DNA of 64,000 nt from NCBI RefSeq assembly GCF_041320605.1, contig NZ_CP166679.1:1798001-1862000 (forward strand), written 5' to 3'. Under the pieces are notes generated by a model that made no database searches, was not told the origin of the DNA, and worked only from the letters and a program-made list of their open reading frames with translations. This document shows, in pieces, positions 1 to 64,000 of this stretch (positions are counted from its first letter, which is position 1; the number at the start of each line of letters is the position of its first letter). The stretch comes from Arenibacter antarcticus (GTDB taxonomy: Bacteria > Bacteroidota > Bacteroidia > Flavobacteriales > Flavobacteriaceae). The position numbers and the translations under genes are program-made.

Positions 1-1209
1 AATTCCGGTCCTTCTACCTTGTAATGCTTTTTCTTTGATCTTTTCCCATAGTCTAAGCTCTACCGCTTTGGTCTCATCCAATTCCGGGTCCGCTTTTATC
101 TTGTCCAAAATAACATCAACCTTTTCCAATTCAAGGTCAATAATATCGTCCATGATTCGCTGTGCAGCTGCTATATGCTGCTTAAATAATTCAAAATTAA
201 AGCTAGCCTTGTCTGTAAAGGGTTGGTCTACATAGGAAAAAAGATTAATGGCCAATAGGCGACAAGAATCATAAGGACACAATGGAATTTCACCACATGG
301 GTTGGTAGATACGGTTTTATAGCCAAGGTCAGCGTAACAATCTGGAACGGATTCCTTAATAATGGTATCCCAGAACAAAATTCCAGGTTCGGCAGATTGC
401 CAAGCGTTGTGGACTATCTTGCCCCACAATTTTTTAGGGTCTATTACTTTGGTTACCTTGGGATCTGCGCTTTGGATAGGGAATTTTTGGGTATATGTTT
501 GTCCGTTTTCCACAGCACTCATAAAATCATCATCCATTCTTACCGAAACGTTAGCCCCAGTAACTTTTCCCTGTTCCATTTTTGCGTCGATAAAATCCTC
601 AGCATCCGGATGGTTAATAGAAACAGAAAGCATTAAGGCTCCTCTTCTACCATCTTGGGCCACCTCTCTAGTAGTGTTGGAATATCGCTCCATAAAAGGA
701 ACCAGTCCTGTAGAGGTAAGTGCTGAATTTTTCACCGCCGATCCCTTAGGTCGGATATGGGAAAGATCATGGCCTACCCCGCCACGTCTCTTCATTAGCT
801 GTACCTGTTCTTGGTCTATTTTTAAAATACCCCCATAAGAATCGGATACCCCTTCGTTGCCTATTACAAAACAATTGGACAGGGAGGCGATTTGGAAAGG
901 ATTTCCAATTCCTGCCATGGGGCTTCCCTGAGGTACTATGTATTTAAAGTTCTTGATAAGGTCAAATACCTGGTCCTCACTTAGTGGATTTGGGTACTTT
1001 TTCTCCATCCTTGCAATTTCGCTAGCAATACGCTTGTGCATGTCATCCGGGGTCAGCTCATATATGTTGCCTTCGGAATCTTTTAGGGCATATTTGTTTA
1101 CCCAAACCCTAGCGGCCAGGTCGTCTCCTTTAAAATAAATAAGGGAGGCATTGAACGCTTCTTCCTGCGTGTAGGTCTTCTTGGGGTTTTGGGCTACTTT
1201 TGTTTGCAT
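1..1209 (-). CDS. nrdJ: Adenosylcobalamin-dependent (class II) ribonucleotide reductase, N-terminal part
   Basis: This gene runs off the left edge, so only the first 403 codons are present. It reduces ribonucleotides to deoxyribonucleotides using vitamin B12 and does not need oxygen. The translation starts MQTKVAQNPKK and has the class II pattern: an N-terminal stretch with DLAARVWVNKYALKD (about residues 30-44), the active-site region ASLSNCFVIGN with Cys113 (expected partner of the redox pair), and RRGGVGHDLSHIRPKGS at about residues 135-155. The last visible residues read RRTGI, as expected inside the barrel. The ATG at 1207-1209 is the only sensible start. No cobalamin riboswitch was recognised in the 530-base gap upstream. 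The family call is firm; the second Cys and the radical-site residues lie outside the window. Confidence 0.93.
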   Translation of the reverse strand, partial: MQTKVAQNPKKTYTQEEAFNASLIYFKGDDLAARVWVNKYALKDSEGNIYELTPDDMHKRIASEIARMEKKYPNPLSEDQVFDLIKNFKYIVPQGSPMAGIGNPFQIASLSNCFVIGNEGVSDSYGGILKIDQEQVQLMKRRGGVGHDLSHIRPKGSAVKNSALTSTGLVPFMERYSNTTREVAQDGRRGALMLSVSINHPDAEDFIDAKMEQGKVTGANVSVRMDDDFMSAVENGQTYTQKFPIQSADPKVTKVIDPKKLWGKIVHNAWQSAEPGILFWDTIIKESVPDCYADLGYKTVSTNPCGEIPLCPYDSCRLLAINLFSYVDQPFTDKASFNFELFKQHIAAAQRIMDDIIDLELEKVDVILDKIKADPELDETKAVELRLWEKIKEKALQGRRTGI

Positions 1210-1741
1210 CGGACGGTGAAATTAGATTAACGGGTTGTTGAATTAAAGTGTAAAAGTATTAAAAAATTTGGCATAAACAACATGTGGGCAATTATGAAAG
1301 TTTACACTTACAATCACTTAAAAGGTTATAAATCAATTAGTTAATTATTTATTAACAATTAAAAGTTAACAAATAAAATTAATTTTTAATGAATATGAAT
1401 AATTAAAAGTGATCTGTGTATTTTGATGGTTCACACCCATATTCCAAAGCTTAAATGTTGGGTTCCTAATGGGTTATGGGAGTAATTGCCATAGAGTTTT
1501 GTTCTTTTCAAGGCCATTTTTGTGTTGATAACTCGATATTTAAAACGGATTTATTCTAGTTTTCCAACTCCTATAGGTAGAAGTTTAATATTTTATTTAA
1601 TTGTTATTTGGGTACTCAAAAAACGCCTCTGGGTATTAGGTTGCCATAAAAGGGTGCTTATTCTTCGCCTAAACTTTAATAATTTCACTTTTTATTACTC
1701 TTTGTCATTGCCAGTATTGTGCTAATTGCGATTTTTGCATT
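1210..1741. other. AT-rich intergenic region between divergent genes
   Basis: About 530 bases separate nrdJ (leftward) from the phosphoesterase (rightward). The stretch is very A/T rich around 1320-1420. An open frame at 1522-1725 has no family resemblance and an odd composition, so I do not call it a gene. A promoter-like pair, TTG at 1708-1710 and GATTTTTG at 1730-1737 with 19 nt between, lies just before the phosphoesterase start, but so close to the ATG that it would give almost no leader. No riboswitch-like structure was recognised by eye. Confidence 0.4.
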
Positions 1742-2467
1742 ATGAGAACAATGGTTATAGGTGATGTGCATTCCGGATTAAAAGCATTGGAGCAGTTAAT
1801 GGTACGGGCTGAGGTAGGTCCTAGGGATCATCTTATTTTTTTGGGCGATTATGTGGATGGCTGGGGCCAAGCGGTGGAAACTGTTGATTTTTTACTGGAA
1901 CTACAAGCCAAACAGAGGTGTACATTTATACGGGGAAATCACGATGAATTGTGTAATGATTGGTTAAAAGGCGGGGACAAGAATCCGCTCTGGTTGCAAC
2001 ATGGTGGGCGTGCTACCCTCGATTCCTATGATAAGGCAGATGATAAAGTTAAAAAACTCCATGTCAATTTCTATGACAATTTAGATAATTATTACATTGA
2101 TGGCGAAAATCGCTTGTTTATCCACGCAGGTTTTACTAACTTAAAGGGTGTGGAACAGGAGTACGATACCAAAACTTTTTACTGGGATAGAACCCTTTGG
2201 GAATTGGCGCTTTCACTAAATCCATCACTTGCTTTAGGGGACGCTTTATATCCAAAAAGATTAACCCACTACAAGGAGATTTTTATTGGGCATACCCCAG
2301 TGACTAGAATAGGTATAACCACACCAAGGAAGGCAGCTAATATATGGAATGTAGATACAGGAGCTGCGTTTAAGGGGCCGCTTACTATAATGGATGTAAA
2401 TTCCAAAGAATTTTGGCAGAGCGATCCAGTGCATTTATTGTATCCAATTGAAAATGGGAGGAATTAA
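1742..2467 (+). CDS. Calcineurin-like metallophosphoesterase (PPP-type serine/threonine phosphatase/ApaH-like)
   Basis: A 241-residue cytosolic phosphoesterase. The three N-terminal metal-binding motifs of the PPP/ApaH branch are present: GDVHS with Asp8 and His10, GDYVDG with Asp36, and GNHDE with Asn66-His67-Asp68. Further His ligands are probably the HAGF motif (about residue 126) and the GHTP motif (about residue 180). These enzymes bind two metal ions and cut phosphomonoesters or dinucleoside polyphosphates. Sequence alone does not decide between protein phosphatase and Ap4A hydrolase. The start MRTMVIGDVH leaves the usual three or four residues before the first metal motif. The desaturase begins 63 bases downstream on the same strand, so the two may be co-transcribed. 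Confidence 0.88.
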   Translation: MRTMVIGDVHSGLKALEQLMVRAEVGPRDHLIFLGDYVDGWGQAVETVDFLLELQAKQRCTFIRGNHDELCNDWLKGGDKNPLWLQHGGRATLDSYDKADDKVKKLHVNFYDNLDNYYIDGENRLFIHAGFTNLKGVEQEYDTKTFYWDRTLWELALSLNPSLALGDALYPKRLTHYKEIFIGHTPVTRIGITTPRKAANIWNVDTGAAFKGPLTIMDVNSKEFWQSDPVHLLYPIENGRN

Positions 2468-2530
2468 ATTTAACCGATTATTTGGAAAAATTATCAAGAT
2501 TATTAAGGATATTTACAAAAAAAATTAACA

Positions 2531-3529
2531 ATGTCTAATAAGAACGTAAGAATAGAAGTAATGAAAGCAATCGAGAGTAAGGTTGATGGGTTTATAGACT
2601 CCTACCTCATTCCGATCGAAGATATTTGGCAGCCTTCAGATTTTTTACCCGATTCCCAAAGTGAAGGTTTTATGGATCAAGTAGTCCAAATACGGGAAGA
2701 AGCCAAGGAATTAGGTTACGATCTATGGGTTACCCTAGTTGCTGATACCATTACCGAAGAGGCGCTTCCTACTTATGAATCCTGGCTAATGGACGTTGAA
2801 GGAATAGATCAGCATGGTGAGAATAAAAATGGTTGGTCTAAATGGGTGCGTCATTGGACCGCTGAAGAAAATAGACATGGCGATGTATTGAATAAATACC
2901 TCTATTTGGCCGGAAGGGTAAATATGAAAGAGGTGGAGATTACTACCCAGCATTTATTAGCAGATGGATTTGATATTGGGACCGATAGGGATCCGTATAA
3001 AAATTTCGTTTATACCTCTTTTCAGGAATTAGCTACCAATATCTCTCATAAGAGGGTTGGGCAAATGTGTAAAAAGGGCGGAAATGCGCTTTTGGGTAAA
3101 ATGTGTAATATTATCGCTGGCGATGAAATGCGTCACCATTTGGCCTATAGGGAATTTGTAAAGGTGATATTTGAGCACGACCCCAGTCAGATGATGTTGG
3201 CCTTTGCCGATATGATGAAGAAAAAAATTGTAATGCCTGCACATTTTCTAAGGGAGTCCGGTGGAAGTATAGGTACGGCCTTTGAAAATTTCTCGAATTG
3301 TGCGCAACGCCTTGGCGTGTACACCGCTCATGATTATATAGAAATCTTGAAAAAATTGAATAGCTATTGGGAGCTCGATAATATTAGGGTTCTTAATGAC
3401 GATGCGGAAAGGGCAAGGGATTATTTAATGAAACTGCCAGATCGTTTGGAGCGCATAGCTACAAGAATGAAATTCCCTGAAGATGAATATAGGTTTAAGT
3501 GGGTAGAAGCTAACGGAAGAATGGTATAG
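2531..3529 (+). CDS. Acyl-[acyl-carrier-protein] desaturase (FAB2/DesA family)
   Basis: A soluble di-iron enzyme that puts a cis double bond into an acyl chain carried on ACP, supplying unsaturated fatty acids for membrane lipids. The 332 residues match the family length. Iron ligands are visible as TEEALPTY (Glu77), EENRHG (Glu113, His116) and DEMRHH (Glu199, His202). The plant enzyme has DEKRHE in the last place, so the final Glu is His here, as occurs in bacterial relatives. No signal peptide or membrane segment is present, which separates it from the membrane-bound desaturases. A strong hairpin terminator follows at 3584-3635. Confidence 0.92.
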   Translation: MSNKNVRIEVMKAIESKVDGFIDSYLIPIEDIWQPSDFLPDSQSEGFMDQVVQIREEAKELGYDLWVTLVADTITEEALPTYESWLMDVEGIDQHGENKNGWSKWVRHWTAEENRHGDVLNKYLYLAGRVNMKEVEITTQHLLADGFDIGTDRDPYKNFVYTSFQELATNISHKRVGQMCKKGGNALLGKMCNIIAGDEMRHHLAYREFVKVIFEHDPSQMMLAFADMMKKKIVMPAHFLRESGGSIGTAFENFSNCAQRLGVYTAHDYIEILKKLNSYWELDNIRVLNDDAERARDYLMKLPDRLERIATRMKFPEDEYRFKWVEANGRMV

Positions 3530-3583
3530 TGCATCATTCTTTACGAAAGAACAAGAGCTAGCTGCTAAAAGCGGTGAAAAGGG

Positions 3584-3635
3584 GAGGTAATCTGTTAGTG
3601 CTGTTATGGCGTAACTAGATTGCCTCTTTTTTTTT
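3584..3635 (+). terminator. Rho-independent terminator after the desaturase gene
   Basis: GAGGTAATCT at 3584-3593 pairs with AGATTGCCTC at 3617-3626 (ten pairs, one of them G-U). Nine T follow immediately. It lies 54 bases after the desaturase stop codon. Confidence 0.85.
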
Positions 3636-4085
3636 GTTGAACCATGTTGATCTAACTTAAGTAAGTGGTGGGCGAGATGCAGCGATTCTTATCAAAAGCT
3701 ACCGATTATACAAATTTTAGGACCATCCATATATATTCATAATTGTACTTCAATTAAAAGTGTAATATTAGCGCCTATAAAGACCTAATTTCTCCCGTCC
3801 AAGTTTCGGCATTGAAATAGGTCCTTGAAAATTTAAAATAGTTTGAGTTAGTTTGATTAAACCCGCAGCTATTGCGAATTTGCCTATTCGGGGGGAGGGG
3901 AAATTTATAATGGCTTCGGGTTTCCTATTGAATTACACGCTAAATAATAGGGAGTTATTTCTTCAATGGTATTGACAAGGATAGAAATTCAGTTTCCAAG
4001 TCCCGCATTTCCCTCTGTGTTGCGCCTAGTAAATCTAAGGTAATACTAGAATGTATCTTCGAAATAAATAGTGAGAATTCTGAAT
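3636..4085. other. Intergenic region with one unexplained hairpin
   Basis: No gene is recognised between the two terminators. An imperfect stem at 3782-3823 joins GACCTA(A)TTTC with GAAATAGGTC (ten pairs, one bulged A) around a 21-base loop. It has no T-run on the plus strand and no known family. A short leftward frame over 3955-4161 is built partly from the next terminator and is not considered real. Confidence 0.35.
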
Positions 4086-4130
4086 GATAAAAAAGCCGTT
4101 CTGTTCCAGTTAAGGAATAAAACGGCTTTT
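4086..4130 (-). terminator. Rho-independent terminator of the ALDH7 gene
   Basis: AAAAGCCGTT at 4091-4100 pairs with AACGGCTTTT at 4121-4130, ten perfect pairs around a 20-base loop that itself contains GTTCC/GGAAT. Read on the minus strand it ends in a T-run, 20 bases after the stop of the aldehyde dehydrogenase gene. Confidence 0.85.
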
Positions 4131-4150
4131 CATTAAATGAATAGTAAGAC

Positions 4151-5704
4151 CTATAGGTCAAATTTTATGCCTTGTGCTAATGGAAGTTCAGTAGTGTAAT
4201 TAATGGTGTTTGTCTGTCTTCTCATATATATCTTCCAGGCATCGGAACCGGACTCGCGTCCTCCTCCAGTTTCTTTCTCTCCTCCAAATGCGCCACCAAT
4301 TTCGGCGCCAGAAGTTCCAATGTTTACGTTGGCGATACCACAATCGCTGCCATAGGTAGATAAAAAATGTTCTGCTTCCCTAAGGTTGTTGGTCATTATT
4401 GCGGAAGATAGGCCTTGAACTACCCCGTTTTGAATAGCAATGGCATTTTCAAGATCCCCAGAATACTTTAAGAGATAAAGAACGGGTCCAAAAGTTTCGT
4501 GCTGTACAATCTTATAGCTGTTTTGTGCTTCTGCAATGGCAGGCTTCACGTAGCATCCGCTCTCGTAGCCCTCGCCTTCTAAAACACCTCCATCAACTAT
4601 TATTTTTCCGCCTTCTTCCACAACCTTTTTTAGGGCGTGATGGTAATTTTTCACGGCATCAGTATCGATTAATGGGCCAACATGGTTCTTTTCATCCAAA
4701 GGATTCCCGATTCGCAATTGCTTGTAGGCAGTTGTTACAGCTTCCTTCACCTTGTCGTAAATAGACTCGTGAATGATTAATCTTCGTGTTGAGGTGCAAC
4801 GTTGACCAGCAGTGCCAACAGCTCCAAATACCGCCCCAATTACTGTCATTTTTATATCGGCATCAGGGGTTACTATAATTGCGTTATTTCCTCCTAACTC
4901 TAAAAGTGATTTGCCCAATCTGGCTGCTACGGCCTGAGCGACAATTTTTCCCATACGTATGGAGCCGGTGGCCGATATAAGAGGGACACGCCCATCATTG
5001 GTCATTAATTCCCCAACCTTATAATCCCCATTTATTAAACAGGAAATGCCTTCTGGGAGGTTATTTTCTTTAAATACCGCTGCAGCTATGTTTTGGCAGG
5101 CAATACCACATAGGGGTGTTTTTTCACTGGGTTTCCAGATGCAGACATCCCCGCAGATCCATGCTAGTGCAGTGTTCCAGGCCCAAACGGCTACTGGGAA
5201 GTTGAACGCGGATATAATGCCTACCGTACCCAAGGGGTGGTATTGTTCGTACATTCTATGGCCTGGCCTTTCTGAATGCATGGTAAGTCCATGCAGTTGT
5301 CTGGAGAGACCAACTGCAAAATCACATATATCTATCATTTCTTGTACTTCGCCAAGACCTTCCTGATAGCTTTTTCCCATCTCATAAGAAACCAGCTTTC
5401 CAAGAGGTTCTTTTAGCTCCCTAAGCTTATCCCCAAACTGCCTAACGATTTCGCCCCTTAGTGGAGCAGGTTTTGTTCGCCATTCCTTAAATGCAGTGGT
5501 AGCCGTTTCCATAACCTTTTCGTAATCGGCTTTGGAGGTGGTCTTTACTTTTGCAATTAAGGCACCGTCAACTGGTGAGAAAGATTCTATGACTTCCCCT
5601 GATGAAAAACTGTTGGAACCCGTTGAAGTTCCCTGATTTATATCTTTGATCCCTAAGGCGGTCAGGGCTTCTTGAATTCCAAATTCTTTTGCAATTTTTG
5701 ACAT
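4151..5704 (-). CDS. ALDH7-family aldehyde dehydrogenase (piperidine-6-carboxylate/aminoadipate semialdehyde dehydrogenase, antiquitin type)
   Basis: An NAD(P)-dependent aldehyde dehydrogenase of about 517 residues. It shares the antiquitin pattern: NFPVAVWAWN, KPSEKTPL, ELGGNNAI with the general-base Glu, GQRCTSTRR with catalytic Cys303, and a C-terminus of GGGRESGSDAWK then LPLAQGIKF. In other organisms this family oxidises alpha-aminoadipic semialdehyde (equivalent to piperidine-6-carboxylate) in lysine breakdown. I start at the ATG at 5702-5704 (MSKIAKEFGI). An upstream in-frame ATG at 5747-5749 exists, but a promoter box (minus-strand TAAATTTG, 5745-5738) would lie inside that longer frame. 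It sits 97 bases downstream of haaO on the same strand, so a role in aromatic amino acid catabolism is also possible. Confidence 0.88.
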   Translation of the reverse strand: MSKIAKEFGIQEALTALGIKDINQGTSTGSNSFSSGEVIESFSPVDGALIAKVKTTSKADYEKVMETATTAFKEWRTKPAPLRGEIVRQFGDKLRELKEPLGKLVSYEMGKSYQEGLGEVQEMIDICDFAVGLSRQLHGLTMHSERPGHRMYEQYHPLGTVGIISAFNFPVAVWAWNTALAWICGDVCIWKPSEKTPLCGIACQNIAAAVFKENNLPEGISCLINGDYKVGELMTNDGRVPLISATGSIRMGKIVAQAVAARLGKSLLELGGNNAIIVTPDADIKMTVIGAVFGAVGTAGQRCTSTRRLIIHESIYDKVKEAVTTAYKQLRIGNPLDEKNHVGPLIDTDAVKNYHHALKKVVEEGGKIIVDGGVLEGEGYESGCYVKPAIAEAQNSYKIVQHETFGPVLYLLKYSGDLENAIAIQNGVVQGLSSAIMTNNLREAEHFLSTYGSDCGIANVNIGTSGAEIGGAFGGEKETGGGRESGSDAWKIYMRRQTNTINYTTELPLAQGIKFDL

Positions 5705-5737
5705 TCTTAACTTTTTAGGTATTAATTGTGATATTTT

Positions 5738-5745
5738 CAAATTTA
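5738..5745 (-). promoter_or_regulatory. Possible -7 promoter box for the ALDH7 gene
   Basis: On the minus strand this reads TAAATTTG, a perfect TAnnTTTG box. Transcription would begin near 5731, giving a leader of about 27 bases to the ATG at 5704. No TTG was found at the usual distance upstream, so this is tentative. Confidence 0.35.
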
Positions 5746-5801
5746 CCAAATAATAAGCGTAAATAGGATGTGATCGACACTTAAGTTGGAAAAGTGATTA
5801 C

Positions 5802-6347
5802 TTAGCGATCCCCACCCGAAATAAATCGGGGGTCCACAGGCATTACCGTTCCGCAGTTATTACAGGTTCGGAGCTCTTGTGAGCTGTAAAAGATTTTAAA
5901 ATGTGCAAGAAAATCCTTTTCTATATCATTTAAAGTAAAATAGGTTTCATACAGTTTGTTATTGCAATTGTCGCAAAACCAAAGTAGTCCATCATCTACC
6001 TCCATGTCCGCTCTTTTTCGTTCAATTACCAATCCTATAGAGCCTTCATGCCTAACAGGTGAATGGGGAACCTTGGCAGGGTGGAGATACATATCCCCGG
6101 GACCCAAATGCATGGTTTTCTTTTCTCCATCCTCCTGAATGTGCACCTCGATATTTCCTTCCAGCTGATAAAATAGTTCCTCAGTCTCATTGTAATGATA
6201 GTCTTTCCTGGCATTTGGACCGGCTACCACCATTACAATATAATCTCCCGATTCTGTATAAAGGTTTTTATTGCCGACAGGGGGTTTTAGTATTTCCCGA
6301 TTTTCTGAAATCCATCGACCCAAATTAAATGGCGGTTGTATAGACAT
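5802..6347 (-). CDS. haaO: 3-hydroxyanthranilate 3,4-dioxygenase
   Basis: A 181-residue cupin enzyme that opens the ring of 3-hydroxyanthranilate with oxygen, giving the precursor of quinolinate in the kynurenine route from tryptophan to NAD or to full breakdown. The catalytic iron ligands His51, Glu57 and His95 fall at the same positions as in the studied bacterial enzyme. The C-terminal rubredoxin-like iron site is complete, with CDNC (Cys125, Cys128) and CNNC (Cys162, Cys165). The start MSIQPPFNLGRW matches the family. kynA, which starts this pathway, is about 45 kb away at 51.7 kb. A promoter-like element lies at 6425-6453. Confidence 0.96.
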   Translation of the reverse strand: MSIQPPFNLGRWISENREILKPPVGNKNLYTESGDYIVMVVAGPNARKDYHYNETEELFYQLEGNIEVHIQEDGEKKTMHLGPGDMYLHPAKVPHSPVRHEGSIGLVIERKRADMEVDDGLLWFCDNCNNKLYETYFTLNDIEKDFLAHFKIFYSSQELRTCNNCGTVMPVDPRFISGGDR

Positions 6348-6424
6348 GCTCGTTCCTGATTTTAAAAATTAATGTATGCGATATGGGCTAAATTGTAATT
6401 ATAACCCTATAAATAAGTCCATGT

Positions 6425-6453
6425 CAAAAATAAGAAAAGTAGACTCATTTCAA
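6425..6453 (-). promoter_or_regulatory. Putative Bacteroidetes promoter of haaO
   Basis: On the minus strand TTG (6453-6451) is followed after 18 nt by TATTTTTG (6432-6425), a perfect TAnnTTTG box. It would give a leader of about 70 bases before haaO. Confidence 0.5.
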
Positions 6454-6517
6454 CAGAACTTAAAGAAATTTTGGAACTTGAGTTGAAAATTGCAACTATA
6501 GCTTTCAGGAAGGTTAA

Positions 6518-6988
6518 CTATCTGTAGAAGAGATGTGTAAAATACAGTTTTCCTTGACCATTGCGCTTAACACTTACCGCAGTATGCGTAAATTCGCCTT
6601 CCATGGTCATGCGATGATCGGAACTAGCCAACCATTGTTGGAAGGCCTCTAAACCAGAGTCATAGTCTTTGGCTACATTTTCTGATACGTAGGTGGCATT
6701 TGCCGCGGAGGAGATATTGGAAGCGCGTACGCTAAAATTATCGTGATTGGCAGTGCCTTTGGCTATCATATAATCTGTGTGCTCGTTAGCTTGCGCATAT
6801 GCCAAGTCGCTAAAATTCAACTCATTGAATCCTAGTGAACTTCGATGTTCATTAAGAAGCAATAATATTTGCTGTTCTACCTTTACCGCGTTTTCTGCTT
6901 CTTCAATAGCAATGGATTCGACAGTCTCCTTACTACAGGAACTTAATGCGCACGCGAACAAAAGCATTAATAAATAATGCGTTTTCAT
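6518..6988 (-). CDS. CAP/SCP-domain secreted lipoprotein
   Basis: A 156-residue protein beginning MKTHYLLMLLFACALSSC, a lipoprotein signal with the lipid-anchored Cys18 in an LSSC lipobox. The mature part is a CAP domain: LLLNEHRSSLGFNELN near residue 45, ANEHTDYM with the first conserved His, NHDNFSVRA, SENVA, and SSDHRMTMEGEFTHTAVSV near the end. CAP proteins are extracytoplasmic and of mostly unknown biochemical role in bacteria. I start at the ATG at 6986-6988; an upstream in-frame start at 7102 adds 38 residues that hide the signal peptide. Confidence 0.85.
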   Translation of the reverse strand: MKTHYLLMLLFACALSSCSKETVESIAIEEAENAVKVEQQILLLLNEHRSSLGFNELNFSDLAYAQANEHTDYMIAKGTANHDNFSVRASNISSAANATYVSENVAKDYDSGLEAFQQWLASSDHRMTMEGEFTHTAVSVKRNGQGKLYFTHLFYR

Positions 6989-7330
6989 ATAGTGTTCTCT
7001 TTGCAAGTAGGTAGAAGGGAAGAATGGGTATTCTTGTGTTCTGAAAAATTGGCTTCTCGTAACCAATCCTTGTAATGTTACAAAAAAATATTGAAATAAC
7101 AATACAGTTTATATCAATATTGAATTATGTCGACTAATGAAACCTTCGCTTTGGTAAGGATTTTTGACTAAATCTTTCCTTTTGATTGCGTAAGAAATGA
7201 TAGCGTTTGCCTAGTTTAAAATAAGTATCCCCGTCTAGTAAATGTTATATCTTTAGTGTGCCAAAGGTTGAAAAAAAGATGGGCAAACACGGAAATCCTT
7301 ATATATTTACAAGGCCAAAAATATATTCCT

Positions 7331-10300
7331 ATGAAATTACTTTTACGTAGCCTTATCTTGCTTTTTGTTCTAGGGTGCAACCAAAAACAAGATTCTGGCA
7401 AATTGACTTTGGATACTTTAAACCTTTACCAAGATTATATTACCGAAGTTACCCACGGAATAATTTCCGCCAAGTCAGATGTACGGATAGTATTAAAAAC
7501 TCCGATGGATAAATGGGTAAATGGGCAGGAATTAAATAAGGAGCTTCTTAAGGTATCTCCCCAGACCAAAGGGAAAGTAATTGCTTTGGATGCAAGGACC
7601 ATAGCCTTTGTCCCAGAAAAGAGATTTAAGCAGGATGCTAACTATGTGTTTACTTTGGATCTAGAAAGTTTAATGCCAGACCTGCCTAAAGAATTGTACA
7701 GTTTTACTTTTGGTGTAAAAACCCTAAAGCAGCAGTTTAATGTGTATACCCAGGCCATACAATCCTATTCCAAAGATTATCAATATTTGGAAGGCCAATT
7801 GATTACTTCGGATCAATTGACTTTGGAAGACGCCAAGAAATTAATATCCGTAACCCAAGAAGGCAAAACCATACCTCTTAAATTTGACAGAACCGTAAAG
7901 GAAGGTACCCAGTTTCCATTCAAAATAGATAGTATTTCCCGTTTTAAGGAAGATTCAGAATTGGTGGTTGTTTGGGATGGGTTTGATTTGGGAATTGACA
8001 GTTCTGGCAAGAATTCCCTAAAAATCCCAGGGAAGAGCAATTTTAGTATTTTGGATGTTGTTGTAGAAACCGGTGGCACCCAAGTGTTGCTTATCAATTT
8101 CTCTGATCCTTTAAAAAAAGGCCAAAACTTTAAGGGCTTGGTGCTATTGGAAGGCGACGATACTCCCAAGTATGCCATAGAAGGCAACGTTTTAAAAGTA
8201 TATCCATCCAAGGAGATAAGTGGAGCTGTAGCACTAAACGTTTTTGAGGGTATACAAAGCGTGGACGGTCACCGATTAAAATCCAAGTACCACCAGCAGA
8301 TAGCCTTTGAACAGGTGAAACCTGAAGTCAGGCTTCTGTCCAACGGCACCATTTTGCCTTCTTCCAATAATTTAAAAATAAATTTTGAAGCGGTAAATGT
8401 AAAATCTGTCCATGTTTCCGTACTGCGAATCTTTGAAAATAACGTCTTGCAATTCCTTCAACAAAATAGCATAGGTGAAAGTTACAATCTAAAGGCTGTG
8501 GCGCGTCCTATTGCTACTAAAACTATTGATCTAGGGGACAATATTGCTGTGCGAAGCGGTAAATGGACCGCCCATGCTCTAGATCTTAAAACGTTGATTA
8601 GACCTGAAGTTGGCGCTATTTACAGAGTAGAGCTAAGTATAAATCCATCCTTTAGCATTTACAAATGTGATGCTACCAATTTTATTGACGTACAGTTGGA
8701 TGATTCAGATTTTGATGAAGAAAAAGAAATGAGTTCTTGGGACGGAGTAGCGGAATACTACAATGATTATTACGATAATTACGATTGGAACCAGCGAGAT
8801 AATCCTTGCCACACCTCGTACTATTATAACAAGACCGTAGGAACCAATATTTTGGCTTCCGATATAGGGGTCACCATAAAAAGGGGAACCAACAAGAGTT
8901 ATTTTATAGCAGTTAATAATATTGTAAATACGGAGCCGATACCGGGTGCCAAAGCCACTTTTTATAATTACCAACAGCAGCCATTAGGGGAGGTTACCAC
9001 CGAAGTGGACGGGACCGCTAGGTATGACTCAGAGCATCTGGCCTTCTTTGCTGTAGTGGAAAGCCAGGGCCAAAAAACCTATGTTAAACTAAACGATGGC
9101 AATGTGCTTTCGGTGAGTAAGTTTAAGGTAGATGGGGCGTTGGTCCAGAAGGGGATAAAAGGATTTATTTTTGGGGAACGGGGCGTGTGGCGTCCAGGAG
9201 ATAAGATATACCTCTCGTTTATGTTAAACGACAACGACAACAAACTCCCCGAGGGGCATCCTGTAAAATTAGAGCTTTTGGACCCCTACAATAAGGTGGT
9301 ACACCGCCAGATAAACACCGGTGGGTTAAATAATTACTACAGTTTTCAATATAAGACCGATGAAAATGCCCCTACGGGTAATTGGTTGGCGAAAATTACA
9401 GTGGGTGGCGCTACGTTTACCAAATCCCTAAAAATAGAGACCATAAAGCCCAATAGGCTAAAGATCAAAACGGAATTTTCCCATGAGGTCCTCAGTAGCA
9501 AATCTCCAATTCAAGGTAAAATGGAAGTTGCATGGTTGCACGGGGCAGTGGCCAAAAATCTTAAGGCCGATATTACCGCTAAGTTTAAGGTTCAGAATAC
9601 ATCCTTTAAAGCATTTTCAAATTATACTTTTGATGATCCAACTCGGGCATTTACGATGGAGGATCAACTTATTTTTAACAATAAGATAGATGGGGATGGG
9701 AAGGCGAACTTTACAATGGATCCAAAATTTAATAGTCCTGCTCCTGGGATGTTGAGTGCTGTATTTGTGACCAAAGTCTATGAAAATGGCGGGGATTTTA
9801 GTACGGATGTATTTTCCAAACCTTTTTCGCCCTATCGGACCTATGTAGGGTTAAATGTGCCCAAGGGCGATAAAACTAAGGGTATGCTGCTTACCGATGT
9901 TCCCCATAACTTTGAGGTGGTTACTGTAGACGAAAATGGCAGCCCTAAACCTACGGAGAATTTAAAGGTGGTGATCTACAAAATCAATTGGAGATGGTGG
10001 TGGGAGACATCTCAGGAGAACCTTTCCAGCTTTAATAGCGATCAATATCAGGAGAAAGTATTGGAAAAGACCATTAGTACCGATTCTAAAGGGATGGGGG
10101 CATTTTCCTTTGAATTAAAATATCCTGATTGGGGAAGGTATCTGGTACGGGTAGAAGATCCCAAGGGACAGCATGCCACCGCTACGACCATTTATGTAGA
10201 TTGGCCGGGCTGGGCAGGTAAGTCCAGGAAGAGCGATCCCTCTGCGGCGACCATGTTAATGTTCTCTACAGATAAGGAAAATTACAAGGTTGGCGAATCG

Positions 10301-12841
10301 GCCACGGTCACTTTTCCGAGTTCTATAGGTGGGAGGGCGTTGGTTACTATAGAAAATGGTGTTGAGGTCTTAGATGCGAGTTGGGTGAACACTACCCAAG
10401 GGGAAACTAAATTTAAAATTCCGATTACAGAACTGCACGCGCCCAATGTATTTATCAATATAAGCTTGTTACAGCCGCATGCTACTACCCTAAACGATAA
10501 TCCTATTAGGTTGTATGGAATTGTACCTATATCAGTAGAAAATCCGGCGACAAAATTGGTGCCTTCCATTGATATGCCCAAAGTCTTAAGACCCGAAGAA
10601 AAGGTCACCATAAAGGTGAAGGAAAAGCAGGGCAGGGCTATGACTTATAGTATTGCCATGGTTGATGAAGGCTTGTTAGATTTAACACGTTTTGTAACTC
10701 CTGACCCATGGAAAACCTTTTATGCAAGTGAGGCATTAGGTGTTAAGAGTTGGGATATTTATGATGATGTTATAGGTGCTTTTGGAGGTAGGATAGATCA
10801 GGTATTCGCCATTGGTGGTGATGGGGAATTGGCAGGGGCGAAAAATAAAAAAGCAAATCGTTTTGAGCCCATGGTGGTGTTTTTGGGACCATTTTCCCTT
10901 AAAGCTGGCGAAGCCAAGGCTCATGAAATAAGCATTCCAAAATATGTGGGTTCTGTACGGACCATGGTAGTGGCGGGGAATCCCGAAAACGCTGCTTATG
11001 GGATGGTAGAAGAAACCACTCCTGTGCGCAAGCCTTTGATGGTCTTGGCTTCCTTACCTCGGAAAATTACACCTGGGGAAACAGTTACCTTACCTGTTAC
11101 CGTATTTGCTATGGAAGATAAGGTGAAGGAGGTTAGTCTAAAAATAAAACCAGATCCCTCATTTAAGGTTTTAGGGAATGCAGTGCAAACCGTCTCGTTT
11201 ACCAGCCCAGATGAAAAGATGGCTTATTTTCAATTGCAAGTGTCAGATTTTAAAGGAATAGGAAAGCTAAGGGTAGAAGCTTCGGGTAATGGGGAAAAAG
11301 CCTCTTTTGTCGTTGAGATCGATGTGGTGAATCCGAATCCGATAAGCACACAGACGGATGATCTTATCTTAGCGCCTAATGAGTCGAGCTCCCTTTCTCT
11401 TACTACCTTCGGTATAGCAGGAAGTAATTCGGCACAGCTAGAATTTTCTACCCTGCCACCTATGAATTTTAGTGGAAGAATGCAGTATTTAATCAACTAT
11501 CCACATGGTTGTTTGGAGCAGATTATCTCTGGGGCTTTTCCACAATTATTCCTTGCCGATATCTTTGAATTAAATTCTACAAAGAAAAAGCAGATCCAAC
11601 AGAATGTGGAAAGCACCATTAAAAGGTCGGGGGCCTATCAGCTTCCATCTGGGGGCTTTTCCTATTGGCCAGGACAGTACCAAGCCGATGACTGGAGTTC
11701 CTCCTTTGTTGGCCACTTTTTATTGGAGGCCGAGAAAAAAGGCTATGTATTGCCTATTGGATTTAAATCTACTTGGGTGAAATATCAACAGAATATAGCC
11801 AAGGCTTGGCGTGCCGAAACTACTACTTCCGATCTCGCCCAGGCATATAGACTATATACGCTGGCATTTTCAGGAAATGCGGACATTGCTTCGATGAACA
11901 GGCTTCGAGAAACAACTACGCTTACTAACGAAGGAAAATTTAGATTGGCCGCCACCTACGGATTGATCGGACAAACCAAAGTGGCGGAGGAAATCCTTAA
12001 ATCCGCTAATTATAATCAGGAAGACAGGGTAAATTACTACAGTACCTATGGGTCAGCAGATCGAAATAGGGCTATGGCCTTAGAAACCTATGTGCTTTTA
12101 GGCAATAAAATTAAAGCACAGGAATTGGCAAAAATATTGGCAGAACGCTTATCAGAAGACCAATGGATGAGTACCCAGAGTACCGCTTACAGCTTATTGG
12201 CATTGGCCAAATTTGCAGAAATGATTGGTGGGAATGGAATAAAGGCCTCAGTTAAGGTCAACCAAAAAGCATCCAAAGTGGAGACCGATAAAACATTGGC
12301 GAATTTGGATTTGGAAATTAATAAGGGCATGAACACCATTGCAATAAAGAACAATGGTGATAACACCATATTTGTAAATATCATAAAGAGTGGTGTTTTA
12401 CCCGTAGGCGAAGAAAAGGAGCTATCCCGGAACCTAGTGGCTAAAGTGGTTTATAAAGGTAGGGACGGTTCTATAATTGACCCCTCCATGGTAGGGCAGG
12501 GAACAAATTTTGTGGCAGAAGTTTCCCTGACAAATAGTAAAACGGCCTCCCTTAAAAATATTGCCCTCTCTCAAATTTTCCCCAGTGGTTGGGAAATTGT
12601 AAATACTCGCTTTACGGATTTTGGAGATTTCGCTGATAATGATGTAACCTATACCGACCTTAGGGATGACAGAGCCAACTTCTATTTCGATATGAAAGGA
12701 AACGAGACGAAGACCTTGCGGATATTGTTAAACGCCTCCTATTTAGGGAAATATTATTTACCGGGAATCCAGGCAGAGGCCATGTACGACAATGATTATT
12801 TTGTGCGTACCAAGGGGCAATGGATACAAGTGGTTCAGTAA
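7331..12841 (+). CDS. Bacterial alpha-2-macroglobulin-like lipoprotein (MG domains, thioester, TED)
   Basis: A very large protein of 1836 residues starting MKLLLRSLILLFVLGC, a lipoprotein signal with Cys16. It resembles YfhM-type bacterial alpha-2-macroglobulins, which trap proteases in a cage through a reactive thioester. Visible parts are the N-terminal MG domains, an MG2-like segment near residues 600-640 (FGERGVWRPGDKIYLSF), the bait/MG region, the alpha-2-macroglobulin signature SIAMVDEGLLDLTRF (about residue 1110), and the thioester PHGCLEQ with Cys1394. The alpha-helical ring domain follows (GGFSYWPG, ALETYVLLG). A Tyr/Asp-rich insert lies at about residues 460-500. The start at 7331 is chosen for the signal peptide; the frame is open from 7256. 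In many bacteria the gene pairs with pbpC, found here 2 kb downstream. Confidence 0.93.
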   Translation: MKLLLRSLILLFVLGCNQKQDSGKLTLDTLNLYQDYITEVTHGIISAKSDVRIVLKTPMDKWVNGQELNKELLKVSPQTKGKVIALDARTIAFVPEKRFKQDANYVFTLDLESLMPDLPKELYSFTFGVKTLKQQFNVYTQAIQSYSKDYQYLEGQLITSDQLTLEDAKKLISVTQEGKTIPLKFDRTVKEGTQFPFKIDSISRFKEDSELVVVWDGFDLGIDSSGKNSLKIPGKSNFSILDVVVETGGTQVLLINFSDPLKKGQNFKGLVLLEGDDTPKYAIEGNVLKVYPSKEISGAVALNVFEGIQSVDGHRLKSKYHQQIAFEQVKPEVRLLSNGTILPSSNNLKINFEAVNVKSVHVSVLRIFENNVLQFLQQNSIGESYNLKAVARPIATKTIDLGDNIAVRSGKWTAHALDLKTLIRPEVGAIYRVELSINPSFSIYKCDATNFIDVQLDDSDFDEEKEMSSWDGVAEYYNDYYDNYDWNQRDNPCHTSYYYNKTVGTNILASDIGVTIKRGTNKSYFIAVNNIVNTEPIPGAKATFYNYQQQPLGEVTTEVDGTARYDSEHLAFFAVVESQGQKTYVKLNDGNVLSVSKFKVDGALVQKGIKGFIFGERGVWRPGDKIYLSFMLNDNDNKLPEGHPVKLELLDPYNKVVHRQINTGGLNNYYSFQYKTDENAPTGNWLAKITVGGATFTKSLKIETIKPNRLKIKTEFSHEVLSSKSPIQGKMEVAWLHGAVAKNLKADITAKFKVQNTSFKAFSNYTFDDPTRAFTMEDQLIFNNKIDGDGKANFTMDPKFNSPAPGMLSAVFVTKVYENGGDFSTDVFSKPFSPYRTYVGLNVPKGDKTKGMLLTDVPHNFEVVTVDENGSPKPTENLKVVIYKINWRWWWETSQENLSSFNSDQYQEKVLEKTISTDSKGMGAFSFELKYPDWGRYLVRVEDPKGQHATATTIYVDWPGWAGKSRKSDPSAATMLMFSTDKENYKVGESATVTFPSSIGGRALVTIENGVEVLDASWVNTTQGETKFKIPITELHAPNVFINISLLQPHATTLNDNPIRLYGIVPISVENPATKLVPSIDMPKVLRPEEKVTIKVKEKQGRAMTYSIAMVDEGLLDLTRFVTPDPWKTFYASEALGVKSWDIYDDVIGAFGGRIDQVFAIGGDGELAGAKNKKANRFEPMVVFLGPFSLKAGEAKAHEISIPKYVGSVRTMVVAGNPENAAYGMVEETTPVRKPLMVLASLPRKITPGETVTLPVTVFAMEDKVKEVSLKIKPDPSFKVLGNAVQTVSFTSPDEKMAYFQLQVSDFKGIGKLRVEASGNGEKASFVVEIDVVNPNPISTQTDDLILAPNESSSLSLTTFGIAGSNSAQLEFSTLPPMNFSGRMQYLINYPHGCLEQIISGAFPQLFLADIFELNSTKKKQIQQNVESTIKRSGAYQLPSGGFSYWPGQYQADDWSSSFVGHFLLEAEKKGYVLPIGFKSTWVKYQQNIAKAWRAETTTSDLAQAYRLYTLAFSGNADIASMNRLRETTTLTNEGKFRLAATYGLIGQTKVAEEILKSANYNQEDRVNYYSTYGSADRNRAMALETYVLLGNKIKAQELAKILAERLSEDQWMSTQSTAYSLLALAKFAEMIGGNGIKASVKVNQKASKVETDKTLANLDLEINKGMNTIAIKNNGDNTIFVNIIKSGVLPVGEEKELSRNLVAKVVYKGRDGSIIDPSMVGQGTNFVAEVSLTNSKTASLKNIALSQIFPSGWEIVNTRFTDFGDFADNDVTYTDLRDDRANFYFDMKGNETKTLRILLNASYLGKYYLPGIQAEAMYDNDYFVRTKGQWIQVVQ

Positions 12842-12933
12842 CGAAAATCCGCAGGATGAAAAATATACTCTGAATTTCTGCGCAACCAATTGAAGGATTT
12901 TGCATTCTAAGGGTTGACAATAAAAATCAATTT

Positions 12934-13482
12934 ATGAAATTAAGAAGTGTTTTATCAGGATTTGGGACTCTTGTCCTTGTACTAGGTTTTAATAGCTGTG
13001 ATGTCTCTAATGATACTGAATTTGTATGTCAGGAGGATTTCACGGGTGCTCTTGTGGAAAACGAAAATGTATTAGTGGGCAAATGGGAGCTCACTGCAAT
13101 CGTAGCGGAAAAGGAAGTAGACCTAACCAGTGATAGTGAAAGCAACCCTAAAACGGATATTTATGTGCAATATTCCGAATGTGATAGGGATGCCAATTTT
13201 GTTTATACATCAGATAGGGGCTATACCAACTCTCAGGGACAGAGTGCAGAGAATTGCACCAATAAGGCAAAGTTTAGCGGTACATGGAAGCTAAATGGCA
13301 ATGTTTTAAGTTTTGTAAACAATTGCTCTTCTCAGAATATGACTCTTGAATTCAATGAGGATAAATCTGCTTATTCCTTTACAGGGAATTATAATATAAC
13401 GGATGCAAATGGGCAAAAGATCTTAACAGACATTACCTTTACATATTCTAAGGCTGACAGCGAAACAGAGCCTGTGGAATAG
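12934..13482 (+). CDS. Lipocalin-like lipoprotein, function unknown
   Basis: 182 residues starting MKLRSVLSGFGTLVLVLGFNSC, with lipobox Cys22. The mature part has a lipocalin-like layout common in Bacteroidetes lipoproteins: LVGKWELTAI near residue 48, a middle YVQYSECDRDANFVYTSD, then FSGTWKLNGNVLSF and a strand-rich end (ITFTYSK). Several Cys (ECD, ENC, NNC) may form disulfides. No enzyme motif is visible. It follows the alpha-2-macroglobulin gene by 92 bases and ends at its own terminator. Confidence 0.7.
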   Translation: MKLRSVLSGFGTLVLVLGFNSCDVSNDTEFVCQEDFTGALVENENVLVGKWELTAIVAEKEVDLTSDSESNPKTDIYVQYSECDRDANFVYTSDRGYTNSQGQSAENCTNKAKFSGTWKLNGNVLSFVNNCSSQNMTLEFNEDKSAYSFTGNYNITDANGQKILTDITFTYSKADSETEPVE

Positions 13483-13507
13483 TTTTATCCGAATTTTTAA
13501 ATATACC

Positions 13508-13543
13508 ATGGATCGGACATTAGTGTTCGATCCATTTTTTTTT
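13508..13543 (+). terminator. Rho-independent terminator between converging genes
   Basis: ATGGATCG at 13508-13515 pairs with CGATCCAT at 13528-13535, with a few more pairs (ACA/TGT) in the loop, followed by a nine-T run. It is 25 bases after the lipocalin-like gene. Confidence 0.85.
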
Positions 13544-13638
13544 GAAAATTTTTTGCTTGATTTTAGAGCAAGAGTGGGGTTGTTGTTTTTTACACCCAAG
13601 AAGACAGGCAAAAGAAAGATTTTGTTGTTAGCTGTAGC

Positions 13639-14175
13639 CTAAAGATCCAGAAAGCTTCCTTCTTGTCCCTCCTCATTTCCATTAAGGGTACGAGTTTCTT
13701 TCAGTACCCTGCTAAATACAAAGGCACCTATTTCCTTTACTGGCGTATATAATCTAGATTCTTCCATAAATTCCGATTTAACAACACCTAGTTGATTATT
13801 GCCCTTGTCGAAAAAGATCAGTAATGCTCCCAGTATTACCGCAACTTTTAAGGTGCCAAACACAGCTCCAGCCAACTTGTTAAGCAGCCCCAACATGGCA
13901 AAGTTGGCTATTTTCGTCAATAACCTCCCTGCCAAAACAATGATTATCACTATGAGGATAAAGGTGATGATAAATGCAGAGGTGTTCATATAGCGTTCAT
14001 CCCAATCCATGTTTTCGGATAGATATTCCCCAGCAATATAGGAGAAGTGGATAGCCCCATAAAGCCCTGCAATAACTGCTACCAAGGAGGCTAATTCTAC
14101 AAAGAGGCCATTTCTAATGCCTTTGTAAAGTCCGTAAAGCAATAGAAGTCCTAAAATTATGTCCAATATTCCCAT
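13639..14175 (-). CDS. CvpA-family membrane protein
   Basis: 178 residues beginning MGILDIILGLLLLYGLYKGIRNGLFVELASLV, typical of CvpA: four membrane segments in the first 130 residues with the conserved YKGIRNG loop. CvpA proteins are named after colicin V production and are linked to envelope stability; the exact role is unknown. The ATG at 14173-14175 is chosen because the N-terminus then matches the family, although the frame stays open up to 14463. The neighbouring gene at 14285 is transcribed away from it, with opposed promoter boxes between them. Confidence 0.85.
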   Translation of the reverse strand: MGILDIILGLLLLYGLYKGIRNGLFVELASLVAVIAGLYGAIHFSYIAGEYLSENMDWDERYMNTSAFIITFILIVIIIVLAGRLLTKIANFAMLGLLNKLAGAVFGTLKVAVILGALLIFFDKGNNQLGVVKSEFMEESRLYTPVKEIGAFVFSRVLKETRTLNGNEEGQEGSFLDL

Positions 14176-14189
14176 TCTAAATTTAGCTT

Positions 14190-14222
14190 TTGACAAATAT
14201 AGAACTTTGATTTGTACCTTTG
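14190..14222. promoter_or_regulatory. Divergent promoter pair for the CvpA gene and the 118-residue gene
   Basis: A minus-strand TATATTTG (14201-14194) faces the CvpA gene and would start transcription about 13 bases before its ATG. A plus-strand TTG (14190-14192) then 22 nt then TACCTTTG (14215-14222) faces the other gene. Both -7 boxes match TAnnTTTG perfectly and the two promoters overlap. Confidence 0.5.
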
Positions 14223-14284
14223 AAAAATTCTGTGCGTTCCCTATTTCAAATTCAGGCACCGCACAATGATCCGTAAATAAAACA

Positions 14285-14641
14285 ATGTCTAGAGATATAC
14301 AGTTAAAGGAAAGATGGAAGGTTTTGGTAGATAAGCTTTCTGCCCAGTTCGCGGATAACGACCCGTTGGAATTGGACGCGATAATATATTTGGTTGGAGT
14401 CCAGGAATTAGGGCAGATCCATAGAAAATATAAAAAGGACGAAAAATTAGACCTCATGCACATAGCTATCTGTAGGTTATTGGAGCCCTATGGTTATTAT
14501 GAATTCGAATACTTCGATGAACAAGGTTGGCCACATTATATCATTAAGGAAGAATTACCAACTTTAAAGGCGGGGGAGCAATCTGTTTTGATGAAAGAGG
14601 CGATTGTGAGTTATTTCGTGGAAAAAGAATATATTTCCTAG
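14285..14641 (+). CDS. Conserved hypothetical cytosolic protein
   Basis: 118 residues, MSRDIQLKERWKVLVDKLSAQFADNDPLELDAIIYLVGVQELGQ. No signal peptide or membrane segment; predicted mainly helical with an acidic, aromatic-rich middle (YGYYEFEYFDEQGWPHY). I recognise no named domain; the style resembles small cytosolic proteins found across Flavobacteriia. Coding character is supported by the clean start after a good -7 promoter box and by ordinary codon use. It is divergent from the CvpA gene and precedes pbpC by about 150 bases. Confidence 0.75.
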   Translation: MSRDIQLKERWKVLVDKLSAQFADNDPLELDAIIYLVGVQELGQIHRKYKKDEKLDLMHIAICRLLEPYGYYEFEYFDEQGWPHYIIKEELPTLKAGEQSVLMKEAIVSYFVEKEYIS

Positions 14642-14789
14642 GGAAAACTTTTGTTGAAGTGCTTTTTTGTACTGAGGTCCTCAGTTTATTTTTCTGTGGA
14701 TTGGGAAGTTTGTCCAATTGTAGAAAGATTAAATTGTGGAGTGGGCAATTATCAAAACTTACTTGTCCAAAAAGGATATAAATATTGAA

Positions 14790-17168
14790 ATGGTTAGAAA
14801 TTATAGACTATCCAATCATGGTGTAATTACTCCTTTTTTTAGGAAAAAAAAGCACATCCTAATAGTTTCTATCCTAGTATCACTTTCCATTGCCTACTAT
14901 TTTTGTTTGCCAGATAAACTTTTCAAGGTACCAACGGCAACGGTAGTAGAAAGCAGTTCTGGGCAGCTCTTAGGAGCCCTTATAGCGGAAGATGGCCAGT
15001 GGCGGTTTCCCGTGGTGGATAGCGTGCCCCATAAATTTGAAGTTAGCATCCTGAATTTTGAGGATGCTCATTTTTATAGGCATCCCGGCTTCAATCCCGT
15101 CTCTATGGCCAAGGCAATTAGATCTAATTGGAGGGCAGGAGAGACAGTAAGAGGGGGAAGTACGCTTTCCCAGCAGTTAATACGAATGTCTCGCCATCAG
15201 CAACAGAGAACCTATTGGGAGAAAATTAAAGAATTGGTGCTTGCCACTAGGTTGGAATTGCGATTTTCTAAAAAGGAAATACTAAAGAGCTATGCAAGTC
15301 ACGCTCCCTTTGGGGGGAACGTTGTGGGTCTGGAAATGGCGACATGGCGCTATTTTGGATTGCAACCCCATCAACTGTCTTGGGCAGAAGCCGCTACATT
15401 GGCCGTTTTGCCCAATGCCCCTAGCCTGATTTATCCAGGTAAGAACCAGGAAAAATTATTGGAGAAAAGAAATAGATTGCTCCATAAATTACATAAGAAC
15501 CACTACCTAGACAGTCTTACCTACCAGCTTTCGCTGCTGGAGAAGTTGCCCAATAAACCGTTTAATGTTCCTAATAAAGTGCCTCATTTGCTGCAATTCT
15601 TAGCAAAAGGAAATAGGGGGGAGCGTATCACCACAACCGTGGATCCATACCTACAAACCACAGTGAATGCAATAGTGAATAACCATCACAAGGTGCTAAG
15701 GCAGAATCAGGTTCACAATGCAGCAGTCCTTGTTATGGATGTAAATAGCAGGAAGGTGCTGTCCTATGTGGGTAACACCACAGCAGGAGCGGATCATGAG
15801 GAGAATGTAGATATGGTACATGCCAATCGCAGTACGGGAAGTGTAATAAAGCCTCTGTTGTATGCCGCTATGATAGATGCTGGGGAATTGTTGCCAGGGA
15901 TGCTGGTCCCAGATGTCCCTACACATATCGCTGGTTATACCCCTGAAAATTTTGACCGTTCTTATAGTGGTGCGGTACGGGCGGATAGGGCCTTGGCAAG
16001 GTCCTTGAATATTCCCTCAGTACGATTGTTGCAGTCTTATGGATTACAAAAATTTAGAGATCAATTGGACTTCTTTAAACTTAAGGGACTCAATAGACCC
16101 GCAGATCATTATGGTTTGACGCTGATTCTTGGTGGGGCCGAAAGTAATTTATGGGATCTTTGTAAAACCTATGCCTCCTTAGCGTCTACCATTAATCATT
16201 TTAACAAAACCTCCAGTGAATACTATATTGACGAATTTGTAGAACCCGTGCTCCGTATGGGTTTCGATGCCGATTTTGGGAAGAAATCCACAGAAAAAAC
16301 CTTATTCGACGCAGCCAGTATCTATCTTACTTTTGAAGCTATGAAGGATTTAAATAGACCAGAAGGGAGCGAATCGTGGGAGTTTTATGATTCTTCCAAG
16401 AAAATCGCTTGGAAAACAGGGACTAGCTTCGGAAATAAGGATGCTTGGGCTATTGGCGTAACAAAAGATCATGTTGTTGGTGTTTGGGTAGGGAATGCCG
16501 ATGGGGAAGGAAGGCCCAATATGATGGGATTGAACACCGCGGCACCTATTTTATTTGATGTATTTGATGTGCTGCCCACCTCTTCTTGGTTTCAGGCTCC
16601 TGAAGATGAGTTTACCACTATTGATGTATGTGCCGAAAGCGGGTATTTGGCTTCCGCTATTTGTCCCAAAAGCAGCATCCGTATCCCAAATAAAAAACAG
16701 TATGTACCCGTTTGTGACTATCATAGGCTGGTGCATTTAGACCAAAGTGGAAGGTTCAGGGTAAATTCGTCTTGTGGGAATCCTGCGGAAATTAGGACTG
16801 AACCTTGGTTCGTATTACCTCCTTTAATGGGGTATTACTATCAAAGAAGCCACCCTTCTTATGTTATGTTGCCCCCATTTAAGTCCAGTTGTAAGCAAAC
16901 TGGAATACCAGAGATGGCATTTATTTATCCTAAGGATGGGAGCAGGATTACCCTAACCAAGAATTTCGGAGGGGAAACTGGGGAATTGGTGATTAAACTT
17001 GCCCACGCGAAGCCCGGTACCACTGTGTATTGGTATTTAAACGATACCTATCTTGGGGAGACTGTTAATTACCATGAGCGGGGACTTATTCCCGAGAAAG
17101 GTAGGCACCGAATAACCGCAGTAGACGGGTCGGGAAATGAAATTATGGTTAACATTACCATAGAGTAG
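14790..17168 (+). CDS. pbpC: Penicillin-binding protein 1C (bifunctional glycosyltransferase/transpeptidase)
   Basis: A class A penicillin-binding protein of 792 residues that polymerises and cross-links murein outside the inner membrane. A short basic N-terminus leads into one membrane anchor (HILIVSILVSLSIAYYF). The glycosyltransferase domain has FEDAHFYRHPGF and GGSTLSQQLIR; the transpeptidase has STGSVIKP (SxxK), SLNIPSVRL (SxN) and WKTGTS (KTG). The last 90 residues form the BiPBP_C domain typical of PBP1C. I start at the ATG at 14790; a GTG at 14736 would add 18 residues and cannot be excluded. In many bacteria pbpC pairs with an alpha-2-macroglobulin gene, as nearby here. Confidence 0.93.
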   Translation: MVRNYRLSNHGVITPFFRKKKHILIVSILVSLSIAYYFCLPDKLFKVPTATVVESSSGQLLGALIAEDGQWRFPVVDSVPHKFEVSILNFEDAHFYRHPGFNPVSMAKAIRSNWRAGETVRGGSTLSQQLIRMSRHQQQRTYWEKIKELVLATRLELRFSKKEILKSYASHAPFGGNVVGLEMATWRYFGLQPHQLSWAEAATLAVLPNAPSLIYPGKNQEKLLEKRNRLLHKLHKNHYLDSLTYQLSLLEKLPNKPFNVPNKVPHLLQFLAKGNRGERITTTVDPYLQTTVNAIVNNHHKVLRQNQVHNAAVLVMDVNSRKVLSYVGNTTAGADHEENVDMVHANRSTGSVIKPLLYAAMIDAGELLPGMLVPDVPTHIAGYTPENFDRSYSGAVRADRALARSLNIPSVRLLQSYGLQKFRDQLDFFKLKGLNRPADHYGLTLILGGAESNLWDLCKTYASLASTINHFNKTSSEYYIDEFVEPVLRMGFDADFGKKSTEKTLFDAASIYLTFEAMKDLNRPEGSESWEFYDSSKKIAWKTGTSFGNKDAWAIGVTKDHVVGVWVGNADGEGRPNMMGLNTAAPILFDVFDVLPTSSWFQAPEDEFTTIDVCAESGYLASAICPKSSIRIPNKKQYVPVCDYHRLVHLDQSGRFRVNSSCGNPAEIRTEPWFVLPPLMGYYYQRSHPSYVMLPPFKSSCKQTGIPEMAFIYPKDGSRITLTKNFGGETGELVIKLAHAKPGTTVYWYLNDTYLGETVNYHERGLIPEKGRHRITAVDGSGNEIMVNITIE

Positions 17169-17265
17169 GATTTCTCTTTTGATATCGCATTGCAAAACTA
17201 TATCTTTAAAGGACTAAGGATCAAAGAGCAATTTCTTTATTCCCCCACGGAATAATTTAAGAAAG

Positions 17266-18933
17266 ATGAAAAGAAACATACGATTTTCCAATTTGGATAG
17301 GCAAAATGCTATTGCAAAACTAAAAGAAGAGACTTTTGATCTTGTAGTTGTGGGTGGTGGGATAACAGGAGGAGGAATTGCGCTAGACGCTGCCGCCAGA
17401 GGACTAAAAGTGGCCTTGGTAGAAAAGTACGACTTTGCCTCAGGAACCAGTAGCAAATCTACTAAATTGATACATGGGGGGTTGCGTTACCTAAAGCAGT
17501 TCGATTTTTGGTTGGTAAAGGAAGTGGGGTCGGAACGTGCCATTGTGCACAAATTAGCGCCGCATTTGGTATTGCCAGAGAAAATGTTGTTGCCACTGAT
17601 AGAAAATGGATCCTACGGAAAATGGCTTACTTCTATTGGTTTGAAAGTATACGATATCCTAGCTCAAGTATCTGGGGATGATAAGCGAAAAATGTTGGAA
17701 AAGAAGGAAGCCCTAAAGTTGGAGCCGCTTTTGCCTAAAAAAATTCTTAAAGGTGCTGGGTATTATGCGGAGTACCGTACCGATGATGCCCGATTGACTT
17801 TGGAAACTATAAAGACTAGCCTACAGTACGGGGCTACTGCCATTAATTATGCCGAAGTTTCCCAGTTTATTTATGACAATGATAAAGTTGCAGGGGTTAA
17901 GGTGATAGATCATATTGGCACTAGTGAGTTTAAAATAAGATCCAAATATGTGATCAGTGCAGCAGGGCCGTGGGTAGACGAGCTTAGGGCGCTCAATAAT
18001 TCCCAAAAAGGCAAGCGGCTACATCTTACAAAAGGGGTTCACTTGGTTTTCCCTTATGAAAAGTTACCTGTAAAACAATCGGTTTATTTTGATATTCCGG
18101 ACGGTAGGATGATGTTTGCCATCCCTAGAGGTAAAGTCACCTATGTGGGCACTACAGATACCAATTTCAATGAAAATAAGGATAGGGTAAGGGTTAATAT
18201 GGCAGATGCCATTTATTTAATTTCCGCTGTAAACAATATGTTTCCGAAAATTAATTTGGGACTAGATGATATAATTTCCTCATGGGCAGGATTGCGGCCC
18301 CTGATCCATGAAGAAGGGAAATCAGCTTCCGAACTCTCCAGAAAGGATGAGATTTTTACCTCCGATTCCGGATTAATTAGTATTGCTGGAGGTAAACTCA
18401 CAGGCTACAGAAAAATGGCGGAAAGAGTAGTGAATAGGGTGGCGAAAAGGATGGTGGAAGATTTTGACATTAAAATAGAAGAATGTACCACGATTGAAAT
18501 TCCATTATGTGGGAACGATTTTAAGAAATACAAACAGGTTGAAAAATATATTTCACAAATACATGAAAGGCTGGCTCCTGATGGTTTTACAGCATATTAT
18601 GCTTGGTATTTGGTAACTAATTATGGAAAACAGACGGAAACTATTTTGGCAGAATATGACAAGCAGAAAGACAATGACCATGTTGTAGGTATGGCCAAGG
18701 CCGAATTGCATTTTACAATTGATCATGAAATGGTAAGTACTCCTATGGATTTTTTTATCAGAAGAACAGGCCGACTCTATTTTGATATTGAAAGTGTGAA
18801 AAAACTAATGGACCCCATACTGGAAGAATTTCGGCAGATTTATAAGCTGGATAAGGACATTATTGACCATTATAGAAAAACCCTGAAACTAGAAATAGAG
18901 GAACATTCCAATTTTTCCTTGAGCCGAGATTAA
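17266..18933 (+). CDS. glpD: FAD-dependent glycerol-3-phosphate dehydrogenase
   Basis: A 555-residue flavoenzyme that oxidises glycerol-3-phosphate to dihydroxyacetone phosphate and passes electrons to the quinone pool at the inner membrane. The FAD-binding Rossmann motif is DLVVVGGGITGGGIALDAAARG at about residues 25-46, followed by SGTSSKSTKLIHGGLRYL, a GlpD signature. The middle holds the substrate domain and the C-terminal 130 residues the DAO_C cap. The ATG at 17266 is preceded by AAGA. It ends 50 bases before the tail of gpsA, the biosynthetic counterpart. A weak stem TTATAAGT/ACTTATAA at 18950-18971 separates the two. Confidence 0.95.
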   Translation: MKRNIRFSNLDRQNAIAKLKEETFDLVVVGGGITGGGIALDAAARGLKVALVEKYDFASGTSSKSTKLIHGGLRYLKQFDFWLVKEVGSERAIVHKLAPHLVLPEKMLLPLIENGSYGKWLTSIGLKVYDILAQVSGDDKRKMLEKKEALKLEPLLPKKILKGAGYYAEYRTDDARLTLETIKTSLQYGATAINYAEVSQFIYDNDKVAGVKVIDHIGTSEFKIRSKYVISAAGPWVDELRALNNSQKGKRLHLTKGVHLVFPYEKLPVKQSVYFDIPDGRMMFAIPRGKVTYVGTTDTNFNENKDRVRVNMADAIYLISAVNNMFPKINLGLDDIISSWAGLRPLIHEEGKSASELSRKDEIFTSDSGLISIAGGKLTGYRKMAERVVNRVAKRMVEDFDIKIEECTTIEIPLCGNDFKKYKQVEKYISQIHERLAPDGFTAYYAWYLVTNYGKQTETILAEYDKQKDNDHVVGMAKAELHFTIDHEMVSTPMDFFIRRTGRLYFDIESVKKLMDPILEEFRQIYKLDKDIIDHYRKTLKLEIEEHSNFSLSRD

Positions 18934-18983
18934 GTTGCTAACTCTGGTGTTATAAGTTATTTTACTTATAATTACCGCTAGGA

Positions 18984-19991
18984 TTAATCCAATTTATCAG
19001 TCAATTCCTTGAAAACTATCTTGGGGTTTTTATGCTCATAAAGAACCTCGTATACCGCAGTTAGGATTGGGGTTTTCGACTGTTTCTTGTGTTTGGAAAT
19101 AATTAAATGGGCACTTTTAGTGGCGTAGTACCCCTCGGCAACCATTTTCATTTCCATCATGGCGCTTTTTACTGTGTATCCTTTCCCGATCATGTTGCCG
19201 AACATACGGTTGCGGCTAAAAACGGAATACCCAGTTACCAAGAGATCGCCCAGATAAGCCGAGTTGTTGATGTTGCGTTTCATTTTGTGCACACGCTTTA
19301 TATAGCGTTTCATTTCCCTAATGGCATTGCTCATCAATACACTTTGAAAATTGTCTCCATACCCAAGACCGTGAGCAATTCCGGCTGCTATGGCATAAAT
19401 ATTTTTTAACATGGCAGCATATTCCGTACCTATAATATCATCTGATATTTTGGTCTTAATATAATCACTACTTAAATGCTTGGCTACCAATTGTGCCTTT
19501 TCGGTGTCTGCACAGGCAATGGTTAAATAGGAGAGTCGCTCTAAGGCTACTTCCTCAGCATGGCAGGGCCCTGTAATTACACCTATATTTTCGAAGGGGA
19601 TATTATAGTTGATATTAAAATGTTCCCCTACAATTAAATTAGTTTCCGGGACAATTCCCTTAATGGCAGAAAAAACAATCTTGTCCTTAATGTCTGTAGT
19701 CAATTCTTTTAACTCCGAATCCAAAAAGGCGGAAGGAATGGCGAAAATAAGGACGTCTGCATTGGAAATAGCTACATTAATATCATCGGTAAGCATTAAT
19801 TGTTCCGTCCGAAATTCTACGGAGCTTAGGTAATTAGGGTTGTGTCCTTGAGTCCTAATGTGTTCAATGGCATCTGTATTTCGCATATACCACTGCACCA
19901 CATCCGTATTTTCGGTCAGCATTTTTACAATGGCCGTAGCCCAGCTTCCCCCTCCCAATACAGCAAATTTCATATCATTCTTCATCGTCAT
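18984..19991 (-). CDS. gpsA: NAD(P)H-dependent glycerol-3-phosphate dehydrogenase
   Basis: A cytosolic enzyme that reduces dihydroxyacetone phosphate to glycerol-3-phosphate for phospholipid synthesis, the reverse of GlpD. Visible features are the NAD-binding motif FAVLGGGSWATAIVK near the N-terminus, IFAIPSAFL, FSAIKGIVPETN, GPCHAEEVA, and LKNIYAIAAGIAHGLGYGDN with the catalytic Lys. The start is uncertain among ATGs at 19973, 19985 and 19991; I use 19991, which gives about 335 residues. The frame is open to 20024. Confidence 0.93.
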   Translation of the reverse strand: MTMKNDMKFAVLGGGSWATAIVKMLTENTDVVQWYMRNTDAIEHIRTQGHNPNYLSSVEFRTEQLMLTDDINVAISNADVLIFAIPSAFLDSELKELTTDIKDKIVFSAIKGIVPETNLIVGEHFNINYNIPFENIGVITGPCHAEEVALERLSYLTIACADTEKAQLVAKHLSSDYIKTKISDDIIGTEYAAMLKNIYAIAAGIAHGLGYGDNFQSVLMSNAIREMKRYIKRVHKMKRNINNSAYLGDLLVTGYSVFSRNRMFGNMIGKGYTVKSAMMEMKMVAEGYYATKSAHLIISKHKKQSKTPILTAVYEVLYEHKNPKIVFKELTDKLD

Positions 19992-20357
19992 AAAAGTATC
20001 TTTTTTTTTCTTGCCCCATTTCATTAGACCAACACAAGGTCGCTACAAAAGAAATAAAACGGGACTCAATTGTTTATTCCGATTTATCGGAACACACGTC
20101 CTAATAACAAATAGAAATAGTTATCCTTCCCGAAATTTTTGTTTTAAAGGCCGGCAATGTAGGACGGATTTTTGGAGTTTCAAAGGAGTTGCACGGTATA
20201 ATGGGTGTTAAAATTCATTAGTAAGCCGCTTGTATTATTTTGGGACTAACGAAAATATTAAAATTCACGAACATGGAAACAACTATAAATCAAGTAATTG
20301 CAAAAAACGGCACGATGATTGGTTTAAACAACTTTGATAACCGAAAAATGCAAACTT
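19992..20357. other. Intergenic region between gpsA and the repeat lipoprotein
   Basis: About 360 bases between two divergent genes. Short frames here have no recognisable family and one overlaps the lipoprotein gene in another frame, so none is called. No terminator-like hairpin and no full TTG/TAnnTTTG pair was found; a near match, TTATTTTG, occurs at about 20236. Confidence 0.3.
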
Positions 20358-21284
20358 ATGAAAACATTAAAATTAGTATTCTTAATAGTATTAATGGGAA
20401 CCTTGGTCACAAGTTGTTATACGGAAGTTATTGTTGAGGATGATTATGTACTGGAAGCAGGCCCAAATTTAAGAAATTTAATGCAGTCTTATGAATTGTG
20501 GTATGTAGATATAAACGCTACCGAAGGAAAAGGAGAGGTACCCTTTCTTCAACGTGCATTTACGGTATCTTTTAATGAGGGAACCATGTATGCGAACAAC
20601 AATTTGGCCGGTTTTGGGAAAACAGGGAATGGTTTTGGGATCCAAGTCGGGTTTTTTAACACTGCCAAGGGTTGGTTAAATATAGATCACGATGTAGAAG
20701 GTTTATGGGGCTTGGAGGTGTTTGTCGTAAATAATAATACCATAGAAATCTACGATGCCAATAGCGATACTTCATATTTTTTAAGGGGCTACCAAAGAAA
20801 CAACTTTAATTATGACAAGGTTTTTTACGATAATCTTCAATATTATCTTCAGGAATATGATCTATGGGAAAAAGTGAGCACTAGTGTAGAAGGAGCGATA
20901 AACGAATTTGATGATGAAAATTATTTACAGTTTTTTGCCGATGGGAATGGTAATGGGTTCCGTTCCTCATTGGACGCTAATGGAATTGCTTTAAATAAGG
21001 TACTTTGGGATTACAAAGGGGGTTATGAGGTTTTTAATATTCCCAACAATGATCTGGTTAAAGCCGTAACCCTAGATTATGATTTTATGGGCAGTGATTA
21101 TTTTGAGCTGTACGTAATAAATGATAGCACCTTGGAACTATACCACACCGGTAGCGGTACCGTGTACACTTTTAAGGGGAGGGGATTTATCACTTACCTA
21201 AAATCTGGCAGCTCACCAACAGGTAAAAAAAGGAGGAAATCTACAAATACAACTATGAATGTGTCGGTAAAAAGAAAGAATTAA
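20358..21284 (+). CDS. Lipoprotein with two repeated halves, function unknown
   Basis: 308 residues starting MKTLKLVFLIVLMGTLVTSC, a lipoprotein signal with Cys20. The mature protein contains two copies of one unit. Copy one (about residues 35-150) has YELWYVDI, a glycine/asparagine-rich middle, and LEVFVVNNNTIEIYDANS then FLRGYQ. Copy two (about 155-285) has YDLWEKVS, a matching middle, and FELYVINDSTLELYHTGS then FKGRGF. The tail is basic (KKRRKS, KRKN). No catalytic motif is visible; the strand-turn-strand spacing suggests a binding module. The start at 20358 is chosen because it gives the signal peptide. Similar Flavobacterial proteins may carry unreliable enzyme names. Confidence 0.75.
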   Translation: MKTLKLVFLIVLMGTLVTSCYTEVIVEDDYVLEAGPNLRNLMQSYELWYVDINATEGKGEVPFLQRAFTVSFNEGTMYANNNLAGFGKTGNGFGIQVGFFNTAKGWLNIDHDVEGLWGLEVFVVNNNTIEIYDANSDTSYFLRGYQRNNFNYDKVFYDNLQYYLQEYDLWEKVSTSVEGAINEFDDENYLQFFADGNGNGFRSSLDANGIALNKVLWDYKGGYEVFNIPNNDLVKAVTLDYDFMGSDYFELYVINDSTLELYHTGSGTVYTFKGRGFITYLKSGSSPTGKKRRKSTNTTMNVSVKRKN

Positions 21285-21348
21285 AATGAGCATTTTATCT
21301 CCAATATTGGAGATGAAATTTTGATGAAGTTTTTGGTTGGTTAATGAG

Positions 21349-21381
21349 AACCGTCCCTATGTTTTATTAGGGGCGGTTTTT
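21349..21381. terminator. Bidirectional terminator between converging genes
   Basis: AACCGTCCCT at 21349-21358 pairs with AGGGGCGGTT at 21369-21378 (ten pairs, one G-U) around a ten-base loop, followed by more T on the plus strand. It serves the lipoprotein gene and possibly the AraC gene on the other strand. Confidence 0.8.
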
Positions 21382-22234
21382 ACATTGTTGTCTTTTGAAT
21401 ATTTCTTTTAAAATCTGAGGGATTTTGATCCGTTAATTTTTTAAAGATTCTATTAAAATAGGAGAGACTTTCAAAACCAGATTCAAAACAAGTCTCGCTA
21501 ACATTTTTGCCCATAAGCAGTAAGCGCTTGGCCCGACTTATCCGATATTGGTTTAGAAAATGAATAAAGGTATTGCCGGTTGCCTTTTTAAAATACCTGC
21601 AAAAAGCTGATTTCTCCAGATTGCATAGGTGGGCCACTTGGTCCAGGCTTATTTTGTGTTGGTAGTTATCGTCTACAAATGCATACACCTTTCCCAATCG
21701 CTCCTGTTCCTTTTTAGAGTAATTGTTAATTACCGGATCGGGATGTAAAAGTTGATATTCCTCGCTATCAGCCAAAATGCTTAAAATATGAAGCACTTCC
21801 AAAAATTGTTGGAATGTGGGCATTCCAAATAACTCTTGAATTCTTTTTCCGATGTCGGCCTTTGTATTACCGTGAAAAACTAATCCATGTTGGGACCTTT
21901 CTAGGAGCTCATAAATTTTGGAGAACTCTGGCATTTCCTTGAAAACCTTGTTTTTAAAATTCGGTTTTAGATGTAAGACCTCTTTTTTATAATCTGATTT
22001 TACTCCATAATCAAAATTTAAATGGGGAATATTGGAGCCTATCAATACAAGGTCGCTTTCCTTATAGGGAGAGATGTGGGTGCCCACGTGGCGGGTTCCG
22101 CTTGCCCCCTCTATATAGACCAATTCGTATTCTGGGTGAAAATGCCAATAAAACAGGTCGTTCAACCTGGGATGATGCAATAAATAAAATGACCTTTCTT
22201 CACTGGACCCTATTTTTTCAAGTTGAATTTTCAT
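21380..22234 (-). CDS. AraC-family transcriptional regulator with N-terminal cupin-like sensor
   Basis: 284 residues. The N-terminal half is a cupin-type ligand domain (YWHFHPEYELVYIEGASGTRHVG near residues 28-50, VLIGSNIPHL). The C-terminal 100 residues hold two AraC helix-turn-helix motifs: ISLDQVAHLCNLEKSAFCRYFKKATG and the family tail VSETCFESGFESLSYFNRIFKKLTDQNPSDFK. It is probably a sugar- or metabolite-responsive regulator. It stands head to head with the PhyH-type dioxygenase at 22598, so that gene is a natural candidate target; this is inferred from position only. Confidence 0.92.
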   Translation of the reverse strand: MKIQLEKIGSSEERSFYLLHHPRLNDLFYWHFHPEYELVYIEGASGTRHVGTHISPYKESDLVLIGSNIPHLNFDYGVKSDYKKEVLHLKPNFKNKVFKEMPEFSKIYELLERSQHGLVFHGNTKADIGKRIQELFGMPTFQQFLEVLHILSILADSEEYQLLHPDPVINNYSKKEQERLGKVYAFVDDNYQHKISLDQVAHLCNLEKSAFCRYFKKATGNTFIHFLNQYRISRAKRLLLMGKNVSETCFESGFESLSYFNRIFKKLTDQNPSDFKRNIQKTTM

Positions 22235-22597
22235 ACCGCTTTATGACAAAATTGCTCAGGAAGCTAGATTAACACTGCTTATGAAGTCAATATAATTCAA
22301 ATTATGGTCAATATCAAGGTGGTTTCCATTTTAGGTGATTATTACATTTACGTAGGCCTATTAGGTAATGTAGCATTTCTTTTTTGAAAAAAATGTAAAC
22401 AGCCCTTATTCCAAATCAGTTATTATGAAATAAGCACGATTGAAATCTGATCGCAAATACGAATGAAGATTTGCGAACCTGACTGCCGTCAGGCAAGTTT
22501 ACCTGCCGTAGGTAGGTTTACCTAACTGTACTGGAGTTTACTTACCGGAGGTAGGCGCAGTTGAAGTATGACCGTTAAAAATCAATAAATATTTCAT
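22235..22597. other. Regulatory gap between the AraC gene and the dioxygenase gene
   Basis: A 363-base divergent spacer. It contains a separated inverted repeat TACATT (22343-22348) and AATGTA (22367-22372), a possible operator, and the REP-like palindrome cluster described separately. No complete TTG/TAnnTTTG promoter was found. Confidence 0.35.
22475..22560. repeat. Cluster of short imperfect palindromes, REP-like
   Basis: Three related palindromic units lie in a row. The first is CCTGAC-TGCC-GTCAGG at 22479-22494 (perfect six-base arms). The second, from 22500, is ACCT-GCCGT-AGGT followed by AGGT. The third, near 22542-22552, is TACC-GGA-GGTA. All are joined by TTTAC or AGTTTAC spacers. 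The CTGCCG core resembles scattered intergenic palindromes in Flavobacteriaceae genomes, but copy number cannot be judged from one window. Confidence 0.55.
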
Positions 22598-23566
22598 ATG
22601 AAAAAATCTAACATGGAAACGGGTAATAAGTACCATGATAATATCCCGGGTAATCCGTCCACGGCTACGACCAGTAGTATTAAATTAAACGATAGGGAGA
22701 ACGACTCTAGCTTGCGGGTGCTTAGTGAGGCCGACTGGCAATTTTGGGTGCAGAACGGATATATTGTGATCAATAATGCTATTACTAAGGCCCAGGCACA
22801 GGAAACGGCCCAATTTTTATGGGAATTTGAAGAGAAGGATCCTGACAAGCCTGAGAGTTGGTATGCGGCTCCGCGAGCCGAAATGAAGATGAAGGAGTTA
22901 ACGGGGACGGGAATGGTAGAAGTATATAATAATCAATTGTTGTGGAACAATAGACAACAGCAAAGGATTTATGATGCTTTTGTAGATATCTGGGGCACCG
23001 AAAAATTGTGGGTGACCATTGATCGTGCCAACCTAAATTTTCCAAATAGACCAGGCTATGAACAAAAAGGGTTTATACATTGGGATTATGATCCGGAGAC
23101 AAAGCCTCAAAATGTACAGGGTGTTTTGGCTTTATCCGACCAAACAGATGAAAATATGGGAGGATTTCAATGTATCCCATGGTTATACCGCAATTACGAT
23201 ACTTGGAAATTAACACAGCCAGTAGATAGGGATCGTTTTCAGCCAGACGTTAGCAATTTACAGGGCAAAATTGTAAAAGTTAAAATGAAGGTCGGGGATC
23301 TATTGATCTTTAATAGTACGCAGCCGCACGGAATTAGGCCCAATCTAAGTGAGGATAAGGTGCGGATTGCGCAATATATTTCCATGATGCCCGCAGAGGA
23401 AAACAATAAAACGTTGCGGGAATGGAGAATAAATTCTTGGAAAAATAGAGTGGCACCTGAAGGTTATGCTTTTCCTGGAGATCCAAGAAATTGGGAGCAA
23501 TTGAAATATCCTACTGCAGAATTGAGTAAGTTAGGGGAAAAACTATTGGGTTTAAATTTGTGGTAA
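22598..23566 (+). CDS. Phytanoyl-CoA dioxygenase (PhyH) family Fe(II)/2-oxoglutarate oxygenase
   Basis: 322 residues. The iron-binding triad of the family appears as HWDYD (His-x-Asp) near residue 160 and PHGIRPN (distal His plus the Arg that binds 2-oxoglutarate) near residue 245. The segment DENMGGFQCIPWLYRN between them is the usual PhyH layout. These oxygenases hydroxylate diverse small molecules; the substrate is unknown. An ATG at 22613 is an alternative start. No signal peptide is present. It is divergent from an AraC regulator. Confidence 0.88.
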   Translation: MKKSNMETGNKYHDNIPGNPSTATTSSIKLNDRENDSSLRVLSEADWQFWVQNGYIVINNAITKAQAQETAQFLWEFEEKDPDKPESWYAAPRAEMKMKELTGTGMVEVYNNQLLWNNRQQQRIYDAFVDIWGTEKLWVTIDRANLNFPNRPGYEQKGFIHWDYDPETKPQNVQGVLALSDQTDENMGGFQCIPWLYRNYDTWKLTQPVDRDRFQPDVSNLQGKIVKVKMKVGDLLIFNSTQPHGIRPNLSEDKVRIAQYISMMPAEENNKTLREWRINSWKNRVAPEGYAFPGDPRNWEQLKYPTAELSKLGEKLLGLNLW

Positions 23567-23622
23567 TCATACAGTAGCCTGAATTTTAGTGTTATAATGC
23601 TCCTTAAAACAAGAAAAAGAAG

Positions 23623-23630
23623 TACTTTTG
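23623..23630 (+). promoter_or_regulatory. Possible -7 promoter box for the SulP gene
   Basis: TACTTTTG, followed by CA, matches the flavobacterial TAnnTTTG box. It lies 19 bases before the GTG start. No TTG at the usual spacing. Confidence 0.4.
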
Positions 23631-23649
23631 CACCCTCAAAAACGCAAAC

Positions 23650-25185
23650 GTGAAGAAGTACTTAAACCTTTTTGATTTTAGTCAGAAAGTAAATTATAAA
23701 ACTGAAATTTTAGCAGGGCTCACGGTGGCAATGACAATGATACCAGAGTCTCTTTCCTTCGCTATTTTAGCGGGATTGTCGCCTTTAACGGGACTTTATG
23801 CAGCTTTCTTAATGGGTATCGTGACCGCGATTTTTGGTGGAAGACCAGGGATGGTTTCTGGTGGAGCTGGTGCTACGGTTGTTGTTTTAATCGCATTGGC
23901 CAATTCTCATGGTGTAGAGTATCTGTTTGCAGCTGTCGCCTTAGCTGGAGTGCTCCAATTATTGGTTGGTCTGTTTAAATTGGGGAAATTTGTTCGCCTA
24001 ATTCCGCAACCTGTAATGTTTGGTTTTTTAAATGGACTTGCAGTGATTATTTTTATGGCACAGGTAGCTCAATTTAAAACATCGGAAAACGGTATTGATG
24101 GTTGGATGGAAGGTTCTGCATTATATGTAATGGCAGGCTTAACCCTCTTAACCATTGCAATTGTTGCCATATTGCCAAAGATCACTAAAGCTGTTCCTGC
24201 TTCATTAGTAGCCATATTGGTTGTATTTGGAGTTGTCTTTTTCTTTGACATAGACACCAAAAAAGTATTTGATATTGCTTCGGTAAGTGGCTCGTTGCCA
24301 TCATTCCATATCCCAGAAATTCCTTTTAATTTTGAGACCCTGATGGTTATTTTTCCATATGCATTGGTCATGGCAGGTGTTGGACTTATTGAATCCCTTT
24401 TAACGCTTAATATGGTAGACGAGATTACCAATACTAGGGGGCAATCAAATAGAGAAGCTGCCGCACAAGGTATAGCGAATATTACCAACGGATTTTTTGG
24501 TGGAATGGGAGGATGTGCTATGGTAGCTCAAACTTTGGTAAATGTCGGTTCTGGAGCAAGAGCAAGGCTTTCTGCTATTATAGGTGCACTTACCATATTG
24601 CTGATTATTTTATTTGGTGGACCTGTAATTGAACAAATTCCGATGGCTGCTCTGGTGGGAGTGATGATGGTCGTTGCCATAGGAACTTTTGAGTGGATAA
24701 GTTTTAGAGTAATCAACAAGATGCCTAAACATGACATTTTTGTTTTGATATTAGTTGCTGTGGTTACCGTTGTATTGCACAATCTGGCTTTGGCAGTATT
24801 GATTGGGGTAATCATTTCTTCCTTGGTATTCGCCTGGGAAAGCGCTAAACGTATTAGGGCAAGAAAACATATAGACGAAAATGGGGTTAAGCATTATGAA
24901 ATATACGGCCCGCTTTTCTTTGGTTCCACCGCTACATTTATCGAAAAATTTGATGTGGAAAGCGACCCCGATGAGGTTGTTATTGACTTTAAGGAAAGTA
25001 AGGTGGTAGATATGTCGGCTATAGATGCCCTGAATAAAATCACTGCAAAATATCAAAAAGAAGGTAAAACATTACACTTGAGATATTTGAGCCCCGATTG
25101 CTTAAAGCTATTGACAAATGCGGAAAGTGTTATTGAGGTGAATATCATAGAAGACCCTACTTATAGAGTAATGATCAGTAAATAA
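23650..25185 (+). CDS. SulP-family anion transporter with STAS domain
   Basis: 511 residues using a GTG start (MKKYLNLFDFSQKVNYKTEILAGL, the usual N-terminus of this group). About eleven to fourteen membrane segments cover residues 20-400, with the SulP hallmark AMTMIPESLSFAILAGLSPLTGLYAAF early on. The C-terminal 100 residues form a short STAS domain (FFGSTATFIEKF, VIDFKESKVVDMSAIDAL). Family members carry sulfate, bicarbonate or other anions; the substrate cannot be read from the sequence. A strong terminator follows at 25250-25295. Confidence 0.93.
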   Translation: MKKYLNLFDFSQKVNYKTEILAGLTVAMTMIPESLSFAILAGLSPLTGLYAAFLMGIVTAIFGGRPGMVSGGAGATVVVLIALANSHGVEYLFAAVALAGVLQLLVGLFKLGKFVRLIPQPVMFGFLNGLAVIIFMAQVAQFKTSENGIDGWMEGSALYVMAGLTLLTIAIVAILPKITKAVPASLVAILVVFGVVFFFDIDTKKVFDIASVSGSLPSFHIPEIPFNFETLMVIFPYALVMAGVGLIESLLTLNMVDEITNTRGQSNREAAAQGIANITNGFFGGMGGCAMVAQTLVNVGSGARARLSAIIGALTILLIILFGGPVIEQIPMAALVGVMMVVAIGTFEWISFRVINKMPKHDIFVLILVAVVTVVLHNLALAVLIGVIISSLVFAWESAKRIRARKHIDENGVKHYEIYGPLFFGSTATFIEKFDVESDPDEVVIDFKESKVVDMSAIDALNKITAKYQKEGKTLHLRYLSPDCLKLLTNAESVIEVNIIEDPTYRVMISK

Positions 25186-25249
25186 GGATTGTACCTTATC
25201 AAAAAAATTAAAGGCTTACCAAGTAGAGACGGCAAGGCTTTATAGTAGC

Positions 25250-25295
25250 AAAAAACGCTGGTCGGTAACCAAAGTTTCCAACCAGCGTTTTTTAT
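25250..25295. terminator. Bidirectional terminator between SulP and cytochrome c genes
   Basis: AAAAAACGCTGGT at 25250-25262 pairs with ACCAGCGTTTTTT at 25281-25293. The long perfect stem has A- and T-runs on both sides, so it works on either strand between the converging genes. Confidence 0.9.
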
Positions 25296-25310
25296 TAATA
25301 CTGTTTAATT

Positions 25311-25790
25311 TTACATTGTTCTTAAATATTCGGAAACTGCCCTTGCATCCTCTTCAGATAAGTTCTGATTTAGCATAATGGCATTGTTGTATTCCTTTAG
25401 AAGTGCCTTAGCAATAGGATCTTCTTTAAGCATTCCGTCAGGATTTAAGATCATGTTCATTACCCATTCAGGACTTCTTCTTTCAAACACTCCTTTTAAC
25501 GCTGGTCCAATCATTCTCTGTTCTGCCATATGACAGGCCACACAAATAGTACTAAAGATTTTTTGACCCTTTGCTGCCATATCAGCGTCTATTGCGTCCG
25601 CAAAAGAAACAGATTTAATGGGGCCAACACCTTTATTGTCCATGTCTACCGGTACACCTTCGCTTACAGGTGCCGATTTAACCTCCTTTTTGGTTCGGTT
25701 CATTTCAAAACCTCCTTTTTTCTCTTCTTTTTTTTCGCCACAGCTCATCAATAACCCAACTATAGCAAATGGGATCAATAGTTTTTTCAT
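25311..25790 (-). CDS. Single-haem cytochrome c lipoprotein
   Basis: 159 residues, MKKLLIPFAIVGLLMSC with lipobox Cys17, then a Lys/Glu-rich linker (GEKKEEKKGG). The haem site is CVACH (Cys83, Cys86, His87) in a class I cytochrome c fold of about 80 residues, with GPALKGVFERRSPEW and several Met as candidates for the sixth ligand. It ends LSEEDARAVSEYLRTM, a typical final helix. It is probably a membrane-anchored periplasmic electron carrier; the partner is unknown. Confidence 0.92.
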   Translation of the reverse strand: MKKLLIPFAIVGLLMSCGEKKEEKKGGFEMNRTKKEVKSAPVSEGVPVDMDNKGVGPIKSVSFADAIDADMAAKGQKIFSTICVACHMAEQRMIGPALKGVFERRSPEWVMNMILNPDGMLKEDPIAKALLKEYNNAIMLNQNLSEEDARAVSEYLRTM

Positions 25791-25834
25791 CTTTTTTTTT
25801 ATAATTAATGCACTAAGATAAGAAATAGATTATT

Positions 25835-26797
25835 TTATTGTTGCTCTTCAATGAAATTTAATGCTCTTTTTTCGGTATACGTAATGTTATTGCGATCGTA
25901 GAATCCTACATGTCCCCCATAATTAGGTGATTCAAAATACAGGAAATTATTTGCTTGTGCCTCCTTATGTGGAAAGCATAGGTCTCCCAAAAAGGAATCG
26001 TTTTGTGCATTGATAATCAAAGTAGGAATGTTTATGGTTTTTAGGAATTGCAAGGAGCTGCTTTTTTTATAATAATCCATTGCATCCAAAAATCCATGTG
26101 CCCTACTGGTGTATATGTCGTCAAAATCCTTTAGAGTGTTTATTCTGGCGATCTCCCCATCGCTTAGTTTGTTGGGGAAAAGTATTTTTTTCGCCCGTAA
26201 TTTCTCAACCAATCGGGCTTTAAATCGATTGGCGTACAGCATGTTTTTAGGTTTTAAGAGTTGCTCTAGGGAGCTGTGTAATTGACAGGGTGCAGAGATG
26301 ACTATAGCAGCTTTGATTTCCTTGGGTAGGCTGCGCCCTTCCCCCAAATATTTCAGAGCCATATTGCCGCCAAGACTAAATCCATTTAGAAAAACCTGAT
26401 CGTATTTTTCCTTTTGTAGGATATGGTCTACTACCTGCTCCAAATCCTCGGTAGCTCCGGAATGATAGGATCTAAATAAGCGATTTGTACTACCACTGCA
26501 GCCCCTAAAATTAACGGCGCAGGCATCAATCCCCTGTTTTGTGAAATATTTGGCGGCACCTGTTATATACGGGCGCTGTGCATTTCCTTCCAGTCCGTGC
26601 AATAAAATAACCACCTTGGAGGTAGGACTAATGGCATGGCTCCAATCTAAATCCATAAAGTCCCCATCTGAGAGTTCTAATCTTTCCCTTTCTTGAACTA
26701 AGCCTTTTACCTTTCTAATTATCCCTGAATAGATAGTGGATAAATGCCCATTTCTAAATGGGAAGGGTGGGTTGTAGGTTGAAGTTACGATTGGCAT
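25835..26797 (-). CDS. Alpha/beta hydrolase of the YheT/EMB8 type
   Basis: 320 residues. It begins PPFPFRNGHLSTIYS, a YheT-family feature. The fold has VVILLHGLEG (oxyanion region), NFRGCSGS, the nucleophile elbow GFSLGG with the catalytic Ser, IINAQNDSF (acid) and GGHVGF (His). The family is a general esterase/lipase-like group of uncertain substrate. It lies between the cytochrome c and nitronate monooxygenase genes on the same strand; it starts nine bases after the latter stops, so these two are likely co-transcribed. Confidence 0.9.
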   Translation of the reverse strand: MPIVTSTYNPPFPFRNGHLSTIYSGIIRKVKGLVQERERLELSDGDFMDLDWSHAISPTSKVVILLHGLEGNAQRPYITGAAKYFTKQGIDACAVNFRGCSGSTNRLFRSYHSGATEDLEQVVDHILQKEKYDQVFLNGFSLGGNMALKYLGEGRSLPKEIKAAIVISAPCQLHSSLEQLLKPKNMLYANRFKARLVEKLRAKKILFPNKLSDGEIARINTLKDFDDIYTSRAHGFLDAMDYYKKSSSLQFLKTINIPTLIINAQNDSFLGDLCFPHKEAQANNFLYFESPNYGGHVGFYDRNNITYTEKRALNFIEEQQ

Positions 26798-26806
26798 GGG
26801 TACATA

Positions 26807-27781
26807 TTATTTTGGATAGGTTTCCAAGAGTTTTGTTTGTTCTTCTATAGAAGATTTGAATTCCGATTTTAAGGTGCCTATCAATTCGGATACGGTGGGA
26901 ACATTATTTATAGTAGTGACTCCCTGTCCGGCAGACCAGATGGTTTTCCACGCCTTGGCCTCAGTATTTAATTCCTTTCCAAAGTCTATTTTCATATCTT
27001 TTTTTAAATCAGCTTCGGTAATTCCCGCTGCTTTTAAACTGGCACCTAGGAAATTGGCATGTACTCCGGAGATGGCTGCGGTATAGACCACGTCATCCGC
27101 TCCAGAATCAATAATCATTTTCCGGTACTCTTCAGGGGCTTTGCTTTCCTTGGTGTTGATAAAACGAGTCCCCATATACGCCAAGTCTGCACCCATTTGA
27201 AGTGCAGTAGCGATATCTCTCCCAGTGCTGAGACATCCAGAGAGCAAAATAGTCTTATTGTAAAATTTCTTAATTTCAGCCACTAGGGAAATGGGGTTGA
27301 TGGTGCCTGCATGTCCGCCCGCTCCTGCTGCCACCAGGATCAATCCATCTACCCCTGCTTCTGCCGCTTTCTCGGCATGGCGCTTCTTAATAATATCATG
27401 GAATACCAATCCGCCATAGCTGTGCACGGCATCGACTAATTGGGCAACTGCTCCCAAAGAGGTGATTATTAAAGGAACCTTGTGTTTAATGCATATTTTT
27501 AAATCGGCCTCCAGCCTGGGGTTGGTAGGATGTACAATTAAGTTTACACCAAAAGGAGCTGTTTTTTTTCCAGTTTCCTTCTCAAAGTCGTTTAGTGCCG
27601 TTTTAATCGCTATCACCCATTCCTCAAAACCTTCGGTGGTACGTTGATTTAGTGCGGGAAATGTCCCTACAATTCCGTTTTTACAACACTCTATAACCAG
27701 TTGGGGTCCCGATATCAGAAACATGGGGGCCGCTACTGCAGGTAGGGAAAGATCTTTAATGAAAGCTGCTTTGTTGCTCAT
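26807..27781 (-). CDS. Nitronate monooxygenase (2-nitropropane dioxygenase family)
   Basis: 324 residues starting MSNKAAFIKDLSLPAVAAPMFLIS. An FMN-dependent TIM-barrel enzyme that oxidises alkyl nitronates such as the toxin propionate-3-nitronate. Seen are the N-terminal PMFLISGPQL, ITSLGAV, HDIIKKRHAEKAAEAGVDGLILVAAGAGGHAG (FMN phosphate loop with the catalytic-type His) and GADLAYMGTRFI. The ATG at 27779-27781 is chosen; the frame is open to 27820. Upstream lies a 42-bp palindrome shared with the divergent thioesterase gene. Confidence 0.88.
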   Translation of the reverse strand: MSNKAAFIKDLSLPAVAAPMFLISGPQLVIECCKNGIVGTFPALNQRTTEGFEEWVIAIKTALNDFEKETGKKTAPFGVNLIVHPTNPRLEADLKICIKHKVPLIITSLGAVAQLVDAVHSYGGLVFHDIIKKRHAEKAAEAGVDGLILVAAGAGGHAGTINPISLVAEIKKFYNKTILLSGCLSTGRDIATALQMGADLAYMGTRFINTKESKAPEEYRKMIIDSGADDVVYTAAISGVHANFLGASLKAAGITEADLKKDMKIDFGKELNTEAKAWKTIWSAGQGVTTINNVPTVSELIGTLKSEFKSSIEEQTKLLETYPK

Positions 27782-27864
27782 ATGGATTTGTATTTTACGA
27801 AATTGATTTAATGCTGGCACTTAAGATTTGTAAGTAAAAAAGGAATTTTTCTCCAAAACTGTGC

Positions 27865-27906
27865 TACTTTTGAAAATGTTATGCATGCATAACATTTTCA
27901 AAAGTA
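27865..27906. promoter_or_regulatory. Perfect 42-bp palindrome with mirror-image promoter boxes
   Basis: The 21-base left half is the exact reverse complement of the right half, with no spacer; the centre is ATGCAT. The outer eight bases read TACTTTTG on each strand, a perfect TAnnTTTG box, so each arm could drive transcription across the centre toward the gene on its far side. It lies 83 bases before the nitronate monooxygenase start and 15 bases before the thioesterase start. No TTG was found at the standard distance on either side. A large protein-binding operator or a leader hairpin are the main explanations. Confidence 0.75.
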
Positions 27907-27921
27907 CTAAATAATATAAGG

Positions 27922-28398
27922 ATGTTTATAAAAGATTTCGAAATTCGTTGGAGTGATGTGGATGCCAATGGTCATATGGCCAATTCTGCTTATATAAATT
28001 TTATGAGCCATACCCGAATGGCCTTTTTATTGGAAATGGGGTTTAATCAGCAGACCATGGCCACCCATAATATTGGACCGGTAGTATTCCACGAACATGT
28101 CTATTATTTTAAAGAAGCCTTTTTAGGGAAGCCAGTTAAGGTATCCTTGGAGGTAATGGGATTAAGTGAGGACGGAATGTTTTTTGAATTCCATCACAAC
28201 TTTTATGACACAAAGGGGAGAAATTTTGCCCATTGTCAGATTATGGGGGCTTGGATAGATTTAACAACTAGGAGCCTCATTGGGTTGGGGGAAGAGTTTT
28301 TAGGGATGTTTAACGAGATACCCAAAGGGGATGAGTTTAAGGTTTTGACTAGGGAAGATACCCGTAAATTTGCGGTGCGGCCTAAGGACCTAGCCTAG
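27922..28398 (+). CDS. Acyl-CoA thioesterase, hot-dog fold (4HBT/FadM-like)
   Basis: 158 residues: MFIKDFEIRWSDVDANGHMANSAYINFMSHTR. The RWSDVDANGHMANSAY segment carries the 4-hydroxybenzoyl-CoA thioesterase-type catalytic Asp. The rest matches a single hot-dog domain (VKVSLEVMGLSEDGMFFEFHHNFYD). It probably hydrolyses acyl-CoA thioesters in the cytosol. An AAGG lies just before the ATG. Its tail overlaps the converging EamA transporter gene by 17 bases. Confidence 0.87.
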   Translation: MFIKDFEIRWSDVDANGHMANSAYINFMSHTRMAFLLEMGFNQQTMATHNIGPVVFHEHVYYFKEAFLGKPVKVSLEVMGLSEDGMFFEFHHNFYDTKGRNFAHCQIMGAWIDLTTRSLIGLGEEFLGMFNEIPKGDEFKVLTREDTRKFAVRPKDLA

Positions 28399-29275
28399 GT
28401 TTTTTACTTGCAAAATACACCCCAATCAGCACCAAAACAATGGCGATCACCTTAATTAGGCTAAGGTGGTCCTTTCCCATTGCCATAGCGAATACAATTC
28501 CGATCAATGGCTGTAGGTACATGAAAACACCTACCGTAGAAGCCTTTAGTTGGGTAAGTGCAAATACATTGAACAAGTAGGTTAAAAAAGTAGTCCCTAT
28601 AATGACAAAGGTTATAGCGCCAATAATGTCTGTGGGCAATTCTTGCCATTTTATCATGGAAAACTCGGGGTAGGTAATGGGAAGGGTGATAAGGAGACCA
28701 ATAGTAAACAACCACTTCATCAACGTAAATGGATGGTATTTTTCCAATAGTTTTTTCACAAGGATAAGGTACAGACCATAGGAGGTGGCATTTACAATAA
28801 AAAGAAGGTTCCCCAAGGGAATATTGCTGGCATCACTTCTGCTTTTCGCGCCAAATAAGATTAGCGCCAAAGCACCTATAAGACCTAAAAACACACCAGC
28901 TCCCCTTTGTAACGATATTTTTTCTTTGATCAGAAAGGCAGATAATACTACAACCAGGATAGGGGTAATAGTAATGAGAACAGCGCTGTTGATCGGGGTA
29001 GACAATGCCAATCCCTTAAAAAAGGAGAGCATGTTAATAGCCATCCCGAACACGGCACATACAAGAATCCTTCTCCAATCTTCTTTTTTTAGCTTTTCCT
29101 TGGGGCCAAAAAATGAAATGCCCCAAAATAATAGGGTAGCCCCGAGAAGGCGGAGGAATATAAATCCATAGGGCTGTACATAATGAGGCATTGCTCCTTT
29201 CGCAATGGTGTGGTTAATTCCATAAATGGTAGCAGCGCCAAATGCGGCTAGGAATGCGAGGTTCCGTTTACTCAC
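28382..29275 (-). CDS. EamA/DMT-superfamily transporter
   Basis: 297 residues with ten hydrophobic segments in two EamA repeats (first LAFLAAFGAATIYGINHTIAKG..., second IPLGNLLFIVNATSYGLYLILVKK...). These inner-membrane exporters carry amino acids or other metabolites; the substrate is unknown. The start is a GTG at 29273-29275 overlapping the stop of the upstream ArsC-like gene (GTGA), which suggests coupled translation. The 3' end overlaps the thioesterase gene by 17 bases in the opposite direction. Confidence 0.9.
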   Translation of the reverse strand: MSKRNLAFLAAFGAATIYGINHTIAKGAMPHYVQPYGFIFLRLLGATLLFWGISFFGPKEKLKKEDWRRILVCAVFGMAINMLSFFKGLALSTPINSAVLITITPILVVVLSAFLIKEKISLQRGAGVFLGLIGALALILFGAKSRSDASNIPLGNLLFIVNATSYGLYLILVKKLLEKYHPFTLMKWLFTIGLLITLPITYPEFSMIKWQELPTDIIGAITFVIIGTTFLTYLFNVFALTQLKASTVGVFMYLQPLIGIVFAMAMGKDHLSLIKVIAIVLVLIGVYFASKKPRLGP

Positions 29276-29625
29276 GAATTTATTTTGGCCTTGGCGGCGG
29301 CAATTTCCGCTTTACTATTACCAACAAAAATATGGTTGTCTGTCAAAATTACAGGCCGTTTTAGAAACGTATAATGCTCCAAAATCAAGTTTTTATAATC
29401 TGATTCCGAAAGGTTTTGCTCTTTTAAATTTCGCTCGTTATAGAGTCGGGCTCGCTTGCTGAACAGATTTTCATAACTTCCTGCCAAAAGGGCCATTTCT
29501 TCAAGTTGTTCAGGGGTAATGGCTTCGGCCTTTATATCTTGAAGCTCAAATTCCGTATTGGGTTCCAATTCTTTCAATATCCGTTTACAGGTATCACATG
29601 TGCTCAGGTAATAAATCTTTTTCAT
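29272..29625 (-). CDS. ArsC/Spx-family thioredoxin-fold protein (arsenate reductase-like)
   Basis: 117 residues. The start at 29625 gives MKKIYYLSTCDTCKRILKELE with a CxxC (Cys10, Cys13) on the first strand, followed by FELQDIKAEAITPEQLEEM and FLKRPVILTDNHIFVG, where the ArsC/Spx Arg precedes the cis-Pro. The group includes arsenate reductases and redox-responsive Spx proteins; no arsenic genes are nearby, so arsenate reduction is not assured. It is translationally coupled to the downstream EamA transporter by a four-base overlap. Confidence 0.85.
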   Translation of the reverse strand: MKKIYYLSTCDTCKRILKELEPNTEFELQDIKAEAITPEQLEEMALLAGSYENLFSKRARLYNERNLKEQNLSESDYKNLILEHYTFLKRPVILTDNHIFVGNSKAEIAAAKAKINS

Positions 29626-29736
29626 TTTTTGGCTTCCTTTCAATTAATAGAAAATATACCTACAAAGAAACCCATTTTCATTGAATTGTACTACTTTTAG
29701 GGCAATTGTAACTAGTAACTCAGAAAAATAAACGCA

Positions 29737-30201
29737 TTGGAGAACGCATTCAACATTACCCTGCAAAATAGAAAAATACTGTATAAATTTTTAACGGAAA
29801 CCCCAAAGGAGATGTTGTTGCGGATTCCAGACGGATACCGGAATAATATATGGTGGAATATTGCCCATGTGGTGGTTACCCAGCAACTGTTGGTCTATAA
29901 ATTAAGTGGGCAGCCAATGCGTGTAGATTCCGCGTTGGTAGATACTTTTAAAAAAGGGACGGTTCCTGATGGCACGGCAACAGAAGAGGAATTAAACCAA
30001 ATTAGCGGCCTGCTGTTGGCCACTGCGGAATGGGCTCAACAAGATTATGAAAACGGAGTCTTTTCAGGATATGAAGAATATACAACCAGCGTTAATGTAA
30101 CCCTTAGGACGGTGGAAGATGCCATTATGTTCAATGTGTACCACGAGGGAATTCATCTGGGCACTATCCTATCGTTACTTAAAGCCTTAAAAAGAGCGTA
30201 G
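29737..30201 (+). CDS. DinB-like four-helix-bundle protein
   Basis: 154 residues of the DinB/YfiT-like superfamily, which binds a metal through three His and often acts as a thiol transferase. Candidate ligands are NIAHVVVTQQ (about residue 48) and YHEGIHLG (about residues 138-145). The N-terminus MENAFNITLQNRKILYKFL requires a TTG start at 29737; the next ATG would cut into the first helix, so TTG is preferred. The function is unknown. Confidence 0.82.
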   Translation: MENAFNITLQNRKILYKFLTETPKEMLLRIPDGYRNNIWWNIAHVVVTQQLLVYKLSGQPMRVDSALVDTFKKGTVPDGTATEEELNQISGLLLATAEWAQQDYENGVFSGYEEYTTSVNVTLRTVEDAIMFNVYHEGIHLGTILSLLKALKRA

Positions 30202-30234
30202 GGAGTAGCGATTCATTTCAGTTTTGACTTGTCA

Positions 30235-30978
30235 CTAGGGCTCCAGATCAAAGTTTAAAAAAGATTTTATTTCCGAATAAGGTAGGGTTAAGGTTATTGG
30301 ACCCTCTGCATAGGAAGCCACCTCGTATTGTTCATAAATTAACTGTAGCCCCATTTCGGTAAATCCGATATTAAAGGGGAGGTAAAACTCATCCCCCTCA
30401 AACATAAACCCAGTGGAATTGATCGATGTGCCCTGGGGAATTTTTTCTTGGATCCTAAATTTGTTTTCGGCGTAATCGGTAAAATCTTCTTCGCCCTTAA
30501 ACAATTGCGTATTATCCAGTTCTATGGCTTTTTGCTTGTCAAAATTTAAAAAACGGCTCGTAGAAAATCCATGTGCTCCCCCGGTAAAGGAATAGGAGGT
30601 TAGCTGAATGGTTAGAAGGCTTTGGTCCTCATAGGTGATTTTTCCCTCTATTTGCGCTTCCCATCCTACTGGTTCATCTGGATATAATTCTTTCAATTCT
30701 AAAAAACCATTGGTAAAGGATACAATTGCCTCCTCGATGGTGCTAGCCTCTATTTCGTCGTCATAAATTAGTAGGGATATAATCTCCTCTTGGAGTGCAT
30801 TGTTGATGGTAGTACTTAAGGTGTCTTTGTTAAGTGCCTTTGGGATAGCAATGGAAACTTTTGGGCAACCCGAACAGCTTTCCGAGTTAAATTCTAGAGG
30901 TTCAAATGCAAGTTGCTCTTCATCTTTACAGTTCCATACCATTGTTAAAACCAATAAGCAAGATAAAAATTTCGTCAT
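30235..30978 (-). CDS. DUF3298/DUF4163-domain lipoprotein (RsiV-like)
   Basis: 247 residues starting MTKFLSCLLVLTMVWNC, lipobox Cys17. The central DUF4163 part includes AQIEGKITYEDQSLLTIQLTSYSFTGGAHG, and the C-terminal DUF3298 part includes FLNFDKQKAIELD, FYLPFNIGFTEMGLQLIYEQYEVASYAEGP and LPYSEIKSFL. The same module forms the extracytoplasmic part of the anti-sigma factor RsiV, which binds lysozyme; here there is no membrane helix or anti-sigma part, only the anchored lipoprotein. Its role is unknown. Confidence 0.85.
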   Translation of the reverse strand: MTKFLSCLLVLTMVWNCKDEEQLAFEPLEFNSESCSGCPKVSIAIPKALNKDTLSTTINNALQEEIISLLIYDDEIEASTIEEAIVSFTNGFLELKELYPDEPVGWEAQIEGKITYEDQSLLTIQLTSYSFTGGAHGFSTSRFLNFDKQKAIELDNTQLFKGEEDFTDYAENKFRIQEKIPQGTSINSTGFMFEGDEFYLPFNIGFTEMGLQLIYEQYEVASYAEGPITLTLPYSEIKSFLNFDLEP

Positions 30979-31003
30979 ATTAGATAGCAGTTTTAGAATG
31001 AGG

Positions 31004-31011
31004 CAAAGCTA
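31004..31011 (-). promoter_or_regulatory. Possible -7 promoter box for the DUF3298 lipoprotein gene
   Basis: Minus-strand TAGCTTTG matches TAnnTTTG and lies 26 bases upstream of the start at 30978. No TTG at the usual spacing. Confidence 0.35.
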
Positions 31012-31019
31012 CAATATCA

Positions 31020-31050
31020 TTGTAATCTCCGAAAGATAAAGGTACATTTG
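31020..31050 (+). promoter_or_regulatory. Bacteroidetes promoter of the Cys/Met PLP-enzyme gene
   Basis: TTG at 31020-31022, 20 nt, then TACATTTG at 31043-31050. Both elements and the spacing fit the group consensus; the ATG follows 18 bases later. Confidence 0.6.
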
Positions 31051-31068
31051 TATATATAAATTTTAATT

Positions 31069-32226
31069 ATGGGCAAGAAAGCATTAAAATTCAACAGCAA
31101 AACGATACATGGCGGTCAGTTTCCTGACAAGGCCTACGGAGCTGTAATGCCTCCTATATATCAAACCTCTACTTATGCTCAAACCACACCTGGCGGACAT
31201 AAGGGCTTTGGGTACTCCAGAAGTGCCAACCCCACTAGAACAGCTTTGGAAAATGCTTTGGCTAGTATAGAAAATGGAAATTATGGACTTGCTTTTGGTA
31301 GTGGACTGGCCGCTATTGATGCTGTTTTAAAATTATTGAAACCCGGAGATGAGGTAGTTTCTACCAATGACCTGTATGGAGGTAGTTATCGTCTTTTTAA
31401 GAGAATCTTTGAGCAATATGGGATAGTTTTCCATTTTGTAGGGATGCAGAATGCAGCAGCCATTGAAGAGCGAATTAACAAGAATACAAAATTGATATGG
31501 GTAGAGACGCCATCCAATCCCATGATGAATATTATAGATATTAAGGCGGTTTCTCAATTGGCAAGAAAGCATGGAATTTGGTTTGCGGTAGATAATACTT
31601 TTGCTACGCCTTATTTACAATTACCGCTAGATCTTGGTGCCGATATCGTTATGCATTCGGCTACTAAATATCTGGGAGGACATAGCGATGTAGTGTTGGG
31701 AGCTTTGGTGGTTAAGGATAAGGAATTGGCAGATCAGCTTTATTTTATCCAGAATGCTAGTGGGGCTGTATGCGGACCTATGGACAGCTTTTTGGTGTTG
31801 AGGGGAATAAAGACACTGCACGTGCGAATGCAAAGACATTGTGAGAATGGAAGGGCCATAGCGGAATATTTATCCAAGCATCCGAAAATTGAAAAAGTAT
31901 ACTGGCCCGGATTTGCGGATCACCCCAACCATGAGGTGGCAAAAAATCAGATGAAAGATTTTGGGGGAATGATTTCCTTTGTTCCCAAAGGTGCAGATTA
32001 TAACACTGCAATAAAAATAGTGGAAAAATTAGAAGTTTTTACCTTGGCAGAATCACTGGGGGGAGTAGAGAGTTTGGCCGGACATCCGGCAAGCATGACT
32101 CATGCCAGCATCCCTAAGGAAGAGCGGGAGAAAAGTGGTGTGGTAGACTCCTTAATTCGACTTAGTGTTGGAATAGAGGATGTAGACGACTTAATTGAAG
32201 ATCTGAAACAGGCGATTCAGCAATGA
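31069..32226 (+). CDS. Cystathionine gamma-synthase/lyase-type PLP enzyme
   Basis: 385 residues of the Cys/Met metabolism PLP family. Seen are the substrate loop YSRSANPTR, FGSGLAAIDAV, NDLYGGSYRLF, VETPSNPMM, the PLP-binding Lys in HSATKYLGGHSDV (about residue 202), and SLGGVESLAGHPASMTHAS near the end. It either builds cystathionine from a homoserine ester and cysteine or splits it; sequence alone does not settle this between metB and gamma-lyase. It stands alone behind its own promoter. Confidence 0.92.
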   Translation: MGKKALKFNSKTIHGGQFPDKAYGAVMPPIYQTSTYAQTTPGGHKGFGYSRSANPTRTALENALASIENGNYGLAFGSGLAAIDAVLKLLKPGDEVVSTNDLYGGSYRLFKRIFEQYGIVFHFVGMQNAAAIEERINKNTKLIWVETPSNPMMNIIDIKAVSQLARKHGIWFAVDNTFATPYLQLPLDLGADIVMHSATKYLGGHSDVVLGALVVKDKELADQLYFIQNASGAVCGPMDSFLVLRGIKTLHVRMQRHCENGRAIAEYLSKHPKIEKVYWPGFADHPNHEVAKNQMKDFGGMISFVPKGADYNTAIKIVEKLEVFTLAESLGGVESLAGHPASMTHASIPKEEREKSGVVDSLIRLSVGIEDVDDLIEDLKQAIQQ

Positions 32227-32251
32227 ATTCTTTAAAAAGCGATAAAATTGA

Positions 32252-32281
32252 TTGATAAACATGATAAATACCGTATTTTTG
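32252..32281 (+). promoter_or_regulatory. Bacteroidetes promoter of gdhA
   Basis: TTG at 32252-32254, 19 nt, then TATTTTTG at 32274-32281. The gdhA start is 50 bases downstream. Confidence 0.6.
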
Positions 32282-32319
32282 TCATCAAATTCAATATTAA
32301 CTTAAGAATAGTAAACTGA

Positions 32320-33681
<1,362 letters not shown>

Positions 33682-33717
33682 GATTTGTAAAAAAAATATA
33701 AGTCTTAAGGTATATTT

Positions 33718-33758
33718 GGGACCGAAGTGGCATTTATAGCTATTTCGGTCCCTTTTTT
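33718..33758 (+). terminator. Rho-independent terminator of gdhA
   Basis: GGGACCGAA at 33718-33726 pairs perfectly with TTCGGTCCC at 33744-33752, followed by six T. It begins 36 bases after the gdhA stop codon. Confidence 0.9.
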
Positions 33759-33867
33759 ATAAATATTTAAGGAAAAGGCTGTACATCTATACGAAGTACA
33801 GGTCATAAAGGGGATAAGAATCTTGTTTTATCCGAATAATTTATAAGTTCATCTGGAAGGATAAATT

Positions 33868-33875
33868 TATCTTTG
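33868..33875 (+). promoter_or_regulatory. Possible -7 promoter box for recO
   Basis: TATCTTTG matches TAnnTTTG, 18 bases before the recO ATG; no TTG at the usual spacing. Confidence 0.4.
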
Positions 33876-33893
33876 AACGAGAAAATATATACC

Positions 33894-34613
33894 ATGCAGA
33901 TTACTACGAAGGCCATTGTTTTAACATCCATAAAATATGGGGAATCTAGCCTGATCGTTAAGATGTATACGCTTTCCAGTGGGATGCGGACCTATATGTT
34001 AAAAGGTGTTCTTGCCTCTAAAAAAGGTAAGTTGAAAGCCGCGTATTTTCAACCCTTGGCGCAGTTAGAAGTTGTTGCTGTGCATAGGGATAAAGGAACC
34101 TTGGAACACTTGAAGGAGGTTAGGCTAAGTTATCATTACCAGAGCTTACATACCCAAATTGCAAAAAATGCACTGAGCTTTTTTTTGGCTGAAATGATTG
34201 CGAACAGCATTCATGAGGAGGAGTCGAACGAAGCCCTTTTTAATTTTATTCAAGCCTCTTTGCAATGGTTGGATAGCAATAATGAACATGCGAATTTTCA
34301 CCTGTATTTTTTATTGACCCTAAGCAAGTATTTGGGGTTTTATCCCGATGTGAAAAATACGGATTTCCCTTGCTTTGATCTATTGGAAGGGGAGTTTGTG
34401 AAAGTACCTTCATTAAACCCAATTTTGGAGGGAAGGGAATTATTTTATTTTAAAAGCCTCTTGGGCACAAATTTTGATAGCTTAGAAGGGATCAAACTCG
34501 GTAAAAACGACCGAAAGAATCTCTTAAAAAACCTTGTGCTTTATTATGAGCTACATTTACAGGGGTTTAAAAAACCAAAAACGATAGCGGTGTTAAATGA
34601 AGTGTTTAGTTAA
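33894..34613 (+). CDS. recO: DNA repair protein RecO
   Basis: 239 residues starting MQITTKAIVLTSIKYGESSLIVKMYT. The first 80 residues form the OB-fold of RecO, which binds single-stranded DNA and works with RecR to load RecA at gaps. The following helical part includes AKNALSFFLAEMIANSIHEEE. Conserved Cys pairs of a zinc site are not evident, as in other short RecO proteins. The ATG at 33894 is used; a TTG at 33873 would add seven residues and overlap the promoter box. The TonB receptor gene starts one base after its stop codon. Confidence 0.9.
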   Translation: MQITTKAIVLTSIKYGESSLIVKMYTLSSGMRTYMLKGVLASKKGKLKAAYFQPLAQLEVVAVHRDKGTLEHLKEVRLSYHYQSLHTQIAKNALSFFLAEMIANSIHEEESNEALFNFIQASLQWLDSNNEHANFHLYFLLTLSKYLGFYPDVKNTDFPCFDLLEGEFVKVPSLNPILEGRELFYFKSLLGTNFDSLEGIKLGKNDRKNLLKNLVLYYELHLQGFKKPKTIAVLNEVFS

Positions 34614-34614
34614 T

Positions 34615-37023
34615 ATGCAAAGGACTGTAGTTACCATTGTTTTTTTTCTTTTTTACGGTGCTTGGGGGCAGGAAATTATAATTTTGGACGAGGATGATCA
34701 TCAGCCCATCGTCAATGTTATGGTTTATAATTCCGATAGATCCAAAACTGCCTTGTCCGACTTTGATGGGAAATGTGATCTCACCCAATTTAATTTGAAT
34801 GAGCGTATAACCTTTAGGCATATCGGCTATCAGATTACAAAGGCTACAAAGACACACCTAGTTAAGAAGGGAGTACTATATCTGTCATTGAACGCTGAGC
34901 AATTGGATGGGGTGGTAATGTCCATTTCCAAATGGGAACAACAACGGAAAGATATTCCTCAAAAAATAGCGGTGATAAACGCCCAAAATATTGCATTTAC
35001 GGCACCACAAACTTCGGCAGACCTATTAAGTAATAGCGGGAAAGTCTTTGTGCAGAAGAGTCAACTTGGAGGCGGTAGTCCCATGATACGGGGTTTCGCG
35101 ACAAATAGGTTGTTGATTTCCGTTGATGGGGTGCGTATGAACAACGCCATATTCAGGAGTGGAAATGTGCAAAATATTATCTCTTTGGACCCTTTTACCA
35201 TTCGAAATACCGAAGTTATATTTGGGCCTGGATCGGTGATTTACGGGTCTGATGCCATTGGAGGAGTGATGAATTTTTATACCCAAAATCCGCAATTTTC
35301 AACAAAGGACAGCTTGTTAGTTTTGGGGAGTGGAAATTACAGATACTCCTCGGCCAACAATGAAAATACTTTTCATGTGGATTTTAATCTTGGCAAAAAA
35401 AAATGGGCCTTTTTCTCTAGCCTTACCTATAATAGTTTTGAGGATCTTAGAATGGGTTCCCACGGTCCCACTTCATATCTACGGGACAAGCTCGTAGTTA
35501 CTCGAAATGGAGAAGATTTTGTGGAACAAAACAAGGAACCCAAGGTGCAGCATCCTACGGCCTACGATCAAATTAATTTAATGCAGAAGCTGGCGTACAA
35601 ACCCAACAATAATTGGGATATCAATCTGGGCTTATTTTATTCCGAAACTTCTGATTATGCTAGGTATGACCGTCTTATTAGACCTTCTAAGGATGGAGCA
35701 GGGCTGCGTTCGGCAGAATGGTATTACGGCCCTCAAAAATGGTTTATGGGGAACCTTCAGTTTTATCAGAATGGCCAAGGTAAATTCTATGACGGACTAA
35801 AGATAACTACTGCCTACCAAAATTTTAAAGAGAGTAGGAACGATCGTGGATTTCAGGATGCTATCCGATATGCTACTCAAGAAAATGTAGATGCTTTAAG
35901 CGCCAATGTGGACTTCGAAAATAAAAGAATGGGCAATTTTCGGTTGTATTATGGAAGTGAGTATGTGTACAATAAAATTGGATCCCAAGGCAGTCAATTA
36001 GATCTTGACAATTATAGTACTATAGCGTCGGCTTCAAGATATCCTGACGGGTCTAGTTGGCAGACTTTGGCGGGGTACATAAGTGGGGAGCTAAAGGCAA
36101 AGCCTAATTTCACCCTTTCCTCGGGCTTGCGCTATAGTCATGTTTGGATAGATGCTATTTTTGACAATACGTTTCACCCTTTTCCTTTCAAAAATGCCGA
36201 TTTAAGTACCGGTGCCTTAACTGGTAGCATTGGATTTAGTTGGTTTCCCAAAACCGATCTTCAGCTTACCCTTAATGGTTCTACCGGGTTTCGGGCGCCA
36301 AATATAGATGATATTGGTAAGATTTTTGATTCCGAACCAGGGGCTGTGGTAGTGCCTAATCCCGATTTGGAACCAGAGTATGCCTATAATATTGAAATGG
36401 GGATCCAAAAAAACTTTAGTGATCGATTTACCTTTAAAGGTGCTGCATTTTATACTTATCTAGTAGATGCACTGGTGCGACGCGATTACCAATTTAATGG
36501 GAATAGTGAAATAGAGTACAACGGAGAAATCAGTAGGGTGCAGGCCGTACAGAACGCTGCAATGGCCTATGTCTATGGCTTTGAGCTTGGACTTGAAGCG
36601 TATTTGACCGAAAACCTTTCCCTTTCTTCCAACTTTACCATAACCGAGGGAGAAGAAGAGGAGGATGATGGGTCACATTCCCCGGGAAGACATGTGGCGC
36701 CAACTTTTGGGGATGTCCATCTGGTTTGGAAGAACCAAAAATTAAAAACCGATCTATTTGTGAATTTTAACGGTGAAATTTCTAATGGAGATATGGCGAT
36801 TTCGGAAAGGAGTAAGAGCTATATCTACGCGCAGGATGCCAATGGTAATCCCTATTCTCCGGCTTGGTATACGTTAAACCTTCGTTCCCAATATCAGATT
36901 TCCCAGCCATTAAAAATAATGCTGCACCTAGAGAATATGACGGATCAAAGATATCGTTCCTATTCCTCAGGAATCGTAGCTCCTGGAATTAACTTAATAA
37001 TGGGTGCAGCGTATACATTTTAG
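34615..37023 (+). CDS. TonB-dependent outer-membrane receptor with carboxypeptidase-like N-terminal domain
   Basis: 802 residues. A signal peptide (MQRTVVTIVFFLFYGAWG) precedes a short CarboxypepD_reg-like domain (IIILDEDDHQPIVNVMVYN...), the plug (AVINAQNIAFTAPQTSADLLSNSGKVFVQKSQ, GGSPMIRGFATNRLLISVDGVRMNN, GPGSVIYGSDAIGGVMNF) and a beta-barrel ending AYTF with a terminal Phe. The barrel includes NPDLEPEYAYNIEMGIQ, normal for this family. It takes up a large substrate using TonB energy; the layout is closest to haem/cobalamin-type receptors but the substrate is unknown. It follows recO by one base, so it may share its transcript. Confidence 0.9.
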   Translation: MQRTVVTIVFFLFYGAWGQEIIILDEDDHQPIVNVMVYNSDRSKTALSDFDGKCDLTQFNLNERITFRHIGYQITKATKTHLVKKGVLYLSLNAEQLDGVVMSISKWEQQRKDIPQKIAVINAQNIAFTAPQTSADLLSNSGKVFVQKSQLGGGSPMIRGFATNRLLISVDGVRMNNAIFRSGNVQNIISLDPFTIRNTEVIFGPGSVIYGSDAIGGVMNFYTQNPQFSTKDSLLVLGSGNYRYSSANNENTFHVDFNLGKKKWAFFSSLTYNSFEDLRMGSHGPTSYLRDKLVVTRNGEDFVEQNKEPKVQHPTAYDQINLMQKLAYKPNNNWDINLGLFYSETSDYARYDRLIRPSKDGAGLRSAEWYYGPQKWFMGNLQFYQNGQGKFYDGLKITTAYQNFKESRNDRGFQDAIRYATQENVDALSANVDFENKRMGNFRLYYGSEYVYNKIGSQGSQLDLDNYSTIASASRYPDGSSWQTLAGYISGELKAKPNFTLSSGLRYSHVWIDAIFDNTFHPFPFKNADLSTGALTGSIGFSWFPKTDLQLTLNGSTGFRAPNIDDIGKIFDSEPGAVVVPNPDLEPEYAYNIEMGIQKNFSDRFTFKGAAFYTYLVDALVRRDYQFNGNSEIEYNGEISRVQAVQNAAMAYVYGFELGLEAYLTENLSLSSNFTITEGEEEEDDGSHSPGRHVAPTFGDVHLVWKNQKLKTDLFVNFNGEISNGDMAISERSKSYIYAQDANGNPYSPAWYTLNLRSQYQISQPLKIMLHLENMTDQRYRSYSSGIVAPGINLIMGAAYTF

Positions 37024-37046
37024 CGTCTTTAACGCTTTGTAAAAAA

Positions 37047-37388
37047 CTATTCTTTAACCTTCTCTTGCAATTCCTTAGCTTTATCGGCCACCTTATTTGC
37101 TGCCTTTTTAGCGTCCTCACCAATTTCATTCACCGTCTTTTTAGCACTATCTGCGGTTTTATCCGCTTTTTCTAATGCCTCTTCGCTAACTTCTTTAAGT
37201 TCTTCCCCTGCTTCTTTTGCGGCCTTTACAACATCATTGCCTGCCTTTTTTAAATCCTCGCCTACTTCCAATAACGCCTCATTGGTCTCCTCTGCAGCAG
37301 TTTTAGCCTTGTCGTTTACTTCCCTACAAGACGTAAAGGAAAAACTTAGTGCCATCATTATAATAAAACTCAATACTACTTTTTTCAT
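37047..37388 (-). CDS. Small LEA-like helical lipoprotein
   Basis: 113 residues. Starting at 37388 gives MKKVVLSFIIMMALSFSFTSC with lipobox Cys21. The mature part is built from about 11-residue Ala/Lys/Glu/Asp repeats (KAAKEAGEELKEVSEEALEK, DSAKKTVNEIGEDAKKAANK), the style of late-embryogenesis-abundant or apolipoprotein-like amphipathic helices. Such proteins may shield membranes or proteins during water loss or freezing, but low-complexity composition makes the function unsure. It converges with the preceding TonB receptor gene. Confidence 0.78.
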   Translation of the reverse strand: MKKVVLSFIIMMALSFSFTSCREVNDKAKTAAEETNEALLEVGEDLKKAGNDVVKAAKEAGEELKEVSEEALEKADKTADSAKKTVNEIGEDAKKAANKVADKAKELQEKVKE

Positions 37389-37678
37389 AATTCTGATTTT
37401 CATGGTTCAATTCTTTATTGGTTTAATATACGTAAAAACGGGGGGTGTGGACCATTTGACTTTGTTTAGGGTAAGATGGTTTCGAAAACGTCTCAAATCA
37501 ACATAAGATGTTCTGTACGTAATACTCAACTATACAAGAGCGTGGGGGTCATAAAACGCTAATTCGTATGTCATTGCTAATCAGCGCAGTAGTGGTATAA
37601 ACTTCATTTTTAACATTTTTAGGGTAGGGTGAAACTAGGCTGAGGTGTTCTATAGGCAAATATTCAAACTAAATTATT

Positions 37679-38635
37679 ATGAACGTAAGGAGCAATTATT
37701 TTAAGAATTCAGGATTGATGTTAATAGCTGTAATGGCAATGGTATCATGTGATAAAAGTGATGATTCGGCCATGGAGGGAGAATCGTACAATACAAGTTT
37801 TGAAATTACAGATGCCCCCATTGATAATGCCGATGTAAAAGCTGTTTTTGTGACTATTGCCAATGTTTCGGTGGACGGAAAATCTTTGGAAGGATTTAGT
37901 GCTACCACAATAAATTTGGCTGCTTTGGTTGATGGTAAAACAGAAGTATTGGGTAATTTGGACTTACAGGCAAGATCCTACTCCAATATCGTATTTGAAT
38001 TGGATTTTGAAAAGGATGTAGCTGGTAATTCTCCTGGTTGCTATGTGAAAAAGGCAAATGGAGAAAAGGATGCTTTGGTTGCGTCTTCCAACAAAATAAG
38101 TATTAACGATACCTTTGAGGTTCTTGCCCAATCCAAAAATGTTATTGTTGTGGATTTTGATCTTAGAAAAACGATCAGGGACGAGAAAAGCAACTTTACC
38201 AGCGACTTTAACTTTGTGACTATGACCGAGCTTTCTGCCGGAATTAGAACTGTAAACGCCGAGCTTACGGGAAAGATTTCTGGAACTGTGAACGATTCTA
38301 AAAACACTTCGGACAAAATTATTGTTTATGCCTATAAGAAGGGAACTTTCAACGCTGATGTTGAGTCTAAAGGTAAAGGAGAAAGTAGTGTAACTTTTGC
38401 TAACGCAGTAACCAGTGCAGAGGTAAAGGGACTTAGTGGGTCTTATAGTTTAGACTTCCTAAAAGAGGGAGAATATGAGCTTATCTTTGCTTCCTATAAA
38501 GAGGATCAAGAAAGCGGGTTATATTTTAATTCCTTATTGGAAGTGGAGTCGGCCACAGGCATAAATGTAGGAGCTATTAGCGTTACTTCTACCCTAAAAT
38601 TAAGTGCCAATGTTACCATTATTGGATCTAAGTAA
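37679..38635 (+). CDS. DUF4382-domain lipoprotein
   Basis: 318 residues; MNVRSNYFKNSGLMLIAVMAMVSC gives lipobox Cys24. The next 150 residues match the DUF4382 layout: FEITDAPIDNADVKAVFVTIANVSVDG, INLAALVDGKTEVLGNLDLQARSYSNIVFELD, and ISINDTFEVLAQSKNVIVVDFDLRKTI. A C-terminal carboxypeptidase-like beta domain (GKISGTVNDS..., GSYSLDFLKEGEYELIFASY) follows. Surface-anchored, role unknown. A terminator follows at 38668-38697. Confidence 0.85.
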   Translation: MNVRSNYFKNSGLMLIAVMAMVSCDKSDDSAMEGESYNTSFEITDAPIDNADVKAVFVTIANVSVDGKSLEGFSATTINLAALVDGKTEVLGNLDLQARSYSNIVFELDFEKDVAGNSPGCYVKKANGEKDALVASSNKISINDTFEVLAQSKNVIVVDFDLRKTIRDEKSNFTSDFNFVTMTELSAGIRTVNAELTGKISGTVNDSKNTSDKIIVYAYKKGTFNADVESKGKGESSVTFANAVTSAEVKGLSGSYSLDFLKEGEYELIFASYKEDQESGLYFNSLLEVESATGINVGAISVTSTLKLSANVTIIGSK

Positions 38636-38667
38636 TACTAAATTATCTTCCATTAATTGTTTTAAGA

Positions 38668-38697
38668 GAGGCTGTCTAGGAGACGGCCTCTTTTTTT
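38668..38697 (+). terminator. Rho-independent terminator of the DUF4382 gene
   Basis: GAGGCTGTCT at 38668-38677 pairs with AGACGGCCTC at 38681-38690 (one G-U), a three-base loop, then seven T. Confidence 0.9.
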
Positions 38698-38844
38698 ACA
38701 TTTCACCCTATTACAAGCGGGAAAATTTAAATTGTGAATAATATGACTTTTGTATATAAACCAATTACTTGGCGGAAAAGCTAGTCAATTGATAAAAGAT
38801 TTTTTTACCAGGGTTAAGATGGGTAGAAATTTGTTCAGATTTAG

Positions 38845-38852
38845 TAATTTTG
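38845..38852 (+). promoter_or_regulatory. Possible -7 promoter box for ileS
   Basis: TAATTTTG, followed by CA, is a perfect TAnnTTTG box 33 bases before the ileS ATG. No TTG at the standard spacing. Confidence 0.45.
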
Positions 38853-38885
38853 CAAACTTAAAATGAAGCATTAGAAGCTGTTATT

Positions 38886-41800
38886 ATGAAGTTTGCAGAA
38901 TATAAGGGATTAGATTTACCAAAAGTAGCAGAAGAGATTTTACACTTCTGGAAGGAGAATACTGTTTTTGAAAAAAGTGTTACTTCACGGGAAGGCAAGG
39001 AGAGCTTTGTTTTTTACGAAGGCCCCCCGTCTGCAAATGGGCTACCAGGGATACACCATGTAATGGCCCGTACTATAAAAGATATATTTCCACGGTACAA
39101 GACCATGAAAGGTTTTCAGGTAAAACGTAAGGCCGGTTGGGATACTCACGGTTTACCCATAGAATTAGGTGTGGAAAAGGAGTTGGGTATCACTAAGGAA
39201 GATATTGGTACCAAAATTTCTGTGGAGGATTATAATGCAGCTTGTAAGAAAGCGGTAATGCGTTATACGGATGTTTGGAATTCTATGACCGAAAAGGTAG
39301 GGTATTGGGTAGATATGGAAGATCCCTATGTCACCTATAAGTCCAAGTATATGGAATCTGTTTGGTGGTTGCTAAAACAGATCTATGAGAAAGGGCTTAT
39401 CTACAAAGGATATACTATTCAACCCTATTCCCCAAAGGCTGGAACTGGTTTAAGTTCACATGAGCTCAATCAGCCGGGGACGTATCAGGATGTAACCGAT
39501 ACTACTGTTGTTGCCCAATTTAAAATTAGAAAGGAAACCTTGAATGGGGTCTTTGATGGGTTGGATAATGAGGCCTTCTTTTTGGCCTGGACCACCACTC
39601 CCTGGACATTGCCATCCAATACGGCACTTACTGTAGGGTCGAAGATCGATTATGTTGCCGTAAGGACTTTTAATCAATATACTTTTGAACCTATTGATGT
39701 TGTTCTGGCCAAATCCTTAGTAGGAAAACAGTTCAGCGGTAAATTTTTTGCTGCGAAAAGTGAAGAGGATTTTGCCAACTACACATCTAAAGACAAGAAA
39801 ATTCCTTACCAAATTATTGGGGAGGCCAAAGGGGCTGACCTAGTGGGGGTAAGGTATGAGCAATTATTAGACTACGTACTACCTTATCAAAATCCGGAAA
39901 ATGCTTTTAGGGTGATCTCGGGCGATTTTGTTACCACGGAAGATGGTACCGGAATTGTACATACTGCACCTACCTTTGGTGCTGATGATGCCCTTGTGGC
40001 CAAGCAAGCGGTTCCAGTGGTGCCGCCAATGTTGGTGTTGGATGCAAATAACAATCCAGTTCCATTGGTGGATCTACAGGGGAAGTTCCGACCAGAATTA
40101 CAGGAATTGGCCGGAAAATACGTAAAAAACGAATATTACGAAGATGGCGAAGCCCCGGAAAGATCCGTAGATGTGGAGATTGCCATCAAACTAAAGGAAG
40201 ATAATAGGGCCTTTAAGGTAGAAAAGTATGTGCATAGCTATCCTAATTGCTGGCGTACGGATAAACCTGTTCTGTATTATCCAATGGATTCTTGGTTTAT
40301 TAAGGTTACCGATGTAAAAGAGCGAATGTTCGATCTAAACCAGACCATCAACTGGAAGCCCAAGGCTACTGGAGAGGGTAGGTTTGGAAATTGGTTGGCC
40401 AATGCCAATGATTGGAATCTTTCCCGCTCCCGATACTGGGGAATTCCCTTGCCTATTTGGAGAAATGAAGATGGTAGTGAGCAACTTTTTGTGGGGTCTG
40501 TGGCCGAGCTTAAAGAGGAAATGAAAAAGGCCGTGGATGCCGGGGTCCTAAAAGAAGATATTTTTAAGGATTTTGTGGTAGGGGATATGTCCGAGGAGAA
40601 CTATGACAAAATAGACCTGCACAAGAATATTGTGGATCAGATTATTTTGGTTTCGCCATCCGGGAAACCTATGAAGCGCGAAAGCGACCTTATTGATGTA
40701 TGGTTCGACAGTGGGTCTATGCCCTATGCCCAATGGCACTACCCTTTTGAGAATAAGGATTTAATAGATCAGGGCAAGACTTTTCCCGCCGATTTCATCG
40801 CAGAAGGGGTAGATCAAACAAGGGGATGGTTCTATACCATGCATGCAATAGCTACCTTGGTTTTTGACTCTGTTGCGTATAAAAACGTGGTTTCCAACGG
40901 CTTGGTATTGGATAGGGAAGGGAAAAAAATGTCTAAACGATTGGGAAATGCCATAGATCCTTTTGAGACTATGGATGAATTTGGTCCGGATGCCACCCGT
41001 TGGTACATGATTACCAATGCAAACCCATGGGATAATTTAAAGTTCGATGTGGAAGGGATTGCAGAAGTAAAACGAAAGTTTTTTGGCACCTTGTATAATA
41101 CCTATTCCTTCTTTGCGCTTTATACTAATATTGACGGATTTGATTATTCAGAAACTGATATTCCGTTGAAGGATAGACCAGAGATCGATCAATGGGTCTT
41201 GTCAGAATTGCATTCGTTGATAAGAACGGTGGATGAGGCTTATGGCGATTACGAGCCTACGAGGGCTACGAGAGCCATATCGGAATACGTGCAGGAAAAC
41301 CTTAGTAATTGGTATGTTCGCTTAAGTAGAAGACGTTTTTGGAAGGGAGATTATCAGCAAGATAAGATTTCGGCCTATCAAACACTTTATACCTGTTTGG
41401 AAACGGTTGCAAAATTATCGGCACCAGTGGCTCCTTTTTATATGGACCGACTTTATAAGGATTTGACCGATGCAACAGGAAAAGAACCGTTTGAAAGTGT
41501 ACATTTGGCCGAATTCCCAAAGTACGATCCGACGATGGTGAACAAGGAATTGGAAAGTAAAATGGCAAAGGCGCAGACCATTACTTCATTGGTATTGTCT
41601 ATACGGCAAAAAGAGAAGATCAAGGTGCGTCAACCGTTACAAAAGATAATGATACCTGTACTGGATGACAAACAAAGATCGGAAATAGAAGCGGTTGCGG
41701 ATTTGATTAAAACTGAGGTTAATGTAAAAGAAATTGAGCTGTTGGATGATGCCTCAGGGATTTTGGTGAAACAAATAAAACCTAATTTTAAGACTTTAGG

Positions 41801-42287
41801 TCCTAAGTATGGGAAGGATATGAAGTTGATCGCTGCCGAAGTGGCCAAGTTGGATCAGGATGATATCTTGAAAATTGAACAAGATGGCGAAATATTGCTG
41901 CAGATTAATAATAAAAGCATTAATTTACAGCTTGGGGATGTAGAAATTTCCTCGCAAGATATAGAGGGTTGGTTGGTGGCTAGTTCAGGTGCATTAACAG
42001 TAGCCTTGGATGTATCTATCAATGAGGACCTAAGAAAAGAAGGTATTGCTAGGGAACTAGTGAATAGAATTCAAAACCTGAGAAAGGAATCAGGGTTTGA
42101 AGTGACTGATAGAATTGATATTACATTATTAAAAAATGGTTTTGTGCAAGCAGCAGTAGAAAGCAATATAGCCTATATTAAAACTGAGACACTTGCAGCG
42201 GAACTAAAATTTGAGGAAAGCTTGGACAATGGTATTGAGATTTCCTTTGATGAAGTAAATACCAGATTATTTATTGTAAAACACTAA
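38886..42287 (+). CDS. ileS: Isoleucyl-tRNA synthetase
   Basis: 1133 residues, charging tRNA-Ile. The class I motifs are EGPPSANGLPGIHH (HIGH type, about residues 45-58) and KKMSKRLGN with KMSKR near residue 681. Between them lies the editing (CP1) domain (ADFIAEGVDQTRGWFY precedes KMSKR). The C-terminal part is the anticodon-binding domain (RPEIDQWVLSELHSLIRTVDEAYGDYEPTRATRAISEYVQENLSNWYVRLSRRRFWKGD). The length is that of the long eukaryote-like IleRS group common in Bacteroidetes. It leads a cluster with a TraR-like gene four bases downstream. Confidence 0.97.
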   Translation: MKFAEYKGLDLPKVAEEILHFWKENTVFEKSVTSREGKESFVFYEGPPSANGLPGIHHVMARTIKDIFPRYKTMKGFQVKRKAGWDTHGLPIELGVEKELGITKEDIGTKISVEDYNAACKKAVMRYTDVWNSMTEKVGYWVDMEDPYVTYKSKYMESVWWLLKQIYEKGLIYKGYTIQPYSPKAGTGLSSHELNQPGTYQDVTDTTVVAQFKIRKETLNGVFDGLDNEAFFLAWTTTPWTLPSNTALTVGSKIDYVAVRTFNQYTFEPIDVVLAKSLVGKQFSGKFFAAKSEEDFANYTSKDKKIPYQIIGEAKGADLVGVRYEQLLDYVLPYQNPENAFRVISGDFVTTEDGTGIVHTAPTFGADDALVAKQAVPVVPPMLVLDANNNPVPLVDLQGKFRPELQELAGKYVKNEYYEDGEAPERSVDVEIAIKLKEDNRAFKVEKYVHSYPNCWRTDKPVLYYPMDSWFIKVTDVKERMFDLNQTINWKPKATGEGRFGNWLANANDWNLSRSRYWGIPLPIWRNEDGSEQLFVGSVAELKEEMKKAVDAGVLKEDIFKDFVVGDMSEENYDKIDLHKNIVDQIILVSPSGKPMKRESDLIDVWFDSGSMPYAQWHYPFENKDLIDQGKTFPADFIAEGVDQTRGWFYTMHAIATLVFDSVAYKNVVSNGLVLDREGKKMSKRLGNAIDPFETMDEFGPDATRWYMITNANPWDNLKFDVEGIAEVKRKFFGTLYNTYSFFALYTNIDGFDYSETDIPLKDRPEIDQWVLSELHSLIRTVDEAYGDYEPTRATRAISEYVQENLSNWYVRLSRRRFWKGDYQQDKISAYQTLYTCLETVAKLSAPVAPFYMDRLYKDLTDATGKEPFESVHLAEFPKYDPTMVNKELESKMAKAQTITSLVLSIRQKEKIKVRQPLQKIMIPVLDDKQRSEIEAVADLIKTEVNVKEIELLDDASGILVKQIKPNFKTLGPKYGKDMKLIAAEVAKLDQDDILKIEQDGEILLQINNKSINLQLGDVEISSQDIEGWLVASSGALTVALDVSINEDLRKEGIARELVNRIQNLRKESGFEVTDRIDITLLKNGFVQAAVESNIAYIKTETLAAELKFEESLDNGIEISFDEVNTRLFIVKH

Positions 42288-42291
42288 GATT

Positions 42292-42675
42292 ATGGGCGAT
42301 GATTTAAAAGTACGGTACGCAGATAAGGATTTAAGCGAATTTAAAGTACTGATTGAGGAAAAAATTGACAAAGCAAAAAGTCACCTAGATTTGCTTAGAA
42401 GTTCATATATGAATGATGGGAATAATGGTACAGATGATACCTCGCCCACATTTAAGGCTTTTGAGGAAGGTTCTGAGACTATGAGCAAAGAAGCAAACAC
42501 GCAACTGGCAATCCGTCAGGAAAAGTTTATTAGGGATTTAAAAAATGCCTTGTTGCGGATTGAAAACAAAACCTACGGGATCTGTCGTGTGACAGGAAAA
42601 TTAATTAGCAAGGAGCGACTAAAATTAGTGCCCCATGCCACCCTGAGTATTGAAGCAAAAAACATGCAGTCCTAA
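42292..42675 (+). CDS. DksA/TraR-like protein with degenerate zinc finger
   Basis: 127 residues. A coiled-coil N-terminal half (LSEFKVLIEEKIDKAKSHLDLLRSSY) and a TraR/DksA C-terminal region (DLKNALLRIENKTYGICRVTGKLISKERLKLVPHATLSIEAK). Only one Cys of the four-Cys zinc site remains, in GICRVTGK. DksA-type proteins enter the RNA polymerase secondary channel and tune transcription; loss of the Cys is shared with Bacteroidetes relatives as I recall them. Four bases after ileS, so one transcript with it, and closed by its own terminator. Confidence 0.87.
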   Translation: MGDDLKVRYADKDLSEFKVLIEEKIDKAKSHLDLLRSSYMNDGNNGTDDTSPTFKAFEEGSETMSKEANTQLAIRQEKFIRDLKNALLRIENKTYGICRVTGKLISKERLKLVPHATLSIEAKNMQS

Positions 42676-42683
42676 ACACTTCT

Positions 42684-42707
42684 AAAACGCCTGAAAGGGC
42701 GTTTTTT
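42684..42707 (+). terminator. Rho-independent terminator after the TraR-like gene
   Basis: AAAACGCC at 42684-42691 pairs with GGCGTTTT at 42698-42705 around a six-base loop, with T following. The next start codon is only six bases further, so read-through or a new promoter must serve the next two genes. Confidence 0.8.
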
Positions 42708-42712
42708 AGTAT

Positions 42713-43333
42713 ATGAAATATTTCTTACTCCTACTTGTTATAGGAAACATCCCTACCCTGATTGCGCAAAAGCAGGTGACTAAAACCATTGAAAGCGCCA
42801 ATATTTCACAGGTGCATATAGATTCTAGAAATTGTTTTTCGGTCCAATTGGAAACGGTGGATGCTCCGGGGATATCTGTATTAGCGGCTATGGAGGGAGA
42901 GTATATGACAGATCTTATGTTAAACCTAAGGCAAGAGGACTCTGTCTTGTGGATTGGAACTGGACTTCAACCCAATTTTATAAACCCAAACGATAAACTT
43001 AGTGCCCATAAAGTGATCTCCATAAGTTTAATAATAAGTATTCCCAAAAAACTACAAGTAGTAGTGAACGGGAATAGCAGCAACCTAGAGGTTAGCGGTA
43101 CTTATAAATCCCTTAAGATTACTTTAAATGATGGGGAATGTTATCTAGGAAAAGTAATGGGCGTAGTGGATGTTTTTACGCAAAGCGGAGGTATAAAAGT
43201 GCTTACCACAGGGGCTGAAATAGACGCCATCACTAAATACGGGCAATTTATGAGTGATTTTATCCCCAAGGGAGAATCCCATTTTTCCCTTAATTCCGTA
43301 ACTGGACATATCACAATAAGGAAAACCGAATAA
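42713..43333 (+). CDS. Exported beta-helix-like protein (DUF4097/DUF2807-type)
   Basis: 206 residues with a signal peptide (MKYFLLLLVIGNIPTLIAQ). The mature part looks like the head domain of putative auto-adhesins: an N-terminal VTKTIESANISQVHIDSRNCFSVQLETVDA, then repeated short beta turns with hydrophobic ladder residues (LEVSGTYKSLKITLNDGECYLGKVMGVVDVFTQSGGIKVLTT). Its role is unknown. It sits between the ileS-traR pair and lspA. Confidence 0.65.
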   Translation: MKYFLLLLVIGNIPTLIAQKQVTKTIESANISQVHIDSRNCFSVQLETVDAPGISVLAAMEGEYMTDLMLNLRQEDSVLWIGTGLQPNFINPNDKLSAHKVISISLIISIPKKLQVVVNGNSSNLEVSGTYKSLKITLNDGECYLGKVMGVVDVFTQSGGIKVLTTGAEIDAITKYGQFMSDFIPKGESHFSLNSVTGHITIRKTE

Positions 43334-43367
43334 TATGACTATTTTTGCCAAATCTATTTTGTAAGTA

Positions 43368-44018
43368 ATGACTTTAAAAAAATCGCTTTTCATTATAATT
43401 TTGATCCTCCTTATAGACCAGGTAAGCAAAATTTATATTAAGACCCATTTTGTTTTGGGAGAATCAATAGACGTATTTAATTGGTTCAAAATATTATTTA
43501 TTGAGAATGAAGGGGCGGCCTGGGGCACCAAGTTAAGTGATATTTTCCCTATTTCTGATAAGGTTGGAAAACTGATACTGACCATTTTTAGATTGTTTGC
43601 GATTGTAGGAATAGGCTATTGGCTCTTTGATACCATAAAAAAGAATTCTTCTAAAACATTAATTATAGCAGTGTCTCTTATTTTTGCCGGGGCACTTGGT
43701 AATATCTTGGATTCAGTTTTTTACGGAATGATCTTTAACGACAGTTATTCCCAAGTGGCCACAGTTTTTTCAGCGGAGCCGTATGGGAGTATTTTTCATG
43801 GGAAAGTGGTAGATATGCTCTATTTCCCAATGATAGATGTGCTGTGGCCAGATTGGGTCCCGTTTGTAGGTGGAAATAATTTCCGTTTTTTTGAACCCGT
43901 TTTCAACATTGCAGATATGGCCATAAGTACTGGTGTAGGAATCTTGATCGTCTTCAATAAAAAAGCTTTTGGACATCCTATAAACGAGTCTAAAACGAAT
44001 ATATCCGATCAGGAGTAA
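43368..44018 (+). CDS. lspA: Signal peptidase II (lipoprotein signal peptidase)
   Basis: 216 residues with four membrane segments. The aspartyl protease removes lipoprotein signal peptides at the lipobox Cys after lipid attachment. Both catalytic Asp regions are visible: FHGKVVDMLYFP and FNIADMAIS, plus the N-terminal DQVSKIYIK and NEGAAWG. It is needed for the many lipoproteins seen in this window. Its 3' end overlaps the converging cyclo-ligase gene by 29 bases. Confidence 0.95.
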   Translation: MTLKKSLFIIILILLIDQVSKIYIKTHFVLGESIDVFNWFKILFIENEGAAWGTKLSDIFPISDKVGKLILTIFRLFAIVGIGYWLFDTIKKNSSKTLIIAVSLIFAGALGNILDSVFYGMIFNDSYSQVATVFSAEPYGSIFHGKVVDMLYFPMIDVLWPDWVPFVGGNNFRFFEPVFNIADMAISTGVGILIVFNKKAFGHPINESKTNISDQE

Positions 44019-44550
44019 CGCAATAATCCAACGGTACATCATGAGGTTCGGAGTCCGAAATTAAGTCCTCAGCCAAGAATAGGGATAGTCCTATCTTTAT
44101 AATATCTGGTCTGCATGTCTTTAATAAGGTGTCGTAAAAACCTTTGCCATAACCTACCCTGTTGCCTTGAAGGTCAAAAGCCAATAAGGGAATAAAGATA
44201 ACATCCAACTTTTTTGGGGGAACCTCAATCCCGTCTACCGGTTCTGGAATGTTCCAATGATTTTTTTTAATAATACTGTTATCAGTCAGTAGGTAATTGA
44301 TGAGATTTTGGTGGTCCACCATTTTCGGTAGTACCACATTTTTATCCTTACCTTGTAAAATGGATAGTACCATACTGGTGTCTATCTCTTTTTTCTCTGA
44401 AATACTTAGGAATAGGTGGTAATAGGAAAAATCCCATATCGGGATTTTAAGAAGTTGGTTGGCAATGGCCAAACTATAATCGTCAAGTTGCTGGATACTA
44501 AGATTTTCGCGACGTTCTTGATATTTCAATCGCAAATCTTTTTTCAACAT
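43990..44550 (-). CDS. 5-formyltetrahydrofolate cyclo-ligase
   Basis: 186 residues: MLKKDLRLKYQERRENLS. It converts 5-formyl-THF to 5,10-methenyl-THF using ATP. Motifs are the N-terminal Lys/Arg phosphate-binding start, IPEPVDGIEVPPKKLDVIFIPLLAFDLQGNRVGYGKGFYDTLL (folate and Mg/ATP loop) and PHDVPLDYCVTPDRIY at the end, all typical of the YgfA/MTHFS family. A possible 30-residue reading frame lies 55 bases upstream on the same strand. Confidence 0.95.
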   Translation of the reverse strand: MLKKDLRLKYQERRENLSIQQLDDYSLAIANQLLKIPIWDFSYYHLFLSISEKKEIDTSMVLSILQGKDKNVVLPKMVDHQNLINYLLTDNSIIKKNHWNIPEPVDGIEVPPKKLDVIFIPLLAFDLQGNRVGYGKGFYDTLLKTCRPDIIKIGLSLFLAEDLISDSEPHDVPLDYCVTPDRIYSF

Positions 44551-44605
44551 AGTTACGGATTGGATTCTAAAAAATTTGGGGGAACAAGAATGGAATTGTG
44601 GATAA

Positions 44606-44698
44606 CTATTCTCTTACTCCTACCTTAAAATAATAATAAATCTTAAATACAACCATTAAAATTAAGTAAGTTGCTAGGGTGATTATGTAGTTGTCCAT
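44606..44698 (-). CDS. Possible 30-residue single-span membrane peptide
   Basis: From the ATG at 44696-44698 to a TAG at 44606-44608 on the minus strand. The peptide starts MDNYIITLATYL, has a hydrophobic stretch of about 15 residues (YIITLATYLILMVVF) then KIYYYFKVGVRE, fitting one membrane helix with a basic end. It lies just upstream of the cyclo-ligase gene on the same strand with a 55-base gap. Whether it is translated is unknown; short hydrophobic frames also arise by chance in AT-rich DNA. Confidence 0.4.
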   Translation of the reverse strand: MDNYIITLATYLILMVVFKIYYYFKVGVRE

Positions 44699-45134
44699 CT
44701 GCAATTCTGCTTTATGATTTTTTTAAAGGTACTTAAAAAAGCACTAGTTTATCTATAAAGCGCACCATTTAATCGATGAAATACACAAATTTTAACATAT
44801 TATTTTGTTTTTAAAGTGATAGTTTTCAGCTCTATGAATGTTTATAACACATAAATAACTGATTATCAAATCGTTATATATTTTTACCCATTTGAGTCAT
44901 AATCAGGGCGATTTGGTGCTTAATCGGATAAAAATTAGTTTAAACGATTTTTTTTGGATAAATGAGGTATAGTATTCGATTGTTTTTGAGAGTTCGCTGC
45001 ATAATATCCCTACGGACACCCTCGTAGGGTGGAGTTGATTTTTCGGAGCTCGTTAAAAGTTTATAATTCCTGTGTGCTTTGATAAAAACGTAGTAATTTT
45101 CCTTGATAATTAAGAACGTAGAAACCTTAATAAA
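44699..45134. other. Intergenic region upstream of uvrC
   Basis: About 440 bases, AT rich, without a recognised gene. A hairpin at 45008-45029 has arms CCCTACG and CGTAGGG around an eight-base loop; an alternative inner stem ACCCT/AGGGT (45018-45030) overlaps it, so two structures compete. No known riboswitch or tRNA pattern was recognised, and no full promoter. Confidence 0.35.
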
Positions 45135-46922
45135 ATGCCCTATACCCCTATCGATGTACAATTAAAATCTTTACCGGAAAATCCGGGAGTATATCAATTT
45201 TATGATGTTGAAGAAAAGATACTTTATGTAGGTAAGGCTAAAAATTTAAAGAAAAGGGTTGCGTCTTATTTTAACAAAAATCACGAGTACGGGAAGACGA
45301 GGGTTCTTGTAAAGAAAATTAAAAACATTAGGCATATAGTGGTTCCTACCGAATCCGATGCCCTGCTTCTCGAAAATAATCTTATCAAAAAGTACAGGCC
45401 AAGATATAATGTGCTTTTAAAGGACGACAAGACCTATCCGTGGATCTGTATTAAAAATGAACGGTTTCCAAGGATCTTCCCTACTAGAAGATATATTAAG
45501 GATGGATCAGAGTATTTTGGTCCCTATACCAGTATGAAGACCGTACATACCCTGCTGGATCTTATAAAAAGTGTTTACTCCTTGCGTACCTGTAATTACG
45601 ATCTATCCCCAGATAAAATTGCGGCCGATAAGTATAAGGTGTGTTTGGAATATCATTTGGGGAACTGTAAAGGGCCGTGTGAAGGTTTGCAATCTGAGGA
45701 AGATTACAACCGGCAAATTGCTGATATACGGGAGATTGTAAAGGGTAGTTTTAAGGAGTCCTTACATTATTTTAGGGATCAAATGAAGTCCTTGGCCCAG
45801 GAAATGAAGTTCGAGGAAGCCCAGAAGATCAAGGATAAAATAGATGTTTTGGAAAACTATCAGGTAAAAACAACGATAGTAAATCCCAATATCAATAATG
45901 TAGATGTCTTTACCATTGTTTCAGATGAGGCATTTGCCTATGTAAATTTCCTACAGCTTTCCCATGGGTCCATCATACGCTCCCATACCATGGAAATCAA
46001 GAAAAAATTGGATGAAACTGATGCCGAGTTGCTTCAGTTGGCGGTTGTGGAGATTAGGCAACGGTTTAATTCGCAATCCAAGGAAATTTACCTTCCGTAT
46101 GTGATAGCTCTGGAGGACCATTTAAAAATTGTGGTACCCAAATTGGGGGATAAGAAAAAGATATTGGAGCTATCTGAGCGAAACGCTAAATTTTTCCGTC
46201 TGGACAGATTTAAGCAAATAAAAATTATTGATCCGGACAGGCATACCAATAGGCTCATGGCGCAAATGAAGACTGATCTTCGACTAGCAAAAGAGCCCAG
46301 ACATATAGAATGTTTTGATAATTCCAACATCCAAGGTACCCATCCTGTTGCGGCATGTGTAGTGTTTAGGGATGGAAAACCAACGAAAAAGGAATACAGG
46401 CATTACAATATTAAAACGGTTTCCGGTCCAGATGATTTTGCTTCTATGGAAGAGGTGGTCTTTAGGCGGTATAAACGATTGACCGAAGAGGGTGAATCCT
46501 TGCCGCAACTTATAGTTATAGATGGGGGTAAAGGGCAGCTTTCATCTGCCTTAAAAAGTTTGGATGAATTAGGTCTTAGAGGGAAAATTGCCATTGTGGG
46601 CATAGCCAAAAGATTGGAAGAAATATATTTCCCGGGCGACCCCATTCCCCTATATTTGGATAAAAGGTCCGAATCCCTAAAAATCATCCAACAACTTAGG
46701 AACGAAGCGCATCGATTTGGGATTAGCTTTCATAGGAATAAGAGGAGTAAGGCGGCTATTGATTCTGAACTGGAAGCAATTAAAGGCATAGGTAAGAAGA
46801 CAGTAGAGGAACTGTTAAAAAAATATAAATCTGTAAAAAGGGTCAAAGAAGCCTCTCTGGAAGAGCTTGCGGAAACCGTAGGTAATTCCAAGGCGAAAAT
46901 AATTTATGAATCCTTTCATTAA
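45135..46922 (+). CDS. uvrC: Excinuclease ABC subunit C
   Basis: 595 residues; cuts DNA on both sides of a lesion with UvrB. The N-terminal GIY-YIG nuclease (GVYQFYDVEEKILYVGKAKNLKKRV, residues about 18-42), a UVR motif that binds UvrB (KSLAQEMKFEEAQKIKDKIDVLENYQ, about residues 215-240), the RNase H-like domain (HIECFDNSNIQGTHPVAACVVFRDGKPTK and IVIDGGKGQL) and a C-terminal helix-hairpin-helix (AIKGIGKKTVEELLKKY) are all present in order. The phospholipase gene begins 17 bases later. Confidence 0.97.
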   Translation: MPYTPIDVQLKSLPENPGVYQFYDVEEKILYVGKAKNLKKRVASYFNKNHEYGKTRVLVKKIKNIRHIVVPTESDALLLENNLIKKYRPRYNVLLKDDKTYPWICIKNERFPRIFPTRRYIKDGSEYFGPYTSMKTVHTLLDLIKSVYSLRTCNYDLSPDKIAADKYKVCLEYHLGNCKGPCEGLQSEEDYNRQIADIREIVKGSFKESLHYFRDQMKSLAQEMKFEEAQKIKDKIDVLENYQVKTTIVNPNINNVDVFTIVSDEAFAYVNFLQLSHGSIIRSHTMEIKKKLDETDAELLQLAVVEIRQRFNSQSKEIYLPYVIALEDHLKIVVPKLGDKKKILELSERNAKFFRLDRFKQIKIIDPDRHTNRLMAQMKTDLRLAKEPRHIECFDNSNIQGTHPVAACVVFRDGKPTKKEYRHYNIKTVSGPDDFASMEEVVFRRYKRLTEEGESLPQLIVIDGGKGQLSSALKSLDELGLRGKIAIVGIAKRLEEIYFPGDPIPLYLDKRSESLKIIQQLRNEAHRFGISFHRNKRSKAAIDSELEAIKGIGKKTVEELLKKYKSVKRVKEASLEELAETVGNSKAKIIYESFH

Positions 46923-46939
46923 ACCCCTAATTTAGTAAA

Positions 46940-49201
46940 ATGCCAAAATACTTGATGCTCCTATTTTTAATCATTTTTTCTACTGCGTTTCGCGGACAGG
47001 ATTCTAATAAGCATAAAGATTTAAAAATAGGGCTTGTCCTTAGTGGCGGTGGAGCCAAGGGCTTGGCCCATATAGGTGCACTAAAGGTTATTGAGGAAGC
47101 GGGTGTAAAAATAGACTATATAGGGGGTACCAGTATGGGGGCTATCGTGGGGGCGCTCTACGCGTCGGGATACACGGCTTCCGAACTAGATTCCATATTT
47201 AGGAGCACCAATTTTATGAGCCTAATCCAGGATAATGTGCCCAGAAGCTCCAAAACATTCTATGAGAAGGAAGATTCGGAAAGATATGCCATTACCCTTC
47301 CTTTTAATGGATTTAAAATAACCATACCGCAAGCCATTTCTGGAGGGCAAAGTATTTATAACGAGTTTGTGAGATTGCTTTATCATGTAAAGGACGTAAA
47401 GGATTTTAGCAAATTAAAAATTCCGTTTGTCTGCATAGCTACCGATATAGAAACTGGGGATGAAGTGCGTTTAGATCATGGGTATTTGCCACAGGCTATT
47501 TTAGCCAGCGGGACTTTTCCTTCCCTATTTAGACCAGTGGAGTTAGATGGGAAAGTGTTAATTGATGGTGGGGTGGTCAATAACTATCCCTTGAGGGAAG
47601 TGAAAAAAATGGGAGCCGATATTATTATAGGAGTCGATGTTCAACACGGCCTTTCCGATCGGGAAAATCTAGTTTCCGCTACGGAAATTCTTCTGCAGAT
47701 TAACAATTATAGAACAGTGAGGGATATGGAAAAAAAATCGGAACTGACCGATATTTACATCACCCCTGATATAAAGGAATATTCGGTAATCGATTTTAAT
47801 TATGGCAGTGCCATAATAGATAAAGGAGAAGTGGCGGCTCGCTTAAAATTTGATGATTTGGTGAAGTTGGCGGGTGACCCGTTTGTTAAAAAAAGAGGGG
47901 TAATTCCAGCAAAACTCAAGGATACCATTCATGTAAATGAGCTGATGATACAGGGGAATTACAATTATTCTAGGGCCTATATCATGGGTAAGCTTCGGTT
48001 TAACGTAGATGATGATATTACCTTTGCTAAATTACAAAGGGGTATCAATAACTTGTCGGCCACCGGTAACTTTAGGTCCATAAAATACGAGATGTTGGGT
48101 AATGGTGATGGGGTTGGCCTGCTGCTCAACGTAACAGAAAATCCGGACAAAATGTTTATCAGGTTGGGCTTGCATTATGATGATCTGTATAAAAGTGCCG
48201 GAATTGCAAATCTAACTAAGAAGAACTTTTTAATGGATGATGATGTGGCCTCGTTCGATATTATTATAGGGGATAATCTTAGGTATAATTTGGAGTATTA
48301 TGTGGATAAAGGGTTTTACTGGAGTTTCGGTATAAATTCCAATTTCGATGATTTTAACAAGGAGATAGATTTTGATTTGATAAGATCCAATTTTGAGGTA
48401 GATGCTAGTTCCAATATCCAAAAAATAAATCTGAGTGCCACAGATCTTACCAACCAGGTATATGTGCAAACGGTATTGAAGGAAGAATTTGCATTTACTT
48501 TGGGATTGGAGCATAAGTTGTTGAAATACAGCACTAAAACGCTAAATGTTGCGGATACTACTAGTACGTCTTCTACCGTTCCGTCTAATAGTAGAACCTA
48601 TTTTGAGAATAGTAATTTTTACAGTGCTTACGGTAAGCTGACCTATGATACTTATGATGATATTTTCTTCCCCACCAAAGGACTGTTTTTCGACGGTGAT
48701 TTTCACTTTTATGTATTGTCGTCAGATTTTAATAATAATTTCAAGGAGTTTTCCATAGGCAAGGCCAGAATGGGGGGTGCATTCTCACTTTTCAATAAGG
48801 TCTATCTAAATTTAGAAGCTGAAGGCGGATTTAAATGGGGTATTTCACCCGTTGCTTCAATGGATTTTATATTGGGAGGTTTTGGCACCCATTTGGTAAA
48901 CAATGCAATTCCCTTTTATGGATATGATTTTTTGAGCCTTGTAGGAAATAGTTTTGTTAAGACAACAGCCAAGATAGATTATGAGTTTGTGCCTAAAAAT
49001 CATATTCTTATTACGGCAAATTTCGCCAATGTAGGAGATGACCTTTTTAGGACCGCAGATTGGTTTAAGGAACCAGAGTTTTCTGGCTATGGTATTGGTT
49101 ACGGTCTTGAATCCTTTATTGGTCCCATTCAGTTCTATTATACTTTTTCTCCCGAGCAAAAGGAAAATCATCTCTTCTTCAGTGTTGGGTATTGGTTTTA
49201 A
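46940..49201 (+). CDS. Patatin-like phospholipase fused to a BamA-type beta-barrel (PlpD-like)
   Basis: 753 residues with a signal peptide (MPKYLMLLFLIIFSTAFRGQ). Residues 28-240 form the patatin domain: GGGAKGLAHIGAL (oxyanion hole), GTSMG with nucleophile Ser65, and DGG with Asp209. About residues 330-410 resemble a POTRA-type unit (VNELMIQGNYNYSRAYIMGKLRF), and the rest is a 16-strand-like barrel of the BamA/TpsB class ending in SVGYWF with terminal Phe. This matches type Vd self-secreting phospholipases such as PlpD, or an outer-membrane-anchored lipase. It is 17 bases downstream of uvrC. Confidence 0.9.
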   Translation: MPKYLMLLFLIIFSTAFRGQDSNKHKDLKIGLVLSGGGAKGLAHIGALKVIEEAGVKIDYIGGTSMGAIVGALYASGYTASELDSIFRSTNFMSLIQDNVPRSSKTFYEKEDSERYAITLPFNGFKITIPQAISGGQSIYNEFVRLLYHVKDVKDFSKLKIPFVCIATDIETGDEVRLDHGYLPQAILASGTFPSLFRPVELDGKVLIDGGVVNNYPLREVKKMGADIIIGVDVQHGLSDRENLVSATEILLQINNYRTVRDMEKKSELTDIYITPDIKEYSVIDFNYGSAIIDKGEVAARLKFDDLVKLAGDPFVKKRGVIPAKLKDTIHVNELMIQGNYNYSRAYIMGKLRFNVDDDITFAKLQRGINNLSATGNFRSIKYEMLGNGDGVGLLLNVTENPDKMFIRLGLHYDDLYKSAGIANLTKKNFLMDDDVASFDIIIGDNLRYNLEYYVDKGFYWSFGINSNFDDFNKEIDFDLIRSNFEVDASSNIQKINLSATDLTNQVYVQTVLKEEFAFTLGLEHKLLKYSTKTLNVADTTSTSSTVPSNSRTYFENSNFYSAYGKLTYDTYDDIFFPTKGLFFDGDFHFYVLSSDFNNNFKEFSIGKARMGGAFSLFNKVYLNLEAEGGFKWGISPVASMDFILGGFGTHLVNNAIPFYGYDFLSLVGNSFVKTTAKIDYEFVPKNHILITANFANVGDDLFRTADWFKEPEFSGYGIGYGLESFIGPIQFYYTFSPEQKENHLFFSVGYWF

Positions 49202-49427
49202 GGACCCCCTTAATGTTTATGGCCTCCAAATAATATTAATTAACAAAATAGGATGATATTTATTGCGATATTTGTTATTTAAGCGACAAGTATTTTAAGA
49301 TGCTATACTGCAAAATAGGGGTTGTCGCTTATTTTAGAGCGATGAGGTAAAATGGCCAGGAATTTCTTGGAGAAAGCAGTTGTCACAGCCCTCGCAAATT
49401 ATATTTCTATTAAAAAATAATACGATT
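49202..49427. other. Upstream region of hppD with a long inverted repeat
   Basis: TAAGCGACAA at 49280-49289 is perfectly repeated in inverted form as TTGTCGCTTA at 49322-49331 with 32 bases between. No T-run follows, so it is not a simple terminator; an operator or leader structure is possible. No complete TTG/TAnnTTTG promoter was found. Confidence 0.4.
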
Positions 49428-50567
49428 ATGGCTGCAGATAAAACACCCTTAAAATTGCCCAAGGAGAACTTGGGGGTAGAAGATTTTCTTCCTCTATTGG
49501 GAACGGACTACGTAGAGCTGTATGTGGGAAATGCCAAACAGGCAGCGCATTATTATAGGTCTGCTTGGGGTTTTCAGCCTTTGGCCTATGCGGGTTTGGA
49601 AACCGGACTTAAAGATAGGGTTTCCTATGTGCTTCAGCAAGATAAAATTAAATTGGTATTGACTTCTCCCTTAAAATCTGGAGGAGATATCAACAAGCAT
49701 ATAGATGCGCATGGAGATGGTGTAAAAGTTATAGCGCTATGGGTAGATGATGCTAGGCAAAGTTATATAGAAACGGTGAACCGGGGTGCGGAAAGTTATA
49801 TGGAGCCTAGGGTTAGGAAAGATGCCGAAGGTGAGGTGGTGCTATCCGGAATACATACTTACGGGGAAACAGTACACGTGTTCGTGGAGCGGAAAAATTA
49901 CAAGGGAGTATTTATGCCCGGTTTTAGAAATTGGGATCCTCTATATAAACCTTCGGATTTGGGTCTTAAATATATAGATCATATGGTGGGCAACGTAGGG
50001 TGGAATGAAATGGATAAATGGTGTCAGTTCTATGCTAAAGTAATGGGCTTTTCGCAATTGGTGTCTTTTGATGATAAAGATATTTCAACGGAATATACGG
50101 CCCTTATGAGCAAAGTGATGAGCAATGGCAACGGACGTATCAAATTTCCAATCAACGAGCCTGCAGAGGGGAGAAAAAAATCCCAGATAGAGGAATATAT
50201 AGAATTTTATAATGGGGCGGGAGTACAGCATATGGCATTGGCCACGGACAATATAATAGAGACTGTGGGTTCCCTAAAAGCTAGAGGAGTCGAGTTTCTT
50301 ACCGTTCCGTCCAGTTATTATGAGGACGTTCTGGATCGGGTAGGTAAGATAGATGAAGATCTGGCGCCATTGAGGGAGTTGGGAATACTTATAGATAGGG
50401 ATGAGGAAGGGTATCTTTTGCAGATATTCACCAAGCCAATTCTAGATAGACCTACTATGTTTATTGAGATAATTCAAAGAAAAGGGGCAAAATCTTTTGG
50501 GAAGGGAAATTTTAAAGCGTTGTTCGAGGCAATCGAAAGGGAGCAAGAGTCACGAGGAACGCTCTAA
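49428..50567 (+). CDS. hppD: 4-hydroxyphenylpyruvate dioxygenase
   Basis: 379 residues, beginning MAADKTPLKLPKENLGVEDFLPLLGTDYVELYVGN. The Fe(II) enzyme turns 4-hydroxyphenylpyruvate into homogentisate in tyrosine breakdown. The two glyoxalase/VOC halves are visible: the N-terminal half with FVERKNYKGVFMPGF and the C-terminal half with YIDHMVGNVGWNEMDKW (first iron His), VQHMALATDNI (second His) and FIEIIQRKGAKSFGKGNFKALFEAIEREQ (iron Glu and family C-terminus). The ATG at 49428 is used; a TTG at 49380 would add 16 residues without family match. Other homogentisate genes are not in the window. Confidence 0.96.
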   Translation: MAADKTPLKLPKENLGVEDFLPLLGTDYVELYVGNAKQAAHYYRSAWGFQPLAYAGLETGLKDRVSYVLQQDKIKLVLTSPLKSGGDINKHIDAHGDGVKVIALWVDDARQSYIETVNRGAESYMEPRVRKDAEGEVVLSGIHTYGETVHVFVERKNYKGVFMPGFRNWDPLYKPSDLGLKYIDHMVGNVGWNEMDKWCQFYAKVMGFSQLVSFDDKDISTEYTALMSKVMSNGNGRIKFPINEPAEGRKKSQIEEYIEFYNGAGVQHMALATDNIIETVGSLKARGVEFLTVPSSYYEDVLDRVGKIDEDLAPLRELGILIDRDEEGYLLQIFTKPILDRPTMFIEIIQRKGAKSFGKGNFKALFEAIEREQESRGTL

Positions 50568-50676
50568 CAAGCCGTTTTTTCTTAACTATTTGCTAATTTC
50601 CCCAACGTTTATATTAAATTGTGTTAAGGGAAGCGTTAAAGTAAGTTAAAAGCTATTTCAGAACTAAGAGTTGTAT

Positions 50677-50684
50677 TAAATTTG
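50677..50684 (+). promoter_or_regulatory. -7 promoter box in front of the candidate small RNA
   Basis: TAAATTTG is a perfect TAnnTTTG box, placing a start near 50690, exactly at the base of the 5' hairpin. No TTG at the usual spacing upstream. Confidence 0.45.
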
Positions 50685-50689
50685 TACTC

Positions 50690-50789
50690 GCAAGGGGTGG
50701 TTCCCTTGCAACTTTAAGTATTGGTTTTTCATAATTTAAAGTTTGGTTGGTTATTTAGGAAAGCCCAGTTTTACGACTGGGCTTTTTTT
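50690..50789 (+). ncRNA. Candidate ~100-nt small RNA with 5' hairpin and terminator
   Basis: A non-coding stretch between hppD and the DUF3108 gene has the layout of an independent RNA. It starts with a hairpin GCAAGGG/CCCTTGC (50690-50696 with 50703-50709), continues through about 50 AT-rich bases (GTTTGGTTGGTTA in the middle) and ends at a strong terminator with arms AAGCCCAGT/ACTGGGCTT (50761-50769 with 50776-50784) and a T-run. A TAnnTTTG box lies just upstream. I do not recognise a named family with certainty. Alternatively this is the 3' tail of the hppD transcript. Confidence 0.45.
50761..50789 (+). terminator. Rho-independent terminator at the end of the candidate small RNA
   Basis: AAGCCCAGT pairs with ACTGGGCTT (nine perfect pairs, six-base loop) followed by a run of seven T. 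Confidence 0.9.
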
Positions 50790-50882
50790 GTATAACAATA
50801 CTTTGGAATAATTCTTGTTTACGTAGTAGCGAATAAAGGCACAATTCAAATGTTTTTATTAATTTTACAACAGCAAAAGAAT

Positions 50883-51713
50883 ATGAAAAAGATTAGTGTT
50901 ATTCTGGTTTTAATTGTAGGACTTTCCATTAATTCGCAGAATCATCCACCTAAGTGGAATACCACAACTGAATTTTTGGAAGAGGATTCACCAAAGATGT
51001 CGGCTTTTCAGCCTGGCGAATGGCTCAAATTTCGAATTCATTATGGATTTTTAAATGCCAGCTATGCCACCTTGCACCTAACATCCGAAAATTTAAACGG
51101 GATTCCTGTATATCACGTTGTGGGAAATGGAAAAACTGCTGGTTTCGCAAGTATATTTTTTAAGGTTGATGACACCTACGAAAGTTACTTTGATCAGCAA
51201 GACGGTAGGCCCTATAAGTTTATTAGGAAAATAAATGAGGGCGGATATACCAAGGATATCGAGGTGAATTTTGATTATAAAACCGATATTGCGGTATTAA
51301 ACGATAAGAAAAACGATAAAAAGTTTAATTTTACCATCCAAAAGGATATCCAAGATTTGGTTTCGGCCTTTTATTTTCTTCGCAACAATTACATATTCGA
51401 AGATTTGGAAGAAGGTAAGTCGATAAATCTTGATGTGCTTTATGACGATGATGGGGTATTTAAATTTAAGCTTAAATATTTAGGTAAAGAAATCCTAAAA
51501 ACAAAATTTGGCAAGGTAGAATGCCTGAAGTTTAGGCCTTATGTCCAATCTGGAAGGGTGTTTAAGGCGCAAGAAAGCTTGTCGTTATGGGTTTCTAATG
51601 ACGATAACAAAATTCCCATTAGAATTCAGGCAGATATCAGGGTTGGCTCCATAAAAGCAGATTTGGATGGTTATAATGGACTTAAGCATCAATTTAAAAT
51701 TATAATGGATTAA
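50883..51713 (+). CDS. DUF3108-domain exported protein
   Basis: 276 residues with a signal peptide (MKKISVILVLIVGLSINSQ). The mature part matches DUF3108: FQPGEWLKFRIHYGFLNASYATLHL, VVGNGKTAGFASIFFKVDDTYESYFD, FIRKINEGGYTKDIEVNFD, VSAFYFLRNN, and KTKFGKVECLKFRPYVQSGRVFKAQESLSLWVSNDDNKIPIRIQ. Members are predicted periplasmic or outer-membrane-associated beta proteins of unknown role. It begins a tight row with kynA (2 bases), the M23 peptidase (2 bases) and pgi (1 base). The start at 50883 is chosen for the signal peptide. Confidence 0.87.
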   Translation: MKKISVILVLIVGLSINSQNHPPKWNTTTEFLEEDSPKMSAFQPGEWLKFRIHYGFLNASYATLHLTSENLNGIPVYHVVGNGKTAGFASIFFKVDDTYESYFDQQDGRPYKFIRKINEGGYTKDIEVNFDYKTDIAVLNDKKNDKKFNFTIQKDIQDLVSAFYFLRNNYIFEDLEEGKSINLDVLYDDDGVFKFKLKYLGKEILKTKFGKVECLKFRPYVQSGRVFKAQESLSLWVSNDDNKIPIRIQADIRVGSIKADLDGYNGLKHQFKIIMD

Positions 51714-51715
51714 AA

Positions 51716-52681
51716 ATGGATAAAGAGCATATAGATTCCCAGATTTCCAAATTAGAAGAAAAATACAGGGACTCCGGGCAAGATCTTAGTTCTTATTTAG
51801 ATGGCTTGCTTTACCAACGGTATCTTACGTATTGGGATTATATTAATTTGGATACCCTTCTAAGTATCCAAGTGCCTAGAACCCATTTTCCTGATGAGGA
51901 AATATTTATAATGTACCATCAGATTACCGAACTTTATTTTAAGCTCATTCTGCACGAACAAAAACAACTTGTTGACGATAAATCCCAGGATTTAGATTTC
52001 TTTATAGAAAAAGCCAATCGTATCAATAGCTATTATCAAGTCTTAATCTCTTCTTTTAGCGTAATGATCAAAGGAATGCAAAGGGAGCAGTTTATGCAAT
52101 ATAGAATGGCCTTGTTGCCGGCTAGCGGATTTCAATCTGCTCAGTATAGGATGATAGAGCTTTACGCTACCTCCATGGAGAATTTGGTCCATTATTCCGA
52201 ACGTGAAGATTTCTCTTCAAATAGTACTCTTGAGGAGTTGTACGAACATATCTATTGGAAAAAGGGAGCCACAGATAAGGTGACCGGTGAAAAGACCCTG
52301 ACCTTAAAACAGTTCGAGTACCGATATACTCCAAGATTGATCAGGATAGCGAAGCAAGTAGAAAATAGTACTATATATGATAAGTACCTACAGCTTCCGC
52401 AGGAAGCCAAGGATAATAAAACTTTGGTTGAAGCGTTAAAGGCATTGGATATGAACGCCAATGTAAATTGGCCTTTAATGCACATGGGATCGGCCTATCG
52501 CTATTTAACTAAGGATAATGCCCAAATTGAAGCTACCGGAGGAACCAATTGGAAGGAATATTTACCGCCAAGTTTCCAAAAGGTGATTTTTTTTCCAGAA
52601 CTATATACCAAACAAGAGTTAAATAATTGGGGAAAACAATGGGTAGACCATATCTTTAACCCAGAAAAAGTAAAAAAATAG
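51716..52681 (+). CDS. kynA: Tryptophan 2,3-dioxygenase
   Basis: 321 residues; a haem enzyme that opens the indole ring of tryptophan to form N-formylkynurenine, the first step of the kynurenine pathway. Family segments include SYLDGLLYQRYLTYWDYINLDTLLSIQ, DEEIFIMYHQITELYFKLILHEQ (substrate-side His), FSVMIKGMQREQFMQYRMALLPASGFQSAQYRMIE, and MHMGSAYRYL with the likely proximal His near residue 258, then GGTNWKEYLPP. The later pathway gene haaO is at 5.8 kb in this window. Two bases separate it from the genes on either side. Confidence 0.96.
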   Translation: MDKEHIDSQISKLEEKYRDSGQDLSSYLDGLLYQRYLTYWDYINLDTLLSIQVPRTHFPDEEIFIMYHQITELYFKLILHEQKQLVDDKSQDLDFFIEKANRINSYYQVLISSFSVMIKGMQREQFMQYRMALLPASGFQSAQYRMIELYATSMENLVHYSEREDFSSNSTLEELYEHIYWKKGATDKVTGEKTLTLKQFEYRYTPRLIRIAKQVENSTIYDKYLQLPQEAKDNKTLVEALKALDMNANVNWPLMHMGSAYRYLTKDNAQIEATGGTNWKEYLPPSFQKVIFFPELYTKQELNNWGKQWVDHIFNPEKVKK

Positions 52682-52683
52682 CG

Positions 52684-53952
52684 ATGAGTAAGTATTGGGC
52701 CCTGATTTTTAGTTTAGTATTGGTTGTCTCCTGTAAAGATGATAAGCATCAAAGAGGTGAATTGGTGGAAGTGGTCACTATAAAAAAACCAGTTGCCGTA
52801 ATGCAGTTCGGGTTTAATCTTGAAGATTTTGAAGTGCTAAGGGATACCGTGAGAAAAGGGGATATCTTCGGGGAAATAATGCTGAGAAATAAAGTAAATT
52901 ACCCGAAAATAGCAGCTATTACAGAAAATTTTAAAGATACTTTTGACGTTCGTAAATTCAACGTAGGAAAGCCTTATTTAATTTTAAAATCCAAAGACAC
53001 TAGTAATACTGCCCAAGTATTTATTTATCAGAACGACCCTATTAATTACACTGTGGTTGATTTGAGAGATAGCGTAGTGGCCTATAGAAAAAAGCAAAAG
53101 GTAAAATACGTGGAACGCGAAGCCTCAGGGATTATAAAATCTTCTTTGTCGGAAGCTATTTTAGAGCAGGGCATAGATTATAATATCACAAATCGCCTGT
53201 CGGAAATCTACGCATGGAACATCGACTTTTTTAGGCTGCAAAAGGGTGATAAATTTAAAGTAATCTACAAAGAGAAATATATCAACGATTCTATCTATGC
53301 AGGTTCAGGACAAATAGAATCGGCTTATTTTGAACATAACGGGGAGCCGTTTTACGCCTTTAACTTTGTCACGGATTCTATAAGGAATATTAGGGAGTAT
53401 TACGATCAGGAAGCAAAGAACTTAAGACGTGCATTTTTGAGGTCTCCAGTACAGTTTAGCAGAATTTCCTCCAGATATAACCTCAATAGAAGAATTGCCT
53501 ATTACGGCAATAAAGTGCGTCCGCATAAAGGGACGGATTATGCTGCTCCTTTAGGAACTCCTATCCTAGCTACGGCAAGTGGTACAGTGGAGGAGTCCAC
53601 CAGAAGGGGTGGGAATGGTAAATATGTAAAAATAAAGCACAACGGAACCTACAGTACCCAATACCTTCACATGAAGGCGCAAAATGTAAAAAGGGGGCAA
53701 TTCGTAAAGCAGGGAGATGTTATTGGATGGATTGGGATGACCGGGAATACCAGTGGCCCACACGTTTGTTACCGCTTTTGGAAAAACGGGCATCAAGTAG
53801 ACCCTTTAAGAGAAAAATTGCCTACTGCAGACCCAATTGCCGATAGTTTAAAAACACAATACTTAGCCTTTATAGCTCCATTTAAAAGCAAGTTAGACTG
53901 TATAGAATATATAGAACTCCCAGAGGAGCAGCTATTAACACTAAATGATTAA
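52684..53952 (+). CDS. M23-family metallopeptidase lipoprotein
   Basis: 422 residues. [17 protein letters not shown] is a lipoprotein signal with Cys17. The N-terminal 270 residues resemble the OapA/opacity-associated region before M23 domains. The LytM/M23 domain has [11 protein letters not shown] with His281 and Asp285, and GPHVCYRFW with His360-Val-Cys362 where most family members have His-x-His. Such peptidases cut peptide bridges of murein in the periplasm. The change of the last zinc ligand to Cys is discussed in the findings. It is translationally adjacent to kynA and pgi. Confidence 0.9.
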
Positions 53953-53953
53953 T

Positions 53954-55591
53954 ATGTCCTTAGATCACAGTAACCCTACAAAAACCAAAGCTTGGAAAAA
54001 ATTAACCTCTCATTTTAAAGATACTTCGGCCAAGACTTTGGAGGAGTATTTTGGGTCAAATCCAGATCGGGCAAATAAATTCACCATTACTTGGAACGAT
54101 TTTACCGTAGATTATTCCAAAAACAGAATTTCAGAGGAAACTATGGATCTTCTCCTGCAACTCGCTGAGGAAGTAGGGTTAAAAAATGCTATCCGCGATC
54201 AATTTAAAGGAAAGGTCATAAATGAAACCGAAGGTAGGGAGGTGTTGCACACTGCGCTTAGGGCAAAGGAAACCGACGTTATAAAGGTAGATGGTGTAAA
54301 TGTTGTGCCCGAGGTATATGCCGTTAGAAATAGGATGAAGCAGTTTTCCGATTCTATAATTTCTGGATCTGCAAAAGGATATACAGGTAAAGCCTTTACC
54401 GATGTGGTAAATATTGGGATTGGTGGGTCCGATCTTGGTCCTGCAATGGTCGTAGAAGCTCTTAAATTCTATGGCAACCATCTTAAAATGCATTTTGTTA
54501 GTAATGTGGATGGAGATCATGTGCACGAAACCTTAAAAGGATTGGATCCAGAAACCACCCTATTTGTGGTAGTTTCCAAAACCTTCACTACTCAGGAAAC
54601 CTTAACAAATGCTACTACGATAAAGAAATGGTTCTTAAAATCTGCTGCCCAAAAAGATGTGGCCAAGCATTTTGCTGCTGTTTCTACCAATACTGAGAAA
54701 ATAGAGGAATTTGGGATAGTACCACAAAATGTTTTCCCAATGTGGGATTGGGTGGGAGGTAGATTTTCCCTATGGAGTGCAGTGGGACTTTCCATTTGCC
54801 TAGCAGTAGGTTATGAACATTTTAGTGAGATGCTAACCGGTGCCAATGAAATGGATAACCATTTTGAAACTGCAGATTTTGAAGAGAATATTCCTGTGGT
54901 CTTGGCGCTTATCAGTATATGGTACAATAATTTTTATGGTTCCGAGACTGAAGCCATAATACCTTATTCACAATATTTATCCCGTTTTTCAGCCTATCTA
55001 CAACAGGGAGTCATGGAAAGTAACGGAAAAAGTGTGGATAGAAACGGGCAGAAAGTAGATTACCAAACTGGCACCATTATTTGGGGAGAACCAGGAACCA
55101 ATTCCCAACATGCATTTTTTCAATTAATTCATCAGGGAACCAAAGTAATTCCTACAGATTTTATTGGGTTTAAGGAATCATTATACGGGGACAAGGATCA
55201 TCACAATAAACTAATGGCCAACTTCTTTGCGCAGACCGAAGCGCTGATGAATGGGAAGTCGCCCGAAGACGTGAAGAAAGAACTTCTTTCCAACAATAAG
55301 GATGAATCTTCCATAAACAAAATACTCCCATTTAAAGTATTTGAAGGCAACAAGCCTACTAATACCTTGCTTTTGGACAAATTGACTCCAAAATCTTTGG
55401 GTGCCCTAATTGCCTTATACGAGCATAAAATATATGTGCAGGGGGTAATTTGGAATATTTACAGTTACGACCAATGGGGAGTGGAATTGGGGAAGCAACT
55501 TGCAACCGCAATTCTCAGTGATATAGAGGGAGATGATATTGCGAATCATGATGTATCTACGTTAAATCTTTTAGATTTATTTAAGAATTAA
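53954..55591 (+). CDS. pgi: Glucose-6-phosphate isomerase
   Basis: 545 residues starting [21 protein letters not shown]. Interconverts glucose-6-phosphate and fructose-6-phosphate in the cytosol. Seen are [65 protein letters not shown] (catalytic Glu and His) and [13 protein letters not shown] with the catalytic Lys near residue 510. The ATG at 53954 fits the family; one at 53945 overlaps the upstream gene. It ends the DUF3108-kynA-M23-pgi row. Confidence 0.96.
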
Positions 55592-55661
55592 GGGGAAAGA
55601 CTAAATAATTCCAATAATCACCTGTAACTTCTTGTTTAGCAATTATATACTTGAGTTTTAT

Positions 55662-55687
55662 GTTAAATTTGCCTTAACTAATTTAAC
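55662..55687. promoter_or_regulatory. Inverted repeat with promoter box upstream of the Oar-like receptor
   Basis: GTTAAATT (55662-55669) and AATTTAAC (55680-55687) form an eight-base inverted repeat with a ten-base spacer. TAAATTTG at 55664-55671, a perfect TAnnTTTG box, overlaps the left arm. No TTG at the usual distance. It could be an operator on the receptor promoter. Confidence 0.4.
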
Positions 55688-55761
55688 ATAGTTTTAATAT
55701 TTGGCTGCAAAAAATATAACATTTTTGCAGCTTGAATTTAAAACTCTTTAACTCAAGAAAA

Positions 55762-58700
55762 ATGAAAAAAATTTACTTGGTTTTTGCGGTGTTTTTATGC
55801 ACGGCGATTGGATTTTCACAGGGTGTGACAACATCTTCCATTAACGGAAGGGTATTGGATAATGAAAACATTCCATTATTTGGTGCCAACATTGTGGCGG
55901 TTCATACTTCTTCGGGATCAACTTATGGTGCCATAACGGATTTTGATGGATTTTATAGGATATCCAATATGAGAGTTGGTGGACCCTATAAAATTACCAT
56001 TTCCTACGTAGGTTTTGAAAACAGTGAGTACAATGATGTGTATTTACAATTGGGTGATTCAAAAAAAATCAGGGTTGAACTGGGTGAGTCCTTTAACGCA
56101 CTTGAAGAGGTGATTGTAATCGGTCAGACCAATAGTATTTTTGATTCGGGTAAAACGGGAGCCGAAACCAATGTAAGTCAAAGGCAGGTAAATAACTTAC
56201 CTTCAATTTCTAGGAACATTTCAGATTTTGCAAGGCTTACACCACAGGCTAAGGTTACTGGGGATGACGTAATTTCCATTAGTGGTCAAAATAACCGTTT
56301 TAATGCAATATTTATTGATGGTGCGGTGAATAATGATGTTTTTGGTTTAGCTGCCAATGGTACTAATGGTGGGCAAACGGGAGTTAGTCCAATATCATTA
56401 GATGCCATAGAGTCCTTTCAAATAAATGTAGCCCCTTTTGATGTTAGACAATCTGGTTTCGCCGGAGGTAGTATAAATGCTATTACCAAATCTGGAACAA
56501 ATAGTATCGAAGGTTCTGTATATGGGTTTTTAAGAAACCAAAGTTTGACCGGTAAAACTCCTGCAGGCCTTGTAGGTTCGGATGGTAAGCGTTCTAAGCT
56601 AGAAGACTTTACTGCTAAGACATATGGTGTTAGAGTAGGTGGGCCCCTTATAGAGGATAAGCTATTCTACTTTGTTAATTATGAAAGACAAGAGAATGAG
56701 ACTCCTCAACCATTTAATATAGACAATTACGACGGTAATGCTACAGCAGCTGACCTAGACAACCTTGCTAATTTACTAAAGGCTAATTATGGATATGATG
56801 CGGGTGGCTATACCAACAACACTTCTTCTTTAGTGAGCGATAAATTGATAGCAAAGGTCGACTGGAATATCAATGAAAATAATAAACTGTCTTTAAAACA
56901 CAGTTATGTTAAGGCCGTAGAGTTAGATGCGCCTTCTTCCAATGGTGGGTCTATTAACTTTTTTAATGGGGCTATAAATTTAGAATCCATTACCAATTCT
57001 ACAGCCTTAGAGCTCAATACCAAGATTGGACAAAATATGGCAAATAATCTGGTTATAGGTTATACCTCGGTAAATGATGATAGAGATCCTAATGGAGCCG
57101 GTTTTCCCTCAGTTCAAATCTCTGATGTAGCTGGAACATCCATTAATTTTGGTTCTGAAGCTTTTTCCACCGCTAATTTATTGGAGCAAAGTAATTTGAC
57201 TATTACCGATAATTTTGAAATTTATGCAGGAAGACATAATATTACGATAGGTACCAATAACGAATTCTCTTCCTCTAAAAATGTATTCTTCAGACAGAAT
57301 TTTGGAGACTATCGCTTTAGTAATTTATCTGATTTCATGGGTGGAAACCCGGCCAACAGATATAGATATGGTTACTCTCTTTTGGGAGGATTTGGAGATG
57401 ACTCTCAAGGTGCAGCAGAATTTGATTTATTCCAATTTGGTTTGTATGTCCAAGATCAAGTGAACGTGACCGATAACTTCAAGTTTACTATGGGAGTTAG
57501 AATAGACGTTCCTTTTTGGGCAGATGGTCTAGATAATCAGGATTTTAATACAAGATCCGTAGCTTTGTTAGAGGCTGCAGGAAAGGATTTACAAGGAGCT
57601 AGGGTAGGGCAAGGGATTGATGCAAATGTTCATTTTGCGCCTAGAGTAGGTTTTAATTGGGATGTTAATGGTGATCGTTCTACTCAAATTAGAGGAGGGT
57701 TAGGAGTGTTCACTTCTAGAATACCTTTGGTATGGCCTGGAGGAGCCTATAACAATAACGGTATTACGGCTGGCTATATTCAATTGACCGGAAATAATGT
57801 ACCTGCTTTTAATCCTGACCCTCAAGGCCAATTTGCCGATCCCGCACCCGGTAGTGGTTCCGTTGGTGGGCAAATAGATTTATATGCTAAGGACTTTAAA
57901 ATGCCACAGGTGTTTAAAACAAACATTGCCATCGATCAAAAGTTACCCGGTGGTGTAGTTTTCTCGGCAGATTTTATCTGGAACGATAACATTACTGCAG
58001 TAGCCTTTGAGAATTTAAACTTGGCAGGACCACAATTTAATACCACTGGCCCTGGATCTAGACCAAATTATGGCTTTGCAAAAGTGGATAGAACCTACAG
58101 TGATGTTTACCTTGGGTATAATACCGGAGAAGGTAGTTCATACAATGTATCAGGTACTTTGACAAAAAGCTTTTTTGGACCAATGATCGATATTAGGACA
58201 CAAGCAACTTATTCTTATGGTGATTCTGATGTTCTTATCGATGCTACATCTTCTCAAAATAGTTCTCAGTGGAGAAATTTGGAAACCGTTAATGGTTCTA
58301 ATAGACCTGTACTTTCAAGATCAGATTTTTCACCGGGACACCGAGTAATTGCCAACTCCACTATAGAGTTGAAATGGAGTGATAATTTAAAAACTAGAAT
58401 AGGTATTTTCTATGAAGGTGCAGAAGGATCACCATTTAGTTATATCTATAACACTAGTAGTCTATTGTCTGATACGGGCTCTTTCTCCTCATTAATTTAT
58501 GTGCCTTCCAGTTTCAGTGATGCGCTTTTGGTTGACACAAATGATTTAACTGCTGTGGAGCAATATGCTACTTTAAGTGCATTTATCGACGGGAATGATT
58601 ACCTAAGAAGTAGAAAGGGTAAATTTGCAGAAAGAAATGCTGACCGATCGGATTGGTCTCATATTATCGATTTGAAAGTAGCTCAAGAATTTGGGCTCAT

Positions 58701-58965
58701 GTTCGGAAAGAAAAGACACATCATTGAAGTTACAGCAGACATATTCAATTTCACCAATCTCTTGAATAAGGAATGGGGAGTTAGAACATTCGCTAACTAT
58801 AATCAGGTAGGTCTTTTCGATTTTGAAGGTTTTGCAGCAGATGGCACCACACCTCAATTTTCTTTTGACCCGCGATCTACTGAAACAACCAATATTATAG
58901 ATGATTCTGGTTTGCAATCCTCTAGATGGCAGATGCAATTAGGACTTAGATATAGTTTTAATTAA
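55762..58965 (+). CDS. Oar-like TonB-dependent receptor
   Basis: 1067 residues. A signal peptide (MKKIYLVFAVFLCTAIGFSQ) precedes a carboxypeptidase regulatory-like domain (INGRVLDNENIPLFGANIVAVHTSSGSTYGAITDFDGFYRISNM), then the plug (NNLPSISRNISDFARLTPQAK, DGAVNNDVFGL, SPISLDAIESFQINVAPFDVRQSGFAGGSINAITKSGTN) and a large barrel ending LGLRYSFN. The style is that of Oar proteins, outer-membrane receptors without a known ligand. The start at 55762 is chosen for the signal peptide; an in-frame TTG lies at 55732. Confidence 0.93.
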   Translation: MKKIYLVFAVFLCTAIGFSQGVTTSSINGRVLDNENIPLFGANIVAVHTSSGSTYGAITDFDGFYRISNMRVGGPYKITISYVGFENSEYNDVYLQLGDSKKIRVELGESFNALEEVIVIGQTNSIFDSGKTGAETNVSQRQVNNLPSISRNISDFARLTPQAKVTGDDVISISGQNNRFNAIFIDGAVNNDVFGLAANGTNGGQTGVSPISLDAIESFQINVAPFDVRQSGFAGGSINAITKSGTNSIEGSVYGFLRNQSLTGKTPAGLVGSDGKRSKLEDFTAKTYGVRVGGPLIEDKLFYFVNYERQENETPQPFNIDNYDGNATAADLDNLANLLKANYGYDAGGYTNNTSSLVSDKLIAKVDWNINENNKLSLKHSYVKAVELDAPSSNGGSINFFNGAINLESITNSTALELNTKIGQNMANNLVIGYTSVNDDRDPNGAGFPSVQISDVAGTSINFGSEAFSTANLLEQSNLTITDNFEIYAGRHNITIGTNNEFSSSKNVFFRQNFGDYRFSNLSDFMGGNPANRYRYGYSLLGGFGDDSQGAAEFDLFQFGLYVQDQVNVTDNFKFTMGVRIDVPFWADGLDNQDFNTRSVALLEAAGKDLQGARVGQGIDANVHFAPRVGFNWDVNGDRSTQIRGGLGVFTSRIPLVWPGGAYNNNGITAGYIQLTGNNVPAFNPDPQGQFADPAPGSGSVGGQIDLYAKDFKMPQVFKTNIAIDQKLPGGVVFSADFIWNDNITAVAFENLNLAGPQFNTTGPGSRPNYGFAKVDRTYSDVYLGYNTGEGSSYNVSGTLTKSFFGPMIDIRTQATYSYGDSDVLIDATSSQNSSQWRNLETVNGSNRPVLSRSDFSPGHRVIANSTIELKWSDNLKTRIGIFYEGAEGSPFSYIYNTSSLLSDTGSFSSLIYVPSSFSDALLVDTNDLTAVEQYATLSAFIDGNDYLRSRKGKFAERNADRSDWSHIIDLKVAQEFGLMFGKKRHIIEVTADIFNFTNLLNKEWGVRTFANYNQVGLFDFEGFAADGTTPQFSFDPRSTETTNIIDDSGLQSSRWQMQLGLRYSFN

Positions 58966-58987
58966 AATTCGCCTCTAAACAAAAATT

Positions 58988-59015
58988 AAAACCCTGCCAT
59001 CGGCGGGGTTTTTTT
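58988..59015 (+). terminator. Rho-independent terminator of the Oar-like receptor gene
   Basis: AAAACCCTGCC at 58988-58998 pairs with GGCGGGGTTTT at 59002-59012 (one G-U) around a three-base loop, with more T following. Confidence 0.9.
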
Positions 59016-59057
59016 ATACTTAAAATTCATTACATTTAGGGCTAAAATTTGATAACC

Positions 59058-59498
59058 ATGTACGAAGCATTATTACACACTCATTCTTATTTGGCCTATG
59101 TGGCTTTGGCCGTACTATTTTTGGCGGTCGCCAATGCTATTTTAGGGTGGACAGGAAAAAAGAACTTTACCTTGACCAAGGATTTTAGAATTAGCCTGTT
59201 TGCCATGATCTTGGCACATTTACAACTCTTGGTGGGACTAGTGCTATTTTTTGTTTCTCCTAAAGGATTGAATGCCATTCAGGAATTAGGAATGGGAGGA
59301 TTAAATTCTGCAGCACGCCTATTGGCGGTAGAACATCCTTTTATCAATATCATAGCGTTGGTATTCATTACCATTGGCTGGTCCAAGCACAAGAAAATAT
59401 TGGAGGCCAAACGTAAATTTAAGACCATTACCATTTTTTACGGATTGGGATTATTGCTTATATTAAGTAGGATTCCTTGGGCTCAATGGCTTAACTAA
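59058..59498 (+). CDS. Small four-span membrane protein, function unknown
   Basis: 146 residues starting MYEALLHTHSYLAYVALAVLFLAVANAILGW, with four hydrophobic segments (about residues 14-32, 48-66, 90-108, 122-138). Two His lie in or near the first helix (LHTHSY), one in the second (MILAHLQLL) and another at VEHPF, which would allow haem or metal binding; relatives are sometimes labelled cytochrome b-like, but I see no proof. The ATG at 59058 is used; a TTG at 59049 would add three residues. Confidence 0.72.
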   Translation: MYEALLHTHSYLAYVALAVLFLAVANAILGWTGKKNFTLTKDFRISLFAMILAHLQLLVGLVLFFVSPKGLNAIQELGMGGLNSAARLLAVEHPFINIIALVFITIGWSKHKKILEAKRKFKTITIFYGLGLLLILSRIPWAQWLN

Positions 59499-59603
59499 TA
59501 TTTATTACAGTCTTAGAGCCTCCCTATTTCCTGATAAGTTGAGGTGTAGGGTGTCTCTATGGCGATTTAATCTACATTTAATTTAACCACATTTATTTTC
59601 AAT

Positions 59604-60197
59604 ATGAAAAATCTACTATCTATTCTATTTTCGTTCATGGCCATATCGATGATGGCACAAGAAATATCCCTATTTAATGGGAAAGACCTTAGCGGTTGGA
59701 CTATCTATGGTACCGAAAAATGGTATGTGGAAGACGGCTTATTAGTTTGTGAAAGTGGTCCTGATAAACAATACGGATATTTGGCAACGGATGAGCACTA
59801 TAAGGATTTTGAACTTAGCCTAGAATTTAAACAAGAGGCGGACGGCAACAGTGGCGTTTTTATTCGCTCTACTATAGACGGGACCAAAGTAAGTGGATGG
59901 CAGGTAGAAGTTGCCCCTCCAGGTCATGATACTGGGGGTGTATACGAATCCTATGGAAGAGGGTGGTTAATAAAACCAGATCCATCCAAAGATAAAGTTC
60001 TTAAGGAAGGCGAATGGAATACCATGAAGATTAGGCTTTCTGGAGGTACCCTAATCTCTTGGTTAAATGGTACTGAAATGGTAAGGATTAAAGATGACAA
60101 AATTGGTGAAGCAAATGGTTCCATTGCCCTTCAGATACACGATGGTGGAGGTATTAAAGTGAAATGGAGGAACATTAAGCTCTCCCTACCACAATAA
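59604..60197 (+). CDS. DUF1080 (3-keto-disaccharide hydrolase-type) exported protein
   Basis: 197 residues with a signal peptide (MKNLLSILFSFMAISMMAQ). The mature part is one concanavalin-like DUF1080 domain: ISLFNGKDLSGWTIYGTEKWYVEDGLLVCESG, YKDFELSLEFKQEADGNSGVFIRS, SGWQVEVAPP, EGEWNTMKIRLSGGTLISWLNGTEMVRIKD, and GSIALQIHDGGGIKVKWRNIKL. Family members act on 3-keto sugars or bind carbohydrate; the length is that of a single-domain member. It converges with the EEP gene with only three bases between the stops. Confidence 0.9.
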   Translation: MKNLLSILFSFMAISMMAQEISLFNGKDLSGWTIYGTEKWYVEDGLLVCESGPDKQYGYLATDEHYKDFELSLEFKQEADGNSGVFIRSTIDGTKVSGWQVEVAPPGHDTGGVYESYGRGWLIKPDPSKDKVLKEGEWNTMKIRLSGGTLISWLNGTEMVRIKDDKIGEANGSIALQIHDGGGIKVKWRNIKLSLPQ

Positions 60198-60200
60198 AGT

Positions 60201-61244
60201 TTAGTGTAGGGGCTTTATTAAGAAGATATATACCGGGAAATGGTCGCTATAGCCACCAATATAATTGCCATTGGCATAAGTGCGCAAGGGATATCCCTTA
60301 TACTTTCCTTTTTTATCTATTAGATAAGGTGGATTAAAAATACCCGCCTTCCAGAATTTATATCCCGAGGAAGGATCTAAATACAGGTTGGCGGTAAAAT
60401 ATAGTTGATCAAATAGATTCCACCGATCCCTATAGGCCAAGGAGCCTATACCCTTTTTATGGAGATTCTCCATGGGGTTATAAAGGTCAGTAGGTTCCAT
60501 AATCTCTTCTTTGCTTTTAGTTTTTAATATCTTTTTTAAACTGTGGTCTATTGGGTCATCGTTAAGATCTCCCATACTAATTATTTTTGCTCCAGGTACT
60601 TGTCGGGTAATGGAATCTATAATTCTTTTATTCAATTTGGCTGCGGCTATACGGTTGGGTCTGCTCCTAGCCTCTCCTCCGCTCCTGGAAGGCCAATGGT
60701 TTACAATAAAATACAGCTCTTCGCCGTCCAGAAGTCCCCCTACTACCAATTGGTCCCTGGTGTAATCCCTAAAGTCGTCCTGTTTGGTGAGCAGTAGCCT
60801 ATGACTGCTAAAAGAAGTGGGGAGGAACACCGCTTTTCTATATAAGAGTGCCACGTCTATACCCCGTTCGTCTGGGGAATCAAAATGTACTATATCGTAT
60901 TCTAGTCCCTGTAAATTTGGATGATTTATTACATCTACCAAAACCGCCCTATTCTCAATCTCGCAAAGCCCAATTATATCTGGCGCGTTATTGGTCACTT
61001 CCCTTCCTATTTCGGATAATACTTTGGTGATATTGTTCAGTTTGTCCCAATAGCGCTCTTCGGTCCATTGGTCTTTTCCCGTGGGGGTACGATCGTCATC
61101 AAACGTGAGGGAGTCGTTTTGGGTATCAAACAGATTTTCTACATTATAAAAGGCAATAGTGCGAATTTCATAGCTTTTGCTTTCCTGGGAATACATCCGG
61201 AATAGCAGTGAAAAGAATATCAGGAAAACTATTTTACAGCCCAT
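60201..61244 (-). CDS. Exported endonuclease/exonuclease/phosphatase (EEP) family protein
   Basis: 347 residues with a signal peptide (MGCKIVFLIFFSLLFRMYSQ). The EEP metal-site motifs appear in order: AFYNVENLFD (Asn), GLCEIENR (Glu), NHWPSR (His), SMGDLNDDP (Asp and Asn) and SDHFPVYIF (Asp-His). It probably cleaves phosphodiesters or phosphate esters outside the cytoplasm. It is divergent from the TonB receptor at 61366, a pairing that suggests shared use of phosphate-containing or DNA-derived substrates; that link is inference. Confidence 0.88.
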   Translation of the reverse strand: MGCKIVFLIFFSLLFRMYSQESKSYEIRTIAFYNVENLFDTQNDSLTFDDDRTPTGKDQWTEERYWDKLNNITKVLSEIGREVTNNAPDIIGLCEIENRAVLVDVINHPNLQGLEYDIVHFDSPDERGIDVALLYRKAVFLPTSFSSHRLLLTKQDDFRDYTRDQLVVGGLLDGEELYFIVNHWPSRSGGEARSRPNRIAAAKLNKRIIDSITRQVPGAKIISMGDLNDDPIDHSLKKILKTKSKEEIMEPTDLYNPMENLHKKGIGSLAYRDRWNLFDQLYFTANLYLDPSSGYKFWKAGIFNPPYLIDKKGKYKGYPLRTYANGNYIGGYSDHFPVYIFLIKPLH

Positions 61245-61365
61245 GTTTCTAGTGAAAGAATTAGTAATTTAACAAAAAAACAGTATTAATCTTAGTAACG
61301 ATGGCGATTTATCTGTCAATTATTAATATATTATATTATTTTTCAATAAAGTTGAAGTCTATTAT

Positions 61366-64000
61366 ATGGTTAGGCCCTTAGTTTTATCGCTTTTTATGCT
61401 TGGCAGTATTCAGGCTTCGACACAAGATAAAATTGAGGTAAGAGGAATAATTTCGGATAATTATGATCATAAAATAGTGAAGGGTGTGAAATTGGAGCTG
61501 TTGGGGGTGCAGGTGGCCACGCCAGATGCTTTTAGCGGTGAATTTTCTTTTTCCGCAATCCCCAAGGAAGAGTATATTTTAACGATTCATGCGCCAGATT
61601 ATATTTCCAAACGTATCCCTTTTATGGTCACCGACCAAGCAGTAAATCTTGGAACTATTTTTTTGGAAAGGGATATCGCCTATGAGAAATCTGATAACCT
61701 TATAACCCTTACAGATTCTGATTTGTTGGAAGATGAAATGAGTTCTATTACTTCGGGGATGTTACAGGCCAGTAAAGATGTTTTTCTTAACAGGGCTGCA
61801 TTCGATTTTGGACAGGCATTTTTTAGGGTCAGGGGATATGGATCGGAAAATGGTCTAGTCCTTATAAATGGTATCCCCATGAATAAAATGATAAATGGTA
61901 GGCCACAATGGAATAACTGGGGCGGGTTAAATGATGTAACCCGAAATCAAGAATTTACACATGGCCTTCAGTTGTCCGACCATTCCTTTGGGGGCATATT
62001 AGGGGTCACCAATATAAATACCAGACCATCTGGTTTTAGAAAGGGTATTCGCATATCAAGCTCGGCATCCAATAGGACGTATGCTGGACGATTAATGGCC
62101 ACCCTATCCTCCGGAAGAGGGCAAAATGGGCTTAGTTACAGTATATCGGCTTCAAGACGTTGGGCAGAGGAAGGGTATATACAGGGTACCTTATATGATG
62201 CCTATTCCTTATTTGGAGCTGTGGAATATGCCGTAGATACAAAACACAGTTTTTTGTTAACTACCTTAATGACACCCAATAGAAGGGGCAGATCTTCGGC
62301 GATAACTGAGGAAGTTTTTAATGTAATGGGAAAAACCTATAATCCTTACTGGGGCAAGCAGAACGGGGAAATACGGAATGCAAGGGAAAGAAAGGTCGCA
62401 GAGCCGATACTAATGCTCAATCATTTTTACAGTTCTCATAAATTGGATGTAACTACCGGGATTTCCTATCAATTTGGGACAGATGCCAGAAGTAGGATGG
62501 GCTATTATAACGCTCCTAATCCAGACCCGACCTACTATCGATATTTGCCGAGTTTTTATATAAATAGCCCTATAGGAGCCAATTTTGTTAGTGCCAATAT
62601 GGCGAAGGATGGGTTTTTGGATAATCCGCAGTTAAACTGGAATCGACTTTATCAGGCAAATTCAACTGCTTCAATGGAGGGGAAAGCTGCCTATTTACTG
62701 TATGATGATACTTCAGAAGATTCCCAATTAAGCGTAAACAGTGTAGGTAATTACCGAATAAGTCCATGGATAAAGTTGGATTTTGGAGGGACCTATCGCA
62801 ATTTAGAATCTGATAATTACGCCCAGATCAAAGACCTACTGGGAAGTGTATTTCACGAGGATATTGATCCTTTTTCCAATACTGAAAACGATGTGGAAGG
62901 AAGCCTAAAAAAGGGGGACGGGGATAAGTTTAATTATGCCTATAAGATGAAGTCAAATATTTGGGACCTATTCTCCCAGTTTAGTGTTACAAAGAGCAGA
63001 TGGGAGGGGTTTGTAGCAGCAAACTATTCCACCACTTCCTATCAACGAGAAGGCTTATTTAGAAACCAGCGTTTTTATGATAATTCTTTGGGAGAGGGAA
63101 GCAAAGTTGAATTTTTCAATTTTGGCACCAAGGGTGGATTTACTTACAAATTTAACGGGAGACATAGGGTGGCCTTAGAGGGAGCCTATATTATGAAGGC
63201 TCCAGTCTATCAAAATGTTTTTATAAATCCTAGAGAAAATAATGAGGTGGTTCCTGACCTCCAGAGTGAAAAGATCACTACTGTAGCTATTAACTATTAT
63301 TTGAGGATGCCAAAACTGACTGGGAGGGTTACCGGATTTTATACCCGTTTTCAAAATACCACCGATATTAATTTTTTCTTTGTGGATGCAGGGGTCGGGA
63401 GCGATTTTGTACAGGAAGTGGTCAGTGATTTGGATAAATTACATATGGGAACGGAATTGGGGTTGGAATATCAGGTGTCTTCCTCCGTAAAATTGTCAGG
63501 TGTGGCGGCAGTGGGCAAATATAGTTACGCGAGCGATCCCTTTGTTACCATAAATTTTGATACTGCAGGTGCCGAGGAAGACATGATAAACTCGCTAGGC
63601 ACTAGTATCTTGGGGGTGTCAAAAATTAAGGGCCAGAAACTATCTCAGGGACCGCAACTCGCTTATGCATTAGGGGTGGAATACAGAGATCCTAAATATT
63701 GGTGGATCGGTGCCACTACCAATTATTTAGGCAATAATTACGCAGGAATCTCTACCATAACAAGAACCGCTAGCTTTTATATAGATCCCGAAACCGGGAA
63801 TCCATTTCCTAACGCAACGGAAGAAAATGTACAGCAGTTGTTGCAACAGCATGAATTGGATGATATGTATTTGTTGAATATGGTTGGTGGTAAATCTTGG
63901 TTGAAAGGTGGCAAGTATATCAGTGCCTTTGTGAGTGTCAATAATATTTTTGATGCCGTGTATCGTACCGGTGGGTATGAGCAAAGTAGAAATGGAAATT
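61366..64000 (+). CDS. TonB-dependent receptor, cut by the right edge
   Basis: The first 878 codons of a receptor. A signal peptide (MVRPLVLSLFMLGSIQAS) precedes a carboxypeptidase regulatory-like domain (RGIISDNYDHKIVKGVKLELLG), a plug (AAFDFGQAFFRVRGYGSENGLVLINGIPMNKMINGRPQWNNWGGLNDVTRN) and a barrel. The last visible residues read ISAFVSVNNIFDAVYRTGGYEQSRNGN, close to the C-terminus, so only a short tail is missing. The start at 61366 is an ATG after an AT-rich gap; no clear promoter was seen. Divergent from the secreted EEP gene. Confidence 0.88.
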   Translation, partial: MVRPLVLSLFMLGSIQASTQDKIEVRGIISDNYDHKIVKGVKLELLGVQVATPDAFSGEFSFSAIPKEEYILTIHAPDYISKRIPFMVTDQAVNLGTIFLERDIAYEKSDNLITLTDSDLLEDEMSSITSGMLQASKDVFLNRAAFDFGQAFFRVRGYGSENGLVLINGIPMNKMINGRPQWNNWGGLNDVTRNQEFTHGLQLSDHSFGGILGVTNINTRPSGFRKGIRISSSASNRTYAGRLMATLSSGRGQNGLSYSISASRRWAEEGYIQGTLYDAYSLFGAVEYAVDTKHSFLLTTLMTPNRRGRSSAITEEVFNVMGKTYNPYWGKQNGEIRNARERKVAEPILMLNHFYSSHKLDVTTGISYQFGTDARSRMGYYNAPNPDPTYYRYLPSFYINSPIGANFVSANMAKDGFLDNPQLNWNRLYQANSTASMEGKAAYLLYDDTSEDSQLSVNSVGNYRISPWIKLDFGGTYRNLESDNYAQIKDLLGSVFHEDIDPFSNTENDVEGSLKKGDGDKFNYAYKMKSNIWDLFSQFSVTKSRWEGFVAANYSTTSYQREGLFRNQRFYDNSLGEGSKVEFFNFGTKGGFTYKFNGRHRVALEGAYIMKAPVYQNVFINPRENNEVVPDLQSEKITTVAINYYLRMPKLTGRVTGFYTRFQNTTDINFFFVDAGVGSDFVQEVVSDLDKLHMGTELGLEYQVSSSVKLSGVAAVGKYSYASDPFVTINFDTAGAEEDMINSLGTSILGVSKIKGQKLSQGPQLAYALGVEYRDPKYWWIGATTNYLGNNYAGISTITRTASFYIDPETGNPFPNATEENVQQLLQQHELDDMYLLNMVGGKSWLKGGKYISAFVSVNNIFDAVYRTGGYEQSRNGN

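Follow-up and report, generated by a model that had tools for sequence, protein, structure and literature searches.

A perfect 42-bp palindrome between divergent genes of Arenibacter is a predicted MarR operator within two putative face-to-face promoters

The window that we analyzed is a stretch of 64,000 nucleotides from Arenibacter antarcticus (contig NZ_CP166679.1, positions 1,798,001 to 1,862,000). Within it, two genes diverge from a gap of 140 bp between their start codons. The leftward gene (26807..27781, minus strand, with its ATG at 27781) encodes an FMN enzyme of 324 amino acids from the nitronate monooxygenase (NMO) family (PF03060, E = 8.9e-24). It is also weakly FabK-like, as it matches the FabK model TIGR03151 with E = 1.6e-24, far under the model's cut-off. 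The rightward gene (27922..28398, plus strand) encodes a hot-dog thioesterase of 158 amino acids (PF13279, 4HBT_2, E = 2.4e-22) that is weakly YbgC/FadM-like (TIGR00051, E = 2.2e-12, under that model's cut-off) and is 92% identical to the protein of A. latericius, which is among the nearest named relatives. These are the two functions that the initial annotation had assigned to the flanking genes.

The gap contains a perfect 42-bp palindrome (27865..27906, without strand). A direct check of the sequence found that it consists of TACTTTTGAAAATGTTATGCA and then its own exact reverse complement, without a spacer, and with its centre between 27885 and 27886. Given the window's own base composition, just 3.4e-8 perfect half-arms of 21 bp are expected per window (8.7e-8 with the base composition of 27701-28000), and the next longest perfect half-arms in the window are 9 and 8, so the palindrome is indeed far beyond chance, as had been claimed. 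An assembly artefact is very unlikely because perfect palindromes of 42-46 bp (half-arms of 21-23) lie in the same gap of 11 other Arenibacter genomes; with 12 of the 18 assemblies of the genus in agreement, we rejected this explanation. The palindrome has nested parts: a core (TATGC..GCATA), a predicted operator of 26 bp, and two TAnnTTTG boxes that face inwards. Elsewhere in the window, a second inverted repeat (25243-25300; 27-nt arms that are 81% complementary, with a 4-nt loop) lies directly after the end of a transporter-like ORF (23650-25185) and may be a terminator.

The outer eight bases of the palindrome read TACTTTTG on both strands, which fits TAnnTTTG, just as the initial annotation had it. 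The rightward copy (27865..27872, plus strand) is the predicted -7 box of the thioesterase gene, based on its position across loci: it lies 13-15 nt before the 14-bp core in all 18 genomes of the genus and, if TAnnTTTA is allowed, in 19 of 19 loci from other genera that have both the operator and an adjacent NMO gene. The mirror copy (27899..27906, minus strand) is the predicted -7 box of the NMO/FabK-like gene. It lies at the mirror distance (k = 13/14, where k counts letters from the centre) in 16 of the 18 genus genomes; in the two basal genomes the leftward box is at k = 8, abutting the core, as it is in 4 of the 19 loci from other genera. TAnnTTTG elements are present on both strands of one symmetric sequence, as would be expected of a bidirectional promoter. 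By eye, we saw no -33 element at either promoter.

Because the -7 box is at -12 to -5 in mapped promoters of F. psychrophilum, according to passages of one study (PMC9723704), we predict that the thioesterase transcript starts at 27877 (plus strand), with a leader of 45 nt, and that the NMO transcript starts at 27894 (minus strand), with a leader of 113 nt. Two such transcripts would overlap by 18 nt. Since the predicted operator of 26 bp spans both of these starts, a dimer on it would block the two promoters at once.

The core recurs in a restricted set of places. In its own genome, the 14-bp core TTATGCATGCATAA has three exact sites: the palindrome itself, a site upstream of a MarR gene, and a site between a ceramidase-like gene and a PKD/SusC locus. 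If two mismatches are allowed, there are 24 matches in all as compared to 14 for the control, so sites with two mismatches in this genome are probably mostly due to chance. Each of the 18 genus genomes has 2-7 sites for the 12-bp core TATGCATGCATA, while the reversed control has no match in any of them. The exact 14-mer is present in 75 of 149 genomes of Flavobacteriaceae and its reversed control in 2 of 149, and the core is conserved across this family and beyond.

The MarR gene (G000:C1:3958387-3958836) has fadB- and fadA-like genes just downstream, with one small ORF between; the order marR-fadB-fadA was read in this genome. (At L012:7822-8178, between these fadB- and fadA-like genes, there is a short ORF that by eye resembles the four-helix protein of 23S rRNA intervening sequences.) The regulator is a MarR protein by Pfam (PF01047, 41.9 bits against a cut-off of 24.6), by sequence search of the PDB, and by its predicted fold: the model (pLDDT of 79.6, from a 26-row alignment) matches MarR-fold proteins, such as MepR, SarZ, and HcaR, with TM scores of 0.54-0.69. 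None of the NCBIfam subfamily models reached its cut-off for this protein.

MarR matches are found in 141 of the 149 genomes from the family. Exact sites are present in 75 of these 141 genomes and in none of the 8 genomes without a MarR match (one-sided P = 0.003), although those 8 include several small or incomplete genomes. The exact site is absent from the other 66 of the 141 genomes; variants of it occur. We read 70 regions upstream of marR, one per genus, out of 141 genera with a match. These were the 30 best matches and 40 of the other 111, which were chosen as every second one by rank (56 were picked and the last 16 were left out), so that the weakest matches are under-represented. All 70 regions contain the site with at most three mismatches (29 exact, 19 with one mismatch, 20 with two, and 2 with three), as compared to 10 of 350 base-shuffled control regions. 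The site has a near-fixed place, lying 47-62 bp upstream of the gene in 63 of the 70. In 65 of the 70 regions a TAnnTTTG box comes next, at most 20 nt from the operator; at marR, the operator is directly upstream of the -7 box. Some genera appear to have a second, tandem copy of the operator upstream of marR (G083, G045, G048, G123, L240, L249, and L250).

Outside of the family, we read 11 loci, and all 11 have a site with at most three mismatches within 300 bp upstream of marR, as counted without a shuffled control. (Of 36 matches in the search across the phylum, 17 were from other families, and 11 of these 17 had loci.) This search gave 30 loci in all, and 23 of the 24 that were read had the site with at most three mismatches. 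The exception, L239, does not count as a test because this locus is shortened and its coordinates are inconsistent. Of the six loci that were left out, five are from genomes already among the 70 and the sixth is L241.

The sites upstream of marR also indicate how far the operator extends. The letters 2-6 from the centre (TATGC..GCATA) are invariant in all 70 sites, and letter 1 is A or G. Mirror covariation is seen at k = 8 and at k = 10-13 (permutation P = 0.001, 0 of 2000, 0.005, 0.027, and 0.011, uncorrected for 20 positions) and none was seen beyond 13 on either side. From this covariation we predict an operator of 26 bp, or 13 on each side of the centre (27873..27898, without strand). The initial annotation had proposed that the palindrome might be a bidirectional promoter as well as a single operator. 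The shared conserved core and the two symmetric -7 boxes are in keeping with this, but the predicted operator is just about 26 bp of the 42.

This arrangement, a winged-helix MarR regulator with a conserved palindromic site in its own promoter region, would be that of the autoregulated operators of the MarR family, and the predicted fold and the location of the site are like those of E. coli MarR, MepR, and SlyA. The core here is TATGCATGCATA.

The genes beside other copies of the core are often related to fatty acid degradation. In A. antarcticus, etfB has a close variant of the core upstream of it, as does a pair of genes for a TonB receptor and a GDSL hydrolase. The etfB site is present in all 18 Arenibacter genomes and differs from CTATGCATGCATAG by 0-3 mismatches. 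Three further sites in the genus are in front of genes for flavoenzymes of the FadH/OYE type, of which two were scanned. Across the family, we considered one exact site from each of 29 of the 75 genomes that have it. These sites adjoin marR (11), a homologue of the NMO (7), a TonB receptor (2), etfB (1), or a GDSL hydrolase (1), while 7 of the 29 adjoin none of these reference genes. In a profile scan, one of those 7 sites had a FabH-like neighbour and one had an M3 peptidase neighbour. The exact core at L011 (G000:C1:2569826), between the ceramidase-like gene (a weak match, below the Pfam cut-off) and the PKD/SusC locus, suggests that lipid scavenging might be under the same control.

The NMO homologues beside the operator in 7 of the 29 family genomes form a second NMO/FabK-like group, just 28-34% identical to the window's NMO (L069, L070, L075, L079, L081, L085, and L090, considering the first site of each genome). 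Both of the two (of seven) that were scanned against profiles belong to PF03060, with FabK as the best NCBIfam model, below its cut-off. This suggests that the NMO/FabK-like flavoenzymes next to the operator may act on enoyl-CoAs during fatty acid breakdown instead of on nitronates. Adjacent divergent NMO and thioesterase genes also occur without the operator, in 6 of 25 loci from other genera (L051, L052, L053, L059, L061, and L066, among them named Muriicola and Robiginitalea). The other 12 of the 37 loci that we considered from other genera lack an adjacent NMO gene (11 have no match in the DNA examined and one has its NMO gene over 1 kb away).

Taken together, these comparisons make us fairly confident that the palindrome is the shared operator of an acyl-CoA-responsive MarR repressor, set inside two face-to-face sigma-A promoters. 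We propose that a dimer of the MarR-type protein G000:C1:3958387-3958836 binds the central 26 bp of the palindrome, where it would cover the start sites of the FabK/NMO-like and FadM-like thioesterase genes and block both. The positions of the operator at the palindrome and at marR both suit a repressor. A fatty acid, most likely as its acyl-CoA, would release the regulator, and this would induce both of these accessory beta-oxidation genes along with the predicted operon marR-fadB-fadA, etfB, and the outer-membrane TonB receptor/GDSL-hydrolase locus. The choice of acyl-CoA as the putative ligand is by analogy to E. coli FadR. In F. psychrophilum, passages of the study mentioned above report that beta-oxidation genes are strongly up-regulated with fish mucus and plasma (PMC9723704), which is in line with inducible control.

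How the arms came to be perfectly matched is a separate question, and our confidence in the operator and its regulator does not extend to it. The extended symmetry was seen only in Arenibacter: upstream of the thioesterase gene in the 37 loci from other genera, the longest perfect half-arm is 9. The outer 8 bp on each side do appear to be promoter boxes, as annotated, but we saw their full symmetry in one genus only. The 12 genus genomes with a perfect palindrome have four arm sequences between them: the window's (in one genome), two that are found in five genomes each, and one in a single genome. The differences between these four types are mirrored, including the free letters of the box and an indel in the spacer. 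Across the genus, the 'nn' of the box on both sides is CT in 6 genomes (including the window's), CA in 6, and TA in 1, and is unequal in 5. The arms are mismatched in 6 genomes, with 5 arm types, and these include the two closest species (A. latericius and A. certesii, as judged by eye from matching gap sequence), which have kept the operator and have only a quasi-palindrome. Absence of the palindrome from close relatives had been named as grounds for doubting it, and the outcome is mixed: it is perfect in 12 of the 18 genomes, but reduced to a quasi-palindrome around an intact operator in the two nearest.

A tree from the coding parts places G158 and G162 as basal in the genus, with the rest grouped with modest support (80/68). 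When 9 of the 18 genomes are aligned, the right arm is seen to be 5-6 nt longer than in the two basal genomes. The 6 additional nucleotides of A. aquaticus (G151, identified by eye) equal the left spacer of the basal genomes, AAAATA, in reverse complement. A match of 6 nt in AT-rich DNA is weak if taken alone. We rejected the idea that the right arm is a wholesale inverted copy of the left arm because the box and the bases downstream of it align with the basal genomes. With a leftward box already at k = 8 in these genomes, there is no need to assume that the mirrored one was newly copied, and this fits a short correction into register. So we retain a narrower claim, in which a short insertion would have brought the right arm into mirror register and the arms were later matched.

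Specifically, quasipalindrome correction, or template switching during replication, may have shifted the right arm into mirror register with its partner in the lineage of Arenibacter and may then have restored the match in several species. Meanwhile, the NMO gene's old promoter, which was back-to-back, would have decayed. Mutation itself would then have made, and would continue to re-match, a mirror-symmetric bidirectional promoter: the palindromic operator would let one arm be copied onto the other during replication, a second box would come under the same repressor with a matching register, and the two promoters would since have changed together in several species. We hold this proposal tentatively, at a little under an even chance. 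The permutation evidence for it is mixed. When right arms were shuffled over the 18 genomes, 0 of 20,000 shuffles reached the observed closeness, but this ignores kinship. If the 18 genomes are reduced to 9 arm types, then the arms are identical in 4 of the 9, which is reached by 120 of 362,880 permutations, while the distance between the two arms of a genome, summed over types, is not significantly reduced (27,482 of 362,880 permutations, P = 0.076). The perfect types therefore support concerted change of the arms, whereas the quasi-palindromic types do not.

Alternatively, selection alone might have driven both arms independently, if the two genes require equally strong promoters and an identical geometry of box and operator. 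Boxes and spacers both have a function, every locus with the operator has the left box 13-15 nt before the core, and the lack of significance for the summed distance over types, with 5 of the 9 types mismatched, is also what selection would allow. However, the mirrored letters include the free 'nn' of TAnnTTTG as well as the spacer indel. Furthermore, the marR and etfB sites in the same 18 genomes have different arms, with perfect symmetry that reaches to 17 letters at most for marR and to 14 for etfB, so a genome-wide change in the operator's specificity does not explain the matched arms, and we rejected it as their cause. We consider independent selection, the main rival to template switching, to be quite possible, although somewhat short of an even chance. 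The initial annotation had argued that perfect palindromes without a loop are unstable and that retention of this one implies a selected role in binding. The conserved core does point to such a role, but the argument from instability was overstated, as the arms may have been matched by mutation itself. (The passages that we searched in one review, PMC7999016, give no length limit for the stability of palindromes.)

A second alternative concerns the NMO gene, which might be driven from elsewhere, by a back-to-back box or some other promoter, with the MarR operator serving only the thioesterase promoter and the box in the right arm idle. A back-to-back leftward box (CAAAnnTA) lies at -25/-26 from the core in both of the basal genus genomes and in 14 of the 19 operator loci from other genera. 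It reads TAGTTTTG in the basal relatives, and the window contains CAGTTTTG (27854..27861, minus strand), which is one letter off the consensus and is, judging from CAAAnnTA in the relatives, the probable remnant of the ancestral box. Also, three genomes (G153, G156, and G163) have another leftward match at -43, and matches to a box are weak evidence on their own. Yet the old box has no exact match in any of the 16 derived genomes of the genus, while the box in the right arm is present in all 16. We therefore think it unlikely that the NMO gene is driven from elsewhere.

Could a different regulator bind the palindrome? Some of the sites are next to genes that have no obvious connection to fatty acids. 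But the site is upstream of marR in all of the 70 genera and 11 loci from other families that were read, and the 8 family genomes that lack a MarR match also lack exact sites, so we consider a different regulator to be very unlikely. A FadR operator of the GntR type was rejected as well: on reading, the site aaCTGGTCnGACC(T/A)Gtt is not matched, and the proposed regulator is a MarR protein. Least probable of all is that the palindrome acts as an RNA hairpin (an attenuator or terminator) in either leader or in both, or that it is a mobile, REP-like palindromic repeat: the 42 nt would fold at -21.3 kcal/mol if transcribed whole (z = -9.0), but transcripts from 27877 and 27894 would each hold just the inner 7-bp stem at their 5' ends, not the hairpin that had been predicted for either leader, and their folds are no better than those of shuffles (z = 0.58 and -0.94), while the few copies of the 12-bp core in each genome are mostly beside the same few genes.

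The MarR operator that we propose has parallels in E. coli. As described in passages of PMC9329746, E. coli FadR (of the GntR family) has a palindromic operator over the starts of fad genes and is released by acyl-CoA, which here is the predicted ligand, and its regulon includes fadBA, the thioesterase gene fadM, and fadH, which encodes the dienoyl-CoA reductase. Those passages also state that FadR itself is not autoregulated. In contrast, the predicted regulator in Arenibacter is of the MarR type, has the operator in its own promoter, and has fadB- and fadA-like genes just downstream; and its operator bears no relation to the 17-bp site of FadR.

The bidirectional promoters of E. coli also have symmetric sequences that are predicted to drive divergent RNAs, so that polymerases could compete, but that study describes them as pseudo-symmetrical (Warman et al. 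2026, PMC12825309). Here all 42 bp are perfectly symmetric, the putative operator lies between two inward-facing boxes, and the predicted RNAs overlap by 18 nt. As for the arms, template switching creates and mends perfect stems, through inverted copying of one arm, and leads to double changes that look compensatory; such stems are described for RNA genes (Monttinen and Loytynoja 2022, PMC8794818), while here the stem would belong to bacterial DNA and would hold an operator together with a pair of promoter boxes. Judging by titles and the beginnings of abstracts, we found no paper that describes this operator or its regulator, and among the matches listed by a loose search there was none on template switching shaping operators.

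In summary, the palindrome and its relatives provide a concrete and testable operator and regulator for fatty acid breakdown in Bacteroidia. The series of asymmetric, quasi-palindromic, and perfect sites within one genus also offers a natural setting in which to ask whether template switching shapes regulatory DNA.
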